Source: Hymenobacter sp. J193
Lineage (GTDB): Bacteria; Bacteroidota; Bacteroidia; Cytophagales; Hymenobacteraceae
NCBI RefSeq assembly: GCF_024700075.1
Contig: NZ_JAJONE010000001.1
Span: forward strand, 2,756,001-2,820,000
Length of the DNA: 64,000 nucleotides
Direction of reading: 5' to 3'
Shown here: positions 1 to 64,000 of the stretch, piece by piece
Layout: every line of letters starts with the position of its first letter
Position numbering within the stretch: the stretch's first letter is position 1
Program-made: the position numbers and the translations under genes
Notes under the pieces: generated by a model
Told to the model about the DNA's origin: nothing
The model's input: the letters and a program-made list of their open reading frames with translations, nothing else
The model's database searches: none

Positions 1-205
1 GGATAGCCAACATATAATTGTGATAGGGCTTTTTGTAAGTAAAAGAAGAGTTTTGGTACGTGAACCGGCAGAGGCCGCACATAAACAGAAGTATAGGGGC
101 CGACTATGACCGGCAACTCCGCTTACTCTGCTATCTTGGCCCGGCTGCCTGGCCGGGTCAGCCGTGGCCAATTGGGTACCTTCGCTTTTCTCTTGACTGC
201 ATTCC

Positions 206-1165
206 GTGGAAAACTACCGCGACAAAATCCGCCAGGTATTTACTGAAGTTGGCAAAGTGGTGGTGGGCCAGCACTACATGGTCAACCGGCTGCTGATTGG
301 CCTGTTTACGGGCGGGCACATCCTGCTGGAAGGGGTGCCGGGCCTAGCCAAAACCCTTACCATCAGTACCCTGTCCCGGGTAATGCACCTGCCGTTTCAG
401 CGCGTGCAGTTCACCCCCGATCTGCTGCCCTCCGACCTCATCGGCACCATGATCTACAACCAGAGCCAGTCGATATTTGAGGTGAAGAAGGGGCCGATTT
501 TCGCCAACCTCGTGCTGGCCGACGAAATCAACCGCTCCCCGGCCAAGGTGCAGAGTGCCCTGCTCGAAGCCATGCAGGAGCGGCAGGTTACCATCGGCGA
601 AACCACGTACCCGCTGGATCTGCCGTTTCTGGTGCTGGCCACCCAAAACCCCGTGGAGCAGGAAGGCACTTACCCGCTGCCCGAGGCCCAGGTAGACCGC
701 TTCATGATGAAGGTGTTCGTAGATTACCTCAAGAAGGCCGATGAGTTGGAAGTGATGCGCCGCATGGCCAACCTCAGCTACGTGGATGAAGTCAACCCCG
801 TGCTCACCAAAGAAGACATCTTTGCCATCCGCAGCCAGATCAATCAGGTGCAGATTTCCGAAACCCTGGAGAAGTACATCATCGAGCTGGTTTTTGCCAC
901 CCGCAAGCCGGCTGAGTACGATCTGCCGGACTTTCAGCAGTATGTACAGTTTGGGGTAAGCCCGCGCGCCAGCATTGCCCTGCACCGGGCCGCCAAAGCC
1001 GTGGCGTTTCTGGATGAGCGTGACTACGTACTGCCCGAAGACATCAAGGAAGTGGCGGCCGATGTGCTCAACCACCGCATCCTGCTCAACTATGAAGCCG
1101 AGGCCGACGGCATCCGCACCCAGGATCTGATTGAGGCCATCCTGCGCAAAGTGCCCATCAGCTAA
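206..1165 (+). CDS. MoxR-family AAA+ ATPase
   Basis: This 319-residue protein is a MoxR-type AAA+ ATPase, a cytoplasmic chaperone-like ATPase that usually works with VWA-domain and DUF58 proteins. The Walker A motif GVPGLAKT lies near residue 44, the Walker B motif LVLADEIN near residue 103, and the sensor/arginine-finger stretch TQNPVEQEGTYPLPEAQVDR follows; the C-terminal lid is present. Its length is normal for the family. I use the GTG at 206 because an in-frame TGA lies at 194 and only a CTG lies between. The usual DUF58/VWA partner genes are not next to it here: a short remnant and then a convergent flippase follow. Identification is secure from the motifs; the substrate is unknown. Confidence 0.95.
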   Translation: MENYRDKIRQVFTEVGKVVVGQHYMVNRLLIGLFTGGHILLEGVPGLAKTLTISTLSRVMHLPFQRVQFTPDLLPSDLIGTMIYNQSQSIFEVKKGPIFANLVLADEINRSPAKVQSALLEAMQERQVTIGETTYPLDLPFLVLATQNPVEQEGTYPLPEAQVDRFMMKVFVDYLKKADELEVMRRMANLSYVDEVNPVLTKEDIFAIRSQINQVQISETLEKYIIELVFATRKPAEYDLPDFQQYVQFGVSPRASIALHRAAKAVAFLDERDYVLPEDIKEVAADVLNHRILLNYEAEADGIRTQDLIEAILRKVPIS

Positions 1166-1176
1166 TCCGTTCTGCT

Positions 1177-1323
1177 TTGTCCCGACTCACCAAGACTCTG
1201 CGCGCCCTGGGCCGGGTGGCGCGTAACCCGTGGCTGCTCAACCACGTGCTCATTGCCGATGAAAGCGCCTGGCAGCGGCGGGCACTGGCGCATAGTCCCC
1301 AACGAGGCATTCTGACCAGCTAA
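1177..1323 (+). pseudogene. 48-codon ORF after moxR, possible gene remnant
   Basis: A TTG-initiated reading frame of 48 codons starts 11 nt after the moxR stop and ends at TAA. It has a clearly protein-like basic N-terminus (SRLTKTLRALGRVARNPWLL) with coding-type GC-rich third positions, then stops abruptly. The sequence resembles the start of a larger Bacteroidota protein, perhaps a class I methyltransferase of the type with an RNPWLLNHVL-like N-terminus, but I cannot confirm this. It could be the 5' stub of a gene whose remainder was lost, or a genuine small protein co-transcribed with moxR. Confidence 0.35.
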
Positions 1324-1434
1324 AGCAGGTTGGCAACACGCGGTGCGCAGTGTGTCTACCGGACGCCACGCCTACCCAAGCGCTCAATCCCCTGGCCGAC
1401 TCCCGTATTTTGAAGTGGCAGTGAAGACAGCAGG

Positions 1435-2703
1435 CTAGCGCCAGCGCTGCCGCAACAGCCGCCACCCGTGCGCCACGTCATCAGGGCGTAGCAGGAAGGC
1501 CCTGAAGCCGCTGCCAGTAGCCCGTTGGAAGTGCCACAGCAAAAAGGAGGTGGAAGCCACGTAGGAGCAGGTAGAAGCCAGCGCCGCCCCCCGGATGCCC
1601 AGCTTCGGAATAAGCAGAGCGCAGGCAATCAGCGTGACGGCCAAGCCCAGCGTGGCGGCAGTATTGTTGATGCGGTAGCGGGCCAGGGCCGCGAAATAGC
1701 TGCTCACCAGCAGCTGAACAGCCATAACCACCACGCCGGGAGCCAGCAGCAGCATAACCGGGCGCGCGGCCCCAAACTCAGCCCCGAACACCCGGCTCAG
1801 CAGTTCCGCCGGCAGCCCGATTAGCGCCAGTACGGCCGCCAGCGTGCCGGCTATGGTGAGGCGCGCCACGCGTAAAGCAGCGGTGGGAAGCGGACCGGTA
1901 CCGGCCGTGTGTACCATGTCTACATACTGCACCAGGGCGGTGCTGCGCGGAATCAACCAGAGGGCCTCCATCAGCGCCACGCCTACCGATAGGATACCCA
2001 CCGCTCGGGCATCGGCATAGTAGGCTACGAAATAGTAGCTGAGGCGGTAATTGGCAAAGGCCAGGATATTGGAGAAGTGCGCCCCCCGGCTGTGGCGGGC
2101 CAGTTCGCGGGTGGTAGCCCGCAGCCGCAGGTCCAGCCGCAGTTGGTCGGGTAGCCTCAGCAGTAGCCTGAAGCTCAGCAGCAGAGGCAACCCAAACGCT
2201 ACATAGGAAGCATAATAATAAGTACTCACTGCCTGCCACCGCACAGCCAGCCCGAAGGCCAGCAGCAAGCCGCCCGCCAGCAATGCCACCTGCGCCGCCG
2301 TGAGCAGGTTGTAGCTGCCTTCGCGGCGCCGGCCCAGCAGCAGCGCGCAGTTGATGGAAAAAAATGCCTGCACCAAGCTCAGGCTGCCCAGATGCAGCAG
2401 GTAAGCAAATGCAGGCTGGCGAAGCAGCCCGACTACTGCTGTGCCGGCCGCGCACACCACCACGGCCCAGCCGTAGGCCGGCAGCAGAAGGTGCCACAGG
2501 TTGCGGCGCGGCGCCAGGTAAATCAGCGAAGAGCCACCCAAGAGCCCGATGAACAAGAGCAGGGCCGCGCAATCCGTAACAAACAAGCTCACGGCCCCAC
2601 GTCCCGCTGCACCCAGGTAACGCGCCGTCAGCCAGACCACGCCAAAACTCAGCAGAGCCGTACTTAGTCGGGCAGCAAAATTGTACGCGACGCGACGGAG
2701 CAT
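1435..2703 (-). CDS. Polysaccharide flippase (MATE/Wzx-like)
   Basis: A 422-residue polytopic membrane protein with about 12 hydrophobic helices and almost no soluble domain. The N-terminal FAARLSTALLSFGVVWLTAR and repeated hydrophobic blocks fit the PST/Wzx family, which flips lipid-linked oligosaccharides across the inner membrane. It starts 21 nt after the stop of the upstream glycosyltransferase, so the two are probably co-transcribed and act on the same glycan. A second, unrelated flippase of similar type is at about 36 kb. The substrate cannot be read from sequence. Confidence 0.85.
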   Translation of the reverse strand: MLRRVAYNFAARLSTALLSFGVVWLTARYLGAAGRGAVSLFVTDCAALLLFIGLLGGSSLIYLAPRRNLWHLLLPAYGWAVVVCAAGTAVVGLLRQPAFAYLLHLGSLSLVQAFFSINCALLLGRRREGSYNLLTAAQVALLAGGLLLAFGLAVRWQAVSTYYYASYVAFGLPLLLSFRLLLRLPDQLRLDLRLRATTRELARHSRGAHFSNILAFANYRLSYYFVAYYADARAVGILSVGVALMEALWLIPRSTALVQYVDMVHTAGTGPLPTAALRVARLTIAGTLAAVLALIGLPAELLSRVFGAEFGAARPVMLLLAPGVVVMAVQLLVSSYFAALARYRINNTAATLGLAVTLIACALLIPKLGIRGAALASTCSYVASTSFLLWHFQRATGSGFRAFLLRPDDVAHGWRLLRQRWR

Positions 2704-2724
2704 ATAGCGAGGAAAAATGTAAAG

Positions 2725-3924
2725 CTACGCCTGCGCCAGCAGCTGCCGGTACACCCGCCAGAAAGCAGCCCCCACCGCCGGATAGCTGAACCTACTAACG
2801 GCCCGGGCCCGCATAGCACTGGCATCGAAGCGGCCAGCCGGAGCTTGTAGGGCTGTGAGTAAGGCTTCAGCCAGGGCTGCCTCGTCGCCGGCCGGTACCA
2901 GCAGGCCGCAGGAGCCGTCTTCAGGCACCATTTCGGGCACGCCATTCACGCGGGTAGCCACCACCGGCAGGCCGCTGGCCTGAGCCTCAAGCAGTACGCA
3001 GGGCAGGTTTTCGTAATTGGAAAACAGCACGAACACCTGGGCAAGCTGCATTTCGGCCGCTACCTGCGCGGGCGTGAGCTTGCCCAGGAACTCCACCGTG
3101 CCGTCGGTCAGCAAGCCCAGGTCGGTGGCCAATTGGTGCATCTGGGCCTCAGCCAGCCCGTACCCCGCAATGCGCAGATGCAGGCGCAACTCGGGCTTCT
3201 GGCTGCGCAGGCGGGCTATTGTGCGCAAAGTGCCACTCAGGTTTTTGGCCTGCTCGTTGAAGGCGGCTACGTTCAGCAGACCCCGGCGGGGCCCGGACTC
3301 AGCCGGCAGGTGAAACAGCTCCGTATCTACCACATTCGGGATGATGACGGTATGCGGGTTCACGCCGCCCAGGCGTGCCAGGGCCCGGCGCAAGTCATCC
3401 GAAACGGGCGTGTAGGCATCGGCCTGCTTTACCAGCCACCCCGCTAGCCACCCCCGGAACCAGCTCCGGCGCTCATCATTGGCGGGCAGAAAGATGGTCC
3501 AGTTTTCCGTGATAAGGTACGGAATCCGGTGGCGCCACTTCAGCCAAAGAGCCAGAACGCCCGGGCGCAGCAGAATGTGGGCATGCGTAATATCGGGGCG
3601 GGAGCCGCCCCAGTGCTGCCGCACGGCACCAAGGCCCCGGCGCATGCATTCCAGCCAAAGCAGCAGCTTCAGTAGCTTATCCAACGGCTTCAGGCCTGTA
3701 ATCCGGGCGCGGTAATAATAGCGCCAGGTAGGCACCAGCCCCGTCGGGTCGTGTTCGGCCTCAATCAAGGCAGGCAAGGGGTGGCGGGCTACGGCGGCAA
3801 ATACCACGGCGGTTTGGGCCGTGGGCTCGGCCTGGGCAATAGCCGCAATGTGCCGGGCTACAAAGTCGCCATCCTGATCATCGTAGCGGTTGGGGTACCA
3901 CTTGGGCAGGTGCAGGATGCGCAT
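2725..3924 (-). CDS. Glycosyltransferase family 4 (GT-B fold)
   Basis: A 399-residue GT4 glycosyltransferase. The N-terminal acceptor domain starts MRILHLPKWYPNRYDDQDG with the usual HAHILLRPG segment; the C-terminal domain carries IIPNVVDTELF, LRIAGYG, and the ENLPCVLLEAQASGLPVVAT donor-binding motif (the E-x7-E signature). It should transfer a sugar from a nucleotide-sugar to a lipid-linked or surface glycan on the cytoplasmic side of the membrane. I choose the ATG at 3924 rather than the TTG one codon upstream. A TAnnTTTG element lies 34 nt upstream and the flippase gene follows at 21 nt, so the pair forms a small glycan operon. Confidence 0.92.
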   Translation of the reverse strand: MRILHLPKWYPNRYDDQDGDFVARHIAAIAQAEPTAQTAVVFAAVARHPLPALIEAEHDPTGLVPTWRYYYRARITGLKPLDKLLKLLLWLECMRRGLGAVRQHWGGSRPDITHAHILLRPGVLALWLKWRHRIPYLITENWTIFLPANDERRSWFRGWLAGWLVKQADAYTPVSDDLRRALARLGGVNPHTVIIPNVVDTELFHLPAESGPRRGLLNVAAFNEQAKNLSGTLRTIARLRSQKPELRLHLRIAGYGLAEAQMHQLATDLGLLTDGTVEFLGKLTPAQVAAEMQLAQVFVLFSNYENLPCVLLEAQASGLPVVATRVNGVPEMVPEDGSCGLLVPAGDEAALAEALLTALQAPAGRFDASAMRARAVSRFSYPAVGAAFWRVYRQLLAQA

Positions 3925-3957
3925 CAATCAATAGGCGGTTAGGAAGCGAAGCAGAAA

Positions 3958-3965
3958 CAAAAGTA
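3958..3965 (-). promoter_or_regulatory. -7 promoter element TACTTTTG for the glycosyltransferase/flippase pair
   Basis: On the minus strand TACTTTTG matches the Bacteroidota -7 consensus TAnnTTTG, 34 nt before the ATG at 3924. No clear -33 TTG is visible at the expected distance. Confidence 0.5.
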
Positions 3966-4052
3966 GCGCTAGGAGCGGAGTTGGCCCATCTGCGCTATGT
4001 AAAGGTGCCCGTTGGCCCGCAGCCGCGCATCATCACCCGGCCACCGTAAGCA

Positions 4053-4083
4053 CAAAAAGGGCGGACACGTTCGGTGTCCGCCC
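4053..4083 (-). terminator. Intrinsic terminator after the T9SS type A protein
   Basis: A 10-bp perfect stem (4059-4068 with 4074-4083, 5-nt loop) is followed on the minus strand by TTTTTG. It lies 33 nt beyond the stop codon of the gene at 4116-5723. Confidence 0.85.
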
Positions 4084-4115
4084 CCAGATTCAGGCTGTGC
4101 TATGCGTGCAGGTAC

Positions 4116-5723
4116 CTATTGTGTCACCACGAAGCGTACGGCCTGGGTGGTTTCTTCGGTAACTACTGTGGCTACATATACGCCGGCTTTCAGGCTGGGC
4201 AGGCGCAGCTCGTGCGCACCAGCAGCCAGTTTCGTGGGCTGGCTCAGTTGGGCAACCTCGCGGCCGGTCACGTCCAGCACGCGCACGGCGGCCGTCGCCC
4301 CACGCCGCAGCACGAAAGCCACAGAGGCCTGGCCGGCGGCCGGGTTGGGGTACACGCTCAGGCCGGCCAGCTGGTCGGATTTCTTACGGCTGGCGGTGGT
4401 GATGCCGCTGGCATAGTCGGTGTTCTGCGGGTCGAAGTTGGTCCAGCCAGCCGTCCAGTCTTCGGCGCCGAAGGCGCCCCGGAACGCTACTTTATCGAAA
4501 AACTCCCCACTGATTTTAGCGTCGGTGAAGTCGGCGCCGGCCTGCAGGCTGGAGGCGGCCAGCGGCATAAACTTAGGCGCCGTGAGGCTGAAGTTGTCGG
4601 CGTTCAAACTCAGCGCGTCGGTGGTGGTCAGCTGGTTGTTGCGCGTGGCGGCGTTGAAGAAGCCGGCTACGTCGTAGGAACTGCCCGAGGCAGCGGCGAA
4701 GTTCGTTTTGGCGCTGGCCAGCACGGTGTTCTTGATTTGCAGCTCCCCGCTCGTGGCGTTGGCTTCCGAGGGCGTACCATCCAGCAGCAAGCCGGTGGGC
4801 CAGCCCGTGAAGACCGAGTTGAAGACCGACAGCGCCGAGTTGCGCCGGATGTGCATAGCGCGCTTGTAGTCCGAGTTCAGGTTGGTAGAAGCGGGCAGGA
4901 AGCTGCTCACGTTCGAGAAAACCGCGCTGGTTTTGGGCGAGTTGGCCGAGCCGTTCTTGTCGTTGTCCGACTCAAAGCTATTGGAGCCCGAAATGTCGGC
5001 CACTTCCGGGTCGCGCAGGGCCACGGCGTACTGCACCTTGCCCGAAAAGCCGTTGTCGGAGTCGAAGTCATCATCCAGCCCGCGGAAGGCCACCAGGTGC
5101 TTGGCATTCACGCTGCCCCCAAACCACTCAAAGGAGTCGTCGCCGGAATAGGATATCTGTACGTGGTCGATAATGGTGCCGGAGCCCACGCCGCCCAGCG
5201 TCAGACCGTTGATTTCGTTGTCGGGCTGGAAAGCCACGCCGGGGAATTCGATGCGCACGTAGCGCAGGATACCGGAGTTGTCGTTGGCTACGGTGCCGCC
5301 GAACACGCCGTTCACGCCGCCCTCAATCACGGCCGTGGTGCCGCTGATGTTCTGGGGGGCGCGGCCCAGCAGAATCACGCCGCCCCAGTCGCCGCGGGCG
5401 CGCTTGCCTTTGTCCGAGTTCGAAGTGAATACAATGGGCTGGCTGGCCGTGCCGTCGGCCATGAGCTTACCGCCCTGTTCCACAATCAGCGTGCCCTGGG
5501 TGTCTTTCTTGCCTTTAATAACAGTGCCGGGCTCAATGGTGAGCGTGGCGCCGTCGGCCACCCGCACGAAGCCGTCGAGCAGGTACACGTTCTTGTTGGA
5601 CCAGGTGGTGTTGGCCGTAATCTTGTCCTTAACCGTTACCACGGGTGCCTGTGCCTGCGCCCGTTGAGCGGAGGAACTGAGCAGCGCGGCGAGCAGGAAA
5701 GCAGGAAGTACAAACTTTTTCAT
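4116..5723 (-). CDS. Secreted protein with T9SS type A sorting domain
   Basis: A 535-residue exported protein. It begins with a signal peptide (MKKFVLPAFLLAALL) ending AQA|QAPV. The middle (residues about 40-400) is rich in IEPGTVIKG, GGKLMADGT and GGVILLGRAP, the pattern of a parallel beta-helix-like adhesin. The last 80 residues form a T9SS type A domain: LSVYPNPAAG, then VRVLDVTGREV, then AGVYVATVV. It should cross the outer membrane through the SprA system and be anchored or released at the surface. I start at 5723: the ATG 14 codons upstream lies at the edge of the preceding gene's terminator. It follows a TonB receptor, a pairing that suggests a shared substrate, which is inference. Confidence 0.9.
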   Translation of the reverse strand: MKKFVLPAFLLAALLSSSAQRAQAQAPVVTVKDKITANTTWSNKNVYLLDGFVRVADGATLTIEPGTVIKGKKDTQGTLIVEQGGKLMADGTASQPIVFTSNSDKGKRARGDWGGVILLGRAPQNISGTTAVIEGGVNGVFGGTVANDNSGILRYVRIEFPGVAFQPDNEINGLTLGGVGSGTIIDHVQISYSGDDSFEWFGGSVNAKHLVAFRGLDDDFDSDNGFSGKVQYAVALRDPEVADISGSNSFESDNDKNGSANSPKTSAVFSNVSSFLPASTNLNSDYKRAMHIRRNSALSVFNSVFTGWPTGLLLDGTPSEANATSGELQIKNTVLASAKTNFAAASGSSYDVAGFFNAATRNNQLTTTDALSLNADNFSLTAPKFMPLAASSLQAGADFTDAKISGEFFDKVAFRGAFGAEDWTAGWTNFDPQNTDYASGITTASRKKSDQLAGLSVYPNPAAGQASVAFVLRRGATAAVRVLDVTGREVAQLSQPTKLAAGAHELRLPSLKAGVYVATVVTEETTQAVRFVVTQ

Positions 5724-5766
5724 AGTCAGAAAGACGTGGTTGAAATGACGCTGCGAAGTACTCATG

Positions 5767-5797
5767 AAAAAACGCCTCCCGGGCTACGGAAGGCGTT
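5767..5797 (-). terminator. Intrinsic terminator between TonB receptor and T9SS protein
   Basis: On the minus strand AACGCCT (5797-5791) pairs with AGGCGTT (5777-5771) and is followed by a T-run, 32 nt past the receptor stop. It separates the two genes and argues that the downstream gene starts at 5723, not 5765. Confidence 0.8.
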
Positions 5798-5828
5798 ATC
5801 CTTTCTTTAGGCGAATGTTACCTTATTG

Positions 5829-8618
5829 TTAGAAGCGGTACACCAGCCCGAGGGTGCTGTACTGGCCCCGGCGGTAGCGGGCAAAGTCCCGGTCGGCGCT
5901 GGTAATCTTGGCGTCGAAGTCCACGTCCTGCACCTGGCGCACGGCCTGGTTGAATACGTCCTGAATACCGCCCTTGATTTCCAGGCGCTGCCCAATGCTC
6001 TTGGTCACGGCAATGTCCAGCACGTTGCGCGGCATTTCGTAGATGGTGAAGATGTCGCGGTTGCCTACCAAGAAGATGCGCTTACCCACCACGTTGTACT
6101 GCACGTTCAGCTGCAGGCCGCGGTCGGTATCCTGGTAGAAAAGGCCCGCATTCACCACATATGGCGACTGGCCCTGCAGCGGGCGGCGCGCAATCTGCGA
6201 GGAGTCACTGCTCAGATCCACCCGGCTCCGAATCACGGAGGCGTTCAGCAGCACCGAGAAGCGGTTCCAGATGTCGGCCCCGCCCAGGCCGGCCAACGAC
6301 TTGCGCAGCTCAATCTCTGCGCCGTAGTCGTAAGCCGCGTCGGCGTTGGCAGGCTTGATGTTGGGCAAAGAGCCGCTGGCGGGCTGCTGCGTTTGCTCAA
6401 TGGCATCGTTGAAGTACTTGTAGAACACACCGCCCGACAGCATTTCCGTGGGGCTGGGGTAGAACTCGTAGCGCAGGTCGGCGTTGTAGATGGTAGCCGT
6501 TTTCAGCTGCGGGTTGCCGATAATCAGGGCCGTGTTGTTGAAGTCATAGTAAGGATACAGGGCCTGCTCCCGGAACTCGGGGCGGTTCACCGTCACGCTG
6601 GCGGCGGCCCGCAGCAGGCTACGCAACGTAAAGTTGTAGGTGGAGTTGAACGAGGGCATCACAATAGTGCGCTTCTCGCGGGTATTTACCGGCTCATCGC
6701 CCAGCGTGGCCGTGTTCACCTGCCGGTCATTATACTCGATGCGCACCCCACCTGAGAGGTTCACTTTGTCGCTGATGGGCGCCGTGGTACCCACATAGCC
6801 GGCAATGAGGGTGTTGTCGGCCGTGTAGTTGCGGCTGGGGTTGCGCACCTCGTCCAGCTGCAGCTTCTCCGGCCCGAAGTTCTCCGGCGCGAATACCTGG
6901 TCAATCGGCCGTGTCAGAATGCTATTGTCGAAGCCGTTTTCGGTGCCGCGCACGAAGCCCAGCAGGCGGGCGTTGAAGTCCCGGCTTTTGCGCTCGGTGT
7001 AAAAGCCGGCCCGCAGCTTGTAGGCACTGGCGCGAGTAGTGTCGCGGCCCGTGAGGCGGCGCTCCACTTGTCCGCTTAGCATATAGGTATTCTCCCGGAG
7101 GTCGGAGTAGAAGCGGCTGGTTTCTACCAGTTCCCGGCCAATGGTTACGCGGAATGGGTCATCGGTGCCCAGCTCGCGCTGGGTGCGGGCCCGGCGGAAG
7201 TCGGGCTCGTTGCGGTTCACGTAGTTGTAGCCGCCGGTCCAGCTCACGGTGGTGTTTTCGCGGCCACCGAGCGTGTGAGTACCCTGCAGCTGGCCCGAGT
7301 AGATGCTGCGGCTGGTGTAGTGGAAGGCATAGTCGCGTCGGTCGTAGCCATCGGCTTCGTTTACGCCGGTACGTAGCACCGTCTGGTCGGCCCCAATCTG
7401 GTTGAACAGGTTGCGGAACTCCACTTTGTGGCGCGGATTCAGCCGCACTGCCCAGTTGTGCACGATGCCCAGGCGCACGCCGGCCGTGCTCTGTTGGTCT
7501 TCATAGCCAAACTGCTGCTGAATAGTGCCGCCCGACGGCTGGTTGTAGCGCGCCCGGCTCACGGTGTACTGCTCCAGCGTGTTAGAGTAAGAAAGGGACG
7601 TAACATTCGTCAGGTCGGCACTGCCCAGCGTCAGGCGGCGCGTAAGGCCTAGCGAAGCGCGCAGATCCGGCCGCGCCGTCACGTTGCGCATACCCCAGTC
7701 GTTGCGCAGGGAGCGGCCTGTGGCGGCCAGCTGCTCCGGCGTGGCATTGTCCGATGATACCGTGCCGGGCGTGCCGCTGGGCAGCGTGCGTTGCGAGTTG
7801 TCGAAGCCCAGCCAGTCGGTAGGGGAGTTGTTGGCGCGCTGGAAGGCGTTGAAGGTGGTGCCGGCGCGGTAGGAGCTGGAAAAGGAAAACGTAGTGCTGT
7901 TCTCGATGGCGGAGTTCTTGGTGTACACCTTTACTACGCCGCCGCCCATTTCGCCGGGCAGTTCCGGTGCCCCCGACTTAAACACCAGGATCCGGTCGAT
8001 AACCGAGCTGGGCAGCACATCAAAGGAAAACGAGCGGGTATCGGTTTCGGCCGAAGGCGTGAGGGCGTCGTTCAGCAACACCGTGTTGTAGCGCTCCGAC
8101 AGCCCCCGGATTACTACGAAGGTGTTGTTCTGAATCGTCACGCCCGGAATGCGCTTTACTACTTCGGCGGCGTCGCGGTCCAGGGATTTTACAATCTGGT
8201 CGTTCGACATGCCGCTCACGACCACCTCACTTTTGCGCAGGTCCTGAATCAGCGCCACCTCAGTGCCGGTCTGCTTCTGGCCGGTCACCGTCACGCCTTG
8301 CAGCGTTGTAGTATTTTCCTCCAGCGTGGCATTTAGGGTGGTAATGGCGTCGGCGCGCACCGCAATACCGGGGAAGGTTTGGGGCTTGTAGCCGATGTTG
8401 GTAATGGTGATGCTGTAGGTTCCCGGTTCCAGCTTCAGGGTGTAGTGGCCGTCTACCTCCACGGGAGCGGCCTGAATGGTGCCTGTTACCAGCACCGTGG
8501 CGCCAATGACGGCCTCGCCGGTTTTTTTGTCTTTCACGTTGCCGCTGAGCGTACCTTGCTGGGCCAGGGCCCAGGTGCTTGTCAACAGCATAAGCAGCAC
8601 TAGGAAAGAACGTTGCAT
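5829..8618 (-). CDS. TonB-dependent outer-membrane receptor with CarboxypepD_reg domain
   Basis: A 929-residue outer-membrane receptor. It has a signal peptide cut at ALA|QQGTLSG, an N-terminal carboxypeptidase-regulatory-like domain (SGNVKDKKTGEAVIGATVLV, residues about 22-100), then a plug domain with VKSLDRDAAEVVKRIPGVTI and VVIRGLSERYNTVLLNDALT, and a large beta-barrel ending in a terminal Phe (STLGLVYRF). It would take up a large or chelated substrate using TonB-ExbBD energy. No SusD-like partner is present; the next gene downstream is a T9SS-exported protein. The ATG at 8618 is chosen because the signal peptide begins there and a TAnnTTTG promoter lies 25 nt upstream; the ORF extends to 8711 without these features. 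Confidence 0.93.
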   Translation of the reverse strand: MQRSFLVLLMLLTSTWALAQQGTLSGNVKDKKTGEAVIGATVLVTGTIQAAPVEVDGHYTLKLEPGTYSITITNIGYKPQTFPGIAVRADAITTLNATLEENTTTLQGVTVTGQKQTGTEVALIQDLRKSEVVVSGMSNDQIVKSLDRDAAEVVKRIPGVTIQNNTFVVIRGLSERYNTVLLNDALTPSAETDTRSFSFDVLPSSVIDRILVFKSGAPELPGEMGGGVVKVYTKNSAIENSTTFSFSSSYRAGTTFNAFQRANNSPTDWLGFDNSQRTLPSGTPGTVSSDNATPEQLAATGRSLRNDWGMRNVTARPDLRASLGLTRRLTLGSADLTNVTSLSYSNTLEQYTVSRARYNQPSGGTIQQQFGYEDQQSTAGVRLGIVHNWAVRLNPRHKVEFRNLFNQIGADQTVLRTGVNEADGYDRRDYAFHYTSRSIYSGQLQGTHTLGGRENTTVSWTGGYNYVNRNEPDFRRARTQRELGTDDPFRVTIGRELVETSRFYSDLRENTYMLSGQVERRLTGRDTTRASAYKLRAGFYTERKSRDFNARLLGFVRGTENGFDNSILTRPIDQVFAPENFGPEKLQLDEVRNPSRNYTADNTLIAGYVGTTAPISDKVNLSGGVRIEYNDRQVNTATLGDEPVNTREKRTIVMPSFNSTYNFTLRSLLRAAASVTVNRPEFREQALYPYYDFNNTALIIGNPQLKTATIYNADLRYEFYPSPTEMLSGGVFYKYFNDAIEQTQQPASGSLPNIKPANADAAYDYGAEIELRKSLAGLGGADIWNRFSVLLNASVIRSRVDLSSDSSQIARRPLQGQSPYVVNAGLFYQDTDRGLQLNVQYNVVGKRIFLVGNRDIFTIYEMPRNVLDIAVTKSIGQRLEIKGGIQDVFNQAVRQVQDVDFDAKITSADRDFARYRRGQYSTLGLVYRF

Positions 8619-8642
8619 AGCCAGATGGGTTGTTTTGTGCCG

Positions 8643-8650
8643 CAAAAGTA
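8643..8650 (-). promoter_or_regulatory. -7 promoter element TACTTTTG for the TonB receptor
   Basis: TACTTTTG on the minus strand fits TAnnTTTG, 25 nt before the chosen ATG at 8618, giving a leader of under 20 nt. No good -33 element is seen. Confidence 0.55.
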
Positions 8651-8723
8651 CCCGGCCGCTATTATGCCAGCATGACGGCAATATTATGCTTATGTTACGC
8701 CCCGATGGCACCCGCTAAAAGCG

Positions 8724-8731
8724 TAGTTTTG
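8724..8731 (+). promoter_or_regulatory. -7 promoter element TAGTTTTG for yicC
   Basis: TAGTTTTG fits the TAnnTTTG consensus 28 nt upstream of the yicC ATG. It is divergent from the receptor promoter 75 nt away. Confidence 0.5.
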
Positions 8732-8759
8732 CCTCTCAAACCTCCCTATTCTTTTCTCT

Positions 8760-9656
8760 ATGCTGTATTCCATGACCGGCTTCGGCAGCGCCCAGCGCGA
8801 CACCGAACGGTACTCTGCCTCGGTCGAAATAAAGTCCCTTAACTCGAAAACCCTGGACCTGAGCCTGCGGCTGCCGCGCTTTCTGCAGGACCGGGAGCTG
8901 GAAATCCGCAACCTTGTGGCCAAGCAGCTGGTGCGGGGCAAAGTCAACCTCAACTTTGAGTTCTCGCGCCCGCGTGCAACGGGTGCCCAGGGTTCTATCG
9001 TCAATAAAGACGCGCTGCGCACTGCCTGGCAGGAGCTTTCGGAAATCAACCAGGAATTAGGGCTTTCAACCGAGCAGCTTATTGCCCTGGCCCATGCCCT
9101 GCCCGGTTCCCTGCGCATTCCCACCGATGCATCAGCCGCTACCGAGGAGGAAGAGGATGTGCCTTGGGAGGAACTGCTGCCCTTGCTACAGGAAGCCCTT
9201 GACCGCGCCAACCAGTTCCGCCGTGACGAGGGTCAGACGCTGACTACAGAAATTTTAGGCTACATCGACAAAATCCGCATTCTGCTGGCCGACGTAGAAA
9301 AGCACGACCCTACCCGTATTGAGCAGGTGCGGCTGCGGCTCCAGAGCCATATGGCTGAAGTAACCGGCAGTGAGCATTTCAACCCCACTCGCTTTGAGCA
9401 GGAGATTCTGTATTATATAGAGAAGCTGGATATCGCCGAGGAAAAAGTGCGGTTGGTCAGCCATTTGCACTATTTCAACGAAACGGTGTTTTTGCCGGAG
9501 CCTGTAGGCAAGAAATTAGCGTTCATATCTCAGGAAATGGGTCGCGAAATAAACACCATCGGCTCCAAGGCCAATGATCCAACGATTCAGCACTTAGTCG
9601 TTGAAATGAAGGAAGAACTGGAAAAAATAAAGGAGCAGATCAACAATATTTTGTAG
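8760..9656 (+). CDS. yicC: YicC-family endoribonuclease
   Basis: A 298-residue YicC protein of normal length. The N-terminal YicC domain starts MLYSMTGFGSAQ and continues KSLNSKTLDLSLRLP; the C-terminal DUF1732 domain contains RFEQEILYYIEKLDIAEE, RLVSHLHYF and GKKLAFISQEMGREINTIG. Family members are cytoplasmic endoribonucleases implicated in RNA turnover and stress survival. The gene stands alone, with its own promoter element, and is divergent from the TonB receptor. A large inverted repeat follows its stop and may end transcription. Confidence 0.95.
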   Translation: MLYSMTGFGSAQRDTERYSASVEIKSLNSKTLDLSLRLPRFLQDRELEIRNLVAKQLVRGKVNLNFEFSRPRATGAQGSIVNKDALRTAWQELSEINQELGLSTEQLIALAHALPGSLRIPTDASAATEEEEDVPWEELLPLLQEALDRANQFRRDEGQTLTTEILGYIDKIRILLADVEKHDPTRIEQVRLRLQSHMAEVTGSEHFNPTRFEQEILYYIEKLDIAEEKVRLVSHLHYFNETVFLPEPVGKKLAFISQEMGREINTIGSKANDPTIQHLVVEMKEELEKIKEQINNIL

Positions 9657-9671
9657 GCCTTTAGCTGAAAA

Positions 9672-9736
9672 TCAGCACCTGTGGCGGCTATATACGTTGG
9701 ATTTAATCCAGTAATAATTAGAATAGAAGGTGCTGA
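9672..9736. other. Inverted repeat after yicC in a 334-nt gene-free stretch
   Basis: A perfect 9-bp inverted repeat (TCAGCACCT at 9672-9680, AGGTGCTGA at 9728-9736) encloses a smaller palindrome (TGGAT/ATCCA around 9700-9710). It is followed by ATATTTTTAG. It may be an extended terminator for yicC. The rest of 9657-9990 holds the promoter described separately and a roughly 200-nt untranslated leader in which I see no ORF. Confidence 0.45.
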
Positions 9737-9751
9737 ATATTTTTAGAACTT

Positions 9752-9786
9752 TTTGATGTCATGTCTCGTCTAAACCATTAACTTTG
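9752..9786 (+). promoter_or_regulatory. TTTG-N23-TAACTTTG promoter
   Basis: TTTG at 9752-9755 and TAACTTTG at 9779-9786, spaced by 23 nt, fit both elements of the Bacteroidota sigma consensus. Transcription would start near 9793, leaving a long leader of about 200 nt before the ATG at 9991. Confidence 0.65.
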
Positions 9787-9990
9787 CAACGGTTAAGCGA
9801 AATAGTCTTTTTCCTTATGAGCTTGCCAGCCTCCTTTTGGCTTATCACTGTTCCGGCATAATGATATTTTTCTGTCAGAATACTTGGAACATCGGATTTT
9901 GTTCTTAACTTGAGATATCCGAAGGCGCCTCCAAGGCGTACGTCGGAATCTGGATTCCTTTTGATTACTCACTTTTTTCAGCCTACGACC

Positions 9991-10533
9991 ATGAAAAAAG
10001 CTTTACTTCTTCCTGTTTTGAGCCTGATGCTGCTGCTGATGGCTGCCCGCCCCGCTGCTGAGGTAGAACTCATCAAAAAGCGCGTGTTGAGCGAGCGTGT
10101 TGAAATTCTTATCCCCAAAGGCTTTGAGGTGATGAGTGAACAGCAGATGGACTTCCTCTACGCCAAAGCGCAGAGCCGTCCCAGCCTGATCTACACCAAT
10201 AACAAGCAGGCCAGCATCTCCTTCACCTACACCGACAACACCGCGGATCAGGACATGATCCAGATGTACTCGGACAACTTCATCAAAACCTACACCAAGC
10301 AGTTTCCCAATGCCCGCTGGTTTGGCAAAGGCATGAAGGAAATCAGCGGCCGTCAGGTTGGTTACCTGGAGCTGATGAAGCCCGAACTCGGTCACGAAGT
10401 ATACAACCTGATTTTCTTCACCGACGTGGAAGGCAAACTGCTGATGTGCACCTTCACCTGCGCCGACCGTCAGAAGCCGGAGTGGGAAATGGTGGCTAAG
10501 CAGATTATGAACTCCTTCAAGTCGAACGGCTAA
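9991..10533 (+). CDS. Secreted protein, possibly DcrB/PsbP-like fold
   Basis: A 180-residue exported protein of unassigned function. A signal peptide (MKKALLLPVLSLMLLLMAA) is followed by a compact domain with RVEILIPKGFEVMSEQQMDF, then SISFTYTDNTAD and a C-terminal WEMVAKQIMNSFK. The repeated pattern of a beta-hairpin, an amphipathic segment and an ending xIMNSFK resembles DcrB/PsbP-like proteins, but this is only a fold-level impression. Unlike most exported proteins here it has no glutamine after the predicted cleavage site. The ATG at 9991 is chosen over the upstream in-frame start because the signal peptide begins there. Confidence 0.7.
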   Translation: MKKALLLPVLSLMLLLMAARPAAEVELIKKRVLSERVEILIPKGFEVMSEQQMDFLYAKAQSRPSLIYTNNKQASISFTYTDNTADQDMIQMYSDNFIKTYTKQFPNARWFGKGMKEISGRQVGYLELMKPELGHEVYNLIFFTDVEGKLLMCTFTCADRQKPEWEMVAKQIMNSFKSNG

Positions 10534-10565
10534 TCTTAGCCTTTCGCCTCTAGGTCGTCAGAATA

Positions 10566-10620
10566 CAGCAATTCCGGAACAGATCGATATTCATCGGTTT
10601 GTTCCGGAATTGCTGCGTTT
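10566..10620. terminator. Bidirectional terminator, 16-bp stem
   Basis: A perfect 16-bp inverted repeat (10566-10581 with 10600-10615, 18-nt loop) lies between two convergent genes. T-rich sequence follows on the plus side; it can serve both. Confidence 0.85.
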
Positions 10621-10626
10621 ATATAG

Positions 10627-11934
10627 TTATATAGTCCGGCTGAGGCGCTGCAGGAATTGCCTGGCAAGGTTAACTAGTCGCGGAAAAGCAGTCAGCGGTA
10701 GGGCTTCGGCCTTATCATGCACATCGTGATAAGCAGCCGTGCCGCCGCGGGTATACCAGAAAAATGCTGGTACACCTTGTTCTGAAAACGGGAAGTGGTC
10801 GGAATTCGCGGCCCGTCCCCGGGCAGCAATAGAGCCTACACCTACGCCCGACGTATTAAGTTGCTGCAACAACTGATATTCCTGGGAGTGCACCTTGCCG
10901 TTTACCACCGTGATGCCCTCCTCCCCCGTGCCCACTAAGTCCAGATTAAGCAGGAAGCGAATAGAAGACAGGGGCATGGCAGGATTTGCCACAAAGTATT
11001 GGGAACCCAGCAGGCCGGCTTCTTCTCCGCTGAAGGCTATGAAGGCTACCGAGTAGCGCAGCCGATTAGCCGGCTGGGCAAAGTGCGCGGCTAGCTCCAA
11101 CAGCATGGCAGTGCCGCTGGCATTGTCGTTGGCTCCGGGAAAATACGCGCGCCCGCCTAACTCACCGAGATGGTCGTAATGCGCTGTCACTACCAAGAAA
11201 GAGTCAGGAAAGGCGGTGCCGGGTACGTAGCCCAGCACATTCTGCGTCTGGTACACCTGCTGCAGGCGAGCCGTAACATCGAGCCGCACGTGCTGCGCCT
11301 GCGCTGGCCAGGCCTGAGTCCGTACCAGCAGCCGCACTTGTGTTGCCTGGTTGTCGGCTACCGAAGCGGTAAGCTTAGCCGCAGTCAGTGCAATACTGGC
11401 GCTGACTGCGGCCAGCTTTGCTTTAAACTCGGGCTCCTGCCGGAGGCGCGCCTCAATCCGCTGCTCGTATACGAGTGCTTTTTGCCGCAGGTCCTGTTGC
11501 AGGAACTGATTCCGAATTCTGGTCTGGGTGAAGGCGAGTGTATCGAAATACACAACCGCCAGCTCGCCCTGAAAGGAGCCAGATGTCGGGTGCGGGATGA
11601 AGTCGATGCCAGGCTGCAGAGCTTGCCGCCCAACGGACACTTTCAACGCTTCCGAAAATGTATTGACGGTAAGGGGGAATGGCTGCCGGTAATCGGGCTG
11701 CCAGGCTTGAAGTCCCAACTGGCGAAACCGTTTAGCTATGTATGCCGCAGCCCGCTGGTCGCCGTGATGGGTGTATCCGCGCCCGTGCAGCTTCGGGCTC
11801 GTAAGCACCGATATCGTACGTCGTACGCGGTCCATATCCTGCGCCGGGGCAGGTTGGGCCGCCAGCAGCGTTACTAGGGCACCGATTACCGCCGGAGAGC
11901 TACGAATAATCCTGAGCCTGTTGGCGCTATGCAT
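10627..11934 (-). CDS. Secreted M28-family metallopeptidase
   Basis: A 435-residue exported zinc aminopeptidase-like enzyme. The signal peptide ends APA|QDMD. The zinc-site motifs are in order: TAHYDH (His), GANDNASG (Asp), GEEAGLLGS (catalytic and ligand Glu), LNLDLVG (Asp) and TAAYHDVHDKAE (His), so the active site looks complete. A charged insert (residues about 130-200) sits between the N-terminal part and the catalytic core. It should remove N-terminal residues from peptides in the periplasm or outside. It starts 8 nt after the VanZ-like gene stop, so it is probably the last gene of the gcvH-vanZ-M28 unit. Confidence 0.9.
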   Translation of the reverse strand: MHSANRLRIIRSSPAVIGALVTLLAAQPAPAQDMDRVRRTISVLTSPKLHGRGYTHHGDQRAAAYIAKRFRQLGLQAWQPDYRQPFPLTVNTFSEALKVSVGRQALQPGIDFIPHPTSGSFQGELAVVYFDTLAFTQTRIRNQFLQQDLRQKALVYEQRIEARLRQEPEFKAKLAAVSASIALTAAKLTASVADNQATQVRLLVRTQAWPAQAQHVRLDVTARLQQVYQTQNVLGYVPGTAFPDSFLVVTAHYDHLGELGGRAYFPGANDNASGTAMLLELAAHFAQPANRLRYSVAFIAFSGEEAGLLGSQYFVANPAMPLSSIRFLLNLDLVGTGEEGITVVNGKVHSQEYQLLQQLNTSGVGVGSIAARGRAANSDHFPFSEQGVPAFFWYTRGGTAAYHDVHDKAEALPLTAFPRLVNLARQFLQRLSRTI

Positions 11935-11942
11935 CGAACCAG

Positions 11943-12347
11943 TTAATTAAGGCGTCGCATGGCAGCTTTGCTCATCAGCAGGCCAATGCTCATGCCGATG
12001 GCGTCGGAGAGGCCGTCGGTCCATTCGCCGTAGCGGCCAACGTGCATAGTGGTTTGCAGCACTTCGATAAGGAACCCAAAGGCTATGCCCGCCAGCAGGA
12101 GTACAATGAATGCATGCTGACGGAGCCAGGGCCAACGTTGCTGCCTTCGGGCGGAAAAATAGCTAAGCACGGCCAAAAGCCAGAAAACAGCGGCGTGAGC
12201 GGCCGTATCAAACGAAAGCAGCTCCCACCTGGGCTGCGGGGGCATCTGGTCGGCGGGCGTGAGCGTGAGCAGCAGAATGACAACCGCCCACGCTACGGGC
12301 AGCGCAACGTAGGCGCGGCGGCGTGGCGTGGGCGGAACCAGCGGCAT
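11943..12347 (-). CDS. VanZ-family membrane protein
   Basis: A 134-residue protein with four hydrophobic helices. The motifs TLTPADQMP, FDTAAHAAVFWLLA and GFLIEVLQ with DGLSDAIGMSIG are those of the VanZ-like family. VanZ confers low-level teicoplanin resistance in enterococci, but chromosomal Bacteroidota homologues next to gcvH are common and have no proven role. It lies 9 nt downstream of gcvH and is co-transcribed by position. Confidence 0.88.
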   Translation of the reverse strand: MPLVPPTPRRRAYVALPVAWAVVILLLTLTPADQMPPQPRWELLSFDTAAHAAVFWLLAVLSYFSARRQQRWPWLRQHAFIVLLLAGIAFGFLIEVLQTTMHVGRYGEWTDGLSDAIGMSIGLLMSKAAMRRLN

Positions 12348-12356
12348 TCGGAAAAA

Positions 12357-12737
12357 CTAAGCGCCTACCAGCTCACCGTAAGCTTCGGCAGAGAGCAAGG
12401 CTTCCAGCTCGGCGGGGTTGCTGATCGAAATTTTTACCATCCAGCCGTCACCGTAGGGGTCGGAGTTCACCAGCTCGGGGCTGCTGTCGAGCTTATCATT
12501 GATTTCGAGTACGGTGCCGGAAATGGGGCTGAACAGGTCCGAAACCGTCTTAACCGCCTCAACCGTACCGAATACGTCGTTCTGGGCAACGTCCTTGTCA
12601 AGCGTGTCGATGTCAACGTACACGATGTCGCCAAGCTCCCGCTGGGCGTGGTCGGTGATGCCTACGTAGGCAACGTCGCCTTCAACACGAACCCACTCGT
12701 GTTCTTTGGTATACTGAAGGGTGGCCGGCAAATTCAT
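12357..12737 (-). CDS. gcvH: Glycine cleavage system H protein
   Basis: A 126-residue lipoyl carrier protein. It starts [20 protein letters not shown], and the lipoylated lysine is in [18 protein letters not shown] (about residue 63). It shuttles the aminomethyl group between the P, T and L proteins of the glycine cleavage complex in the cytoplasm. The other gcv genes are not in the window. It has its own -7 element (12788-12795) and lies just after the sprA terminator, so it starts a new unit with the VanZ-like gene and the M28 peptidase. Confidence 0.97.
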
Positions 12738-12787
12738 AGAAGGGGAATTGAAGTAAGGGTTCTGACACAGCGACCGGAGGCCGCGCT

Positions 12788-12795
12788 CAAAAGTA
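12788..12795 (-). promoter_or_regulatory. -7 promoter element TACTTTTG for gcvH
   Basis: TACTTTTG on the minus strand, 50 nt before the gcvH ATG and downstream of the sprA terminator. Confidence 0.5.
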
Positions 12796-12843
12796 CGGGT
12801 TAAATCCTGGATTGGCTACCGTCAAAGTACACAAAGCTCTACG

Positions 12844-12879
12844 AAAAACGCCTTTCATCCCGGCAGATGAAAGGCGTTT
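12844..12879 (-). terminator. Intrinsic terminator of sprA
   Basis: A 14-bp stem (12846-12859 with 12866-12879) is followed on the minus strand by TTTTT. It lies 21 nt after the sprA stop. Confidence 0.9.
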
Positions 12880-12900
12880 CGTGCCCTGCGCAACGGTTGC

Positions 12901-15900
12901 TTACTGCGACAGGCTGTAGCGTAGCTGCACACCTCCCTCAGTGGCCGAGTTGCGGTAGCCGGCCGTACCGCGCGGTTCCGAAATTACCCGAGTGAAGTAA
13001 AACTGCAGGTTCAGGCGCTGATTGAGCACATAGTCGATAGTGGGGCGCAGCTGCACCTGTCGGTTGCCGTTCACGACCAGCCCACGTGGGTTGCCCAACA
13101 AGTTGGTGCTGTCGGCTACAATAGTGCGTTGCGTAGTCGTATTGTCGCGGATGGACAGGTCGAGGCGGACCGTGAGCTCATTGCGCAGAATACGCTGCTC
13201 ACCCCCGATGCGGAAGGGCAGCTTCAGCTGGTTGGTCACGTAGCCAAAGCCAAACACCATTTCCTGGGTGTGTACTTCTGTAACCTGTGCCCCCGACGAA
13301 ATATTCAGGGAAATCTGGCGGTCGGTGCGATACTCCGCGCGGCCCGTCACTTTCTCCAGCGTCTGGAAGTTCAGCCCGATCAGCGGCGACAGTCGCTCGA
13401 TGATGCTGACCTGACCCAGCGTGTAGTAGGGCACGTACAAACCGTCCTGCACCACGGTAGGGAATTCCTCGGGTTTGCTGGGGTAGAGCGACGAGCTGTT
13501 GAAGCTGCTCACGTTGTACACCGATGAGTAGGCGTGCGTAAGCGAAACCGAGCGGAAGAACCGTTGCACGAAAGGCAGCTCGCCCAGCCCGTTGTAGTTG
13601 ACGGTCCAGTTGGGCACCGGCAGTACGGAGAAGGGGTCAAACCCTTTGGCCTTGTATCCTTCCGACGAGCGGCCGCGGTACGCATCCAGGAAAGCCGGAA
13701 TCAGTACGTCCTGGGAGTTGTAGCTGTATTTGGGGTTGGTGGCGTCGGTGGCGGCCACCAGTTTGTCACGCACAAATTTCCGGTTTTCGATGAACTGATT
13801 GAAGGCTTTGGAAACCGTGCTTTCCTTGCTCAAATCGCCAAACAAAGTGCCAATTGAGATAAAGGAGGCCGAGAAGGAGCCTGTTTCCAGGGGCAGCCGC
13901 GCGGCCAGCCCCCCGGTGGGTAGCTGGGTGTTTTCGTCGATGGCCAGCCGGTAGAAGCTCTCATTGTTGCGCACCGTCTGGCGACGCGCATCCAGCTGAA
14001 TATTGAAGTCGCGGATGGGTTCCAGGCTGGTGCGCAGATTCAGGTCGGTGGTTTCGAGGTTGCTGAGTGGCGTGTTCAGGTACTGACTCTGTGGCGTGTA
14101 CCAGCCCCGCGAGCTGGCCCGCTCATACAGGTCATCCAACTCGTACTGCTTGCCTAAGATGAACGGCACACCCGGGGCGCTGAACTCACCGTCGAGCCCA
14201 AAGAATTTGGTGCGGGGCAGATAGCCCGGCAGCAGGGTGCCCGCGCTGCGGGTATAGGTAAAGTTAAGACTGCGGGCCGTCATCAGGGAGCGGAGCACGG
14301 CTTTCACAAAGCGCAGCTCGGGCTTCTTGGCTGTGGTATCGGCTGGGGCAACGGGCGCCGTAGGGCTGCCGCCGCGACCCGGCGTTTTGGCATCGGGCTT
14401 GGCGGGGCGGGCAGGTGGCGGAGCGTTGTTGATAATGTTGAGGAAACGCACCTTATTGTAGAGCTTCACCAGGTCAATCTTGCCGTTGGCGCTTAGCTCG
14501 CTGTTGTTCTGCACCGTGTTGCCCAGGTTCAGGGTTCGGAGGCTGTCCAGCGGGTCAACCAGGGCAGTGGAAGCGGCCTGCCAGGTGTAGGTGGCCGCAT
14601 AGCGCGCATCGGCCGAAATCCAGTCGGTGAGCGGAAACTTGTCCAGGGGCAGACGGTACGTAAGCGCCACTACCTGGTTGAAGTTGGTGGTGCGTCCGCC
14701 GCGCTTGATGTTTTCCCGAATCAGCGCCCGGTTGCTTTCTGCCTCGGGCGAGTTGCCGAGCGTGGCCCCGGGCCCTTCGTCAATTACACCGCGGTTGGTG
14801 GCCGTGTAGTCGAAGGCCAGACTCTTGGTCAGGTCCCACTTCAGGTCATAGATGCGGTTGAAGAAAAAGCTTTTCTGGAAAACGCCCTGCGCCACAGGCG
14901 TGGGCACCTGGCCGGGTTCCAGCGTCCGTTGCAGAAACCGCTCGTTGTAGCGCCGGTCGAGGTCGGCGCGGAAGGCAAAGCGGCTGGGCAGCGGCGTGAA
15001 GTTGATTTCCTTGAAAAACTTGAGGTAGGGCGAATCCAGCGCCTTCAGGTTGGCCAGCGGGGTGTAGTTCTTGGGCGTGGTCTGGTAGGTGTAGGCCAGG
15101 GCCCCGTTGTAGATGCGGGTGAAGTCCTTGTCGGTCTGGATATCGGTGTGCAGCTGCTCGGTGAGGGAGTAGCTCAGGGCAAAGTTCTCGATGTCGTAGG
15201 GCCGCACCTTTTTCTCGGGGTTGGTGCGCTCCTTCCGCATGTTCAGCACACTGATGCTACGGCTGCTGGTCTGGTCGATAACTTCCTTGCGGTAGTCGGC
15301 GCGCTCTTCGTTCGACTCAAACTTCTGCAGCGACTGTTCAAGCTTCACGTCGGGGTCGAGCGGGTCGTACAGCGGCGAGCGGGACTCGTGGCCGGCCTGC
15401 ACCAGCACCGGAATGCGCAGCCCCAGCTTCTCGGGCAGCAGCTTGTCTACGGCCACGGTGGCGTTCAGGTCGCCGCGCACCACGTCGTCGAGGGAGCGTT
15501 GCTGCACGCGGTCCTGCAAGCCTCCGAAGCCGATGGACGTAAAGGAGCCGGTAGCCGTGATATTAGCCAGATCGGCCAGCTGGGTGTTGAAGCGGGCCGT
15601 AGCTGCCCAGCCGGAGGTACGGTCGAAGTCAAACACGCGCAGCTCATCAGCCCAGATGCACACCGACTGGTCGTTGCCGTTATCGGTGGGATTGAAGATG
15701 CCAATCATGACGCCCTGCACCGCCGAGAAGTCGGGGTTGCCCACCACCGTAATGGTGCGTCCGTCGGCCAGCTGCTTCACGTAAGGTGCCTGCCCCCCAT
15801 TTTTATTACGCTCTACCTTTGCATCGATGAAATCCTGGAAAGCCACATCCACAATGTTCTGGGGGTTCCAGATCTGGTTTTCCGAGGTGCTGCCCGGGGC

Positions 15901-18900
15901 GGTTATCTTCAGCGGGAGCGAGTACTCGTAGTAGTTCTGGGTGTAGTCGGTGCCGATGCGGATGAAGCCGCGCACCTGGTCGTCGCGGGTGCCGGTTTCG
16001 CTTTGGGCGTGCAGGAACATGCGCAGGCGCTTGTAGCGGAGCATGTTGGTGCTCACGTTTTTGTAGGCCGCCTTGCCGTAGCCTTCACGCAGCCCTTCCA
16101 CGCACAGGCGCAGGCTCTGCTCGTTCTGCTGGCGGTTCACGGTGCTGGAGCCGTATTCCTGGTCGCGCTTGATGCCGGGCGGCACCACGTAGGGAATAGC
16201 GTCGCTGCCGCCGGTGCCGGAAATACCGTTTTCCTCCACGCTCACCGTCGAAATGGTGAACAGGTCGGCGTCGGTGTCCGTGTTCACATTGGGCCGGCCG
16301 GGCTCGGCCACGGTGCCCAGGTAGCGGCGCCACTGGTTGGCCACAAACTGCATCTGCACGAAGCGTAGCACCGTAGGCTGCTGCCACTGGGTGAGGTACA
16401 GGCGCATAAACCGGATGCTCTTGAAGCCGAAGGGAAGCCCGTCGGTGGTGCCGCGCACGGCCGTGGGCTGGCGCACCGGAATGCGAAACTGGTACCACGT
16501 CACCACGTCGTTGTTGATGCGGTTGCTCACCTTATCCACAATGAAGTTCTGGCCTACTTCCAGCCCGCCGGGGCGGAGCGGAATCTTATACTCGTAGTAT
16601 CGCTCCGTGTCCTGGATGATGTTGTCGCGGTTCAGGTCTTCCTTGTCGGGCAGGGGCGTGGAGCTTTGCTGGCTGTTCTCGGCCGAGTTGCCCTGCAGGC
16701 CGTTGTACTCCTTGTAGCGGCCCAGGATCTTCACGTCGCGCCCATCGGAGTTGTAGTAGTCGCTCAGGTGATGACGAAAGTTGTCGGCCGAGGGGTCGTC
16801 GGCGCTGGCCAGCGTCCCGAATTCGGGCTCGGCTTTTTCCTCGTCATCGTTCAGGCCATCGAGGCCCACGTCCTGCCGGTCGCGGCCGCCGTTGGCCGTC
16901 GAGAAGGCATCGGTCAGGAACTGCTGGCGGCTGACGCGGCCATACTTGGTTCTGTCGGTATCCTTGTTGGGGTCGCTGGGGTCGTCAGAAAGGCCGTTCT
17001 CAAACGCATAGCGGCCGTCTTTCAGCGCATCCTCCGAAATGGTACCCAGGTTCAGGTACAGCTCGCCGCCGGTGGTGTTTTCGGTGGGCTGGTTCTGGGA
17101 GTCGTTCACCTGGCCGTTCTTGCCTTTCAGAAACGGGTCCATCAGCCAGAACTCCAGGTACTCGATGTTGGCGTTGTCGAAGTCGGTGTCGAAGGTGATT
17201 TCCCGGCTGATGCCTGCAAAGTTGCCCGGAGCGGTGCCGGCGGGCAAGGTGCGGCCGTCAGGGCCTGTTTGCGGGTTATAATTGTAGGGGCCACGCTCCG
17301 TGGGGAAGTACGCCAGGTCCAGGGGGTATTCGTAGCCGTTGCCCACGGTGCCCACGTCGCGGTTCGGGAAGATTTCCTTGCGCTGCACGCCGCGGGTGTA
17401 ATGGTTCAGCAGGTCGTCGGCCGTGATGTTGTTGGGCCGGCTGGAACCGTTGTTGTAGTAGCTCTGGTCTACGCTGTACCAGGCCAGCTTGGCACGGCGG
17501 TAGTTGGCGGCCAGGTCGATGGTGCTGCTGTTGCCCAGTATAGGTAAAGGCGTGGCCGCCATCCGCCAGGCCGTGAGTGAGCTGACGCCGCCCGTGAGCG
17601 TGTAGGGCGTGCGGGCCGCTTCAAAGTCGTCGATGTAGGATACGCCGTTTTCGCCCCGACCCAGCTGGGTTTTGCCGGGCACCAGCTTGGCAAACTCCCC
17701 GCTGAACGCCACCGTGGACGGGGCCTTGGTCGAAATCAGCGGCAGCATGTCGAGGTAGCGCGTGAGGGCGCGGGACTCGCGGCGCAGGTTCACGTCAAGG
17801 CCGTAGATGGTGTTGTTGCCAGGCTCATCGCCGATGTTCACGCGGTTGATGCCGGGCGCCTGGTTTTCCAGCAAGTGCAGCACCGTCGCGCCAAAGTTGA
17901 TGTCGTCGTTGAGGCGGTAGTCGAAGCGGGCACCGAGCAGGCTGCGCGGCTGCACCTGCACCAGCGCGTCCTTCTCAAAGGTCACGCGCAGCTCGTTGGC
18001 CGCGTTCAGGTAGGCCGGGTTCAGCACTTTTACCTTGGCCTGATCGTAGAACACCTGGTAGTCGGTGCCCTCCGTGAGCAGCGTACTACCGGCGTACACC
18101 CGCACCGAGCCCTCCGCCACCCGAATGCCGGGCAGGTTGATTTCGTCGGACGACGTAGCCTGGTAGCGGCCCGTGAGGAAGAACTTGTCCTTTTCCTGGC
18201 GCTGTTGCGCGTCGCTCTGCACCTGGTCGTAGAGCTCCTGGTACACGTACTTGTCTACCAAGTCGCGCTCGGCCACGGTGTCGAACTTCGATTTCAGGTA
18301 GCGGCCAAACGGCTCCACCTGCGGGAAGATGATGCGGCCCTGCTCCGGGTCGATGGTGATGCCCGGCAGAAAGTCGAAGTTGCCGTCGGAGGGCCGGTCG
18401 TTGTTGGCGTTGGCATTGTCGAGGTTGAACACCTGCACCAGCGGCACGTTGGCGGTCTGCTGTCCTTCCTTCAGGGAAAGCAAATCCACGCCCGTGGCGT
18501 CGTCTTTGTAGATGATGTCGAGGCGGAACTGGTCACGGTTGAGCTGGGTGGCGTTCAGGGAGTAGATGTTTTTCATCATCAAATCCCAGGTGGGGTACTG
18601 CAGAGCCGGGTTGGTGCTTTTCAGCATCTTCAGGAAAATTACTTGGTCTTCCTGCACGCCGGCGGAATAGGAGCCCGCCGTTTCGCCTACCCGGTACGAC
18701 TTGCCGTTGTAGGTGTACTCGTAGGAAACCCCCAGCACCTGCTCAGGCAGGAGCTGCGTGTTCAGCGAGAGGTAGCCCAGCTGCTCGTTGAAGGTGTATT
18801 CGCGCGGGTCGAGCTTGCGGGCCCGTACGTGCTCAAAGTCCACGTTCTTCACCAGGCCCCGGCCCGCCAGCGCCGCATCAACCCCGAGGTTTTCGCGGCT

Positions 18901-20196
18901 GCCTTTCACCAACTCGTATTCCTGATTGGCGGCGTTATCGGCCGGGGTGCGCGTGGTGCCGGTGGGGGGGAACTGGTCGCGGCGGAATACTACGCGGGGC
19001 TCGGCCAGGTCCATCAGGGCTACCACGTTGCGCAGGTTCTCGGTGGTACGGTTGTCGTTGGTCACGTACACCTCCAGGTAGCGGATCTGGATGCCCGACT
19101 GCACCGTGGGCAGGTTGCGCAGGGAGGCGTCGTACCGGTCGCGGAAAAACTGCGACAGAAAGAAGTGCCGGTCCTTCTCGTACTGGCTGGCTTTTATTTC
19201 GAAAGGCCGGCTCTGGCCGCCGTTGGAAATGCGCACCTCGTCGGCCTGGCCGCGCAGGGTGGAGGCCACAGCTGTAACGGACAACTTGCCGAACTGCAGC
19301 TGAGTTTTGGCCCCAAACAGGTTTTGCCCACCCTGAATAAGGGAGTTGTTGAGCGGCAAACTCACGTTGCCCAGCTCTACCTTGCGGATAATGTCCGTAT
19401 CGAAGCCCGTGAAATCGAGCTTCATGTTGTTTTCAAAGTCGAAGGCAGCCTTCGTGTCGTAGTTGAGCGTCACCCGCATCTTCTCCCCGATCTGGCCGGT
19501 GAGGTTCAGGTTCATGTTCTGCTCGAAGTTGAAGTCGCCGGTTTTCTGCTGGCGCAGGGTAAGCGTAGGGTTGCGGTTGCGGTTGAACTTGGCCCCGGCC
19601 CGCACCGTCACCGACCCATTGGGCCGGATATCCACGTAGTTGCCACCGAAAATGCGGTTGGCAGCCGGTCCCAGGTAAATCTTCGGAATCAGGCGCTGGG
19701 CTACGGCGGGCGAACCGGCTTCCCCGGCCACGCCCCCGGCCGCCCGGTTACGGAAGTAGTTGCGGATCGTCTGGTCCTGCTGCCAGCGCGAGTATTCCTC
19801 AAACGACATCCGGGTAGGGTCGCGGAAATCAATGTCCGAACCTACGCGCTCCGACACGTCCACGCCCTGCAGGCTGTCGTCCACGGTCACGTTCAGGTTT
19901 ACGTTGGGCGGCAGATCCAGCAGCAGCGGCGACTCGCGGCGCTGCGGACTCAGGCGGTTACCGGCGCGGTCTTCGGGCGCTACTTTGGGGCGGCGGCTGG
20001 GCCGGTAGCGGGTAGTGTCGGTGGGAGCAGTGCGAGGGGTATCAGGCAACCAGGCCAGGCTTCCGGCCGTACTACGCCAGGATGCCCACTGCAGCCCGAA
20101 CGCACGGCTGCCCGTAGCGCCCGACTGCGACCACCACGCCAGCAACGACGCTACGACCAAAGAAACAGTAGTGAAGGTCTTCTTACCGGTATTCAA
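12901..20196 (-). CDS. sprA: SprA, type IX secretion outer-membrane translocon
   Basis: A 2431-residue protein, the full size expected for SprA (Sov), the giant 36-strand outer-membrane channel of the type IX secretion system. N-terminal features include FRDPTRMSFEEYSRWQQ and KIYLGPAANRIFGGNYVDI; later come GRIIFPQVEPFGRYL, the plug-region sequence YDPLDPDV and the C-terminal barrel strands ending LRYSLSQ. It exports proteins carrying type A or B C-terminal domains; at least two such substrates are encoded in this window. Translation starts at a TTG. The frame is intact over its whole length. It follows ruvA with a 115-nt gap, a synteny common in Bacteroidota. Confidence 0.97.
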   Translation of the reverse strand: MNTGKKTFTTVSLVVASLLAWWSQSGATGSRAFGLQWASWRSTAGSLAWLPDTPRTAPTDTTRYRPSRRPKVAPEDRAGNRLSPQRRESPLLLDLPPNVNLNVTVDDSLQGVDVSERVGSDIDFRDPTRMSFEEYSRWQQDQTIRNYFRNRAAGGVAGEAGSPAVAQRLIPKIYLGPAANRIFGGNYVDIRPNGSVTVRAGAKFNRNRNPTLTLRQQKTGDFNFEQNMNLNLTGQIGEKMRVTLNYDTKAAFDFENNMKLDFTGFDTDIIRKVELGNVSLPLNNSLIQGGQNLFGAKTQLQFGKLSVTAVASTLRGQADEVRISNGGQSRPFEIKASQYEKDRHFFLSQFFRDRYDASLRNLPTVQSGIQIRYLEVYVTNDNRTTENLRNVVALMDLAEPRVVFRRDQFPPTGTTRTPADNAANQEYELVKGSRENLGVDAALAGRGLVKNVDFEHVRARKLDPREYTFNEQLGYLSLNTQLLPEQVLGVSYEYTYNGKSYRVGETAGSYSAGVQEDQVIFLKMLKSTNPALQYPTWDLMMKNIYSLNATQLNRDQFRLDIIYKDDATGVDLLSLKEGQQTANVPLVQVFNLDNANANNDRPSDGNFDFLPGITIDPEQGRIIFPQVEPFGRYLKSKFDTVAERDLVDKYVYQELYDQVQSDAQQRQEKDKFFLTGRYQATSSDEINLPGIRVAEGSVRVYAGSTLLTEGTDYQVFYDQAKVKVLNPAYLNAANELRVTFEKDALVQVQPRSLLGARFDYRLNDDINFGATVLHLLENQAPGINRVNIGDEPGNNTIYGLDVNLRRESRALTRYLDMLPLISTKAPSTVAFSGEFAKLVPGKTQLGRGENGVSYIDDFEAARTPYTLTGGVSSLTAWRMAATPLPILGNSSTIDLAANYRRAKLAWYSVDQSYYNNGSSRPNNITADDLLNHYTRGVQRKEIFPNRDVGTVGNGYEYPLDLAYFPTERGPYNYNPQTGPDGRTLPAGTAPGNFAGISREITFDTDFDNANIEYLEFWLMDPFLKGKNGQVNDSQNQPTENTTGGELYLNLGTISEDALKDGRYAFENGLSDDPSDPNKDTDRTKYGRVSRQQFLTDAFSTANGGRDRQDVGLDGLNDDEEKAEPEFGTLASADDPSADNFRHHLSDYYNSDGRDVKILGRYKEYNGLQGNSAENSQQSSTPLPDKEDLNRDNIIQDTERYYEYKIPLRPGGLEVGQNFIVDKVSNRINNDVVTWYQFRIPVRQPTAVRGTTDGLPFGFKSIRFMRLYLTQWQQPTVLRFVQMQFVANQWRRYLGTVAEPGRPNVNTDTDADLFTISTVSVEENGISGTGGSDAIPYVVPPGIKRDQEYGSSTVNRQQNEQSLRLCVEGLREGYGKAAYKNVSTNMLRYKRLRMFLHAQSETGTRDDQVRGFIRIGTDYTQNYYEYSLPLKITAPGSTSENQIWNPQNIVDVAFQDFIDAKVERNKNGGQAPYVKQLADGRTITVVGNPDFSAVQGVMIGIFNPTDNGNDQSVCIWADELRVFDFDRTSGWAATARFNTQLADLANITATGSFTSIGFGGLQDRVQQRSLDDVVRGDLNATVAVDKLLPEKLGLRIPVLVQAGHESRSPLYDPLDPDVKLEQSLQKFESNEERADYRKEVIDQTSSRSISVLNMRKERTNPEKKVRPYDIENFALSYSLTEQLHTDIQTDKDFTRIYNGALAYTYQTTPKNYTPLANLKALDSPYLKFFKEINFTPLPSRFAFRADLDRRYNERFLQRTLEPGQVPTPVAQGVFQKSFFFNRIYDLKWDLTKSLAFDYTATNRGVIDEGPGATLGNSPEAESNRALIRENIKRGGRTTNFNQVVALTYRLPLDKFPLTDWISADARYAATYTWQAASTALVDPLDSLRTLNLGNTVQNNSELSANGKIDLVKLYNKVRFLNIINNAPPPARPAKPDAKTPGRGGSPTAPVAPADTTAKKPELRFVKAVLRSLMTARSLNFTYTRSAGTLLPGYLPRTKFFGLDGEFSAPGVPFILGKQYELDDLYERASSRGWYTPQSQYLNTPLSNLETTDLNLRTSLEPIRDFNIQLDARRQTVRNNESFYRLAIDENTQLPTGGLAARLPLETGSFSASFISIGTLFGDLSKESTVSKAFNQFIENRKFVRDKLVAATDATNPKYSYNSQDVLIPAFLDAYRGRSSEGYKAKGFDPFSVLPVPNWTVNYNGLGELPFVQRFFRSVSLTHAYSSVYNVSSFNSSSLYPSKPEEFPTVVQDGLYVPYYTLGQVSIIERLSPLIGLNFQTLEKVTGRAEYRTDRQISLNISSGAQVTEVHTQEMVFGFGYVTNQLKLPFRIGGEQRILRNELTVRLDLSIRDNTTTQRTIVADSTNLLGNPRGLVVNGNRQVQLRPTIDYVLNQRLNLQFYFTRVISEPRGTAGYRNSATEGGVQLRYSLSQ

Positions 20197-20209
20197 GCGG
20201 GGTAAGCGT

Positions 20210-20235
20210 CAAGCCGCAAGCCACAAGCCGCAAGC
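20210..20235. repeat. Short tandem repeat CAAGCCGCAAGC x2
   Basis: Two copies of CAAGCCGCAAGC (20210-20221, 20224-20235) lie in the ruvA-sprA gap. No function is evident. Confidence 0.6.
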
Positions 20236-20311
20236 TGATGAGTAAAGATATGGATGGCACAGGCGGTTTGCTTCCCGGTAGAAGGCGTACGGCTTGCCGC
20301 CGGCCGCTCAG

Positions 20312-20917
20312 CTAATGGGACTTAAGAGCAAATTTAATTAATTCTTCCACGCTCAGGTCGTTGCCGTGGCGGTTCTGAATCTGGTCGAGGGTTTTCTCGG
20401 CGGCAGCCCGCGCAAAGCCCAGCGTTACCAGCGCTGCTAACGCTTCGCTGCGGTTTGTATTGTGTGCCTTGGCCAGCGGCACGGTGTCGATGCCGGCTTT
20501 GGCCAGCAGCTCATCCTTACGCAGCTTGTCCTTGAGCTCCAGCACCACACGCTGCGCCGTTTTCGGCCCCACGCCCTTGATGCTCTGGATAGCGCGCACG
20601 TCTTCCTGCACAATGGCCTGGCGGATTTCGCCCACCGACATCGACGACACCATCACGATGCCCGTGCCCGGACCGATGCCCGACACCGAAATCAGCTGCA
20701 TGAATAAGGCTTTTTCGTTGGGGTCCAGAAAGCCGTAGAGCGTCTGCCCGTCTTCCTTGATATGCTGATACGTATAAAGCTTGGCTTTTTCGCCCTCGGC
20801 CGGCAGCTTGGAGTAGGTAGCCAGGGAAATCCGGACTTCGTAGCCAATGCCGTGCACGTCGAGAATAGCTAGTGCGTGGTCTTTGTAGGCGAGTTTACCG
20901 TCGATGTAGGCAATCAT
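20312..20917 (-). CDS. ruvA: Holliday junction DNA helicase subunit RuvA
   Basis: A 201-residue RuvA of normal length. Domain I starts MIAYIDGKLAYKDHALAILD; domain II has the helix-hairpin-helix motifs LISVSGIGPGTGI and SIKGVGPKTAQRVVLELKDK; the C-terminal domain III (SEALAALVTLGF) contacts RuvB. RuvA tetramers bind Holliday junctions and load the RuvB motor. It lies directly upstream of sprA; maeB lies upstream of it. Confidence 0.97.
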   Translation of the reverse strand: MIAYIDGKLAYKDHALAILDVHGIGYEVRISLATYSKLPAEGEKAKLYTYQHIKEDGQTLYGFLDPNEKALFMQLISVSGIGPGTGIVMVSSMSVGEIRQAIVQEDVRAIQSIKGVGPKTAQRVVLELKDKLRKDELLAKAGIDTVPLAKAHNTNRSEALAALVTLGFARAAAEKTLDQIQNRHGNDLSVEELIKFALKSH

Positions 20918-21061
20918 AGAAACATGGCACGAAGCCGGGCTTCGCGTTGGGTGGAAGAGGAAGAACTCAGGTCTTGCTGAACAGTGCGCAGGCGGTTTTC
21001 TATCCCAATCTACTGAGGATTTCCGCTAAAAAACTGTAGCGGGCCTGAGCACTAAGTAAAT

Positions 21062-21095
21062 GGCGGGCTGCCCACCGGGAAGCCGGCAGCCCGCC
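21062..21095 (-). terminator. Terminator-like hairpin after maeB
   Basis: An 11-bp GC-rich stem (21062-21072 with 21085-21095) lies 9 nt past the maeB stop. It lacks a strong T-run on the minus strand. Confidence 0.6.
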
Positions 21096-21103
21096 ACCCA
21101 AAC

Positions 21104-23379
21104 TTACAGCCCTTTGCCGCCCGCTTTTTGCGCGTCGACCACCGCAATGGCAGCCATATTCACGATTTCGCGCACCGAGGCGCCCAGCTGCAGAATGTGC
21201 ACCGGCTTGCGCATGCCCATCAGCACCGGCCCGATTACCTCCGCACCGCCGATTTCCTGAATAACCTTGTAGGCAATGTTGCCGCTGATAACGTTCGGGA
21301 AAATGAGCGTGTTGGCCCCGCCTTTGTCGGCGAGTTCCGAGAAGGGATACTGCTCCTGCAGCAACTCCGGGTTCAGCGCGGTGTTGGCTTGCATTTCCCC
21401 ATCCAGAATCAGCTCGGGGTAGCACTGCTTGGCCAGTTCCGTGGCGCGGCGGGCCTTGTCGGGAAGTGCGCCGGGGTTGGAGCCGAAGTTGGAGTAGCTG
21501 ATAACGGCCACCCGCGGCTCCGTATCGAAAAAGCGCACGGCGTTGGCCGTGAGGCCGATGATGTCCACCATTTCCTCGGCCGTGGGGTCAATGTTCACAG
21601 TGGTATCGGCGAAGAAGAACGGGCCTTTCTTGTGCTGGATGATGTACATGGAGGCAACTCGCTTCACGCCCTCAGCCACGCCAATAGCCTGCAGCGACGG
21701 CACAATGCTCTTGCCGTAGTCCTTGCTCAGACCCGTAATAAAGGCGTCGGCCTCGCCGGTTTCCAGCATCATGGACCCGTAGTAGTTCCGCTCGCGCAAC
21801 AGGCGGCGGCCTTCGTAGCGCGTCATGCCCCGGCGCTGGCGCTTCTGGTAGAGCAGTTCCGCGAACTGCTCCCGCTTGGCATCTTCGTGCAGGATGTCGA
21901 TGATTTCGCAGCCTTCCAGGTCCAGGTTGTTTTCGGCGGCCAGGCGCGCAATCTTGTTGTGGTTGCCTAGCAGAATGGGTTGGGCAATGCCTTCGTCCTG
22001 GAGAATCTGCGCCGCTTTGAGGATTTTATACGTGTCGCCCTCGGCAAATACCACGCGCTTGGGGTTGCTCTTGGCCGCGTTGGTGATGCGGTTCATCAGC
22101 TTCTGGTTTACGCCCAGGCGGCTGCGCAACTCATCCTCGTAGGCCAGCCAGTCGGTGATGTGCACGCGGGCAATGCCACTGTCCATAGCTGCTTTAGCTA
22201 CGGCCGGGCTAATAGCCGTAATCAGACGTGGGTCCAGGGGCTTGGGAATCAGATACGTACGACCAAAGCTCAGGGTATTGTCGCCGTAGGCGCGGTTCAC
22301 CATGTCCGGCACGGGCTCCTTGGCCAGGTCGGAAAGGGCCCGCACGGCAGCCAGCTTCATAGCTTCGTTGATGCCCGTGGCCCGCACATCCAGCGCCCCC
22401 GAAAAATGTAGGGGAAGCCCAGCACGTTATTCACCTGGTTGGGGTGGTCGGAGCGGCCAGTAGCCATGATGATGTCCGGGCGCGTGGCCATAGCCACCTC
22501 ATAAGCAATTTCCGGGTCGGGGTTGGCCAGCGCAAATACGATGGGGTCGGCGGCCATCTTCAGCAGCAGCTCCGCCGGCAGCACGTTGGCCGCCGAGAGG
22601 CCCAGGAATACGTCGGCACCTTCCATGGCTTCGGCCAGGGTGGTAATCGGGCGGGTGGTGGCAAAGCGTAGCTGCAGCGGGGCTAGGTCGGTGCGGCCGG
22701 GGTGAATGATGCCGTCCTTGTCGAACACCACCACGTTTTCCAGCTGCAGGCCCAGCTCCAGGTACAGGCGCAGGCAGCTGATGGCCGCCGCTCCCGCACC
22801 GCTCACTACAACTTTTACTTCCTCAATCTTCTTGCCCACCACTTCCAGCGCGTTCAGCAAGGCCGCCGATGAAATAATGGCCGTGCCGTGCTGGTCGTCG
22901 TGCATCAGCGGAATGTTCACCTTCTCGCGCAACTCCGTTTCGATGCGGAAGCACTCCGGCGCCTTGATGTCTTCGAGGTTGATGCCGCCGAAGGTGGGCT
23001 CCAGCGCCTTCACAATGCGAATGAACTCGTCGGGGTCAGTTGCGTCAATTTCAATATCAAAGCAGTCGATGCCCGCAAATTTTTTGAAGAGTACGCCTTT
23101 GCCCTCCATTACCGGCTTGCTGGCTTCGGGGCCGATGTTGCCCAAGCCCAGCACGGCCGTACCGTTGCTGATAACGGCCACCAGATTGCCCTTGGCGGTG
23201 TACTTGTACACGGCGTCTTTATCGGCCGCAATTTCCTTGCAGGGCTCCGCCACCCCGGGGGAGTAGGCCAGCGCTAGGTCCAACTGTGTGCTGACGGGCT
23301 TGGTGGGTACTACTTCAATTTTGCCGGCCGGGCTCTGGGAGTGATAATCGAGGGCCTCTTGCTTGTTGATTTTGAGCAT
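21104..23379 (-). pseudogene. maeB: NADP-dependent malic enzyme MaeB, interrupted by a -1 frameshift
   Basis: Together two frames encode a MaeB of about 758 residues, the normal length. The N-terminal part (23379 to about 22400) is the malic enzyme domain with [27 protein letters not shown] and the VVSGAGAAA nucleotide site; it converts malate to pyruvate, CO2 and NADPH. The C-terminal part (to 21104) is the phosphotransacetylase-like domain of this family (VFAEGDTYKILKA, SYSNFGSNPGALPDKARRA). The first frame runs through [12 protein letters not shown] and then fails; the second frame resumes with [14 protein letters not shown] single missing G in the G5 run at 22396-22400 explains this. The rest of both domains is undamaged, so the lesion is recent or a sequencing error. 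Confidence 0.9.
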
Positions 23380-23476
23380 GGGTGTGCAGTACTAGGTGGT
23401 GCCCGCACCGCGGGGTAACAGGCAAGTTGGGGCGAAAACCGCCGGAATCAAAGTTTGTGCGGCATGCAGCGTACGC

Positions 23477-23513
23477 ACAAGCGCCCCGAACCGCGAACGG
23501 CCGGGGCGCTTGT
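23477..23513 (-). terminator. Hairpin after the lipoprotein gene
   Basis: A perfect 12-bp stem (23477-23488 with 23502-23513) lies 21 nt past the stop at 23534, without a marked T-run on the minus strand. Confidence 0.6.
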
Positions 23514-23533
23514 CTTGAAAGATGAAGCCGGGA

Positions 23534-24136
23534 TTATTCTATTGACAGGTCAGTAAATGAGCCCCACAACGTCAGGTCACACCGTTCTTTGTCGGTAGGG
23601 TCCCAGGAAGTATCATTTGGGTCAGAAATGTTTTTCATGCGCAACTCATAGCTGCCACTCAGCAGGTGGCGCTTGGCATCGTAGGCTGTGACGGTCAGCT
23701 GCCCACTCATGCCGGAATTGTTGCTGTCGTAGATGCTGGCCGAAATGTTGCCGGGCTTGTTTTCCCGGTAGTACACGTACCGTACCTCAGCTGCCCCGGC
23801 CTCCGGATTCGGCATCGACTTCAGCGAGTAGGTGCCAACGATACTGGCATTAAGCTGGCTGCGCTCTACGGTGAAGTTTACCGCGTCCCGGCCTTCTTTG
23901 GCATCGAAGTGCACATACAGCAGCTCATCATTCAGGATAGCCTGATGCTGAACGTACCCCGACGGGTAGCTGATGGCCGTGGTGACGTTTGGGGCGGGAT
24001 AGTGAATGCTGCTGCCCATGGTAAAGGTGGCAACAGGAGCGTGCACCTCGGGTTCAGGCTCGTTCTCGTGGGAGTCACAAGCCGCCACTCCCAGAAGGAG
24101 AGCAGCGGCCAGGACGAAGTGGGTTGTCGTTTTCAT
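23534..24136 (-). CDS. Lipoprotein of unknown function
   Basis: A 200-residue protein with a signal peptide ending in the lipobox LLGVAAC; the next residues DSHENEPEPE form an acidic linker. The remainder alternates beta-type segments (TYSLKSMPNPEAGAAEVRYV, QLTVTAYDAKRHLLSGSYEL), a pattern seen in small Bacteroidota lipoproteins with a beta-sandwich or lipocalin-like fold. I do not recognise a specific family. It is a single-gene unit with its own terminator hairpin. Confidence 0.75.
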   Translation of the reverse strand: MKTTTHFVLAAALLLGVAACDSHENEPEPEVHAPVATFTMGSSIHYPAPNVTTAISYPSGYVQHQAILNDELLYVHFDAKEGRDAVNFTVERSQLNASIVGTYSLKSMPNPEAGAAEVRYVYYRENKPGNISASIYDSNNSGMSGQLTVTAYDAKRHLLSGSYELRMKNISDPNDTSWDPTDKERCDLTLWGSFTDLSIE

Positions 24137-24243
24137 AGCAGGTAGAAAAGAGTGTGGAAAGGAGCTTTACAAGCTTCGTGCCTTTTTTCAGGAAAAAGTT
24201 CCCTGGGCAGTCGTCTTTTTTTGTTTCCACAAATTTCTCCAAA

Positions 24244-24277
24244 GAAAATGGGAGGACCACGCAGGTAGCCCTCCCAT
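24244..24277 (-). terminator. Intrinsic terminator after mltD
   Basis: ATGGGAGG (24248-24255) pairs with CCTCCCAT (24270-24277); on the minus strand TTTTCTTT follows. It lies 24 nt past the mltD stop. Confidence 0.8.
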
Positions 24278-24300
24278 AATCGTGTGAATTGCCGTTGAAA

Positions 24301-26340
24301 CTAGCCCTGCACTATCAGTTTCTGCCCCGGCTTTACTTCGTCGGACGTCAGGTTGTTGAGCTTACGAAGCTGGTCCACTGTCACGCCCTGATAGCGGCGG
24401 GAGATATTGTACAACGTGTCGCCGGGCTGCACCAGATGCACGCGGGGCGCAGTCAATGCAGGTTTAGTTGGGCGCTTCGTAAGGGCCTGGGCTGCTACCG
24501 GGCGTGCTTCTGCTACGGTGGGGGCATCAGCCGGGGCACGTAGCGTGAGCTTCTGGCCGGGCACTACCTGGTTGGAGCCTAGCTGGTTCCAGGCCGTGAG
24601 CTGAGCCACCGTCAGGTTCTGCTCGCGGGCGATTTTGGTGAGGTAGTCACCTTTACGCACCACGTACTCAGTGAGTGCGGGCCGGTCGTCGTCAGATAAG
24701 CCAGAAGCCACTTGAGGTGGCAGCTCCGGCTGGGGCTCGGCTTGCTCAGCGGCCGCTGGAGCTGCCGGGCGCGGCTGACGAGTAGGCTTGGGCGCGGGCT
24801 TTTTCGCGGCTACGGGCGCTGAAACGCGGGCAACAACCGGCTTCGTATCTTCGGCTGCAGCCGCAACTGATTCCGCAGCTTCTGGCGCAACGGCAACCTG
24901 CTCAGCAGGTACGGCAGAAACAGTTGCTCCAGCAGGCTTGGTTTCTGCAGCTACCGTCGGTAGTTTTTTGGGTACATCCGGCCGGGCCACTGCTACAGCA
25001 GGAGCTGCTTCAGCGGCTACGGGCACGTAGACGAAGATCTGCTGGCGGGGCGTCAGGTTCTGGCCGCGGCGCAGTTTGTTCCAGCGACGGATCTGGCTGG
25101 GGTCCACATCGTAGCGGGCGGCCACGCTGGCCACCGTTTCACCCCGGCGCACGGTATGCTGGGCCCGGCGGTAGCGCGGCTTCTCAGGTGCCGGCGGGGC
25201 GGCAGCAGCCACGGCCGTCTGGGTTGAGTCGGGTGGGGGCAGAAGTGGACTGACGGGCACCAGCGGAGCCGGGGGCGGCAGCGTCACTTTGCAAAAATCC
25301 AGCAAGGCTGTGCGGTCCTGCAGAGCCAACTCGGGGCGGATGCAGGCCGGAATCTGCAGCGGATAGTTATGAAACGTCTCCGGTAGATAGTGTTTGCGCA
25401 GCTCCGGGTTGTAGCTCAGCAAAGCCGTAGAATCCAGCCCGAACGACTTCGAGAGCTTATACAAATCCAGCGACCGGCCCGAAATCAGCAGCGTGTCCAT
25501 CGGCTCCGGGTAGCGGTAGTTCAGGGACGCATCGTGCAAGTTGTGCTCCTTGGCGTAGTTGAGCGTGTACAGAATGGCCGTGAACGTGGGCACGTAGTCG
25601 CGCGTTTCCTTGGGCAGGTACTTGTAAATAGCCCAGAAATTGCGCTGCCCGCCGGCCCGCCGGATGGCTTTGTTGATGTTGCCCGAGCCGTAGTTGTAGG
25701 CTGCCAGGGCCAGCTCCCAGTCGCCGAAATAACGGTGCAGGTCGCGCAGGAACTTGCAGGCGGCCTCCGTCGATTTTTCCGGGTTCATGCGCTCATCAAT
25801 GAACTCGTCGCGGCGCAGGCGCAGGTCGTTGGCCGTGGGGCCCATAAACTGCCACAAGCCCAGGGCGCCCACGCGGGAGCGGGCCTGGGGCAGCAGAGCC
25901 GACTCTACCACGGCCAGGTATTTCAGGTCCTGGGGCAGACGGTACTTGGCCAGGTATTTCTCGAACAGCGGGAAATACAGGTTCTGCCGCTCCAGCACCC
26001 GCTGCGTGTACTTGCGGTTGCGCACCGTGAAGTAGTTCACGAAGGCCATAACCGTGTTGTTGAACACCAGCGGCATTTCCGACTCGTAGCAGCCAATCCG
26101 GTCGGCTACCAGGTCGCGCATTTCGGGCGGGGTCTGAAGCCACACCAGCCGGGCGGAGTCAGGCGAAAAGGCCGGCTCGGCCACCAGCGAATCGACGCGG
26201 AGCAGCTGTTGCCGGGCCAGAAGCGTGTCATTGGCACTTACCTGTTCAGGCTGTAGCCCGGGCTCGGTTTGAGCCAGGGCGGGGCGGGCTGCAGAAGCCA
26301 GCAGTAACAGTAGAGCAGGGGTGCGCAACGATTTTTTCAT
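24301..26340 (-). CDS. mltD: MltD-like lytic transglycosylase with three LysM domains
   Basis: A 679-residue exported murein hydrolase. The signal peptide ends ALA|QTEP. The SLT domain (residues about 110-280) contains the catalytic Glu in [15 protein letters not shown], plus [15 protein letters not shown] and [20 protein letters not shown]. Three LysM modules follow ([58 protein letters not shown]), separated by a long Ala/Pro/Val-rich linker. It cleaves peptidoglycan glycan strands to 1,6-anhydro products. Its ATG overlaps the gatA stop by one base (TGATG), so it is translated in the tatA-tatA-gatA-mltD operon. Confidence 0.93.
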
Positions 26341-27782
26341 CAGGACACAGTTGGCGTGACGGTTTCCGTGACGGATTTGGCAAATGCCAGCAACTGCTCT
26401 TCGCGGAAAGCTCCGCTCAGAATCTGCAGCCCAATGGGCAGGCCGGCGCTGTCTTCACCATTCGGCACCGATACGGCCGGAACCCCCGCCAATGATGCCT
26501 GAACGGTAAAGATATCAGCAAGATACATAGCCAGCGTGTCTTTGTTTACATCACCGATGCGAAAAGCCGTGGTAGGCGTAGCCGGCAGCACCAGGAAGTC
26601 ATACTGGCGCAACAGCTCGTCGGTGGTATCCTTTATAAGCCGCCGTACGCGCTGGGCCTTGGTGTAGTAAGCGTCGTAGTAGCTGGCGCTGAGCACGAAG
26701 GTTCCCAGCAGGATGCGGCGCTGCACTTCGGGTCCGAAGCCCTGGGCGCGGGTTTTCTTGTAGAGCGACTCCAGATCGGTAGCATCAGGGGCGCGGTAGC
26801 CGTACTTCACCCCGTCGAAGCGGCTCAGGTTGGAGCTGGCTTCGGCAGTGGTCAGAATGTAGTACGTGGGCACAATAAAGTCGAGGTAGGGGAAATCCAC
26901 GGCTTCTACCACGTGGCCCTGGGCGCGAAACTGCTCCAGCGCGTTTTCGGTGGCCTGCTTGATTTCCGCATTCAGGCCCGGCCGCTCCAGGCAGTCCTTA
27001 ATGTAGCCGATGCGGTAGTGCGGGGCGGGCTCCAGCTGCTGGCTGTAGGCGGGCACCTCGCGCTGGCTGGCCGTACTGTCGAAGTTGTCGGGACCGGCCA
27101 TTACCTCTAGCAGCAGGGCCGCATCGTCCACGGAGCGCGTGAGCGTGCCAATCTGGTCGAACGAGGAGGCATAGGCCACCAGACCGTAGCGGGAAATGCG
27201 CGAGTACGTAGGCTTAAACCCGATAATCCCGCAGAAAGCCGCCGGCTGGCGCACGGAGCCGCCCGTGTCGGAGCCGATGGAGGCCAGACACATATCCGCC
27301 TGCACCGCCACGGCCGAGCCGCCGGAGGAGCCCCCGGGCACGCGGTCCGTATCGATTTCGTTGCGGGCCGGTCCGAAGTACGACGTTTCATTGGAAGCAC
27401 CCATGGCAAACTCGTCGCAGTTCTGGCGGCCGATGAGGATGGCGTCCTCATCCAGCAAACGCTGCACCGCCGAAGCCGTGAACAACGAGCGGAAACCGTC
27501 GAGGATATGGCTGCTGCTCTGGAGCGCGTGCCCCTTGTAAGCCAGCACGTCCTTCAGGCCGATGACCATACCGGCCAGCTTACCAGCCGTACCGTCGGCC
27601 AGCTTGGCGTCTACGGCCTCGGCCTGGGCGCGGGCTTCTTCGGGCCACACTTCCAGGAAGGCATTGAGCCGGGCATTTTTCTGCTGGATGTTATCCAGAT
27701 AATACTCCACGAGCTGACGGCAGGTCGTAGTGCCTGCCGTCAGCTCGTGGCGAACTTCCGTGAGGGAGTTGAAGCGTCTCAA
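26340..27782 (-). CDS. gatA: Asp-tRNA(Asn)/Glu-tRNA(Gln) amidotransferase subunit A
   Basis: A 480-residue amidase-signature enzyme of the GatCAB complex, which turns Glu-tRNA(Gln) and Asp-tRNA(Asn) into the amidated forms. The catalytic triad is visible: Lys77 in [14 protein letters not shown], the cis-Ser in [13 protein letters not shown] and the nucleophilic Ser in [12 protein letters not shown]. Length is normal for GatA. The gatB and gatC genes are not nearby, as is usual in Bacteroidota. It starts 12 nt after a tatA gene and overlaps mltD by one base. Confidence 0.96.
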
Positions 27783-27794
27783 GACGAAAAGGGT

Positions 27795-28184
27795 TTAGTT
27801 CACTTGGTCGAGGCGGGGGCGCTCAGCGGCGGGCTGTACGGGCGGGGTAATACCACCATCCATGGGCGGCGCGAGCGGGGTTTCGGCTACGGGCACTACT
27901 GGGGCAGTTGGTGCTTCGGACGTTACCGGGGCCGCGTACTGCGGCTGCGGAAACTGGGGTTGCTGAAACTGCTGCTGGTACGGCTGCTGCTGAGGCTGGC
28001 CGGCGTTTTCAAACTCGCTCCGGATTTCGCGGGAGGCATCTTTGAACTCGCGGATGCCTTTGCCCAGGCCGCGCGCCAACTCGGGAATCTTGTTGGCACC
28101 GAAGAAAATCAGGATAACCACCATGATGAGCATAATCTCACCACCGCCAAGGTCACCCAGAAAGAGGAACAGAGGAGTATGCAT
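27795..28184 (-). CDS. tatA: TatA/E-family twin-arginine translocase subunit (long, Gln/Pro-rich tail)
   Basis: A 129-residue TatA-type protein. A short N-terminal part leads into the membrane helix EIMLIMVVILIFFGANKIPE and the amphipathic helix LARGLGKGIREFKDASREIR, which carries the FG hinge. The C-terminal half is a low-complexity Q/P/A-rich tail (QQQPYQQQFQQPQFPQPQY) longer than in most TatA. It would form the protein-conducting ring with TatC, which is not in this window. It is preceded at 11 nt by a second, shorter tatA. Confidence 0.92.
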   Translation of the reverse strand: MHTPLFLFLGDLGGGEIMLIMVVILIFFGANKIPELARGLGKGIREFKDASREIRSEFENAGQPQQQPYQQQFQQPQFPQPQYAAPVTSEAPTAPVVPVAETPLAPPMDGGITPPVQPAAERPRLDQVN

Positions 28185-28195
28185 GGCCGGAAAGC

Positions 28196-28420
28196 TTAGT
28201 AACGGGGCTGATTAGGGTCGTTGGGGTTCACGGGACGGTCCCGGAACTCCGGCTTTTCTTCCTTGGAGGCATCCTTGAACTCGCGGATGCCCTGGCCCAT
28301 ACCACGGAACAGCTCCGGAATACGCTTAGCCCCAAACAACAGAATAATAGCCAACCCAATCAGCAGGAGCTCGGTGCCACCGAGGCCGCCGATACCCAAA
28401 AACAATGAAGCAAACACCAT
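28196..28420 (-). CDS. tatA: TatA/E-family twin-arginine translocase subunit (short)
   Basis: A 74-residue TatA with MVFASLFLGIGGLGGTELLL, IILLFGAKRIPELFRGMGQG and IREFKDASKEEKPEF, i.e. membrane helix, FGAK hinge and amphipathic helix. I start at 28420; the ORF extends to 28531 but the upstream 37 codons are not TatA-like. Together with the next gene it makes a tandem tatA pair, sharing the GIREFKDAS sequence, so they are paralogues from a duplication. The promoter region upstream contains TACCTTTA (28493-28500), one base off the consensus. Confidence 0.92.
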   Translation of the reverse strand: MVFASLFLGIGGLGGTELLLIGLAIILLFGAKRIPELFRGMGQGIREFKDASKEEKPEFRDRPVNPNDPNQPRY

Positions 28421-28689
28421 AAGAAAAAGCCCAAAAGGGCGCGTTTGATGTGGAAAGTCCCTTATACGCACGGCGGCGCTGCTTGGGATTGGTAAAGGTA
28501 CCCCATAATTTTTTATTTTGGGAAGCAGCATGCCCGGCCCGGCTGGGGGGCGGCCCGCTAAGGCCTAATTGGCACCATCGATTATATTTTAGTGTATCTG
28601 CAACCAGATGATACCCATCTTGGTTTAGTAACAGCCTCTTACTCAAAAGCCCGCACCGGTCTTCGTGCTCCAACCCTGTCTGTTTATCT

Positions 28690-29640
28690 ATGCCAGCCAA
28701 ATCCGCTTTGCCAGTCAACGCAACTTCCGAGGGTTCCCGCCTGCTGCTACCCACGGAAGAGCAGAAACGATTGGAAGCATTGGAAAGCTACCAGGTGCTG
28801 GACTCAGCGCCCGACGATGACGCGCTGAACGACCTCACGCGCTTGGCTTCCATCATCTGCAATACGCCTATTTCGCTGGTTTCCCTGGTGGATGCCGAGC
28901 GCCAGTGGTTTAAAGCCAACCTGGGCCTGGAGGGCGTGACCGAAACCCCGCTGAGTGTTTCCTTTTGCCGGTACGTGGTGCAGAAGCCTAACGACCTGCT
29001 GGAGGTATCCGACGCTACGCTGGACCCTCGTTTTCAAAACAACCCGCTGGTTTTAAATCAGCCCAATATCCGTTTTTATGCCGGCGCTCCGCTGGTAAAT
29101 CCCGAGGGCTACACGCTGGGCGCGCTGTGCGCCATCGACACCAAGCCTCGTACGCTTACCAGCGAGCAGCGTGAAGCTTTGTTGCTGCTGGCGCGGCAGG
29201 TAACCACCCACCTGGAGCTGCGCCGGACCAAACTGCTGCTGGAGCAGGAAAAGCTAAAGATGCATGGCCTACTGCAACTGGCCAACGACGAAACGCAGGC
29301 GCTGTATGCCAGTGGCCGCAACGAAATCTTCGTGAAGCACGAGCAGCGGCTGATGCGGGTGCGGATGGCCGATATCTGCTACATTGAGGCGCTGGGCGAC
29401 TACGTGAACATTTATACCTGCTCCGAGCGTTTGACGGTGTGCACCACCATGAAAGACATGGAAGCCAAACTGCCCACAAAGGACTTTACGCGGATTCAGC
29501 GGAAATATATTATCCGGCTCGACTGCCTGCGGGCTATTGAGGGAGAATTGGTGCAGGTAGACGGTCCGAAAGGCGCTGTGTACATTCCAATCGGAAATTC
29601 GTACAAGACGGCGCTGATGAACAGGCTAAATCTTATTTGA
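28690..29640 (+). CDS. GAF-domain LytTR transcriptional regulator
   Basis: A 316-residue protein joining a GAF sensor to a LytTR DNA-binding domain. Residues about 25-180 form the GAF domain (LTRLASIICNTPISLVSLVD, ERQWFKANLGL, FYAGAPLVNPEGYTLGALC); a short coiled linker (LELRRTKLLLEQEKLKMHGL) leads to the LytTR domain (about 210-316), with ICYIEALGDYVNIY, FTRIQRKYIIRLD and the closing VYIPIGNSYKTAL. There is no receiver or kinase domain, so it appears to be a one-component regulator sensing a small ligand. The gene stands alone on the plus strand. Confidence 0.9.
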   Translation: MPAKSALPVNATSEGSRLLLPTEEQKRLEALESYQVLDSAPDDDALNDLTRLASIICNTPISLVSLVDAERQWFKANLGLEGVTETPLSVSFCRYVVQKPNDLLEVSDATLDPRFQNNPLVLNQPNIRFYAGAPLVNPEGYTLGALCAIDTKPRTLTSEQREALLLLARQVTTHLELRRTKLLLEQEKLKMHGLLQLANDETQALYASGRNEIFVKHEQRLMRVRMADICYIEALGDYVNIYTCSERLTVCTTMKDMEAKLPTKDFTRIQRKYIIRLDCLRAIEGELVQVDGPKGAVYIPIGNSYKTALMNRLNLI

Positions 29641-29744
29641 TTAATGCCAAACCTTTGCTAGGCAGGTACCGTAAAAAACACTCATTCACCGAGGATTTAT
29701 CAACATTTGGCGAATAGTGAGCTTCCGAAACGCCGGAATTTTCC

Positions 29745-29868
29745 TATCTTTCGCCTGTTATCGGGGGCTCCCTTCTTTGCTAGCTGCCGCCGGCTGGAAG
29801 GATAGACTGATAGCTAAGTTTGTTTTCATAGCTCAGAAAGGCACCGTGCGCTGTACGGTGTTTTTTTT
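29745..29868 (+). ncRNA. Candidate small RNA or 3' trailer ending in a strong terminator
   Basis: In the 308-nt gene-free stretch 29641-29948, TATCTTTC (29745-29752, one base off the -7 consensus) precedes about 90 nt of structured sequence and a canonical terminator: CACCGT/ACGGTG stem (29842-29847, 29855-29860) followed by T8. No ORF is seen. It could be a small RNA of about 110 nt, or the far 3' end of the regulator mRNA that ends at 29640. The terminator is convincing; an independent RNA is speculative. Confidence 0.3.
29842..29868 (+). terminator. Intrinsic terminator, plus strand
   Basis: A 6-bp GC-rich stem with a 7-nt loop is followed by eight T. It faces the convergent envC-like gene. 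Confidence 0.9.
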
Positions 29869-29948
29869 GCTCCTGGCGGCCGAGCTGCCGGTAAGGGCAA
29901 TGCGACAAACAGGATTTTGACAAGTTTAGCGCTCCAGGTTTGCCAAGC

Positions 29949-31286
29949 TTATTTGCGGCCCAACCAGTTTTCCGGGTTCAGGTTAGCGCTGTTGCGCCAG
30001 AGCTGGAACTGCACTTCGCTGGTGCCTTCCGAGTCGGTGTACACGGTGCCGAGCTGCTGGCGGGCCTCCACCGTCTGGCCTTCGCTCACCGATACGTTCC
30101 GCAGCTTGGCGTACACCGTGAAGTACTCCCCGTGCTGCACCATCACAATGGTGTTCATACCCGGTACGCTGGCTACCGTCAGCACCTTGCCATCGAACAC
30201 GGCCCGTACGGCTTCGCCCGCGTTGGTTTGAATATCTACGCCCCGGTTTTCCAGTACCACGTGCTTGAGTACCGGGTGAGGATGCTTGCCGAAGCGCTGC
30301 GAGATAAAGCCACGCCCCACCGGCCACAGCAGGCGCCCCCGGTGATCAGCAAAGGACGAGGATAGGATAGCCGCTTCCGGCGTCAGCGTTACGCGGTCGG
30401 TACGCTCCACCGCCGCTTCTTCGGCGGCTTCGGTGCGGCGGGTGGCGGCGGGACTACGGGAGGTGTTGCCGCTGGCGGCCGAAGAGCGGGCTGCTTTATT
30501 GGCCGCGGCCCGGGCGGCCCGCGCAATTTCCTCGCGTACGCGCTGGGCAATCAGGTCATCCAGCCGCCGTACCGACTGCTGCCGCCGCGTCAGCTCTTCC
30601 TGAAGCTGTTGCTCCTGGCGGCTGAGCTGCGTCACGACCTGGTCCTGCTGGGTTTTGATGGAAAGCAGGTTACGGTTTTCGCTGAGCTGGGTGCTGAGCA
30701 GGCTGGATTTCTGCTGCCGCTTGGCCGTGAGGCCCGTTAGCTGCTGACTAAGCCGGGTTTGCGTTTGGGTAATCTGGGCGGCCTGGGCCTTGCGCACCTC
30801 CGAGTACTGGCGTACGTACTGCAGCCGGCGCACAAACTGGTTGAAGGACTCGGCCGCAAACAGGAACATGATGCGGTTGTAGCTGTTGGCCGTTTTCGAG
30901 GAGGCATAAATCAGCCGCGCATACTCGGCCCGCAGCTGCGCCAGGGTTTGTTGGGTTTGCTGCACCTGCGTTTCCGTCTGGCGCACGTCGGAGTCGAGGT
31001 ACTTCAGCTCCGAGGATATTGTCTGAATAACGTTTTTCTGGACGGTAATCTTTTCCTTCAGGGCATTCAGCTGCCCGATGGTGGCCTCCTTGCGCTGCTG
31101 GGTTTGCTGCAGAATGCGGCTGGTTTCCTTGATGCGTTTGAGTGCTAGGCGCTTTTCGCGCTCCAGCTGCGTGCGCGACTTGCTTGGACGCGCCCGGTTG
31201 CGCTGCGCCCAGCCTATTTCGCTCACCATCATCAACAGGAGGAAGGCCAGCGTTGCCGCCAGCCAGCCCTTACTTTTTCCGCGCAT
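29949..31286 (-). CDS. EnvC-like murein hydrolase activator (degenerate LytM/M23 domain)
   Basis: A 445-residue exported protein with a signal peptide ending GWA|QRNR, a long coiled coil (residues about 25-260, many K/Q/E/L heptads), a linker rich in Ala/Arg, and a C-terminal M23/LytM domain. Two zinc-binding positions are lost: the canonical HxGxD is ENRGVDI (His to Asn) and the final His of the second motif is Lys (YAKL). This is the pattern of EnvC-type activators, which bind and switch on amidases rather than cut peptidoglycan. The start at 31286 fits the signal peptide and overlaps the preceding gene by 17 nt. Confidence 0.9.
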   Translation of the reverse strand: MRGKSKGWLAATLAFLLLMMVSEIGWAQRNRARPSKSRTQLEREKRLALKRIKETSRILQQTQQRKEATIGQLNALKEKITVQKNVIQTISSELKYLDSDVRQTETQVQQTQQTLAQLRAEYARLIYASSKTANSYNRIMFLFAAESFNQFVRRLQYVRQYSEVRKAQAAQITQTQTRLSQQLTGLTAKRQQKSSLLSTQLSENRNLLSIKTQQDQVVTQLSRQEQQLQEELTRRQQSVRRLDDLIAQRVREEIARAARAAANKAARSSAASGNTSRSPAATRRTEAAEEAAVERTDRVTLTPEAAILSSSFADHRGRLLWPVGRGFISQRFGKHPHPVLKHVVLENRGVDIQTNAGEAVRAVFDGKVLTVASVPGMNTIVMVQHGEYFTVYAKLRNVSVSEGQTVEARQQLGTVYTDSEGTSEVQFQLWRNSANLNPENWLGRK

Positions 31287-32046
31287 AACCTGGGGGCACC
31301 GAGAACGGGAAGTCCAGCCGCTCTTTGTCGACCTCCACACTGCGGAAATTAATGGAAGCCGACGACGGCTTGTTTTTAGGCTGCTCGACTACAACCAGCA
31401 GTGCATTAGCGAATTCCTGCGGTACGCGCTCCAGAGGCTTAAAGTCCGAGAAGTCGACCGTGAAGCGTAGGTGCGAGCTGTCATCCTGCACGGCCAGCTT
31501 CTGCACACGGCGGCGGGTGGTTTCCAGCAGCTGCTCTACCAGCAGAGCCTGCTGCCGGTACACTACTTTCTGCATGGGCGGCTCCGTGGTCACCGTAGGC
31601 TCGGTGCCGGTGGGAGCGGGCACGTAGTTGCCGGTAAGCAACGCCTGCACCTGCTGAAAGGTAACGGGCAGATTGAAACGCTGCCGCAGATAGGTAAAGT
31701 TGCCGGCGTAGTACTCGCGGTGCAGCCGGTCAATCACCTGCACCGAGTCCGGGGTGATGTGGGCGCGCATGACTTCGCCAATTACCGGAGCCCCAATTGA
31801 CAGCCAGATCAGGCTGTCTTTGCGGATGCGCAGCGTCAGCGTCACGTTGGGCAGCTTGTCGCCGCCGGTTTCAATCTGCGCCTTGCCTTTCGCCGCCAGG
31901 TATCGGAAATCGAGGTTTGAGGCATTCACCAGGCTTTCCGCCTTCGGCGCTTCCGCCCGCGCCTGGGTTGGCAGGGCTTTGCGGGTACAGGCACCCAGCC
32001 CAGCCATCAATAGCCCCAATAGAAGCGGTGCGCAGCGTTTATTCAT
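31270..32046 (-). CDS. DUF4292 lipoprotein
   Basis: A 258-residue protein with lipobox GLGAC and a mature part matching DUF4292 proteins of Bacteroidota: SNLDFRYLAAKGKAQIE, LTLRIRKDSLIWLSIG, EVMRAHITPDSVQVIDR and YYAGNFTYLRQRFN. The fold is related to outer-membrane lipoprotein sorting proteins (LolA/LolB-like), which is inference from the sequence pattern. It overlaps the TPR gene by 8 nt and the envC-like gene by 17 nt, indicating translational coupling within an envelope operon. Confidence 0.88.
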   Translation of the reverse strand: MNKRCAPLLLGLLMAGLGACTRKALPTQARAEAPKAESLVNASNLDFRYLAAKGKAQIETGGDKLPNVTLTLRIRKDSLIWLSIGAPVIGEVMRAHITPDSVQVIDRLHREYYAGNFTYLRQRFNLPVTFQQVQALLTGNYVPAPTGTEPTVTTEPPMQKVVYRQQALLVEQLLETTRRRVQKLAVQDDSSHLRFTVDFSDFKPLERVPQEFANALLVVVEQPKNKPSSASINFRSVEVDKERLDFPFSVPPGYARKK

Positions 32047-33841
32047 ACAATTTTCGGTCTTTTATCTTGCGGTCAATCAGCTTGGAGGCGCCGCCCTGGC
32101 GCTTGGCCTGCTGCCATTGGGTATATGCCCCAGCGACGTCGCCGAGCTGATATAAAACGTCGCCGTAATGTTCGGTCACGGTGCCGTCCTTGGTGGTGCG
32201 CAGGGCTTTTTCCAGGCTTTCGCGGGCCCCGGCGTAGTCCTTCTGCTTGTACAGCACCCAGGCGTACGTGTCGAGGTAGGTATCGTTGTCCGGGAACTGC
32301 TTGACCAGCTTGCCGGCCATGGTTTTGGCTTTGTCGAGCTTTTCGCCGCGCAACGAGAGGTAGTAGCTGTAGTTGTTGAGAACCTGCGCGTTGTTGGCAT
32401 CGAAGGCCAGCGCGGCCTCGTACGCCGCGTCCGACTTCACAAAATCCTTGAGCTCGTGGTACGCATCGCCCAACTGGGTGTCAAACTGCGCCTGCAGCTC
32501 GGGGTTGTCGGCAGCCAGCTTGCGGCCGTATTCCAGGGACTTTACGCCCTTGGCCGCATTCTTATTGATGAGCTGCGCCGCCCCGTTGAAGTACCAGAAC
32601 ACCGCCTGGTTGGGGAACAGCTCCAGGGCCCGGTCGGTGTGCACCAGCAGGGAATCCGTCTGGCTAAGCTCCGCATCAATGCTCACGACCTGCTGCCAGA
32701 GCTGGAACTTGGAGTTGTCGAGCTTGAGGGCCCGCAGGTAGTTGTCGCGGGCTTCTTTGCGGTGCTCCGTCAGAGCCTGAATGTCGCCGGCTACGGCGTA
32801 GGCCTTGGCTTCCTTGGGGTGTACGCGCGTGGTAATAGAAGCTAACTCCAAGGCGTTTTTCTCCAAAGCTGGGTTGGGCAGCTGCTTGATGAAGTCGACC
32901 AGGATGCGCACTTTCTGGTCGATGTCGAGGCCAGGGCTTTCAAACGCCTGCCGGAGGTAGCGCTGCGACTCAGTTGGGTTGTTCTGCTGCCGGTACACGT
33001 CGGCCAGAATCATGTTGGCCTGGGCGTTGTCAGGGTCCTGCTGCAGGGCCTGCGTAGCTACCCGAATGGCGTCGGGCAGGCGGTTGTTAGCCGCATACAT
33101 TTCGGCCTGGGCCAGCACGTAGCGCACCTCGTCGGGGTTCGAGGAAATCAGCGTTTCGCCTTCTTTCAGCGCCTGGTCGAGCTTGTTCTGGCGCAGGTAG
33201 ATCTGCTGGCGCTTGAACGCTACCTCATCCAGCGCGCCGAACTGCTTTTCCGCTTGGTTCAGCGTAGTCAGGGCATCATCCAGCTTGTTCTGGGCCAGGT
33301 ACAGGTCGGCCAGGTTGAAGAGGTAGTACCCCGAGTCGGGCACGTTCTTGATGAGCGTGGTATACACCTGCGCGGCCTGGTCGAACTGCTTTTGCGAGGC
33401 GTAGATCTGGGCCAGCAGTAGGTAGTAGTATGCGTTTTTGCCATCCAGCTGAATGGCGGTGTTGGCAAAGTTGGTGGCATCCTTGAGGTTGCCGGTGAGC
33501 AGGTTGGTTTCGGCAATCTTGTAGTTGATGGCCGCGTTGTTGGGGTTGATTCGGTAGGCCGCCAGCAGCCGCTCCAGGGCTTTGGTGTAGTCTTCGAGCA
33601 GGGTGAATTTCACCCCTTCCACAAAGTAGGACTCGCTCAGCTCCCGCTCTTTTTCCGTCAGCTCGCGCATCTGTAGGCGGGCGTCCGACACGGCTTTGCG
33701 GTGCTTCAGCTCGCGGCGCTCCTTGCGGGTGAGCTTCCGGCGCGGCACGGCCGTGGGCGCGGCAGCGGGCAGCTGGGCCCAGGCTGCATCAGCCACCAGC
33801 AACGCGAAGACCAGCAAAACAACGGCGCGAAAACGAAACAT
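32039..33841 (-). CDS. Exported tetratricopeptide-repeat protein
   Basis: A 600-residue protein with a signal peptide ending AWA|QLPA, a basic segment (KLTRKERRELKHRK) and then about a dozen TPR units to the C-terminus, for example AINYKIAETNLLTGNLKDAT, YYYLLLAQIYASQKQFDQA and VEHYGDVLYQLGDVAGAY-type repeats. It is likely a periplasmic or outer-membrane scaffold. The position directly before the DUF4292 lipoprotein and the envC-like gene is conserved in many Bacteroidota, pointing to a role in cell-wall or outer-membrane assembly; the exact partner is unknown. Confidence 0.88.
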   Translation of the reverse strand: MFRFRAVVLLVFALLVADAAWAQLPAAAPTAVPRRKLTRKERRELKHRKAVSDARLQMRELTEKERELSESYFVEGVKFTLLEDYTKALERLLAAYRINPNNAAINYKIAETNLLTGNLKDATNFANTAIQLDGKNAYYYLLLAQIYASQKQFDQAAQVYTTLIKNVPDSGYYLFNLADLYLAQNKLDDALTTLNQAEKQFGALDEVAFKRQQIYLRQNKLDQALKEGETLISSNPDEVRYVLAQAEMYAANNRLPDAIRVATQALQQDPDNAQANMILADVYRQQNNPTESQRYLRQAFESPGLDIDQKVRILVDFIKQLPNPALEKNALELASITTRVHPKEAKAYAVAGDIQALTEHRKEARDNYLRALKLDNSKFQLWQQVVSIDAELSQTDSLLVHTDRALELFPNQAVFWYFNGAAQLINKNAAKGVKSLEYGRKLAADNPELQAQFDTQLGDAYHELKDFVKSDAAYEAALAFDANNAQVLNNYSYYLSLRGEKLDKAKTMAGKLVKQFPDNDTYLDTYAWVLYKQKDYAGARESLEKALRTTKDGTVTEHYGDVLYQLGDVAGAYTQWQQAKRQGGASKLIDRKIKDRKLYE

Positions 33842-33871
33842 GAGGAAGGCGGAAAGAGCAACGAAACACTA

Positions 33872-33916
33872 CGGCCGCGGCAGGTCAGGCCTGAGCCTTA
33901 AACACCGCCGCGGCCG
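33872..33916. other. 10-bp GC-rich inverted repeat
   Basis: CGGCCGCGGC (33872-33881) and GCCGCGGCCG (33907-33916) flank a 25-nt spacer between the nucleotidyltransferase stop and the TPR gene. No T-run follows, so terminator function is uncertain. Confidence 0.4.
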
Positions 33917-33927
33917 GAAAGGCTCCG

Positions 33928-34938
33928 TCAGACGCGCAGGTTGTTGTAGTCGCCCAGGCTGAGGTCAGACGGGGCGCCGGTGAGCGTGGCGTGGTTGCCA
34001 ATCATGGAGTTAGTCACGTTGGCGTGCAACACCGTAGCCGACTGCTGCACGATGGAGTTCGACAGCACCGAGTCGCGCACCGTCGACTGGTTGCCCAGCG
34101 AAACGTGCGGCCCTATCACCGAATTGTGCACCACCACGCCTTCGCCGATGTAGACGGGCGGAATGACAACGGAATTGTGTAGCTGGGCCGATGATGATAC
34201 CAAATCCTCGCCGCGCTCCTGCAGGTACTCCAGGTAACGCTGGTTGGTGTACACGGTAGCATCCTTGTTGCCGCAGTCGAGCCACTCCGTCACGCGGCCG
34301 GGCACGAAGGTGGTGCCCTTGTTTTTCATGTTTTCGAGGGCATTGGTGAGCTGATACTCGCCTTTGTCCTTGATGTCGTTGTCGAGCAGGTACTGCAGCT
34401 CCTCGCGGAGGTAGGCGCCGTCCTGGAAGTAATAGATGCCAATAATGGCCAGATCCGACACGAACTCCTGGGGTTTTTCCACGAAATCGGTAATGCGGCC
34501 CTGCTCGTCGAGCTTCACTACGCCGAAGGGCTTGGGGTCGTCGACGCGCTGCACCCAGATGGTACCGGGCACCGAGGAGTCGAGGGTGAAGTCGGCCTTG
34601 AACAGCGTATCGGCAAAGGCTACCACCACTGGGCCTTCGAGAGCTTCCTTGGCGCACAGAATGGCGTGAGCCGTGCCCAGGGGCTCATCCTGATAATGGA
34701 TAGTGCCTTTCGCACCGATGGACTCGGCAATAGCCAGCAGACTTTTCTCTACCTCTGCCCCGAAGCGGCCCACGATAAAGGCTACCTGATCAACCGGCTC
34801 ACCGCATACTTTGGCAATGTCTTCCACAAGGCGCTGCACAATGGGTTTGCCGGCAATCGGAATCAGCGGTTTGGGAACGGTGAGCGTGTGGGGGCGCATG
34901 CGTTTGCCCATACCGGCCATCGGGACGATGATTTTCAT
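33928..34938 (-). CDS. Sugar-1-phosphate nucleotidyltransferase with left-handed beta-helix
   Basis: A 336-residue enzyme. The N-terminal nucleotidyltransferase domain starts with the signature MAGMGKRMRPHTLTVPKPLI and continues with DEPLGTAHAILCAKE and FADTLFKADF (metal-binding Asp). The C-terminal third is a hexapeptide left-handed beta-helix (NSVVIPPVYIGEGVVVHNSV, IGPHVSLGNQSTV). It should make an NDP-sugar from sugar-1-phosphate and NTP in the cytoplasm, probably for surface glycan. It resembles glucose-1-phosphate thymidylyl/uridylyl enzymes, but the sugar and nucleotide cannot be fixed. It lies between dut and the TPR gene. Confidence 0.9.
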   Translation of the reverse strand: MKIIVPMAGMGKRMRPHTLTVPKPLIPIAGKPIVQRLVEDIAKVCGEPVDQVAFIVGRFGAEVEKSLLAIAESIGAKGTIHYQDEPLGTAHAILCAKEALEGPVVVAFADTLFKADFTLDSSVPGTIWVQRVDDPKPFGVVKLDEQGRITDFVEKPQEFVSDLAIIGIYYFQDGAYLREELQYLLDNDIKDKGEYQLTNALENMKNKGTTFVPGRVTEWLDCGNKDATVYTNQRYLEYLQERGEDLVSSSAQLHNSVVIPPVYIGEGVVVHNSVIGPHVSLGNQSTVRDSVLSNSIVQQSATVLHANVTNSMIGNHATLTGAPSDLSLGDYNNLRV

Positions 34939-35039
34939 AGGGAGAAGTGAGGGTTAGAAAAGCTAAAAGGGAAGGTTGTGAAAGAAGCGTATCCGGAAAT
35001 TTCCAGGGAAAGTTGCGCCGGGAAGGACCCTGGCAGGCC

Positions 35040-35474
35040 TTATTGTACGCCGGTACTGCCGTAGCCACCGGCGCCGCGGGCCGTCTGGCTGAGCTCCTCG
35101 GCGGGCTGCCAGCTAACGACTTCGTGGCGGGCCACCACCAACTGGGCTATTCGCTCCCCATCCTGCACCACGAAGTCGGTGTCGGAGAGGTTGACCAGCA
35201 GCACCTTCAGCTCGCCCCGGTAGTCGGCATCAATGGTGCCGGGGCTGTTGACGATGCCGATGCCGTGCTTGTAAGCCAGGCCACTGCGCGGACGCACCTG
35301 CATTTCGTAGCCCACCGGAATTTCCAGAAAAAGGCCTGTAGGGATAAGGGCGCGTTGCAGGGGCTTCAACGTAACCGGCTCCTGGAGGTTGGCCCGCACA
35401 TCAAGCCCGGCGGCGTGGGCCGTCTGGTACTCGGGCAGCGGGTGGTGAGAGCGGTTGATAACGGGGATGTGCAT
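35040..35474 (-). CDS. dut: dUTP diphosphatase
   Basis: A 144-residue trimeric dUTPase that hydrolyses dUTP to dUMP and pyrophosphate. The conserved motifs are present: AGLDVRANL (motif 1), [15 protein letters not shown] (2), [17 protein letters not shown] (3), [10 protein letters not shown] (4) and the Gly-rich tail [11 protein letters not shown] (5). I choose the ATG at 35474, 31 codons inside the longer ORF, because the domain begins there and a TAnnTTTG element ends 4 nt upstream, which would make the mRNA nearly leaderless. Confidence 0.96.
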
Positions 35475-35478
35475 GCGG

Positions 35479-35486
35479 CAAAGGTA
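35479..35486 (-). promoter_or_regulatory. -7 element TACCTTTG immediately before dut
   Basis: TACCTTTG on the minus strand ends 4 nt before the dut ATG. Transcription would begin at or within a few bases of the start codon. Confidence 0.5.
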
Positions 35487-35588
35487 GTTTCTGACAGTAG
35501 TTTCTGAGTGGAGAGAAAAGGTTCTTGCGTTCAGGCCGGAAATTGGCGCCAAAAAGCCAGCATTCAATAGCTTACTTCCGCAAACTCT

Positions 35589-37091
35589 TCAGCTCCGTAT
35601 CAGTCTGTGCGGCTTTTCCACCGCCACCAGTGCCCCCACAAAGCTTAGGCTGAGCAGCAGGTGCCAGGCATGCCGCAGCCAGAAGCCATCGGGCTGCACC
35701 CACCAGCCCAGCGCCACCAGCGCCACCGCCAGCAGAAGCCACAGCAGCAGGCGGGCTACGGGGTAGGGTACCGGGAAGTGCCGCTCGCCCAGCCACCAGC
35801 ACATGGCTGCCATAGCCGCGTAGCAGGCCAGCGTAGCCACCGCCGAGCCCATGTAGCCCAGCACCGGAATCAGCAGGAAGTTGAGGGCAATAGTGAGCAC
35901 CGCGCCGGCCGCCCCAATGTAGGTGCCGTAGTAGGTTTTGTCGGTGAGCTTAAACCACACCGAGAGGTTCCAGTACACGCCCAGAAACAGGTTGGCCAGC
36001 AGCAGCACCGGCACCACGGCCACGCCCTCGCGGTACTCTGGTCGGCGTAGAAATGCCCAGGCAAAGTCCTCAATGTTCAGGCTGATGAACACGAAAATAA
36101 CCGCGCAGCATAAGGTAAACCACTTCAGCACCAGCGCAAACGTGGCCGGGGAGTTCTTCTCGGAGCTCTGAGCGAAGAAAAAAGGCTCTGCGGCGTAGCG
36201 GAAGGCCTGAATGACGAGGCTCATGAAAATGCTGAGCTTGTAGCAGGCCCCGTAGATGCCCACGGCCGTGAGGCTGCTCTGGCCGGGGTAGTAGCCCTCG
36301 GGCAGCCACAGGGGCAGCAGAATCCGGTCCAGCGTTTCATTTACCATGCCCGCCAGGCCCATCAGCATAATCGGGTAGGCGTAGCGCAGCATAGCGGCCA
36401 AGGGCGTGGCATCCAGCCGAAACCGGAAGTCCAGCAGCTCGCGGCCCAGCAGCAGCAGGGTAAAGGCACTGGCCGCCAGGTTCGACAAAAACACGTAGCC
36501 GATGCCGATGCTGGGGTCATAGAGGCGGGCCACCAGCGGCTGCAGGATGGGCAGATACTTGCCTGCCAGCACATCGGGGCAGAGCACGATAAAAAACAGG
36601 TTCAGCCCGACGTTGAGCAGGATGTTGGCCACGCGGATGGTGGCAAAGCGCCGGGCCTGGTTTTCGAGCCGCAGCCGCGCAAAGGGAATGGCCGCCAGCG
36701 TATCGAGCCCCAGAATGAGAGCCAGCCAGATGGCGTACCGCTCCCGGCCGGGCGGCACATCGAGCAGCTGCATCAGCGGGCGGGCCAGCAGGGCCAGCAG
36801 CGCCGTGAGGGCCACGGTGCTGACTAGCAGCTGGCTCATTACCCGGTCGTAGAGCAGGCGCCGGTCGGTGCCGGGGCGGTTGGCGAAGCGGAAAAACGTG
36901 GTTTCCATGCCGTAGGTGAACACCACGTTCAGAAACGACACGTACGCGTACAGACCCGTCACAATGCCATACTCGGCCGCTACAAACCGGCCCGTGTACA
37001 CCGGCACCAGCAGGTAGTTCAGGACCCGGACCAGAATGCTGCTGATGCCATACACGGCCGTTTGACCGGCCAGCTTTTTGGCGACGCTCAT
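35589..37091 (-). CDS. Oligosaccharide flippase / polysaccharide biosynthesis membrane protein
   Basis: A 500-residue integral membrane protein with about 14 hydrophobic helices. The N-terminus AKKLAGQTAVYGISSILVRV and segment FTYGMETTFFRFANRP are typical of the Wzx/MATE-type polysaccharide exporters found next to dut and the nucleotidyltransferase in Bacteroidota. It would flip a lipid-linked glycan outward across the inner membrane. Unlike the flippase at 1435 it has no adjacent glycosyltransferase. Confidence 0.9.
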   Translation of the reverse strand: MSVAKKLAGQTAVYGISSILVRVLNYLLVPVYTGRFVAAEYGIVTGLYAYVSFLNVVFTYGMETTFFRFANRPGTDRRLLYDRVMSQLLVSTVALTALLALLARPLMQLLDVPPGRERYAIWLALILGLDTLAAIPFARLRLENQARRFATIRVANILLNVGLNLFFIVLCPDVLAGKYLPILQPLVARLYDPSIGIGYVFLSNLAASAFTLLLLGRELLDFRFRLDATPLAAMLRYAYPIMLMGLAGMVNETLDRILLPLWLPEGYYPGQSSLTAVGIYGACYKLSIFMSLVIQAFRYAAEPFFFAQSSEKNSPATFALVLKWFTLCCAVIFVFISLNIEDFAWAFLRRPEYREGVAVVPVLLLANLFLGVYWNLSVWFKLTDKTYYGTYIGAAGAVLTIALNFLLIPVLGYMGSAVATLACYAAMAAMCWWLGERHFPVPYPVARLLLWLLLAVALVALGWWVQPDGFWLRHAWHLLLSLSFVGALVAVEKPHRLIRS

Positions 37092-37095
37092 GCGG

Positions 37096-37185
37096 TAATA
37101 ATTATGAATTATGAGTTATGAATTATGAATTGCCGGTGGGCGCCTCGGTATTCATACTCCATAATTCCGCATTCATAATTCAGAA
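37096..37185. repeat. AT-rich repeats with inverted symmetry
   Basis: Four near-copies of a TTATGAATTATG-like unit (37099-37131) face inverted partners (CATAATTCCGCATTCATAAT, 37158-37180) across a GC-rich centre. The block fills the gap between the flippase start and the enoyl-CoA hydratase stop and is strikingly AT-rich against the background. Confidence 0.6.
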
Positions 37186-37186
37186 T

Positions 37187-37975
37187 TTACTTACCCGTAA
37201 AGGCGGCCGGGCGCTTTTCGAGGAAGGCGCTGGTGCCTTCGCGGAAGTCCTCGGACTCGAAGCAGCGGCTGAAGGCGTTGGCCTCGGCCTGGTAGCCGTG
37301 CCGCTCTTTGTCGTAGGCCGCATTCACGCAGTCGATAACCAGGCCCACGGCCAGCGGCGCTTTGCTTAGAATCCGCCCCAGCAGCTGGCGGCTGAACTCC
37401 AGCAGCTCCGGCAGCGGCACCACGTGGTTGACGAGGCCCAGGCGCAGGGCCTCATCAGCTTTAATGATGTCAGCCGTCAGCAGCAGCTCCAGGGCCTTGC
37501 CTTTGCCGATAAGCTGGGGCAGGCGCTGGGTACCGCCGTAGCCGGGCACCAGGCCCAGGTTCACCTCGGGCTGGCCGAAGCGGGCATTCTCGGAGGCAAT
37601 GCGCAGGTGGCAGGCCATAGCCAGCTCGCAGCCGCCGCCCAGGGCAAAGCCATTCACGGCCGCAATAACAGGCTTGGAGCTTTCCTCAAACAGGCAGAAG
37701 GCTTCCTGCCCGAACTCGGCAGCGCGGCGACCCTCAATTTCATCCAGCGCGGTCAGCTCGGCAATATCAGCCCCGGCCACGAAGGCTTTTTCTCCGCTGC
37801 CCGTCAGGATGATGCCGCGCACCTGCGCGTCGTCCAGGGCCAGCTGCAGCGCCTCACGTAGCTCCCGAATGGTGTCGTGGCTCAGGGCGTTGAGCTTGGT
37901 AGGGCGGTTGATGGTGAGCGTGAGGATGCCGCTGGCGGCGTCGAGGTCGTAGAGCAGGTTGGTGAAAGCAGGCAT
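37187..37975 (-). CDS. Enoyl-CoA hydratase/isomerase family protein
   Basis: A 262-residue crotonase-fold enzyme. The oxyanion-hole segments GEKAFVAGADIAEL and AVNGFALGGGCELAMACHLR, and the catalytic-Glu region FGQPEVNLGLVPGYGGTQRL are intact, which fits a 3-hydroxyacyl-CoA dehydratase acting on short or medium enoyl-CoA. I start at MPAFTNLLYD (37975), 26 codons inside the longer ORF. A TATCTTTG element is 32 nt upstream. The substrate range is not determined. Confidence 0.93.
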   Translation of the reverse strand: MPAFTNLLYDLDAASGILTLTINRPTKLNALSHDTIRELREALQLALDDAQVRGIILTGSGEKAFVAGADIAELTALDEIEGRRAAEFGQEAFCLFEESSKPVIAAVNGFALGGGCELAMACHLRIASENARFGQPEVNLGLVPGYGGTQRLPQLIGKGKALELLLTADIIKADEALRLGLVNHVVPLPELLEFSRQLLGRILSKAPLAVGLVIDCVNAAYDKERHGYQAEANAFSRCFESEDFREGTSAFLEKRPAAFTGK

Positions 37976-38006
37976 AGCGCAAAAACAGGTGAGGAAGGCA
38001 AGCCCG

Positions 38007-38014
38007 CAAAGATA
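38007..38014 (-). promoter_or_regulatory. -7 promoter element TATCTTTG for the enoyl-CoA hydratase
   Basis: TATCTTTG on the minus strand, 31 nt before the ATG at 37975. Confidence 0.5.
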
Positions 38015-38137
38015 GAGTAAAAGCCCGCGCCCGGAATGGGCCTGCCCGGCCACTCCGGCGCTATAGCGGAGCTTATGTATTAAATCCTATATTTACCCCT
38101 AACCTTTCTTTTCTTCACCTCAAACCACTGTTCGCGT

Positions 38138-38557
38138 ATGGGCTTCGTTTCTGAATTCAAGGAGTTTATTTCCAAAGGCAACGTCCTCGATTTAGCCGTG
38201 GGGGTTATCATCGGGGCCTCGTTCGGGGGCATCGTCAAGTCGTTGACGGATGACATCCTTATGCCGGTCCTGACGCTGCTGACCGGAGGTCTGGACTTCA
38301 AGGACTGGTTTGTGGCCCTCGACGGCGGTACTTACAAAGACCTGGCGGCGGCCAAAGCTGCCAACGCGGCCACGCTTAACTATGGTTTGTTTCTGAACGC
38401 GGTGCTGGCCTTCCTGCTCATGGCCTTTGCCATTTTCTGGCTGGTGAAGCTGGCCAACCGCTTCAAGAAGCCTCAGGAGGTCGTAGTAGCCGACCCCGGC
38501 CCTACCAAAGACCAGGTGCTGCTGATGGAAATCCGGGACGCCCTGCGTACGCGCTAA
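38138..38557 (+). CDS. mscL: Large-conductance mechanosensitive channel
   Basis: A 139-residue MscL. The N-terminal amphipathic helix and TM1 (GFVSEFKEFISKGNVLDLAV, GVIIGASFGGIVKSL), the periplasmic loop and TM2 (NAVLAFLLMAFAIFWLVKLA) with a C-terminal helix match the family. It opens under membrane tension to release solutes during osmotic downshock. A strong terminator follows at 20 nt, so it is a single-gene unit. TATATTTA at 38088 is a one-mismatch -7 element. Confidence 0.97.
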   Translation: MGFVSEFKEFISKGNVLDLAVGVIIGASFGGIVKSLTDDILMPVLTLLTGGLDFKDWFVALDGGTYKDLAAAKAANAATLNYGLFLNAVLAFLLMAFAIFWLVKLANRFKKPQEVVVADPGPTKDQVLLMEIRDALRTR

Positions 38558-38576
38558 ACCTACCGGGCAAGTGTTG

Positions 38577-38614
38577 GCCGGCTTATCCTCTGGGGGATAA
38601 GCCGGCTTTTTTTT
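38577..38614 (+). terminator. Intrinsic terminator of mscL
   Basis: GCCGGCTTATCC (38577-38588) pairs with GGATAAGCCGGC (38595-38606), followed by T8. Confidence 0.95.
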
Positions 38615-38826
38615 AGCCTGACCAGAGAAATAACCGTAATGGAGCTTCCATCAACATGGTTTTGGCAGGAAATATGTACATTTCAAAGGAGCACCCGGGC
38701 TGCACCCGCGCAGAGGAAGCATAATTTGAACTACCTTCGCAGTCAGACCGTTACAGCCACGCATTGCGCTAAGCGTGGTGCCCCATCACCTCACGTATTC
38801 AACAACTTCTCTTTTACAGTAACTGC

Positions 38827-39276
38827 ATGAAAATTCTGGTAGCGGCTTTGGCAGTAGGGCTGGGTATAATGGGAGCAGTAAGCGAAGCCGATGCGCAGGC
38901 CGCCGGCCCGCAGGGTCCGGCCGGCCCGGCATTTGAGCAGCCGGCTGCCCCGCAGAAGGCGCCGCGCAAGCGCAAAGCCTCGGCCACAGATATTGCCCGC
39001 ATGCAGCGCCGCATGGCTATGAACCCCGACGAAGCCAAGCGCGACCAGCAGATAGAAGTGCTGGAAGCCCGCGCTGGCGGCAGCACCAGCATGGGCCGGG
39101 GCACGTCGCGGCAGTACGAAAGCGGCAATGGAGGCTTTACGGTGCGCCGCTTCCGCGACAAAACCGGCTCAGCCACTCAAAAGCGCGGCCAGACCCGCCC
39201 CGCTCCCGGCATCAACCCCAAGGGCAAGCCCCTCAAGCACAAGAAAACCAAGCGCTTTCTGTTCTTCAAAGTGTAA
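38827..39276 (+). CDS. Small secreted basic protein, unknown function
   Basis: A 149-residue exported protein with a signal peptide cut at ADA|QAAG. The mature N-terminus contains collagen-like GPQGPAGPA, then a strongly basic protein (KAPRKRKASATD, ARMQRRMAMNPDE, RGQTRPAPGINPKGK, ending KHKKTKRFLFFKV). It has few hydrophobic residues and is probably largely disordered; the KTKRFLFFKV-type tail recurs in small Bacteroidota secreted proteins. I do not recognise a function. It has its own terminator. Confidence 0.7.
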   Translation: MKILVAALAVGLGIMGAVSEADAQAAGPQGPAGPAFEQPAAPQKAPRKRKASATDIARMQRRMAMNPDEAKRDQQIEVLEARAGGSTSMGRGTSRQYESGNGGFTVRRFRDKTGSATQKRGQTRPAPGINPKGKPLKHKKTKRFLFFKV

Positions 39277-39307
39277 AGACTGCTGGCCACATAACAAAGA
39301 CCACATA

Positions 39308-39340
39308 AAAAAGCCCCGAAACATCGTTTCGGGGCTTTTT
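39308..39340 (+). terminator. Intrinsic terminator, symmetric
   Basis: AAAAAGCCCCGAAA pairs with TTTCGGGGCTTTTT across a 5-nt loop; it can work on both strands. The 190 nt that follow (39342-39531) show no gene. Confidence 0.9.
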
Positions 39341-39531
39341 GCTTTCAGGTCAGGATGAAGCCACCGTTCGCCTCCACCGAGCCCCGAAAGAGCAGCTCCG
39401 GCAAATTGAAATCAACTTGCCTCGCTTTTTGCCTTAGCCACCCGAGCAAGGATGGCCGAGAATATCAAATAGATAGGGTTGCTGGCCGGCGTAGTTGAGC
39501 TTGCTGCTACAGATGCCAGCGTGTGACAGGA

Positions 39532-40086
39532 TTACAGCTTCACGAACTCCGTGCGCTGGTTGAGGCTGTCGAGGCCCGATGACGAATCGATATCCAGGGG
39601 CTTGGTGCCGCCGTAGCCTTTGGTGGTGAGGCGGGCTGCCTCCACGCCGCCGCGCACCAGCGCCGCCCGTACCGCATCGGCCCGCCGTTGCGACAAGGCC
39701 AGGTTGGTAGCGGCGTTGCCTTCCCGGAGAGTGTGGGCCTCAATGCGCACCTTAACCTCGGGGTTGGCGGCCAGCGTATTCACCAGTGCCCGCACTACCG
39801 GCTGTGAAGCCTCGGTGATGGTAGCCGTGCCGGGCTCAAACTGAATGCCGTGGCACACAATCTTGCCGTCGGCCAGCAGCGTGCTGTAGTATTCCGTCGA
39901 TACCTCGTTGGCTTTGCGCTGCACGGCGGCTTCGGCTTTCTTGCTGAGGCGGTCGGCAATTTTCTGCGAAGCCTTATCGGCCAGCTTGTCCTCAACCCGC
40001 CAGAGTAAGCCAAGCTGGGCCTGGGCGGGCGCGGCGGCAAAATGCAGCAGGATAAGCAGAGCGGTGAGGGTAAAGAGCGTTTTCAT
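39532..40086 (-). CDS. OmpA-family periplasmic/outer-membrane protein
   Basis: A 184-residue protein with a signal peptide ending AQA|QLGLL, an Ala/Lys-rich helix (KASQKIADRLSKKAEAAVQRK) and a C-terminal OmpA domain: GIQFEPGTATITEASQPVVR, VRIEAHTLREGNAATNLALS and QRRADAVRAALVRGGVEAARL. The usual GHTD is replaced by EAHTL and the end is truncated to TEFVKL, so binding to peptidoglycan may be altered but is expected. The open frame continues upstream without a stop into a lipocalin-like domain; I start at the signal peptide, which is clearly a separate translation start. Confidence 0.8.
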   Translation of the reverse strand: MKTLFTLTALLILLHFAAAPAQAQLGLLWRVEDKLADKASQKIADRLSKKAEAAVQRKANEVSTEYYSTLLADGKIVCHGIQFEPGTATITEASQPVVRALVNTLAANPEVKVRIEAHTLREGNAATNLALSQRRADAVRAALVRGGVEAARLTTKGYGGTKPLDIDSSSGLDSLNQRTEFVKL

Positions 40087-40570
40087 AGGGTAGGGCACTG
40101 GTAAGGTGGAGAGGAGAGGTTGTTTGCGCCGAAGCGTTGTCAGGACGGAGTAGTTCCGGTCGTTTTCGAGCACCTGGTATTGCAGGCGCAGCTCTTGCGT
40201 GGACATATGCTGGATTTCGTAGACCTGCACGCCGTGGCCGCTGACCATGATGAGCTGGGAGTTTTCGTTGCGCAACTGCCAGGAGCCTGAGCCGGTTCTG
40301 ACGTGTTTAGTGGCGCTTTCGTGCTCGGCAAACGTGCCGTTCTTGGCAAACCGCAGGCAGTCGTCCTGCATGTTGGCGGGCAGCAGCGCAAACACACTAG
40401 CCGGGCCAGCGGCGTCCGTGGTGGTTACCTCAATATTGGTCAGCTCCCAGTCCCGGTCAACCAGCAGGGCCGGCCTCTCTTGCAGACTCACTGCTTTCTC
40501 CTTGCCCTTCGGCCGTAAAGCCCGAGAGCATCAGTGGCAGCGCCAGCAGGCCGCAACGCACAGGTTTCAT
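40087..40570 (-). pseudogene. Damaged lipocalin-like (lipo)protein gene fused in frame to the OmpA gene
   Basis: The minus-strand ATG at 40570 opens a signal-like sequence (MKPVRCGLLALPLMLSGF) that stops after 37 codons. A second frame, open from before 40491, encodes a lipocalin-like domain: DRDWELTNIEV, FALLPANMQDDCLRFAKNGT, GSGSWQLRNENSQLIMVSG and LRLQYQVLENDRNYSVL. Neither frame holds the whole gene, and the domain frame has no stop before the next gene's ATG. I read this as a frameshifted gene that also lost its stop, although a two-domain fusion product cannot be excluded. Confidence 0.55.
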
Positions 40571-40602
40571 AGTACGACAGGCAAAGACAATTGAAAGGAG
40601 GC

Positions 40603-41379
40603 TTAGAAGCGGGCCGAAACCCCCAGCTTCAGCAACGACATATCATAACCTACCTCTGCAAACCCGCCAATCTTGTCCGTCACATAGTAGCGCGCGCCCA
40701 AAAACAGGCCGCTCGTGACGTAGGTGCCGCCCCAGGAGTTGTTGTCGCCATAGTAGCCGTTGTCGGAGTAGCTTTCGATGCGGGCGCCCAGCGCCAGGCC
40801 GGCGTAGGTATCCAGCTTTTCGTTGTCAGTGAAGTTGTAGTGGTAAGTGCCGCGCACACCCACGTAGATGTTGCGCCACGAAGCGTTGTAGTCGCCGGAG
40901 CGCCAGGTGTAAGACTTGTAGCCTACCAGACCGCCTACGCCAATCACGCCGGGGCCGAGGCCATCGTACATGCCGTGCTCAACCGACAAACTCAGTGCCG
41001 GCATCGATTTGCCCGTGCCACCCAGCAAGCCGTAGCCGTAACCCAGCCCCAGACCTACGCCCAGGTTGGCTACCGTTGTGCCTTTGCCAAAGGTCGAGGT
41101 AGAGGCGGCCATGCTCGTTTTGGCGGCCGGAGCGGACTTAGTAGCCGGAGCCGGCTTGGGGGCAACGGGAGCAGCCGCAGTTTCCGTTGCCGTAGGGCGG
41201 GCCGTGGTTGCCGGCTTGGTAGTAGCTACGGGTTTGGCCGCTGGTTTCGCGGCGGGCTTGGCAGCCGTAGTGGTACGGGTAGCGGCCGGCTTGGCTGCTG
41301 GTTTGGCGGCCGGTTTCGTTTGGGCCAGAGCGGTGGAAGCGAGGCACGATACGGCCAGGCAAAGGGTAAAAGCTTTCAT
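40603..41379 (-). CDS. Outer-membrane beta-barrel protein with AAKP-rich spacer
   Basis: A 258-residue exported protein: signal peptide ending ALA|QTKP, a roughly 95-residue low-complexity spacer made of AAKPAAKP and TATT-type repeats, then a small beta-barrel of alternating strands (GLGLGYGYGLLG, YNASWRNIYVGVRGTYHYNF, DTYAGLALGARIESY) ending in the C-terminal Phe (LGVSARF) of outer-membrane proteins. The spacer probably spans or binds the cell wall. Function is unknown. It has a two-element promoter 72 nt upstream. Confidence 0.8.
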   Translation of the reverse strand: MKAFTLCLAVSCLASTALAQTKPAAKPAAKPAATRTTTAAKPAAKPAAKPVATTKPATTARPTATETAAAPVAPKPAPATKSAPAAKTSMAASTSTFGKGTTVANLGVGLGLGYGYGLLGGTGKSMPALSLSVEHGMYDGLGPGVIGVGGLVGYKSYTWRSGDYNASWRNIYVGVRGTYHYNFTDNEKLDTYAGLALGARIESYSDNGYYGDNNSWGGTYVTSGLFLGARYYVTDKIGGFAEVGYDMSLLKLGVSARF

Positions 41380-41450
41380 AGCGGTTGAATGGTGAGGCAG
41401 CAGCAGACTAGGTACGACCACGACGAGTGCAATTCGTTCGGGTTGTGATA

Positions 41451-41481
41451 CAAAAGTACCGGATGCTACTTCCGGCGTCAA
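41451..41481 (-). promoter_or_regulatory. TTG-N20-TACTTTTG promoter for the beta-barrel gene
   Basis: On the minus strand TTG (41481-41479) and TACTTTTG (41458-41451) are separated by 20 nt, both elements of the Bacteroidota consensus. Confidence 0.7.
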
Positions 41482-41614
41482 TCGCATGATGATGTGAACC
41501 GACCCGCTGTCTGTCCTCTAACAGCCGCCATAAATGCGCGTCATCTGCTCGTTTTCAGCTTTTCATTGTAGGCTGCTGGCTTTATATGTGATGCCGGGCC
41601 AGCCTGCCGAAAAC

Positions 41615-41646
41615 AAAAAGCCCCGATCTGCGCGCAGATCGGGGCT
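41615..41646 (-). terminator. Intrinsic terminator of the rimP-nusA-infB operon
   Basis: A perfect 13-bp stem (41619-41631 with 41634-41646) is followed on the minus strand by TTTTTG, 25 nt past the infB stop. Confidence 0.92.
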
Positions 41647-41670
41647 GGGTGTTAGGCCGTAAACCGGAGC

Positions 41671-44600
41671 TTACAGCGTGCGTTTCACTTCCTGTTCCTC
41701 GAAGCCTTCAATGTTGTCGCCTTCGCGCAGGTCATTGAAGCCTTTCAGCGAGATACCGCACTCGTAGCCCTGGCGTACTTCCGACACGTCGTCTTTGTAG
41801 CGCTTTAGGTCCTGAATGTCGCCCGAGTGCACCACGATGCCGTCGCGGACGAGGCGCACCTTGGTTTTGCGGGTGAAAGTACCATCCGTCACCATACAGC
41901 CGGCAATAGTGCCCACCTTGGTGATGTTGAATACCTGGCGAATCTCGGCGTTGGCTACTACTACTTCCTTCACCGTAGGTGCCAGCATGCCTTCCATAGC
42001 ATCCTTCACCTCGTTGATGGCGTTGTAGATAATCGAGTAGAGGCGGATATCGATTTGCTCCTGCTCGGCCAGCTTGCGGGCGCTGAGCGAAGGCCGCACC
42101 TGGAAGCCGATGATGATGGCGTCGGATGCCGAAGCCAGCAGTACGTCGGATTCCGAAATGGCACCCACACCCTTCGAGAGGATGTTTACGGCCACTTCCG
42201 GTGTGCTCAGCTTCAGCAGTGAGTCGGCCAGGGCTTCTACCGAACCGTCCACGTCGCCTTTCACAATGACGTTGAGTTCTTTGAACGAACCAATAGCCAG
42301 ACGACGACCAATTTCGTCTAGGGTAATGTGCTTTTTGGTGCGCATGCTCTGCTCACGGGCCAGCTGCTGACGCTGCGTAGCCAGTTCGCGGGCTTCGCGC
42401 TCCGTTTCCATCACCTGAATCTTGTCGCCAGCCTGTGGAGCACCCGTGAGGCCAAGTACCTGTACCGGAGTAGCTGGGCCAGCCGTTTTCATCTTCTTGC
42501 CCCGGTGGTCGGTCATGGCTTTCACGCGGCCAAAGTGCGGGCCGGCCAGTACCATGTCGCCCACTTTCATCGTGCCGGTTTGCACCAGGATGGTGGTTAC
42601 GTAGCCCCGGCCTTTGTCGAGCGAGGCTTCGATAACCGTACCCACAGCGTTACGGTCAGGGTTGGCTTTCAGCTCCAGAATCTCGGCTTCCAGCAAAACT
42701 TTCTCCAGCAGGTCGTCGATGCCCAGGCCGGTTTTAGCCGATACTTCTTGGCTTTGGTACTTACCGCCCCATTCTTCTACCAGCACGTTGATAACCGACA
42801 GCTCTTCGCGGACTTTATCGGGGTTGGCACCGGGCTTGTCAATCTTGTTCAGGGCAATAACGATGGGTACTCCCGCCGCTTGCGCGTGGTTGATGGCTTC
42901 CTTCGTCTGGGGCATTACCGAGTCGTCGGCCGCTACCACAATGATGGCAATGTCGGTGACTTTGGCACCCCGGGCACGCATGGCCGTAAAGGCTTCGTGA
43001 CCGGGAGTATCAAGGAAGGTTACGCGCTTGCCCGATTTGGTCATTACGTCGTAAGCCCCGATGTGCTGGGTGATGCCGCCGGCTTCGCCTTTGGCCACGC
43101 TGGCACTCCGGATATAGTCAAGCAACGACGTTTTACCGTGGTCGACGTGACCCATGATGGTAACAATGGGCGCCCGCGGCTGCAGGTCTTCGGGGCTATC
43201 CTCGATTTCAATAACCGTATCCTCTTCCTCGGCGCTCAGGAATTCAACGTCGTAGCCAAACTCATCCGCAATAACGGTAATGGCTTCGGCGTCGAGGCGC
43301 TGGTTGATGGATACGAACATGCCCATGTTCAGGCACACTTTGATAATCTCGTTCACCGACACGTCCATGAGCGACGCCAGGTCGTTGGCCGAAATGAACT
43401 CGGTTACTTTCAGCGTTTTCGAGTCAAGCTCGTTTTGCTGACGGGCCAGCTCGCTGGCTTCGGCTACCCCGGCCCGCTTGTCGCGGCGGTACTTGGCGCG
43501 GTTCTGCTGCTGACCCCGGCCGCCGCTGAGCTTGGCCAGCGTAGCCTTGATCTGCTCCTGAATCTGCTTTTCGTTTTGCTCGGGCGTGAGAGCCGGGTTT
43601 GGCTGACGTGGAGCACCTTGTCCGCCTCCCTGACCGGGGCGCGGACCCCGCTGGTCGCCGGGACGGCCACCGCCGCCCTGACCAGGACGGCCACCCTGGC
43701 TTGGAACCACCGGGCGGTTCGGACCGGTGTTCGGGTTTGTATTCTGGTTGTTGCCGCCGGGCGTGCCGGGCACGGGCAGGCGCTGCCGCTTTTTCTTGGC
43801 ATCGGCACCGCCGAGGCCGCTCTTGCGCACATCGGACGAGGCTACGGGACGGGCACCTCGCCCACCGCCGCGCCGCGACGAATCGAGGGGCAGCTCAATC
43901 TTACCCAGTACCGTGAGGCCTTTCAGCTGGTCGGCTTTGGCTACGATAGTACCAGCGTCTTCCCCGGCCGGTGCTTCAGCTTCGGGCTGAGCGGCTGGAG
44001 CTTGCACGGGAGCCGGAGCCGCTGGACGCTGCTCAGCAGCCGGGGCCGCCGGAGCGGGAGCAGCCGGCGCAGGAGCCTGCGGCTGGGGAGCTTCCACCGG
44101 AGCCGCAACGGGCGGCTGGGGGGCGGCAGCTACCGGCGCGGGAGCAGGCTCTGGTTTTGGAGCCGGAGCAGGCTGCGGCGTGGGGGCTACAGGAGCCACA
44201 GGCGCCGCGACTGGAGGGGCTGGCTGGGGTGCGGCAGCTATTGGTGCCGGGGCCGGGGCGGCAGGCGCCGGAGTGGGACGGGGCGGCACAGGGCGGCCCT
44301 TGGCATCCAGCTCAATCTTGCCCAGTACCTTCAGCCCGGGAGCTTTAGGCGCTTCAGCAGCAACCGGGGCAGGTGCTGGCGCGGGAGCTACCGGTGCAGG
44401 CTTGGCTTCCTCAGCCGGTTTAGGGGCCGGAGCCGGGGCCGCTACGGGGGCCGGGGTAGGCTTCGGCACTACGGGCTCAGGCTTGGGCGGATGCGCCTCA
44501 AGCTCACTCTGGCGCTTGGCCTGGGTGAGCTTTACCGCTTCAATTTTATCCTGAGCCGAAGAAGCAAACTCCTTCTCCAGCAACCCTACCTGGTCGGCAG

Positions 44601-44727
44601 TTAGCTTCGTGGTAGGCTTGTTTTCTACCTGATGCCCTTTTTTAGCCAGGGTTTCTACCACCGTGGCCATTCCAATATTCAGGTCTTTGGCCGCCTGCTG
44701 TAGCCGTTTAGGTGCTGCTTCCGCCAT
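41671..44727 (-). CDS. infB: Translation initiation factor IF-2
   Basis: A 1018-residue IF-2. The N-terminal IF-2N helix region starts [20 protein letters not shown]; residues about 90-400 are an unusually Pro/Ala-rich linker, then an RG/Q-rich basic stretch. The GTPase domain starts near residue 520 with [14 protein letters not shown], followed by the G3 DTPGHEAF and G4 [10 protein letters not shown]; domains II-IV follow ([40 protein letters not shown]). It positions fMet-tRNA on the 30S subunit. I use the ATG at 44727; the longer frame upstream is not IF-2-like. A -7 element upstream may give a second promoter. Confidence 0.97.
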
Positions 44728-44760
44728 TCTATGCTCGCGAACGATACTCTTAATCAGTTG

Positions 44761-44768
44761 CAAAGGTA
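44761..44768 (-). promoter_or_regulatory. Possible internal promoter element TACCTTTG before infB
   Basis: TACCTTTG lies in the nusA-infB gap, 33 nt before the infB ATG. No good -33 is visible. Confidence 0.4.
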
Positions 44769-44849
44769 CTATTTTAAATTTTGCCGGGCGGCAGTAAATC
44801 AAGCCACCCGGCTCGATTTACTGCCTTTGCCGTACCGGCCGCGGCGCCC

Positions 44850-46130
44850 TCATTGGGCGGCGTCGGCTGAAGGGGTTTCGGATTCTTCCTCGTCTTCGAA
44901 CTCCTGGCGAATTACGCGGAATACTTCTTCCACGCTTTCTTCTTCCAGTTCCGTCCGGCGCACGAGGTCTTCTTTGCTGACGGCTAATACGGCGCGGCCC
45001 GTGTCGAGGCCGATTTTCTTGAGCTCGTCGAGCACCCAGGCGTCAATTTCATCCCGGAATTCGTCGAGGGCAATATCTTCTTCGTAGTCGCCGGCTTCGC
45101 GGAACACGTCGATTTCCATGCCTACGAGACGGGAAGCCAGTTTGATATTGGCGCCGCCCCGGCCAATGGCCAGTGACACCTGGTCGGGTTTCAGGAACAC
45201 CGAAACCCGGCCGGTTTGTTCGTTTATTTTCATCGAGCCGATTTTAGCCGGCGACAAGGCGCGCTGGATGTACAGCTCCAGGTTGTTGGTGTAGTTTATG
45301 ACGTCGATGTTCTCGTTTTCCAGCTCCCGCACCACGGCATGGATACGTGAGCCTTTCATGCCTACGCAGGCACCCACCGGATCGATACGGTCGTCGTAGC
45401 TTTCGACGGCTACTTTGGCCCGCTCGCCCGGCTCGCGCACGATGTTCTTGATGGTGATGAGGCCATCGTAGATTTCGGGCACTTCCTGTTCAAACAAACG
45501 CTCCAAAAAGGCCGGCGCAGCGCGCGAAAGGATGATTTTGGGCGTACCGTTGAGAATTTCCACGCGGTGCACCACGGCGCGCACGGTGTCGCCCTTGCGG
45601 TAGCGGTCCTTGGGGATCTGCTCCGACTTGGGCAGTACCAGCTCGTTTTCGTCCTTGTCCAGGATCAGGGCCTCGCGGCTCCACACCTGGTACACTTCGC
45701 CGGCAATGATTTCACCCACCTGATCTTTGTAGGTCTGGTAGAGGTGGTCACGCTCCAGGTCCTTCACGCGCTGAATCAGCGTCTGGCGGGCCATGAGCAC
45801 GGCGCGACGGCCGAAATCCTCCAGCTTCACTTCCTCGGCTACCGATTCGCCAATCTCGAAGTCGGGCTCAATCTTCTGCGCCTCGGACAGCGGAATCTTA
45901 TCGAAGTCCCAGATGTCCTCCGAGTCGTCGTCCACGATTTCGCGGTTGCGCCAGATTTCCAGGTCGCCCTTGTCCACGTTGAGAATGACGTCGAAGTTCT
46001 CGTCGGTGGTGTACTTCTTGCGAATCATGGTCCGGAACACGTCTTCCAGGATGCTCATCATCGTGGGCCGGTCGATGTTCTTGGACCGGGCAAACTCGGC
46101 AAACGATTCAATCAGGACGTGGCTGTTCAT
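44850..46130 (-). CDS. nusA: Transcription termination/antitermination factor NusA
   Basis: A 426-residue NusA of the short form lacking C-terminal acidic repeats. The N-terminal RNAP-binding domain (SHVLIESFAEFARSKNIDR, MMSILEDVFRTMIRKKY) is followed by an S1 domain and two KH domains (VGACVGMKGSRIHAVVREL, SLAIGRGGANIKLASRLVG) and an acidic tail (RQEFEDEEESETPSADAAQ). It binds RNA polymerase and modulates pausing, termination and antitermination. Its place between rimP and infB is conserved. Confidence 0.97.
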   Translation of the reverse strand: MNSHVLIESFAEFARSKNIDRPTMMSILEDVFRTMIRKKYTTDENFDVILNVDKGDLEIWRNREIVDDDSEDIWDFDKIPLSEAQKIEPDFEIGESVAEEVKLEDFGRRAVLMARQTLIQRVKDLERDHLYQTYKDQVGEIIAGEVYQVWSREALILDKDENELVLPKSEQIPKDRYRKGDTVRAVVHRVEILNGTPKIILSRAAPAFLERLFEQEVPEIYDGLITIKNIVREPGERAKVAVESYDDRIDPVGACVGMKGSRIHAVVRELENENIDVINYTNNLELYIQRALSPAKIGSMKINEQTGRVSVFLKPDQVSLAIGRGGANIKLASRLVGMEIDVFREAGDYEEDIALDEFRDEIDAWVLDELKKIGLDTGRAVLAVSKEDLVRRTELEEESVEEVFRVIRQEFEDEEESETPSADAAQ

Positions 46131-46139
46131 CTGATTTAA

Positions 46140-46250
46140 ATTGTTGAATGGTTGAATGGTTGAGCTGCTGAATGGCTGTTGGTCGAATGGCAGATTGTTT
46201 AGGCCTCGCGAATCGAACCAGCAACCATTTAACTAGTTAACCATTAAGGT
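46140..46250. repeat. Short degenerate repeats in the rimP-nusA gap
   Basis: Several TTGAATGG/GGTTGA-type repeats (46144-46190) and a TTAACTAGTTAA-centred palindromic stretch (46226-46245) fill the 122-nt gap between rimP and nusA. No ORF or promoter is evident. Confidence 0.5.
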
Positions 46251-46252
46251 AT

Positions 46253-46723
46253 TTACTTAAATGAAATAACCACTTTCGCTTCCTGAATGGTGTCGAAGGG
46301 CACCAGGGCGGCAGGCAGGGTTTTTTTCTTGTTTTTCTCTTTCACTTCCTCCGCCAGCTGCACGCCGGTAGCTTCCACGGCTTCGAGCGTGCCGGTTTTC
46401 TCGGTACCGTCCTTAAGCTTGAGGCTGAAGGTGCGGCCCACGTGGCGGTGGTACTGGCGGGCATCTACCAGCGGCTGGTCGGCGCCGGGCGAGGTTACTT
46501 CCAGCGTGTAGCTGGCTTCCTCTCCGTAGGCTTCCTCGATGCGGCGAGCCAGACGACGGCTTACCAGGGCGCACTCGTCAATGCCCATGCCCTGCTCCCC
46601 GTCCAGAATGGCGGTTACCTTGGGCCGGATGGCGTCAGAAACGGTAAGCCCAACAACGAACAGCTCGGGGCCGGGCAGGCTTTCCTCCAGCATCTGGGCA
46701 ATCTGGGCGCGGTCAAATTTCAT
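46253..46723 (-). CDS. rimP: Ribosome maturation factor RimP
   Basis: A 156-residue RimP needed for 30S subunit assembly. Motifs include MGIDECALVSRRLARRIEE, YTLEVTSPGADQPLVDARQY and a C-terminal SH3-like domain with FSLKLKDGTEKTGTLEAVE. I use the ATG at 46723 because the domain starts there; the ORF extends to 46822 over the promoter and leader. It is the first gene of the rimP-nusA-infB operon and is preceded by a two-element promoter and a leader hairpin. Confidence 0.95.
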   Translation of the reverse strand: MKFDRAQIAQMLEESLPGPELFVVGLTVSDAIRPKVTAILDGEQGMGIDECALVSRRLARRIEEAYGEEASYTLEVTSPGADQPLVDARQYHRHVGRTFSLKLKDGTEKTGTLEAVEATGVQLAEEVKEKNKKKTLPAALVPFDTIQEAKVVISFK

Positions 46724-46747
46724 ACGGTCGAGCCAGGGGATAAAGAA

Positions 46748-46770
46748 AGAGGGGACTACCCGTCCCCTCT
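46748..46770 (-). terminator. Hairpin with T-rich tail in the rimP leader (terminator or attenuator)
   Basis: On the minus strand AGAGGGGAC (46770-46762) pairs with GTCCCCTCT (46756-46748), 9 bp, followed by TTCTTTAT. It lies downstream of the rimP promoter, 24 nt before the rimP ATG, and 73 nt after the stop of the T9SS type B gene. It may terminate that gene and also attenuate the operon. Confidence 0.7.
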
Positions 46771-46791
46771 CTGATTCGTTACTTGCTGGTG

Positions 46792-46822
46792 CAAAGATAC
46801 AACGAATTATGCCGCAACGCAA
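46792..46822 (-). promoter_or_regulatory. TTG-N20-TATCTTTG promoter of rimP-nusA-infB
   Basis: On the minus strand TTG (46822-46820) and TATCTTTG (46799-46792) are 20 nt apart. The start site would fall near 46785, giving a leader of about 60 nt. Confidence 0.7.
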
Positions 46823-46842
46823 CCAGCCGCGCCGGGCGGACC

Positions 46843-49800
46843 TTAGCGGTGAATATCCAGCCAGCCTTTGTACTGGCGGCCTTCGGTATCGCGCAGCAGA
46901 AAGTAGTACACGCCGCCGGGCAGCTTGCCCCCGTCCCAGTCGTTGCGGTAGTCGGCCGAGCTGTACACTTCCTGTCCCCAGCGCGAAAATACCTTCAGGG
47001 CAGCGGGCAGGCAGGTGTAGTGCTGCACAAACACCTGGTTTAGGTTGTCGCCGTTGTTGGGCGTGATGATGTTGGGAACCAGTGGGTCAGCCACTTCAAT
47101 CTGCAGGTAGCGCGTCTGCACCTGGCAGGTGCTGTTGTAGGCGGCCGTCATGGCTACGGTGTAGGTACCGGCGCGGTCGTAGGTGTGCTCCACGCTGGCC
47201 GTGGTGCCGTGGGGCGTGCCGTCGCCAAAATCCCAGTCGTACTGGCTGGCATACTGCGCCGGCGACACGAATCGGATAGTGAATGGCGCTAAGCCAGTCT
47301 TACCCGAATATGATGCACACTCCGGTACGGGTAGCGGCTGCACGTTGGTGTTCAGCGGCGCCATAACCACCTGCCGCACGTCATATTCCGGGCAGCCATT
47401 GGAGGCCTGGTAGGTGTAAGTGAGGCGAAGGCGCTGGGCCGAGTCGGCGGCAACCGGGGGCGTAAACCAGCCTTCCGGCGTAACGCCCGAACCGCTCCAC
47501 GTGCCGCCCGCCGGGGTAGCGCCCAGCAACTGGTAAGGCGTGTTCTGGAAGCTGCACAGGGCTGTATCCCGGCCGGCCTCAACGGCTGGCGGCAGCAGTA
47601 CTACAATCTGCCGGCTGGCTTCCCCGCATTGGTCGACCGGCAGCGTGTAGGTGATGGTGTGCGTGCCGGGGCCAGCGGCGGCCGGGTCGAACTGGCTGCC
47701 GCGCACGCCGGGGCCACTCCAGGTGCCACCCGCGGGCGTGGCCGTCAGGGGCACGAGGTCTTCGTTGGTACAGCGCTGGGCGGGCAGGGAGAAATCAACC
47801 GACACCACAGGCCGGACTGTCATGCGGAGGCTGCTGTTGGTAAAGCACGTGCCGGTAGACTGGGCTGTGTAGCTGAGCGCCTGCTCGCCCACCAGGGCAA
47901 CGCTGGGCGTGAAAATGTAGCTGCCATCGGCCTGCCGGCTTATGCCGGGGCCGGCCCACACGCCGCCCGCCGGAGAGCCACCCAGCCGGATGGGGCCGGC
48001 ATCGGCGCACACGGCCTGGGGACGACCGGCGTTGGCAATCCGCAGCTCGAAGTCGATTTTGAAGGCGGCGTTGTTGCAGTTCGAGCTGTTGTTGACGCGG
48101 GAATAGGTGTTGGCTCCCGGCGGCACCGGAAAGCGCGACGAGCCCCGGCAGCCGCCGCACACGGCATGGTACACCACGCCGCGCTTATCAAACCGACTGG
48201 TACCCCCATCCACGTGTTCCCCGCTGCCTCCCTGCTCCCCGAAGAACGTGGCGTACTCAATGGCTCTGGCCCCGGCCCCGAACTGCACGACGTAAAAATC
48301 GGAGCCGTCGGTGCTCGGCTGCACGGCGTTGCTGCTGGTGGGCAGGTCGTTGGTGGAGCCGCCGGTGTAGCCGTTGTTGATGTTGCCGCCCCAGCCGCAG
48401 GCGTAAATCCGCTCACAGTCATCTACCAGAAAGGCCGTCAAAGACAGGTCAGTGCCGCCCCGGCCGCTGCCAAACACGGTGGAGTAGTTAAGGGAATTGA
48501 GCTGGGGGCCAAGCTTCTGAATAAACTGTCCACCGCGCCGTTTCCGGTTGTCGTAGAGGCCCGCCGTAATGGGAAAGTTGCCGAAGCTCTGACCCAGGAT
48601 GTACACATTGTCGGCCGCGTCGAGCTGCAGAAAATACACTTGATCGTACTGGTCGGTGCCCCGGTAAGTGGCCTGAAGCAGGGAATTGCCATCGGCCGAA
48701 ATGTGAGCCACGAAGCCGTCGGTGTTGCCGGCCGAACCCGACTGTAGCGCGCCCGTGGTGCCGGGGAAGTTGCCTCCCGTGGTGCCACCAGCCACGTACA
48801 CCGAGCCATCGGAAGCCAGCTTGATGGAGTACGCCGCATCGGCGCCGCTGCCCCCCAGGTAGCTGGCCCAGTACAGCTGGTCGAGCTTGGGCGAGAGTTT
48901 CAGCACCAGGCCATCCAGCTTGCCGCCGCCGTAGGCACGCTTCAGGCCATTCTTCACCGGAAAGTTGGTGCTGCCGGTGCAGGAGGCCACGTACACGTTG
49001 CCCTCCGAGTCGGTGATAATGTCGCCCCGGAATGTGTCGCCGTAGTTACGGGCCAGGAAGTTGCTGGCGCTGTTGCCAGTGTCCACGTTCAGGCCGTCCC
49101 AGCCGGAACCGCCCAGCAGGGTGGAAGCCAGCAGCGTGCTGCCGTTGGCCGAGAGCTTGGCCACGAACAGGTCGGCGCCATTTAAATAGCTGTAGCTGTT
49201 GAACACCTGGTAGGACTGGCCGGGCTGCAGCGTGCGGCTCACGGCGCCGCTCGTAGTGGGGAACTGCCGGGACGACGTGGAGCCGAAAATCAGCAGCTCA
49301 CCCTGGGCATTCACCACCAGGCTGTGCGGGGTTTCGGTATTCTCGCCGCCCAGGTAAGTGGCATACAGGCGGGCGGCCGGGCCATTTGCCCGCGTGTCAT
49401 ACTTGATAATGCCCACGTCCATGACGCCGCTGAAGGAAGTGCTGAAAGCGCCGGCCGACACGGGGTAGCCGGGGTCGAAAACCACGCCAGCCGAGTACAG
49501 GTGGCCTTCCTCATCGTAGGTGGCCGTGTTGCCCCAGTTGTCGGCCGTGGAGCCGGTGTAGGAGGAAAAAACCACCGTGGGGTCGATGGTCAGGGCCAGG
49601 TCTTTACGGTAACCCTGCGGAAACTGGAACGACACCGTCTGGCCGCGCAGCTCAAAAGAGCACGGCACCGGCACGACTTTCCCATTCACGTACTGCCAGG
49701 CCCGGGGGGCCAACTCCGTCACGGTGCCCACCGAGGTGCCTACCATCAGGTTGCCTTCTTCCAGGCGCAGCGTGTTGGCGCCCTGGTAGCGCAGCCGGAT

Positions 49801-50325
49801 GGCGGCGGGGCGCCCGCCCGGTGCCACCACGAAGTCGTACTCCAGGTGACCGGCGGCGTTTTCGTAGAGTTGCACGTCGGTTTTGGCGTACACGCCCTGG
49901 TACTGCACCTGCCGGAAGCCCCGTACGCCGGTAGCCCACTGGCGCGGGTCGGGCCCCCGGAAGTAGCTGCGCTGCTCGGTTGTGGCCTCGGTCCCGGTCA
50001 GGGTAGGGGCAGCGTTGCCGCCTTCAAACGTAACGGTGTAGGCGTGGCCGCGCAGCTCGGCTTTCGGAGCCTGGAGCGCGCCCGCCTGCCCGTGGCCGTG
50101 GCTGCCCAGGTCTTCGGGCGAGAACAGGGAATAGGTGAAGCCCGTAGGCCGCAGAAACAGCCGCCCGGCCGGCAGACTAGCGGCGTAGCGCACGGGCGCG
50201 GGCCACTGGCCCCGGTTCTCAATGAATTCCAGGGTCTTTTCCGGTCCCGGCAGGGCCGCGTGCACGGAAGAAGAGCCTAAGGAAACGCATGCCAACGCCA
50301 GCAGCCAACAGTAAAAACGGTTCAT
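46843..50325 (-). CDS. Giant secreted protein with SBBP repeats, PKD domain and T9SS type B sorting domain
   Basis: A 1160-residue secreted protein. After a signal peptide (MNRFYCWLLALACVSLG) it has a DUF7948-like N-terminal region (LEFIENRGQWPAPVRYAASL, VQLYENAAGHLEYDFVVAPG), then beta-propeller-type repeats (DGLVLKLSPKLDQLYWASYL, GSGADAAYSIKLASDGSVYV), several Gly-rich Ig-like modules (TPAGGTWSGPGV), a PKD domain (YDWDFGDGTPHG) and a C-terminal type B domain (NIITPNNGDNLNQVF, FSRWGQEVYSS, LPGGVYYFLL). It is a likely SprA substrate. I start at the signal peptide; the longer ORF contains 60 non-signal codons. Confidence 0.9.
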   Translation of the reverse strand: MNRFYCWLLALACVSLGSSSVHAALPGPEKTLEFIENRGQWPAPVRYAASLPAGRLFLRPTGFTYSLFSPEDLGSHGHGQAGALQAPKAELRGHAYTVTFEGGNAAPTLTGTEATTEQRSYFRGPDPRQWATGVRGFRQVQYQGVYAKTDVQLYENAAGHLEYDFVVAPGGRPAAIRLRYQGANTLRLEEGNLMVGTSVGTVTELAPRAWQYVNGKVVPVPCSFELRGQTVSFQFPQGYRKDLALTIDPTVVFSSYTGSTADNWGNTATYDEEGHLYSAGVVFDPGYPVSAGAFSTSFSGVMDVGIIKYDTRANGPAARLYATYLGGENTETPHSLVVNAQGELLIFGSTSSRQFPTTSGAVSRTLQPGQSYQVFNSYSYLNGADLFVAKLSANGSTLLASTLLGGSGWDGLNVDTGNSASNFLARNYGDTFRGDIITDSEGNVYVASCTGSTNFPVKNGLKRAYGGGKLDGLVLKLSPKLDQLYWASYLGGSGADAAYSIKLASDGSVYVAGGTTGGNFPGTTGALQSGSAGNTDGFVAHISADGNSLLQATYRGTDQYDQVYFLQLDAADNVYILGQSFGNFPITAGLYDNRKRRGGQFIQKLGPQLNSLNYSTVFGSGRGGTDLSLTAFLVDDCERIYACGWGGNINNGYTGGSTNDLPTSSNAVQPSTDGSDFYVVQFGAGARAIEYATFFGEQGGSGEHVDGGTSRFDKRGVVYHAVCGGCRGSSRFPVPPGANTYSRVNNSSNCNNAAFKIDFELRIANAGRPQAVCADAGPIRLGGSPAGGVWAGPGISRQADGSYIFTPSVALVGEQALSYTAQSTGTCFTNSSLRMTVRPVVSVDFSLPAQRCTNEDLVPLTATPAGGTWSGPGVRGSQFDPAAAGPGTHTITYTLPVDQCGEASRQIVVLLPPAVEAGRDTALCSFQNTPYQLLGATPAGGTWSGSGVTPEGWFTPPVAADSAQRLRLTYTYQASNGCPEYDVRQVVMAPLNTNVQPLPVPECASYSGKTGLAPFTIRFVSPAQYASQYDWDFGDGTPHGTTASVEHTYDRAGTYTVAMTAAYNSTCQVQTRYLQIEVADPLVPNIITPNNGDNLNQVFVQHYTCLPAALKVFSRWGQEVYSSADYRNDWDGGKLPGGVYYFLLRDTEGRQYKGWLDIHR

Positions 50326-50413
50326 CTCTGTGTAAGAGTAAAGTCTAACAGATTCGAAAGATACCGCTTCGGCCTGATTGGTGGCATGGTGCGCCGGAAA
50401 CCCCTGGATATCG

Positions 50414-50420
50414 TATTTTG
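50414..50420 (+). promoter_or_regulatory. TATTTTG, a near-consensus -7 element
   Basis: TATTTTG is one T short of TAnnTTTG and lies 11 nt before the GTG at 50432. It supports that start against the in-frame ATG at 50378, which is upstream of it. Confidence 0.35.
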
Positions 50421-50431
50421 CGGCCTCATTC

Positions 50432-51559
50432 GTGTCTGATTTCGTGCGTCGTTCTTTTGCCTTCAAGTGCACTGTGCTGACGGTAGCCTGGGTGCTGCTG
50501 GCCATCGGCGCCCTGCAGATTCCGCCTTACCAGCTGTGGCCGGCCGCCTTCGTGGGCATGAGCCTGCCGGTGGCGCTGTTCCTCAATGCGGGCTGGCTGT
50601 TGTACTGGCTGCTGCGGCGCTGGCCGGTGGCACTGCTGCCGCTGGCCGTGTTGGTGCTTACCTGGCCGCACGTGCAGCGTGGGCTGGCTCTGCACCCGCT
50701 GAGTCCTGATGTCAACTCCGATTATGAGCCCGTGCGGGTGCTTAGCTCCAACGTGCGCATCTTCAATGTATATAGGCAGCTGCGCGGGAAGGACTTCGTG
50801 TCTTCGAAGGCTATGATCAAGTGGGTGGCCGAAAACCCGGCCGACATCATTTGCCTGCAGGAATTCTACAACGAGCCTCAGCCCACGCAGGAAAACGGAC
50901 GGGTGTTTCAGAGTGTGCGCCGCATCGGGCAGGAGCAAGGGCGGCAGCCGTTTGTATCCGTCACGCTTGAAAACCGCATTGGGGCGCAGTTTGGGCTGGC
51001 TATTTTCTCACGCTACCCCATTGTGCGCCGGGGAACCATTCCGTTTGGGCGGCTCACCCAGAACCACGCCATGTTTGCCGACGTGCGCCTGCCCCAGGGC
51101 GACACCATTCGCGTCTACAACGCCCACCTGCAGAGCATGAGCATGGCCGAGCAGGACATTGTGGACAGCTACTCCAGCAAGGCCGGTCTGAAAGCCAAGG
51201 GGCTGGGCTTGCTGCGCCGCTTCAAGCGCGGCTTGGTGGCCCGGGCCCGGCAGGTAGACACCCTGCGCCGCCATATGGACGAGTGCCGCTACCCCGTGCT
51301 GTTCTGCGCCGACCTCAACGATTTACCCTACAGCTATACGTACGACCAGCTGGCCGACCGCCTGCAGAATGCCCACGCTACGGCGGGTAATGGCGTGGGC
51401 GCTACCTACAACGGCCGCCTGCCCTTCGTGCGCATCGACAATCAGTTTGCCGGCCCGCAGTGGCAGGTTCAGGACTTCCGGGTGCACTACGAAATTCCCT
51501 ACTCCGATCATTTCCCTACCTCCGCTACCTACCGTCTAGCTCCGAAGCAAACCCAGTAA
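50432..51559 (+). CDS. Membrane-anchored endonuclease/exonuclease/phosphatase-family protein
   Basis: A 375-residue protein with three N-terminal membrane helices (LTVAWVLLAIGAL, ALFLNAGWLLYWLL, VALLPLAVLVLTW) and an exterior EEP domain. The EEP motifs are present: VRVLSSNVRIFN, IICLQEFYN (metal-ligand Glu), RVYNAHLQSM, VLFCADLNDLPYSYTYDQL (catalytic Asp/Asn) and the closing YSDHFPTSA. Family members cut phosphodiester bonds in nucleic acids, lipids or inositides; the substrate here is unknown. The GTG start at 50432 follows the near-promoter element. It is divergent from the T9SS type B gene. Confidence 0.88.
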   Translation: MSDFVRRSFAFKCTVLTVAWVLLAIGALQIPPYQLWPAAFVGMSLPVALFLNAGWLLYWLLRRWPVALLPLAVLVLTWPHVQRGLALHPLSPDVNSDYEPVRVLSSNVRIFNVYRQLRGKDFVSSKAMIKWVAENPADIICLQEFYNEPQPTQENGRVFQSVRRIGQEQGRQPFVSVTLENRIGAQFGLAIFSRYPIVRRGTIPFGRLTQNHAMFADVRLPQGDTIRVYNAHLQSMSMAEQDIVDSYSSKAGLKAKGLGLLRRFKRGLVARARQVDTLRRHMDECRYPVLFCADLNDLPYSYTYDQLADRLQNAHATAGNGVGATYNGRLPFVRIDNQFAGPQWQVQDFRVHYEIPYSDHFPTSATYRLAPKQTQ

Positions 51560-51786
51560 CGGGATTTATACCAGCCAGCCCGGAGTATGTACCCAAGATT
51601 GAACTTTATAGACTCCCGAGCTGGACTTTTGTACTGCCAAGGCGGGATTTTAGACTCAATTGGGACAAAATTGAGGCGAAATCAGCCATTTTCAGGGCAA
51701 AGTTGTTAAAGCAAACCACCTAGCCGGTGAAGCCAGCGCCCGATTATAAAATCGGTGCCTTCCTCTTAATCTGCAAAATCTGCGGT

Positions 51787-51794
51787 TACTTTTG
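51787..51794 (+). promoter_or_regulatory. -7 element TACTTTTG immediately before cysS
   Basis: TACTTTTG ends 5 nt before the cysS ATG, which implies a very short or absent leader. The rest of the 240-nt gap contains a CTCAATT/AATTGAG hairpin (51655-51677) but no ORF. Confidence 0.5.
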
Positions 51795-51799
51795 CTCCC

Positions 51800-53305
51800 A
51801 TGCAGCACCCACTTTCGCTCTACAACACGCTCACCCGCCGCAAAGACGCTTTCCAACCGCTACACGCGCCTTTCGTGGGCGTATACTTGTGCGGCCCTAC
51901 CGTCTACAGCGAGGCGCACTTGGGCAATGCTCGGGGGCCGGTGGTATTTGATGTGCTGACGCGCTACCTTCGCTACCTAGGCTATACCGTGCGCTACGTG
52001 CGCAACATCACCGACGTAGGCCACCTGGCGGGCGACGCCGACGAGGGCGAGGATAAGATCAGCCGGATGGCGCGGGCACGGCAGCTGGAGCCCATGCAGG
52101 TGGCTGAGCAGTTTGCCAACCTCTACCACCGCCACATGGAAGTACTGGGCTGCCTGCCGCCCGATATCGAGCCCCGCGCCAGCGGCCACATCACCGAGCA
52201 GATTCAGCTGATTCAGGAAATTATCGGCAACGGCTTCGGCTATGAAGTCAACGGCTCGGTGTACTTTGATGTACCAGCCTACAACGCCGCCGGGCGCGGT
52301 TACGGCAAGCTGTCCAACCGCGTGGTGGAGGAGCTGCTGGCTGGCTCCCGCGACAACCTCGCCGGGCAGGAGGAAAAGCGCAGCCCCCTGGATTTTGCCC
52401 TCTGGAAAAAGGCCGATGCCCGCCACCTCATGCGCTGGCCCTCGCCCTGGGGCGAAGGATTTCCCGGCTGGCACCTCGAGTGCTCGGCCATGAGCCGCAA
52501 GTACCTGGGCGCCGAGTTCGACATCCACGGCGGCGGGCTGGATCTGATGTTTCCGCACCACGAGTGCGAAATTGCCCAGAGCCAGGCCAGCCATTCCCAC
52601 TCCGACGAGGCCCGGGTGTGGATGCACAACAACATGATTACGGTGAACGGCCAGAAAATGAGCAAGTCGCTCGGCAACTTCATCACCATCACCGACCTGT
52701 TTCAGGGCGGCAGCTCCATCCTCGCCCAGCCCTACTCGCCCATGACGGCGCGCTTCTTCCTGCTGCAGGCCCACTACCGCAGCACCGTGGATGTGACCGA
52801 CGACGCCCTGCAGGCAGCCCGCAAAGGCTACCGCAAGCTTATGAACGGCCTGCGCATGCTGGACAAGCTAGTCCTGACCGAAGGCAACGAGCGCGCCGCC
52901 GATACCGCAGCTGCCGACGCCGAGCTAAGCAAGCTGGTGCAGGACTGCTTCATGGGCCTCAACGACGACCTCAATACGGCCCGCTGCGTAGCCTCGCTAT
53001 TCAACCTGCTGCGCAAGCTCAACGGCTTTGCCGCCAACCCGGCCACGCTGGCTCAGGTAGGTGAGGCGGCCCTCACGGAGGCCGCCACGGTGTACCGGGC
53101 CCTGGTGCAGGATGTGCTGGGGTTGCAGGATGAGCCCCGCGCCAGCGTGGAAGACCTGCTGGGCCTCACGCTGCGCTTCTACCAGGAAGCCAAAGCCGCC
53201 AAGGACTACAGCAAGGTCGACGACATCCGGGCAGCGCTCAAGGAGCAGGGCATCGTGGTGAAGGATACCAAAGCCGGCGTCGACTGGGCCTACAGCGAAG
53301 ACTAA
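51800..53305 (+). CDS. cysS: Cysteinyl-tRNA synthetase
   Basis: A 501-residue class I aminoacyl-tRNA synthetase that charges tRNA(Cys). The Zn/Cys site begins [18 protein letters not shown] (HIGH-type HLGN), with [10 protein letters not shown] and [15 protein letters not shown] as other zinc ligands, and the KMSKS loop in [12 protein letters not shown]. Length is normal. It is preceded by a very close -7 element and followed at 60 nt by the glutaminyl-cyclase-like gene. Confidence 0.97.
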
Positions 53306-53365
53306 ATTTTACCTCCTCTGTCATGCACTGCGGCTTTGCCTTTGCACGACGGCCTTTTTACCGCT

Positions 53366-54394
53366 ATGAACTTTCGCCTTTTCCGTCTGGCCCCCACGTT
53401 GCTGGCCGCTGGTCTGCTGATTGCCGGATGCCGGGACCAGCAGAAAACTCCCGAAACTGCCACCGAGCCGACGGAGAAGCCCCTGCCCAAAGCCCCCGCC
53501 TTCAGCGCCGACTCGGCCTACGCCTACGTGGCCCGGCAGGTGGCTTTCGGGCCGCGCGTGCCTAACTCCAAAGCCCACGTGAAAACCGGCGACTGGCTGG
53601 TGCGGGAGTTTAAAAAGTACGGCCTTACGGTGCGGGAGCAGCCCTTTGAGGCCATGGCTTTCGATGGCAAGATGCTGAAGTCACGCAACATCGTGGCCCA
53701 GTTCAATCCGCAGGCTGCCCGCCGCGTGGCCATCTTCGCGCACTGGGATACGCGCCCTTTTGCCGACAAAGACAAGGAGCACAAAAATGCACCGCTCGAT
53801 GGTGCTTCCGACGGAGCCAGCGGCGTGGGCGTGGCCCTGGAGGTGGCCCGAGTGCTGGCCGCCCAGCCCGACAGCCTACAGCCCAACGTGGGCGTGGACT
53901 TCATCCTGTTTGACGCCGAGGACTACGGGCACGACGACACCAGCCAGGGGGAGTTGACCAACCAGCTCGAAGCCCTGGGCAAGGACAGCTGGTGCCTGGG
54001 TTCTCAGTACTGGGCCAAAAACCTGCTGCCAGCCGGCTATAAGGCGCAGTATGGCATCCTGCTCGATATGGTGGGCGCCAAAAATGCCAAGTTCAGCCGG
54101 GAGCAGATTTCCCGCCAGAATGCCTTTAGCACCGTGGCTAAGGTGTGGGACACGGCGGCCCGTATCGGCTACTCCGACGTGTTTATCTTCAGGGATATGG
54201 GTGGCATAACCGACGACCACGTGTACACCAACCAGGCCGGCGTGCCCACCATCGACATCATCGACACGCTGCCCTTCGGCGACGAAACCTTCCCGGCCTA
54301 TCACCATACCACCCAGGACAACATGAGCGTCATCGACCGGCGCACCCTGAAGGCTGTGGGCCAGACGCTACTGCAGGTGCTGTATGGGGAGTAA
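53366..54394 (+). CDS. M28-family lipoprotein, probable glutaminyl-peptide cyclotransferase
   Basis: A 342-residue M28-fold lipoprotein (lipobox LIAGC). The order of motifs matches animal-type glutaminyl cyclase: AHWDTRPFADKD, DGASDGASGVGVALEVARVL, ILFDAEDYG (catalytic Glu and ligand Asp), CLGSQYWAKN, LLDMVGAKNAKF, TDDHVYTNQAGVPTIDII and YHHTTQDN. Such enzymes convert N-terminal Gln to pyroglutamate on proteins exported by signal peptidase I; in Bacteroidota this follows the Q-rule for signal cleavage. Aminopeptidase activity cannot be excluded. It follows cysS and ends at a 26-bp terminator. Confidence 0.8.
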   Translation: MNFRLFRLAPTLLAAGLLIAGCRDQQKTPETATEPTEKPLPKAPAFSADSAYAYVARQVAFGPRVPNSKAHVKTGDWLVREFKKYGLTVREQPFEAMAFDGKMLKSRNIVAQFNPQAARRVAIFAHWDTRPFADKDKEHKNAPLDGASDGASGVGVALEVARVLAAQPDSLQPNVGVDFILFDAEDYGHDDTSQGELTNQLEALGKDSWCLGSQYWAKNLLPAGYKAQYGILLDMVGAKNAKFSREQISRQNAFSTVAKVWDTAARIGYSDVFIFRDMGGITDDHVYTNQAGVPTIDIIDTLPFGDETFPAYHHTTQDNMSVIDRRTLKAVGQTLLQVLYGE

Positions 54395-54398
54395 AGGC

Positions 54399-54468
54399 CC
54401 TGCTCCTGCCACCAAATAAAGCCCCGGCTGCGTAAGTTGCCAGGGCTTTATTTGGTGGCAGGAGCAGG
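54399..54468. terminator. Bidirectional terminator with a 26-bp perfect stem
   Basis: CCTGCTCCTGCCACCAAATA and the following six bases (54399-54424) pair exactly with 54443-54468 across 18 nt. It lies between convergent genes and can stop both. Confidence 0.9.
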
Positions 54469-54502
54469 CGGGGATAGAAGCGTCCGGCCAACCAACTAGC
54501 GG

Positions 54503-55408
54503 CTACACATATTCCAGCACGGCGCCGGTGTCTTCTACAGTAAGCCGTGCCTCGCGCCCTACTACCAGCGCCATATTGCGGGCCTCGTGGCCTACCGGAA
54601 AGCCATGCGCCACCGGAAAACCATACATGGCGGCGTACTGCCCAATGATTTCGTTGGGCGTCTGGCCGTAGGGCGTGGCATTGTCCTGGGGGTTGGTGAA
54701 GTGCCCTACAACCATGCCGGCCAGGTCGTGCAGCTTGCCGGTTCGGTCCAGGTGCACCAGCATCCGGTCGATGGCGTAGAGGTATTCGTCGATGTCTTCC
54801 AGGAAGAGAATACGCCCGGCGGTGGATACGTCGGAGGCGGTGCCGGTGAGCGTTTGCAGCATGCTCAGGTTGCCGCCCACCAGTTCACCGGTAGCAGTGC
54901 CCAATTGGTTTTGTTGGTGCGCGGGCACCTCGTAGCGCACCCCCTCCCCAAAAAGCGTCCGGCGCAGGCTGTCCACCGACTCAGTGCTGCCTTCTTGATG
55001 AAAGAAGATGGGCATTACCCCGTGAATGCTCTGGTAGCCCAGCCGCAGCAGGTGGCAGTGGAGAGTGGTTACATCGGAGAAGCCTGCCACCCACTTGGGG
55101 TCTTGCCCAAAGCGCGAAAAGTCAATCTGGTCGATAATGCGGGGAGTGCCGTACCCCCCGCGTGCTACCAGTATGGCCCGGATGGCGGGGTTGTCGAGCT
55201 GCTCCTGCAGGTCGCGGCGGCGTACTTCATCGTCGCCCCCAAACTGGTGGTGCGCCACGTTGGTGGATTCGCCCAGTACCACGCGCAGCCCCCAGCTTTC
55301 CAGGGTAGCCACGGCAGCAGCCAACTCCTCGTGCGAGGCCTTACGGGCAGTACAAACAATGGCAACCTGGTCGCCGGAACGAAGCGGAGCGGGGCTGATG
55401 GTAGGCAT
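54503..55408 (-). CDS. LD-carboxypeptidase (S66 family)
   Basis: A 301-residue S66 serine peptidase that releases the terminal D-Ala of tetrapeptides during murein recycling. Motifs: RSGDQVAIVCTARKAS, VARGGYGTPRIID, the nucleophile Ser in VAGFSDVTTL, GELVGGNLSMLQTLTGT, LFLEDIDEYLYAIDRM (catalytic Glu), and the catalytic His in PVAHGFPVGHEARN. No signal peptide is seen, so it is cytoplasmic. A -7 element ends 4 nt before the ATG. Confidence 0.94.
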   Translation of the reverse strand: MPTISPAPLRSGDQVAIVCTARKASHEELAAAVATLESWGLRVVLGESTNVAHHQFGGDDEVRRRDLQEQLDNPAIRAILVARGGYGTPRIIDQIDFSRFGQDPKWVAGFSDVTTLHCHLLRLGYQSIHGVMPIFFHQEGSTESVDSLRRTLFGEGVRYEVPAHQQNQLGTATGELVGGNLSMLQTLTGTASDVSTAGRILFLEDIDEYLYAIDRMLVHLDRTGKLHDLAGMVVGHFTNPQDNATPYGQTPNEIIGQYAAMYGFPVAHGFPVGHEARNMALVVGREARLTVEDTGAVLEYV

Positions 55409-55412
55409 AGCG

Positions 55413-55420
55413 CAAAGCTA
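55413..55420 (-). promoter_or_regulatory. -7 element TAGCTTTG immediately before the LD-carboxypeptidase gene
   Basis: TAGCTTTG on the minus strand ends 4 nt before the ATG at 55408, as in dut and cysS. Confidence 0.5.
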
Positions 55421-55467
55421 CGCGGAATGAGGAAGCGGGATAATAAAGAGCTAACTCTTCGCTCCCA

Positions 55468-56337
55468 TTAGCCTGCCGGGTTAGGGCTCAGTACTTCCAC
55501 GATGAGCAGCCATCTGGCGTCGGTGCGGCGCCAGACGTGCAGGTAGAAGCCGCGCTTCGGTGTGGTTTCCTGGTACCCGAGGGTGTAGCCCAGGTCGCCG
55601 GCCGCTGATATACCAGAGCGCAGAAGCGAGAATTGAACCGGGCGGGGTGAGGTTTCTATTAGTGCCCGGGCCCCATTGCCGATATAAGGCAGCTGCCCTT
55701 CGCGCAATAACCGCAGATCTTCCGTAGCGCCCAGCACTGGCTTGTAGGCCTGGCGCAAACTCAGGCGGCTACGCTGGGCAAAAGCGGATTCGGCAGCCAG
55801 GAGCGTCTGGTGAAAGCGGGCCGTATCGACGGAGGCAGGCAGCTTAGTAGGGTATTTCGTGGGCCAGACGGCCTTAGTTGGCTTGACGTAGGCCGCGTGC
55901 GACACGCCGCCATCATATATGGCTTCCCAGGCGCCAGCCGAATTCTTCTGCCAGAGGGTGAAAAAATCACCGAAATCAACCGGTTTATCATCGGTTGAAA
56001 CGGGGTGGAACTCCCAGGGGCCAGTAGTAAAACCCAGGTCGCCGGAGGCCGCAATACCGGCGTGTACGGGCCGCCACAGCAGGCGTCCGGGCTTCTCGGG
56101 TTGGTTGGCATACAAGGCCGCTCCCGTCTGAAATCGTCCTTCACTGAACATCCACGCCCGGCTGAGAAACCTCCCAAACGCATCCTGTACGCTGTGCTGA
56201 CTGCCATAAGCGGCAAACGTTACTTCGGCAGCTACCATCTGCTGAAAGTCGGTTTTTACGGTCTTGTCGGGTTTGGGCGTGGCGGATGGCCAGCTGGTTA
56301 GCAGACCCAATAGCGGAATAAGCAGAGGCAGGAACAT
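55468..56337 (-). CDS. Exported protein with two NTF2-like repeats
   Basis: A 289-residue protein with a short hydrophobic N-terminus (MFLPLLIPLLGLLTSW), probably a signal peptide. The two halves repeat one another: GIAASGDLGFTTGPWEF (residues about 90-106) and GISAAGDLGYTLGYQE (about 245-260), each within an NTF2/SnoaL-like pattern (FGRFLSRAWMFSEGRF; RQAYKPVLGATEDLRLL). Such domains bind or hydrate small hydrophobic molecules, but no catalytic residues are identifiable here. Function unknown. It is separated from ldcA by 59 nt. Confidence 0.7.
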   Translation of the reverse strand: MFLPLLIPLLGLLTSWPSATPKPDKTVKTDFQQMVAAEVTFAAYGSQHSVQDAFGRFLSRAWMFSEGRFQTGAALYANQPEKPGRLLWRPVHAGIAASGDLGFTTGPWEFHPVSTDDKPVDFGDFFTLWQKNSAGAWEAIYDGGVSHAAYVKPTKAVWPTKYPTKLPASVDTARFHQTLLAAESAFAQRSRLSLRQAYKPVLGATEDLRLLREGQLPYIGNGARALIETSPRPVQFSLLRSGISAAGDLGYTLGYQETTPKRGFYLHVWRRTDARWLLIVEVLSPNPAG

Positions 56338-56421
56338 GGGCGGGCAGCGGGCTGGGAAGTAGAGCAGCTAAAGATACACGTCCGCCCCGCCAAATTCTCC
56401 TATGGTACGTGCCTATCTGTA

Positions 56422-57456
56422 CTACACGAATGCCCGAGCAAAGAAGCGCTCCAGGAAGTGCGTGATTTGGGCGGTTTCAATCAGAAAGCCGTCGTGTCCG
56501 AAGCCGGACTCCATTTCGGCGTACATAGCGCCGGGAATGTGCCGGGCCAAAAGCCGCTGCTCGGCGGGCGGAAACAGCACATCCGAGCTGATGCTGACAA
56601 CCAGCGTGCGGGCCTGAATGCCGGCCAGCACCGGGGCCAGCTCGCCGCCGCGCCCTCGCCCCAGGTGGTGCGTGTCCATCGTGCGCGACAAAGCCACGTA
56701 CGTGTACGCGTTAAAGCGAGCCACCAGCTTGTCGCCCTGGTATTGCTGGTAGGCGCTGGCCCGGAAATCGGTTAACTGGTCGTCGGTGGGCTCAGCCTGG
56801 GTTTGCTGGTAGGCGCCGTAGCTGCGGTAGCTGAGCAGGGCCGTAGCCCGGGCTGCCCGCATACCAGCCGCGCCGCCATCGGGCGTGGCCGCGTAGTAGG
56901 TATCGTCGGCAAAGATGGCCAGACGCTGCGCTTCATTGAAGGCAATACCCCAGGGCGAGTGCCGGGCGTTGGTGGCCAGCACTACCAGGTTTTCGAACAG
57001 CGTGGGCTGCTGTACGGCCCATTCCAGCGCCTGCTGCCCGCCCATCGAGCCCCCGATCAGCGTATGGATCCGCTCGATGCCCAGGTGCCGGCGTAGCTGC
57101 TCGTGGGCCGCCACCAGGTCGCGGATGGTGAGGAGCGGAAACGCCTGAAACCACGGGGTTTCCGTGTCAGGGTGGGGGCTGAGCGGGCCGGTAGAGCCGT
57201 AGCAGGAACCCAGGATATTGGCACACACAATAAAATGCTCCTCGGGATTGAAGTAGCAGCCCGTGCCAAACAGGCCGGGCCACCAGGCCAGCACATCGGA
57301 GTTGGCCGTGAGGGCGTGGCACACCCACACCACGTTGTCGCGGGCCGCATTGAGGGTGCCGTAGGTGTGGTAGGCTAGCTGCGCGTGCGGTAGTACGGCC
57401 CCGTTTTCCAGCGGAAGGGCAGCAGGTAAGCGGTATAAGTGCGGTTCAGCGGTCAT
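56422..57456 (-). CDS. metX: Homoserine O-acetyltransferase
   Basis: A 344-residue alpha/beta hydrolase-fold enzyme that acetylates homoserine with acetyl-CoA in methionine synthesis. The motifs are VCHALTANSDV, NILGSCYGSTGPLSPHP, the nucleophile Ser in IGGSMGGQQALEWA, the catalytic Asp in SISSDVLFPP and the His in SGFGHDGFLIE. Residues GSCYGSTGP are typical of MetX rather than succinyltransferases. It lies 227 nt downstream of metY and would make the substrate for MetY. A terminator sits directly in front of its ATG. Confidence 0.95.
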   Translation of the reverse strand: MTAEPHLYRLPAALPLENGAVLPHAQLAYHTYGTLNAARDNVVWVCHALTANSDVLAWWPGLFGTGCYFNPEEHFIVCANILGSCYGSTGPLSPHPDTETPWFQAFPLLTIRDLVAAHEQLRRHLGIERIHTLIGGSMGGQQALEWAVQQPTLFENLVVLATNARHSPWGIAFNEAQRLAIFADDTYYAATPDGGAAGMRAARATALLSYRSYGAYQQTQAEPTDDQLTDFRASAYQQYQGDKLVARFNAYTYVALSRTMDTHHLGRGRGGELAPVLAGIQARTLVVSISSDVLFPPAEQRLLARHIPGAMYAEMESGFGHDGFLIETAQITHFLERFFARAFV

Positions 57457-57464
57457 AGATGCGT

Positions 57465-57492
57465 CAAAAACAAAAAGCCCCGGGAAGGGGCT
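57465..57492 (-). terminator. Terminator directly before the metX start codon
   Basis: On the minus strand AGCCCC (57492-57487) pairs with GGGGCT (57481-57476), followed by TTTTTG TTTTTG. The metX ATG at 57456 lies 9 nt past the T-runs. It either ends metY transcription or attenuates metX. Confidence 0.8.
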
Positions 57493-57620
57493 GAATCAGC
57501 AGGCACCAAAGCGGTAAAAGGCCATCCACCAAACTCGGTGCCGTACAGTTGATCCAGCCCCAGACCAGGGCAAGATGAGCCGGGCGGCACGGGGCCTTCC
57601 GGTCATCTGCCTGCGGCGTA

Positions 57621-59233
<1,613 letters not shown>

Positions 59234-59277
59234 ACAAAGCTGGGCAGGCGGGGAAAGGGAGGCTGGAGCCGAAATGG

Positions 59278-59436
59278 CTAGCAACAGCAACAACACGCGC
59301 CGCAACAGGGGCGCATTCGCATTCGCTCCGCAACCGGGCTAAGAGCAGCCACGCGGAAACCCCACGGCTGAACGGCGAGCAAAGATGCGGCCGGAGCGGT
59401 AGGGTTAGTAGAGGCGAAAGCGAAGGAGTTTTCCAT
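59278..59436 (-). CDS. 52-residue polycysteine leader peptide upstream of metY
   Basis: A short ORF starts at ATG 59436 and ends at TAG 59278. The N-terminal 35 residues are ordinary and coding-like (MENSFAFASTNP, LLAVQPWGF); the C-terminus reads RMRMRPCCGACCCCC, with seven Cys in the last nine codons (both TGT and TGC used), immediately before the stop. The ATG is 10 nt after the last base of the SAM-I aptamer and lies in the same leader mRNA as metY, whose ATG is 211 nt past the stop. Known polycysteine leader ORFs act by ribosome stalling when cysteine is low; a small metal-binding protein is the alternative. Confidence 0.72.
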   Translation of the reverse strand: MENSFAFASTNPTAPAASLLAVQPWGFRVAALSPVAERMRMRPCCGACCCCC

Positions 59437-59446
59437 GGTACTCGAA

Positions 59447-59560
59447 GGTTATATGCCCCGCCGCCGGAAGGCTGGTCGGGCAGGAATTGGCACCTTTCGC
59501 GCGGTCGAAGGTTGCCAGCGGGTCACGGAGCCTGTTCTCTCGCCGCTTCTGTATAAATCC
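59447..59560 (-). promoter_or_regulatory. SAM-I (S-box) riboswitch aptamer of metY
   Basis: Read on the minus strand, conserved S-box sequence is clear: GGCAACC, AAGGTGCCAATTCCTGCC and GAGAGAACAGG-type core. The stems can be drawn: P1 GGATTTATAC with CATATAACC (imperfect), P2 AGCGG/CCGCT, P3 ACCTT/AAGGT, P4 CCTGCC/GGCGGG. SAM binding should lower expression of the downstream methionine genes. No terminator follows directly; the leader peptide ORF begins 10 nt later, so control of that ORF's translation is possible. Confidence 0.92.
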
Positions 59561-59607
59561 TATGAAAACTACCCCGCCGCGAGCGGGGGAGTACCGGGTT
59601 GGTGTTG

Positions 59608-59639
59608 CAAAGGTATAGCCATGATTTTGATATATGCAA
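59608..59639 (-). promoter_or_regulatory. TTG-N21-TACCTTTG promoter of the metY leader
   Basis: On the minus strand TTG (59639-59637) and TACCTTTG (59615-59608) are 21 nt apart. The start site would be near 59600, about 40 nt before the riboswitch and 535 nt before metY. Confidence 0.8.
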
Positions 59640-59678
59640 TAGCTATTGAAAATATTTTACAGAGTTTGTCTGCCCATG

Positions 59679-59721
59679 TTAGTAGGTCATATTAGTAGGT
59701 ATAAATGTTGATTAACCTACT
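59679..59721. repeat. Three AGTAGGT repeats upstream of the metY promoter
   Basis: TTAGTAGGT occurs at 59679-59687 and 59692-59700 (13-bp period) and inverted as ACCTACT at 59715-59721. This lies 40-80 bp upstream of the -33 element, in an AT-rich stretch, and could be an operator. The rest of 59722-59863 shows nothing recognisable. Confidence 0.5.
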
Positions 59722-59863
59722 GTTTATAAGCAAAATGAGACGAAAAACGCAGGCGGAATAACTATCGGTTTTTATGAAGTAAGCCGTTGGCCAGGAATAT
59801 TTTTTCAGCTTCTTTCACCGCTAAAGTATCATAAGTCGGGAGTCAGAAAGCTGATTCGACAAC

Positions 59864-59895
59864 AAAAAAGCCACCCTTGGACGAGTGGCTTTTTT
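59864..59895 (-). terminator. Intrinsic terminator of the LysM gene
   Basis: AAAAAAGCCAC (59864-59874) pairs with GTGGCTTTTTT (59885-59895); it lies 26 nt past the stop at 59922. Confidence 0.9.
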
Positions 59896-59921
59896 AGGAT
59901 ATTATCGAGAAACAGGGCTGT

Positions 59922-60212
59922 CTAGAGCTTGGGCAGCGTCAGTACCTGGCCTACTTCAATATGGTCGGGGTTAGCGCCAATAGTGGCTTTGTTGGCGTCG
60001 TAGATCTGATGCCACTTGGCAGCGTCACCGTAGTGGTGCTTGGCAATCTTGGAAAGGGAGTCGCCACTTACTACAGTATAGGAGTCACCAGCAGTGGTGG
60101 CAGCCTGGTTGGTATTACCGAAGAAGTCGGTATTGGCAGCAGGAACAGGGTTGGCGGCGGGGGCAACAGGCTTTTTTTCGCCTTTGTCGGAAAGAAAATC
60201 AAAAAGTCCCAT
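59922..60212 (-). CDS. Small LysM-domain protein
   Basis: A 96-residue protein. The first 45 residues form a flexible, Ala/Pro/Asn-rich leader (MGLFDFLSDKGEKKPVAPAA) without a signal peptide; the C-terminal LysM domain has DSYTVVSGDSLSKIAKHHYG, KWHQIYDANKATIGANPDHI and EVGQVLTLPKL. LysM binds peptidoglycan or chitin N-acetylglucosamine. The arrangement resembles small LysM (YgaU/XkdP-like) proteins. It is a single gene with a strong terminator. Confidence 0.92.
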   Translation of the reverse strand: MGLFDFLSDKGEKKPVAPAANPVPAANTDFFGNTNQAATTAGDSYTVVSGDSLSKIAKHHYGDAAKWHQIYDANKATIGANPDHIEVGQVLTLPKL

Positions 60213-60442
60213 GGCAGTACGAATCGTTAAAAGGTGTAGGGAGAAGTAGCCGACTATCAGGCAGATGCCCGTAGGGTTGAGCTTTCATACGCCGCCCTGC
60301 CCAATAGGTTTTTGTTGGTAGCATAAGGGAACATCTTTTACCAGCCCGCCGTAAGAGGCGCATAGTTGGCGGCTCGACTATATAGCGCTGGCTGCCTTCT
60401 CTCCCTGAACTCTCTCCGTTCACCAACTCCCTATTCTTTCCG

Positions 60443-60859
60443 ATGAAAAATCAAACCAACCCATTTCGCTACCTGGCCACTCTGCTGGTGCTGGTCGCAT
60501 TGTTCGCCTCGTCCTGCGGCAGCAAAGAAGGCAAAGTTGAAGGCGTAAACATGCTCTACGGTACCGACAGCAAAGTCTGGAAAACCGATAAAGAGCTTAG
60601 TTCCACCGGCGATAAAGTGGCCCAGACCGACGCCCAGGAAGACGAACGTTACACGTTTTACGCCAATGGCCAGTTTAGCTTGGCAAGCCCTACCCGAAAT
60701 ATGGCTGGTAAATACACCTTCGACCAAACGGCTAACAAACTCACGTTCATGCCGGATGGCGCCAGCCAGTCTATGACCGTTGACGTAGTAACCATGACGG
60801 ACGATAAACTGACGTTTAAGGGTACAGATGGATCCGAAATCCGTCTCGAAAAAGAATAA
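60443..60859 (+). CDS. Small lipoprotein, lipocalin-like
   Basis: A 138-residue protein with lipobox SSCG. The mature part starts with SKEGKVEGVNMLYGTDSKVW and continues with YTFYANGQFSLAS, MAGKYTFDQTANKLTFMPDG and DDKLTFKGTDGSEIRLEKE, the alternating strand pattern of lipocalin-like domains (DUF4923/5004 type) common in Bacteroidota. Ligand unknown. A clear terminator follows at 45 nt. Confidence 0.8.
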   Translation: MKNQTNPFRYLATLLVLVALFASSCGSKEGKVEGVNMLYGTDSKVWKTDKELSSTGDKVAQTDAQEDERYTFYANGQFSLASPTRNMAGKYTFDQTANKLTFMPDGASQSMTVDVVTMTDDKLTFKGTDGSEIRLEKE

Positions 60860-60903
60860 CCTTCGCTGCCAGGTTCGAAAAAAGCAGTCTGAAAAACTCG
60901 AAG

Positions 60904-60936
60904 AAGCCCTTTTGCCCCGCGCAGAAGGGCTTTTTT
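60904..60936 (+). terminator. Intrinsic terminator after the lipoprotein gene
   Basis: AAGCCCTT (60904-60911) pairs with AAGGGCTT (60925-60932), followed by T6. Confidence 0.9.
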
Positions 60937-61051
60937 GATGTTTGCTTCCAAAGGAATGCAGCCTTTTTCGCCGAAATCAGCTCGGGATACTAAGGTCGGT
61001 GACCTGCCATCAGTAGCTTGCAGTACGAGTGCTTCATTCATTACGCTTTAT

Positions 61052-63639
61052 ATGCTGAATACATTTACGTGCCGCTGGATGCTGGCCTTTTTGGGGTGGA
61101 TTACGGCCAGCACGTTTTGCCTGGCGCAATCTGCCGCCCCAACCGCTACGTTGCCGGTTCATGCTATCCGCAGTATCAACTCTGCCGATACGGATTTCTC
61201 CGACCTGGAATTTCTGCGCCAGGAAATAGGCGGTGCCCGGGTGGTGATGCTGGGCGAGCCCACCCACGGTGAAGGCAACGTGTTCGAGGCCAAAATCCGG
61301 TTGTTGCGGTTTTTGCAGGAGCGTATGGGTTTCACTACTGTAGCTTTCGAAAGCGGCTTTTATGAGCTAGACAAAGCCCAGCGCGCCATGCAGGCGGGCA
61401 CTCCGGCCGCCGAGGCCATCGACAACAGCGTGTTTGGCGTGTGGACCAGCACCCGCGAGTTCCGGGAGGTGCTTCTGCTGCTGGGGCCGGGCAAGCTGAA
61501 AGTAACCGGGTTCGACTACCAGCTGAGCGGAGCCTACCAGGAGGAACTGCTGGAAGAGCTGGAAACACTGCTCAAGCCCGAAAAAGGGGCCGACGGTATT
61601 GCCTACGACTACCTCGACGAGTGTTTCAGCATGATGGGGGAGCATTTCCTGTTTCCTCCTTCTCATCAGATTCAACTCTTCGATCTGCAGCTAGGCAAGG
61701 CGCGCAGGCTGCTGGAGAAAGTGGCTGCCGGCCCCGATGCCAAGCGGCGGAAACGGGCGGATTTCTGGCTTCAGAACCTACGCAGCCTGCAAGCCGCGGC
61801 CCACGACTACGCCACCAACGACCCGGGCGTAAAGGACTCGACCGAGTTCCGGGCCACCGACAGCAACCCCCGCGACGCGCAGATGGCCGCCAACCTGCTG
61901 TGGTATCTGCGCCAGCACCCGCAGGAAAAAGTGGTTTGCTGGGGCGCGCTGCCGCATTTGGCCAACAAAGTGGAAGTGCTGAATGATGACGAAATCAGAA
62001 CCTACAAGCCGATGGGCCGGGCTGTGAAAGCGGCTTTGGGGGAAGACGCGGTTTATGTGCTGGGTACGCTGGCCGGCAGCGGCACCCACGGCTTTGCGGG
62101 CATGGGCGGCTATCAGACGGTGCCAGTGCCGGCCGATGGCACGCTGGAAGCCGAGCTGCTGGCGCAAGGTCAGGAGTATGCTTTTGTGAGTCTAAAGCAC
62201 GATGCCCTCCGCAAAAACCTGACTACGTACGCTTTCGAATACAAGCCCCAAACCGGCCCGTGGAGCGAAGTTGTGGATGGGTTTCTATACCTGAAATCGG
62301 TGAATCCGCCGTATGGGGCTGTTGCTCCGGTAGCGGCTTCTCCAACCGAAGCCCTGGAACAACCTGCCCAAGCCCCCGCTGCTCCCGGCCGGCTGAACCC
62401 CGCGTTCAGGCCTACGGGAAGGGTTGGCGCCGCCCTGACGCTTAGTGGCACCGTGCTCGACCGCAAAACCGGCCTGTCGGTGCCATTTGCCACTGTAGCC
62501 GTACCCGCCCGGAGTGCTGGCGCCACGGCCAATGCGCAGGGGCAGTTCCGGCTGGAAGTACGCCGGGGGAGATGGTGCAGGTGAGCAGCATTGGCTACGA
62601 GCCCATAGCCCTGGCCGCGCAGCCCTCAGCGGGAAAACTCACGCTACGCCTGGCGCCGGCGGCCTTTGCCCTGGCCAACGTGCGCGTAAGTGCCCAGTCG
62701 CAGGACCCGAAGCGCATCATGAAAAAGGTAATCCAGGCCGCTGAAACCAACTATGAGCAGGAAGACTATCTGGCGCAGGTGTACTCGCACCGCCGGATCA
62801 GCAACTTCGACACCGTGCAAACCGAATTGGAGTATGTAAGCCAGATGCTTGAGCCCGCCGGGTATAGGCACCGGGACGGCGGATTTCTGATGGCCGGTCC
62901 CTTAACCAAGCGCCGAGTACAGGAAAAGCATGTTGCCATTCAGCCGGCGGATTCTACCAAGCCAGCCGGTCTGCCCATCGGCAGTGGGGCCGAAACCGCC
63001 GACCCCGTCCGTACGTCTCCACTGTTTAAGTCGGCTACGTTAGGTAAATATGTTTTGCGCCTGGATACTATTCAGCAGTACGCCGGCGTCACAGTGTACG
63101 TCATCAACTTTGCCGTGAAGCGCGCCACGCACCGCAGTACGGGTAATTACTTGGAGAAAAGCTACTCTGGTAAGGTGTATGTGCGCCAGGATGACTACGC
63201 GGTAGTGCGCTATGAGGCGCTGTGGCAGTTCGATACCGTGCGCTACAATTCTGTTTCCCGCAAATACTACGGACGGAACAATCAGATTTCCCGGCTGTAC
63301 ACAGAGGTATTCACCGATAACCGGTCGGCGAATATTGTGCTGTACGAAAAAGGCAGCAATGGGCGCTACCATACGGCGGTCAGCTTATTTCAGAGCCTGG
63401 CTATTGGTCGCAAGCTGGGTGGAAAGCCTTTCTACTACCAGGGCAGCGGCGAAGAGCATTTTACCAGCCTGCCTGTAGGCACCCAACTCCTGCCTGTGAA
63501 TCCTAAGATTGACCCCCGGATTGCCGAGTTCGTGCATGTGCAGCTACAGCATACGCCTTACCGCCCTGAGTTCTGGGGGAGCTACCAGCGCCCGGTGCCC
63601 ACCGAGTCGGCACCGGAGTTGGAAGCTACCAAAAAGTGA
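61052..63639 (+). pseudogene. Erythromycin-esterase-like protein fused to CarboxypepD_reg domain, frameshifted
   Basis: One exported protein of about 862 residues is split over two frames. The signal peptide ends CLA|QSAAP. An erythromycin-esterase-like domain follows (LGEPTHGEGNVFEAKIRLLR, FESGFYELDKAQ, VVCWGALPHLANK, RKNLTTYAFEY), then a CarboxypepD_reg-like domain (LSGTVLDRKTGLSVPFATVA), in which the frame breaks at LEVRRG; the next frame resumes MVQVSSIGYEPIAL and continues through KRIMKKVIQAAETNYEQEDY to the end. One missing G in the G5 run at 62565-62569 explains the break. Esterase activity on macrolides is not established; it may hydrolyse another cell-envelope ester. Confidence 0.82.
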
Positions 63640-63641
63640 GC

Positions 63642-63722
63642 TGTCATTTCGAGTGATAAAGAGTAATCCGGGAGGGTTTTCACTTAAGATTCCCCAGATT
63701 CCTCACCCTGTTCGAAATGACA
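63642..63722. repeat. Bacteroidota intergenic repeat with TGTCATTTCGA ends
   Basis: TGTCATTTCGA (63642-63652) and its inverted copy TCGAAATGACA (63712-63722) flank 59 bp containing GATTCC- and TCCGGGAG-type segments. Repeats with these ends are scattered between genes in many Bacteroidota genomes and can fold as one long hairpin. It lies just after the esterase stop and beside an IS end. Confidence 0.7.
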
Positions 63723-63739
63723 AATGCTTAAGAAGCTGT

Positions 63740-64000
63740 TTAAGTTAGCTTGGTGAGTCGTCGGATGTTGGCTAGGTAGAGCCAGGCGTTGGCATGCTGC
63801 GTTTTCCGTTCGTAGTCTTTGGCCAAGCGGCGGTTGTTGCCGGCCCAGGCAATGCTGCGCTCCACCACCCAGCGCTTGGTGTGGATAAAAAAACGGCCTT
63901 TGTCGGCCACTACGCCCTTGGGTACCTGCGCCAGTACACCCCGGCCCGCCAGGTGCTGGCGAAAGCAGCGGCCAAAGCCGCCGTCCACGAACACGATCTG
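63740..64000 (-). mobile_element. IS5-family transposase, C-terminal part (runs off the window)
   Basis: An open frame of at least 86 codons runs from beyond 64000 to a stop at 63740. It contains HTKRWVVERSIAWAGNNRRL, AKDYERKTQHANAWLYLANI, the C-terminal D-D-E-type block of IS5-family (IS427/IS1031-like) transposases with the ER...W...NRRL...DYE signature. The element end is probably at AGAAGCTGTTTAAGTT (63731-63746), a terminal-repeat-like sequence. The 5' part and its second end are outside the window. Confidence 0.85.

Follow-up and report, generated by a model that had tools for sequence, protein, structure and literature searches.

The metY leader of Hymenobacter sp. J193 contains a short ORF that ends in a run of Cys codons, which raises the question of whether this ORF is a cysteine-responsive attenuator, as the initial annotation proposed, or belongs to a larger regulatory element. 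The window analyzed here is a 64,000-nucleotide stretch of the J193 genome, and its features at this locus are collected in Table 1.

The metY leader in the window

The 52-codon ORF that had been reported in the metY leader was borne out; it runs from 59436 to 59278 on the minus strand, ends in RMRMRPCCGACCCCC before its stop, with 7 Cys among the last 9 codons, and lies 211 nt from metY. Directly 5' of it, and absent from the initial annotation, is a SAM-I riboswitch, with 9 nt between the 3' end of the aptamer and the leader ATG. At the Rfam gathering threshold, SAM-I was the sole match across the entire window, neither a second aptamer nor a T-box being matched. Judged from its sequence, the ORF forms the 3' half of a composite element; a SAM-I riboswitch heads this element, and RNA flanking the riboswitch can pair with the leader start region. 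The nearest named metY is that of Hymenobacter lutimineralis (95% identity), and metX, which scored under the cut-offs of its best matches (354.1 bits with a cut-off of 500 for TIGR01392 and 329.5 bits with a cut-off of 331 for PRK00175), is likely to be co-transcribed with it. The promoter-like box TATACCTTTG resembles TAnnTTTG, which we take to be the Bacteroidota -7 consensus, and such boxes were seen by eye at the equivalent place in the aligned Hymenobacter metY loci.

The J193 genome has five SAM-I riboswitches in total, three of which are followed by a Cys-tailed short ORF. Apart from metY, these are the cysH (PAPS reductase) locus L002, where the leader ends in VNHLSNLVPASATSIAVQHGCCATMGMACCC before the stop, and the amino-acid permease locus L004, where it ends in VDFLPRLTARPVVPAASLCPYVAAEACCSKQCCC. 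No Cys-tailed ORF was found at the remaining two SAM-I loci of the genome, which precede a cystathionine synthase-like gene and metH (both names read from translation).

Table 1. Features of the metY leader region, listed in the direction of transcription; positions are those of the window.
Feature	Position	Strand	Basis or remark
Promoter-like box TATACCTTTG	59608..59617	(-)	Read from sequence; transcription start inferred from the box
P0 5' strand, GGTACTC	59589..59595	(-)	Complementary to the bases right before the leader ATG
Hairpin H0 (CCCCGC/GCGGGG), then short U run	59572..59588	(-)	Between P0 and aptamer; 59595-59561 region
SAM-I riboswitch aptamer (RF00162), 114 nt	59446..59559	(-)	64.4 bits by cmscan (E 1.1e-12) against a gathering score of 44.4
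P0 3' strand, GAGTACC	59437..59443	(-)	Abuts the leader ATG; pairs with 59595-59589
Polycysteine leader ORF, 52 aa	59278..59436 (stop included)	(-)	ATG start, TAG stop, ends RMRMRPCCGACCCCC
Predicted hairpin over first Cys codons	59292..59317	(-)	RNAalifold consensus, 21 Hymenobacter leaders
Cys tail CCGACCCCC	59281..59307	(-)	Read from sequence
Terminator-like hairpin TCGGCTACG-CTTCTT-CGTAGCCGG, 9 bp, then TTTTCC	59118..59147	(-)	Between leader and metY
metY, O-acetylhomoserine sulfhydrylase, presumed target	57684..59066	(-)	TIGR01326 682 bits, cut-off 495
metX, homoserine O-acetyltransferase, 3' of metY	56422..57456	(-)	TIGR01392 and PRK00175 best matches

Conservation of the leader and its Cys tail

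Absence of the ORF from related metY leaders would speak against the proposal, and the claim was not refuted on this point: a script detected an ORF having 3 or more Cys among its final 8 codons upstream of metY at 27 of the 30 metY loci of the genus Hymenobacter, and a Cys-tailed ORF precedes all 20 metY genes fetched from four sister genera (picked from a listing of 142 genomes with a match, the genus of the window included). Two of the loci missed by the script (L102 and L104) carry, by eye, the same leader with fewer Cys, ending CWGC(R/W)M, which brings the genus to 29/30, window included; at L100, metY lies in a different context and the leader is absent. From the same genus, 40 mostly short SAM-I matches were picked, mainly for short match length and after a Cys ORF had been noticed at five short-match loci (L002, L004, L013, L015, and L033). 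Thirty-nine of them belong to class B, defined by an ATTTATA-type aptamer 5' strand, and one (L036) to class A, which is of the CTTATC type. All 39 class-B matches are accompanied by an ORF that starts with GTG and contains 3 or more Cys, and in 31/39 these Cys lie within the last 12 codons. At three Hymenobacter loci (L033, L044, and L049), SAM-I and a Cys leader lie 5' of an ATP-grasp-like gene, which in L033 matches Pfam RimK just over the cut-off and in the other two was assigned by similar sequence.

The two aptamer classes were also compared in an order- and class-level sample of 90 loci, made up of 40 order-level and 20 class-level loci picked by hand and the 30 best-scoring class-level ones; hand-picking drew on longer listings and preceded ORF inspection, and the class-level 20 favored genomes with several or short SAM-I matches. 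A leader, here an ORF of 12-75 aa that has 3 or more Cys among its final 12 codons and begins 80-200 nt 3' of the aptamer start, was found at 18/30 class-B and 0/57 class-A loci, three loci being unclassified. The 12 class-B loci not counted include four with two Cys near the ORF end (L156, L165, L222, and L244) and several others without a Cys tail or without a leader. Classes in this sample were read from the aptamer 5' strand, replacing a regex assignment that gave no class for 29 loci and wrongly put four Hymenobacter metY leaders (L084, L088, L089, and L093) into class A. A different serial arrangement was seen at the class-A loci L239 and L227, where the SAM-I aptamer is followed by a terminator-like hairpin (by eye) and then by a Cys/Met-rich short ORF, ending in ...ACCCCQKFAACCCKC and ...IRMCMELCCSS, respectively.

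An aptamer-only pattern applied to named genomes matched at least 120 stretches, for which 80 loci are listed, mostly in Pedobacter and Mucilaginibacter, with Psychroflexus, Thermoflexibacter, Pontibacter, Bernardetiaceae, Cyclobacteriaceae, and Saprospiraceae also among the matches listed. Two of the 80 loci listed are truncated at the locus end and one (L281) is without a leader, leaving 77 readable loci. Each of these listed loci has an ORF of 30-47 aa directly after the aptamer, and its ATG lies 10-15 nt 3' of ATATAA in 76/77. Of the readable ORFs listed, 69/77 contain 3 or more Cys within their final 12 codons, compared with 5/871 ORFs from dinucleotide shuffles and with 8/77 and 0/77 in the +1 and +2 frames, respectively. 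Across the matches listed, Cys and Met account for 37.7 and 13.3% of the last 12 codons and for 2.8 and 0.8% of those before them (start codon excluded), both Cys codons are in use (TGT 229, TGC 175), and clustering at about 50% identity gave 41 clusters, 38 of which have the Cys tail. Judged by its translation, the gene 3' of the leader is either metX or metY at almost every locus listed; L271 instead has a TonB receptor, and L293 has a sulfite reductase-type protein. Locus L281, from the Bacteroides sp. SM23_62_1 MAG, has a class-B aptamer with metY 14 nt on and no leader between them, and the riboswitch may there control translation of metY itself. As for existing annotation, three Pedobacter homologues of the leader are entered as "hypothetical protein" at NCBI, one of which, the metY leader peptide of Pedobacter vanadiisoli (P0001), is a "Natural product" in UniRef.

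The initial annotation had also considered the Cys run very unlikely to arise by chance. As a bare pattern, CCC+TRR is not rare (TGYTGYTGYTRR has 257 matches genome-wide, most of those listed being Trp-ended), so the run by itself is weak evidence and the case for a leader rests on position and conservation (5/871 in shuffles against 69/77 of the loci listed). A chance origin of the run was rejected on this enrichment together with pN/pS, which was calculated pairwise and summed over non-independent pairs in chosen sets of alignable leaders, taking the last 14 codons as the tail. The ratio was lower in the tail than in the body in all three sets: 0.43 (tail) and 0.76 (body) among the metY leaders of 12 Pedobacter loci, 0.38 and 0.74 among those of 15 Hymenobacter loci, and 0.14 and 1.28 among 8 Hymenobacter cysH leaders. 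RNA structure in the tail may also restrain change there. One hallmark of ribosome-mediated attenuators is present, namely a conserved leader ORF that is rich, toward its end, in codons for the amino acid under control, and on comparative grounds the ORF is a well supported candidate for a cysteine-responsive leader peptide.

The pattern TGYTGYTGYTGYTGYTRA, searched in 79 genomes, proved too noisy, 25 of the 30 returned loci matching inside an ORF of at least 100 codons in another frame. The other five comprise three with a SAM-I match (L372, L382, and L391) and two with none (L366 and L373). In L366 (~1200-1760, minus orientation), a polyCys leader ending ...DQPCCCCCC, with no SAM riboswitch found, precedes a U-tailed hairpin (by eye), beyond which lies a TonB-dependent receptor gene, making the leader a possible stand-alone Cys attenuator. 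At G074:C5 11211-14270 (L376), TGCTGTTGCTGCTGTTAA repeats at multiples of 234 nt inside a long other-frame ORF.

RNA pairing around the leader

GGTACT is present in 29/29 Hymenobacter metY leaders (28 distinct). In these 29, the motif, as GGUACU(C) in the RNA, can pair with a GAGU(A/G)CC that abuts the leader ATG, L097 with one mismatch. In the alignment, 99.5% of cells are paired in P0, 96.9% in H0, and 96.4% in P1, and H0 has compensatory changes at 6/6 pairs. Taken together, P0/H0/P1 have 97.8% of cells paired compared with 31.9-51.2% in slid controls and a covariation score of 0.202 compared with 0.034-0.082, both comparisons being favored by a structure that was derived from one aligned sequence. 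P0 rests mostly on conservation because four of its seven pairs never vary; a U-G exchange occurs in 11/28 rows, and two-sided change is limited to one pair in one sequence, in which the neighboring pair is broken. In the sister genus g74, different sequences seem by eye to pair at the place of P0 (e.g. L175 AGCAUG with CGUGCU). Since sequence on the 5' side of the aptamer is able to pair right up to the leader ATG, SAM probably shuts off leader translation. Pairing of the flank with the uORF start, by which a riboswitch-controlled uORF can be recognized, was found in Hymenobacter metY only. H0 and its U run, which lie between the promoter-like box and the aptamer in Hymenobacter metY leaders, look terminator-like and could have another role.

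A first duplex test of start sequestration took in the P1 core and overstated the effect outside Hymenobacter metY; it was replaced by a strict test in which the P1 core was left out, the flank was 24 nt, and the controls were swapped and shuffled. The strict duplexes reached -3.12 kcal/mol in the aptamer-only pattern set (matches listed; swapped -2.92, shuffled -2.57), -3.44 kcal/mol in the Hymenobacter short class (swapped -3.32, shuffled -4.18), -3.42 kcal/mol in other loci (swapped -2.87, shuffled -2.78), and -5.89 kcal/mol in Hymenobacter metY (swapped -5.7, shuffled -6.58), where the 24-nt flank excludes P0. Outside Hymenobacter metY, pairing past the P1 core is not convincing and the strict test is weak; the argument for gating is there the fixed spacing from aptamer to start codon.

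Downstream of the leader start, the predicted folds differ between lineages. The RNAalifold consensus of 21 Hymenobacter leaders includes a 6-bp core of the terminator-like hairpin between leader and metY; U-tailed hairpins with a perfect stem occur in some Hymenobacter leaders but not in others, and inspection of the Pedobacter and Mucilaginibacter alignments by eye revealed none. Because the terminator search had a patchy outcome, intrinsic termination is not claimed as general. For Mucilaginibacter, RNAalifold gave 4 pairs only, probably through misplacement of stems in the alignment, and pairwise duplexes were used instead on 32 Mucilaginibacter-type leaders picked from the aptamer-only pattern set. 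The Cys codons paired with the segment after the stop at a mean of -10.9 kcal/mol (shuffled -7.8; better in 26/32), and the post-stop segment paired with a segment further down at -12.1 kcal/mol (shuffled -8.9; better in 31/32). Both pairings share one segment in 32/32 leaders, like attenuator regions 1:2 and 2:3; because such overlap occurs in 95% of shuffles, the pairing strengths are the evidence and the overlap is not. In 26 Pedobacter leaders, the pairing of Cys codons with the post-stop segment was absent (better than shuffled in 5/26), and in 15 Pedobacter leaders the Cys codons lie in a hairpin of their own, after which come two further hairpins that are conserved, compensatory changes being present in one of the two. 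In 19 other leaders of the pattern set, the two pairings were no better than chance (11/19 and 9/19). The last step could be intrinsic termination, Rho, translation, or something else.

A putative serial switch for sulfur assimilation

The reading that we favor, at a probability of roughly three in four, is a serial two-input switch in which SAM-I gates the leader and cysteine supply gates metY and related genes. The sequences themselves establish the aptamer, the leader, their conservation, the P0/H0 pairing of Hymenobacter metY, and the stable alternative pairings of the Cys codons of Mucilaginibacter type; SAM binding, leader translation, stalling, and the direction of each step are inferred. 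In Hymenobacter metY, P1, lengthened by P0 (GGUACUC:GAGUACC), would reach the leader start codon, and because the aptamer-closing helix does so, SAM-I would control leader translation, the SAM-bound RNA hiding the leader start and the SAM-free RNA exposing it, such that the leader would be silent when SAM is high. Once the leader is translated, the ribosome would meet the terminal Cys codons, and some Met codons, and would stall if charged tRNA-Cys were scarce; the stall would lead to refolding of the leader-metY RNA and to metY expression. With ample cysteine, on the other hand, the ribosome would reach the stop and the OFF fold would form. On this scheme, metY, cysH, and related genes would be fully on only at low SAM and low cysteine, and the Met codons in the tails suggest that methionine supply may be read too. 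With less confidence, we lean toward a wider form of this serial switch, in which SAM would decide whether the second sensor is read and the charging of Cys (possibly also Met) tRNA would set the outcome, giving a serial SAM, Cys, and Met gate for sulfur assimilation across several Bacteroidota groups (Hymenobacter, Pontibacter, Pedobacter, Mucilaginibacter, Thermoflexibacter, Psychroflexus, and a Saprospiraceae MAG) whose downstream folds differ by lineage while the codon run and the aptamer spacing persist. The element itself is genuine, conserved in several groups of Bacteroidota, and coherent in function. The cysteine-responsive attenuator of the initial annotation thus stands in part: the conserved tail, its low pN/pS, the fixed position, and the sulfur genes 3' of it support such a function, but the description was incomplete in that SAM-I heads the element and the tails are enriched in Met as well.

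The weak pairing past P1 outside Hymenobacter metY would also fit two independent elements in series, SAM-I acting alone and the Cys leader being a separate attenuator whose translation is not gated by SAM, and so would the polyCys ORF of L366, which precedes a TonB receptor with no riboswitch found, and L239 and L227, in which a riboswitch of the other class and a terminator-like hairpin (by eye) precede the Cys/Met ORF. Such independence is nevertheless unlikely given that the start codon keeps within 10-15 nt of the aptamer motif in 76/77 of the loci listed, that P0 reaches the start codon in 29/29 Hymenobacter metY leaders (one with a mismatch), and that an immediate leader was found only after class-B aptamers in the 90-locus sample. 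Two further explanations would do away with cysteine sensing altogether. The leader could encode a functional Cys-rich peptide (metal binding, a RiPP precursor, or a small protein) that has come under SAM control incidentally, in keeping with its Cys content and with the "Natural product" entry of one Pedobacter homologue in UniRef; this is very improbable in view of the body pN/pS of 0.74-1.28, the length of 30-47 aa (pattern set, matches listed), the protein search with the window leader as query, which found no homologue, and the placement of the Cys at the extreme end, before the stop. That RNA structure or CTG-rich repeats (TGYTGY), rather than coding for cysteine, gave rise to the Cys run is scarcely credible, even though TGCTGC repeats are common in the genome and the Cys codons of Hymenobacter and Pedobacter lie inside predicted hairpins, since the enrichment is in frame (69/77 compared with 8/77 at +1 and 0/77 at +2, matches listed), TGT and TGC are both used, and pN/pS is lower in the tail than in the body.

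The serial switch favored here shares features with several known systems. In ribosome-mediated attenuation of the trp type, the regulatory codons lie at the end of the leader ORF. The present leaders have such end-placed codons, which in the Mucilaginibacter type pair with the post-stop segment, but a general U-tailed terminator was not seen and leader initiation appears to be SAM-gated. Polycysteine short ORFs acting as cysteine attenuators have been described in mycobacteria (Canestrari 2020, as cited in PMC13236596), and the likeness, as far as the citing text conveys it, lies in a poly-Cys leader before sulfur genes and in stalling at low cysteine that is expected to turn the gene on. The mycobacterial ORFs are leaderless in that account, whereas here a 114-nt SAM-I aptamer and a conserved 5' hairpin precede the ATG; the phylum is different, a sequence relation was not seen, and the tails are also Met-rich. 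The element does not belong to the mycobacterial type of polycysteine ORF, which is leaderless and stands alone. In Mycobacterium tuberculosis, riboswitch-controlled uORFs have been reported for B12 metE/ppe2 (PMC11260477) and Mbox pe20 (PMC12810186), where a riboswitch and a short ORF act jointly in one leader; in the abstracts, they are not presented as amino-acid sensors, whereas the uORF described here has Cys codons at its end and is found again in several families. Tandem SAM-I/T-box(Met) leaders before metX/metY genes follow "NOT A AND B" logic (PMC9481103) and likewise join SAM-I to a sensor of amino-acid supply; by comparison with that partial account, the second sensor here would be a translated leader ORF, would read cysteine instead of Met tRNA, and probably acts via the riboswitch output. 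The candidate Cys-codon attenuator uORFC-8-2 of cysS in Rhodobacterales (PMC8632094) also has tandem Cys codons of a leader ORF within a stem, with features of its own in the excerpted description, namely two Cys codons, a U-tailed terminator, a cysS target, and no riboswitch described. Within Bacteroidota, a flavobacterial transcriptome gave clues to leader-peptide attenuation 5' of amino-acid biosynthesis operons, cysteine being unnamed in the portion concerned (PMC9723704), and leader-like sORFs have been noted in Bacteroides (PMC7366714, as excerpted). Coupling of SAM-I to a Cys leader in Bacteroidota was not described among the best-ranked matches in the open-access literature, a scope outside which most subscription papers lie.

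The element appears to be a SAM-I riboswitch with a cysteine-sensing leader ORF as its expression platform, a variant on known kinds of control that unites, in a single conserved module, two textbook mechanisms: the metabolite riboswitch and leader-peptide attenuation. Its small ORFs form a class that is unannotated, and other riboswitches seem worth inspecting for sensor ORFs. If the reading is true, a small ORF serving as expression platform would explain the missing obvious terminator beside Bacteroidota class-B SAM-I aptamers, and the module offers a ready test of serial RNA logic in non-pathogenic soil bacteria.
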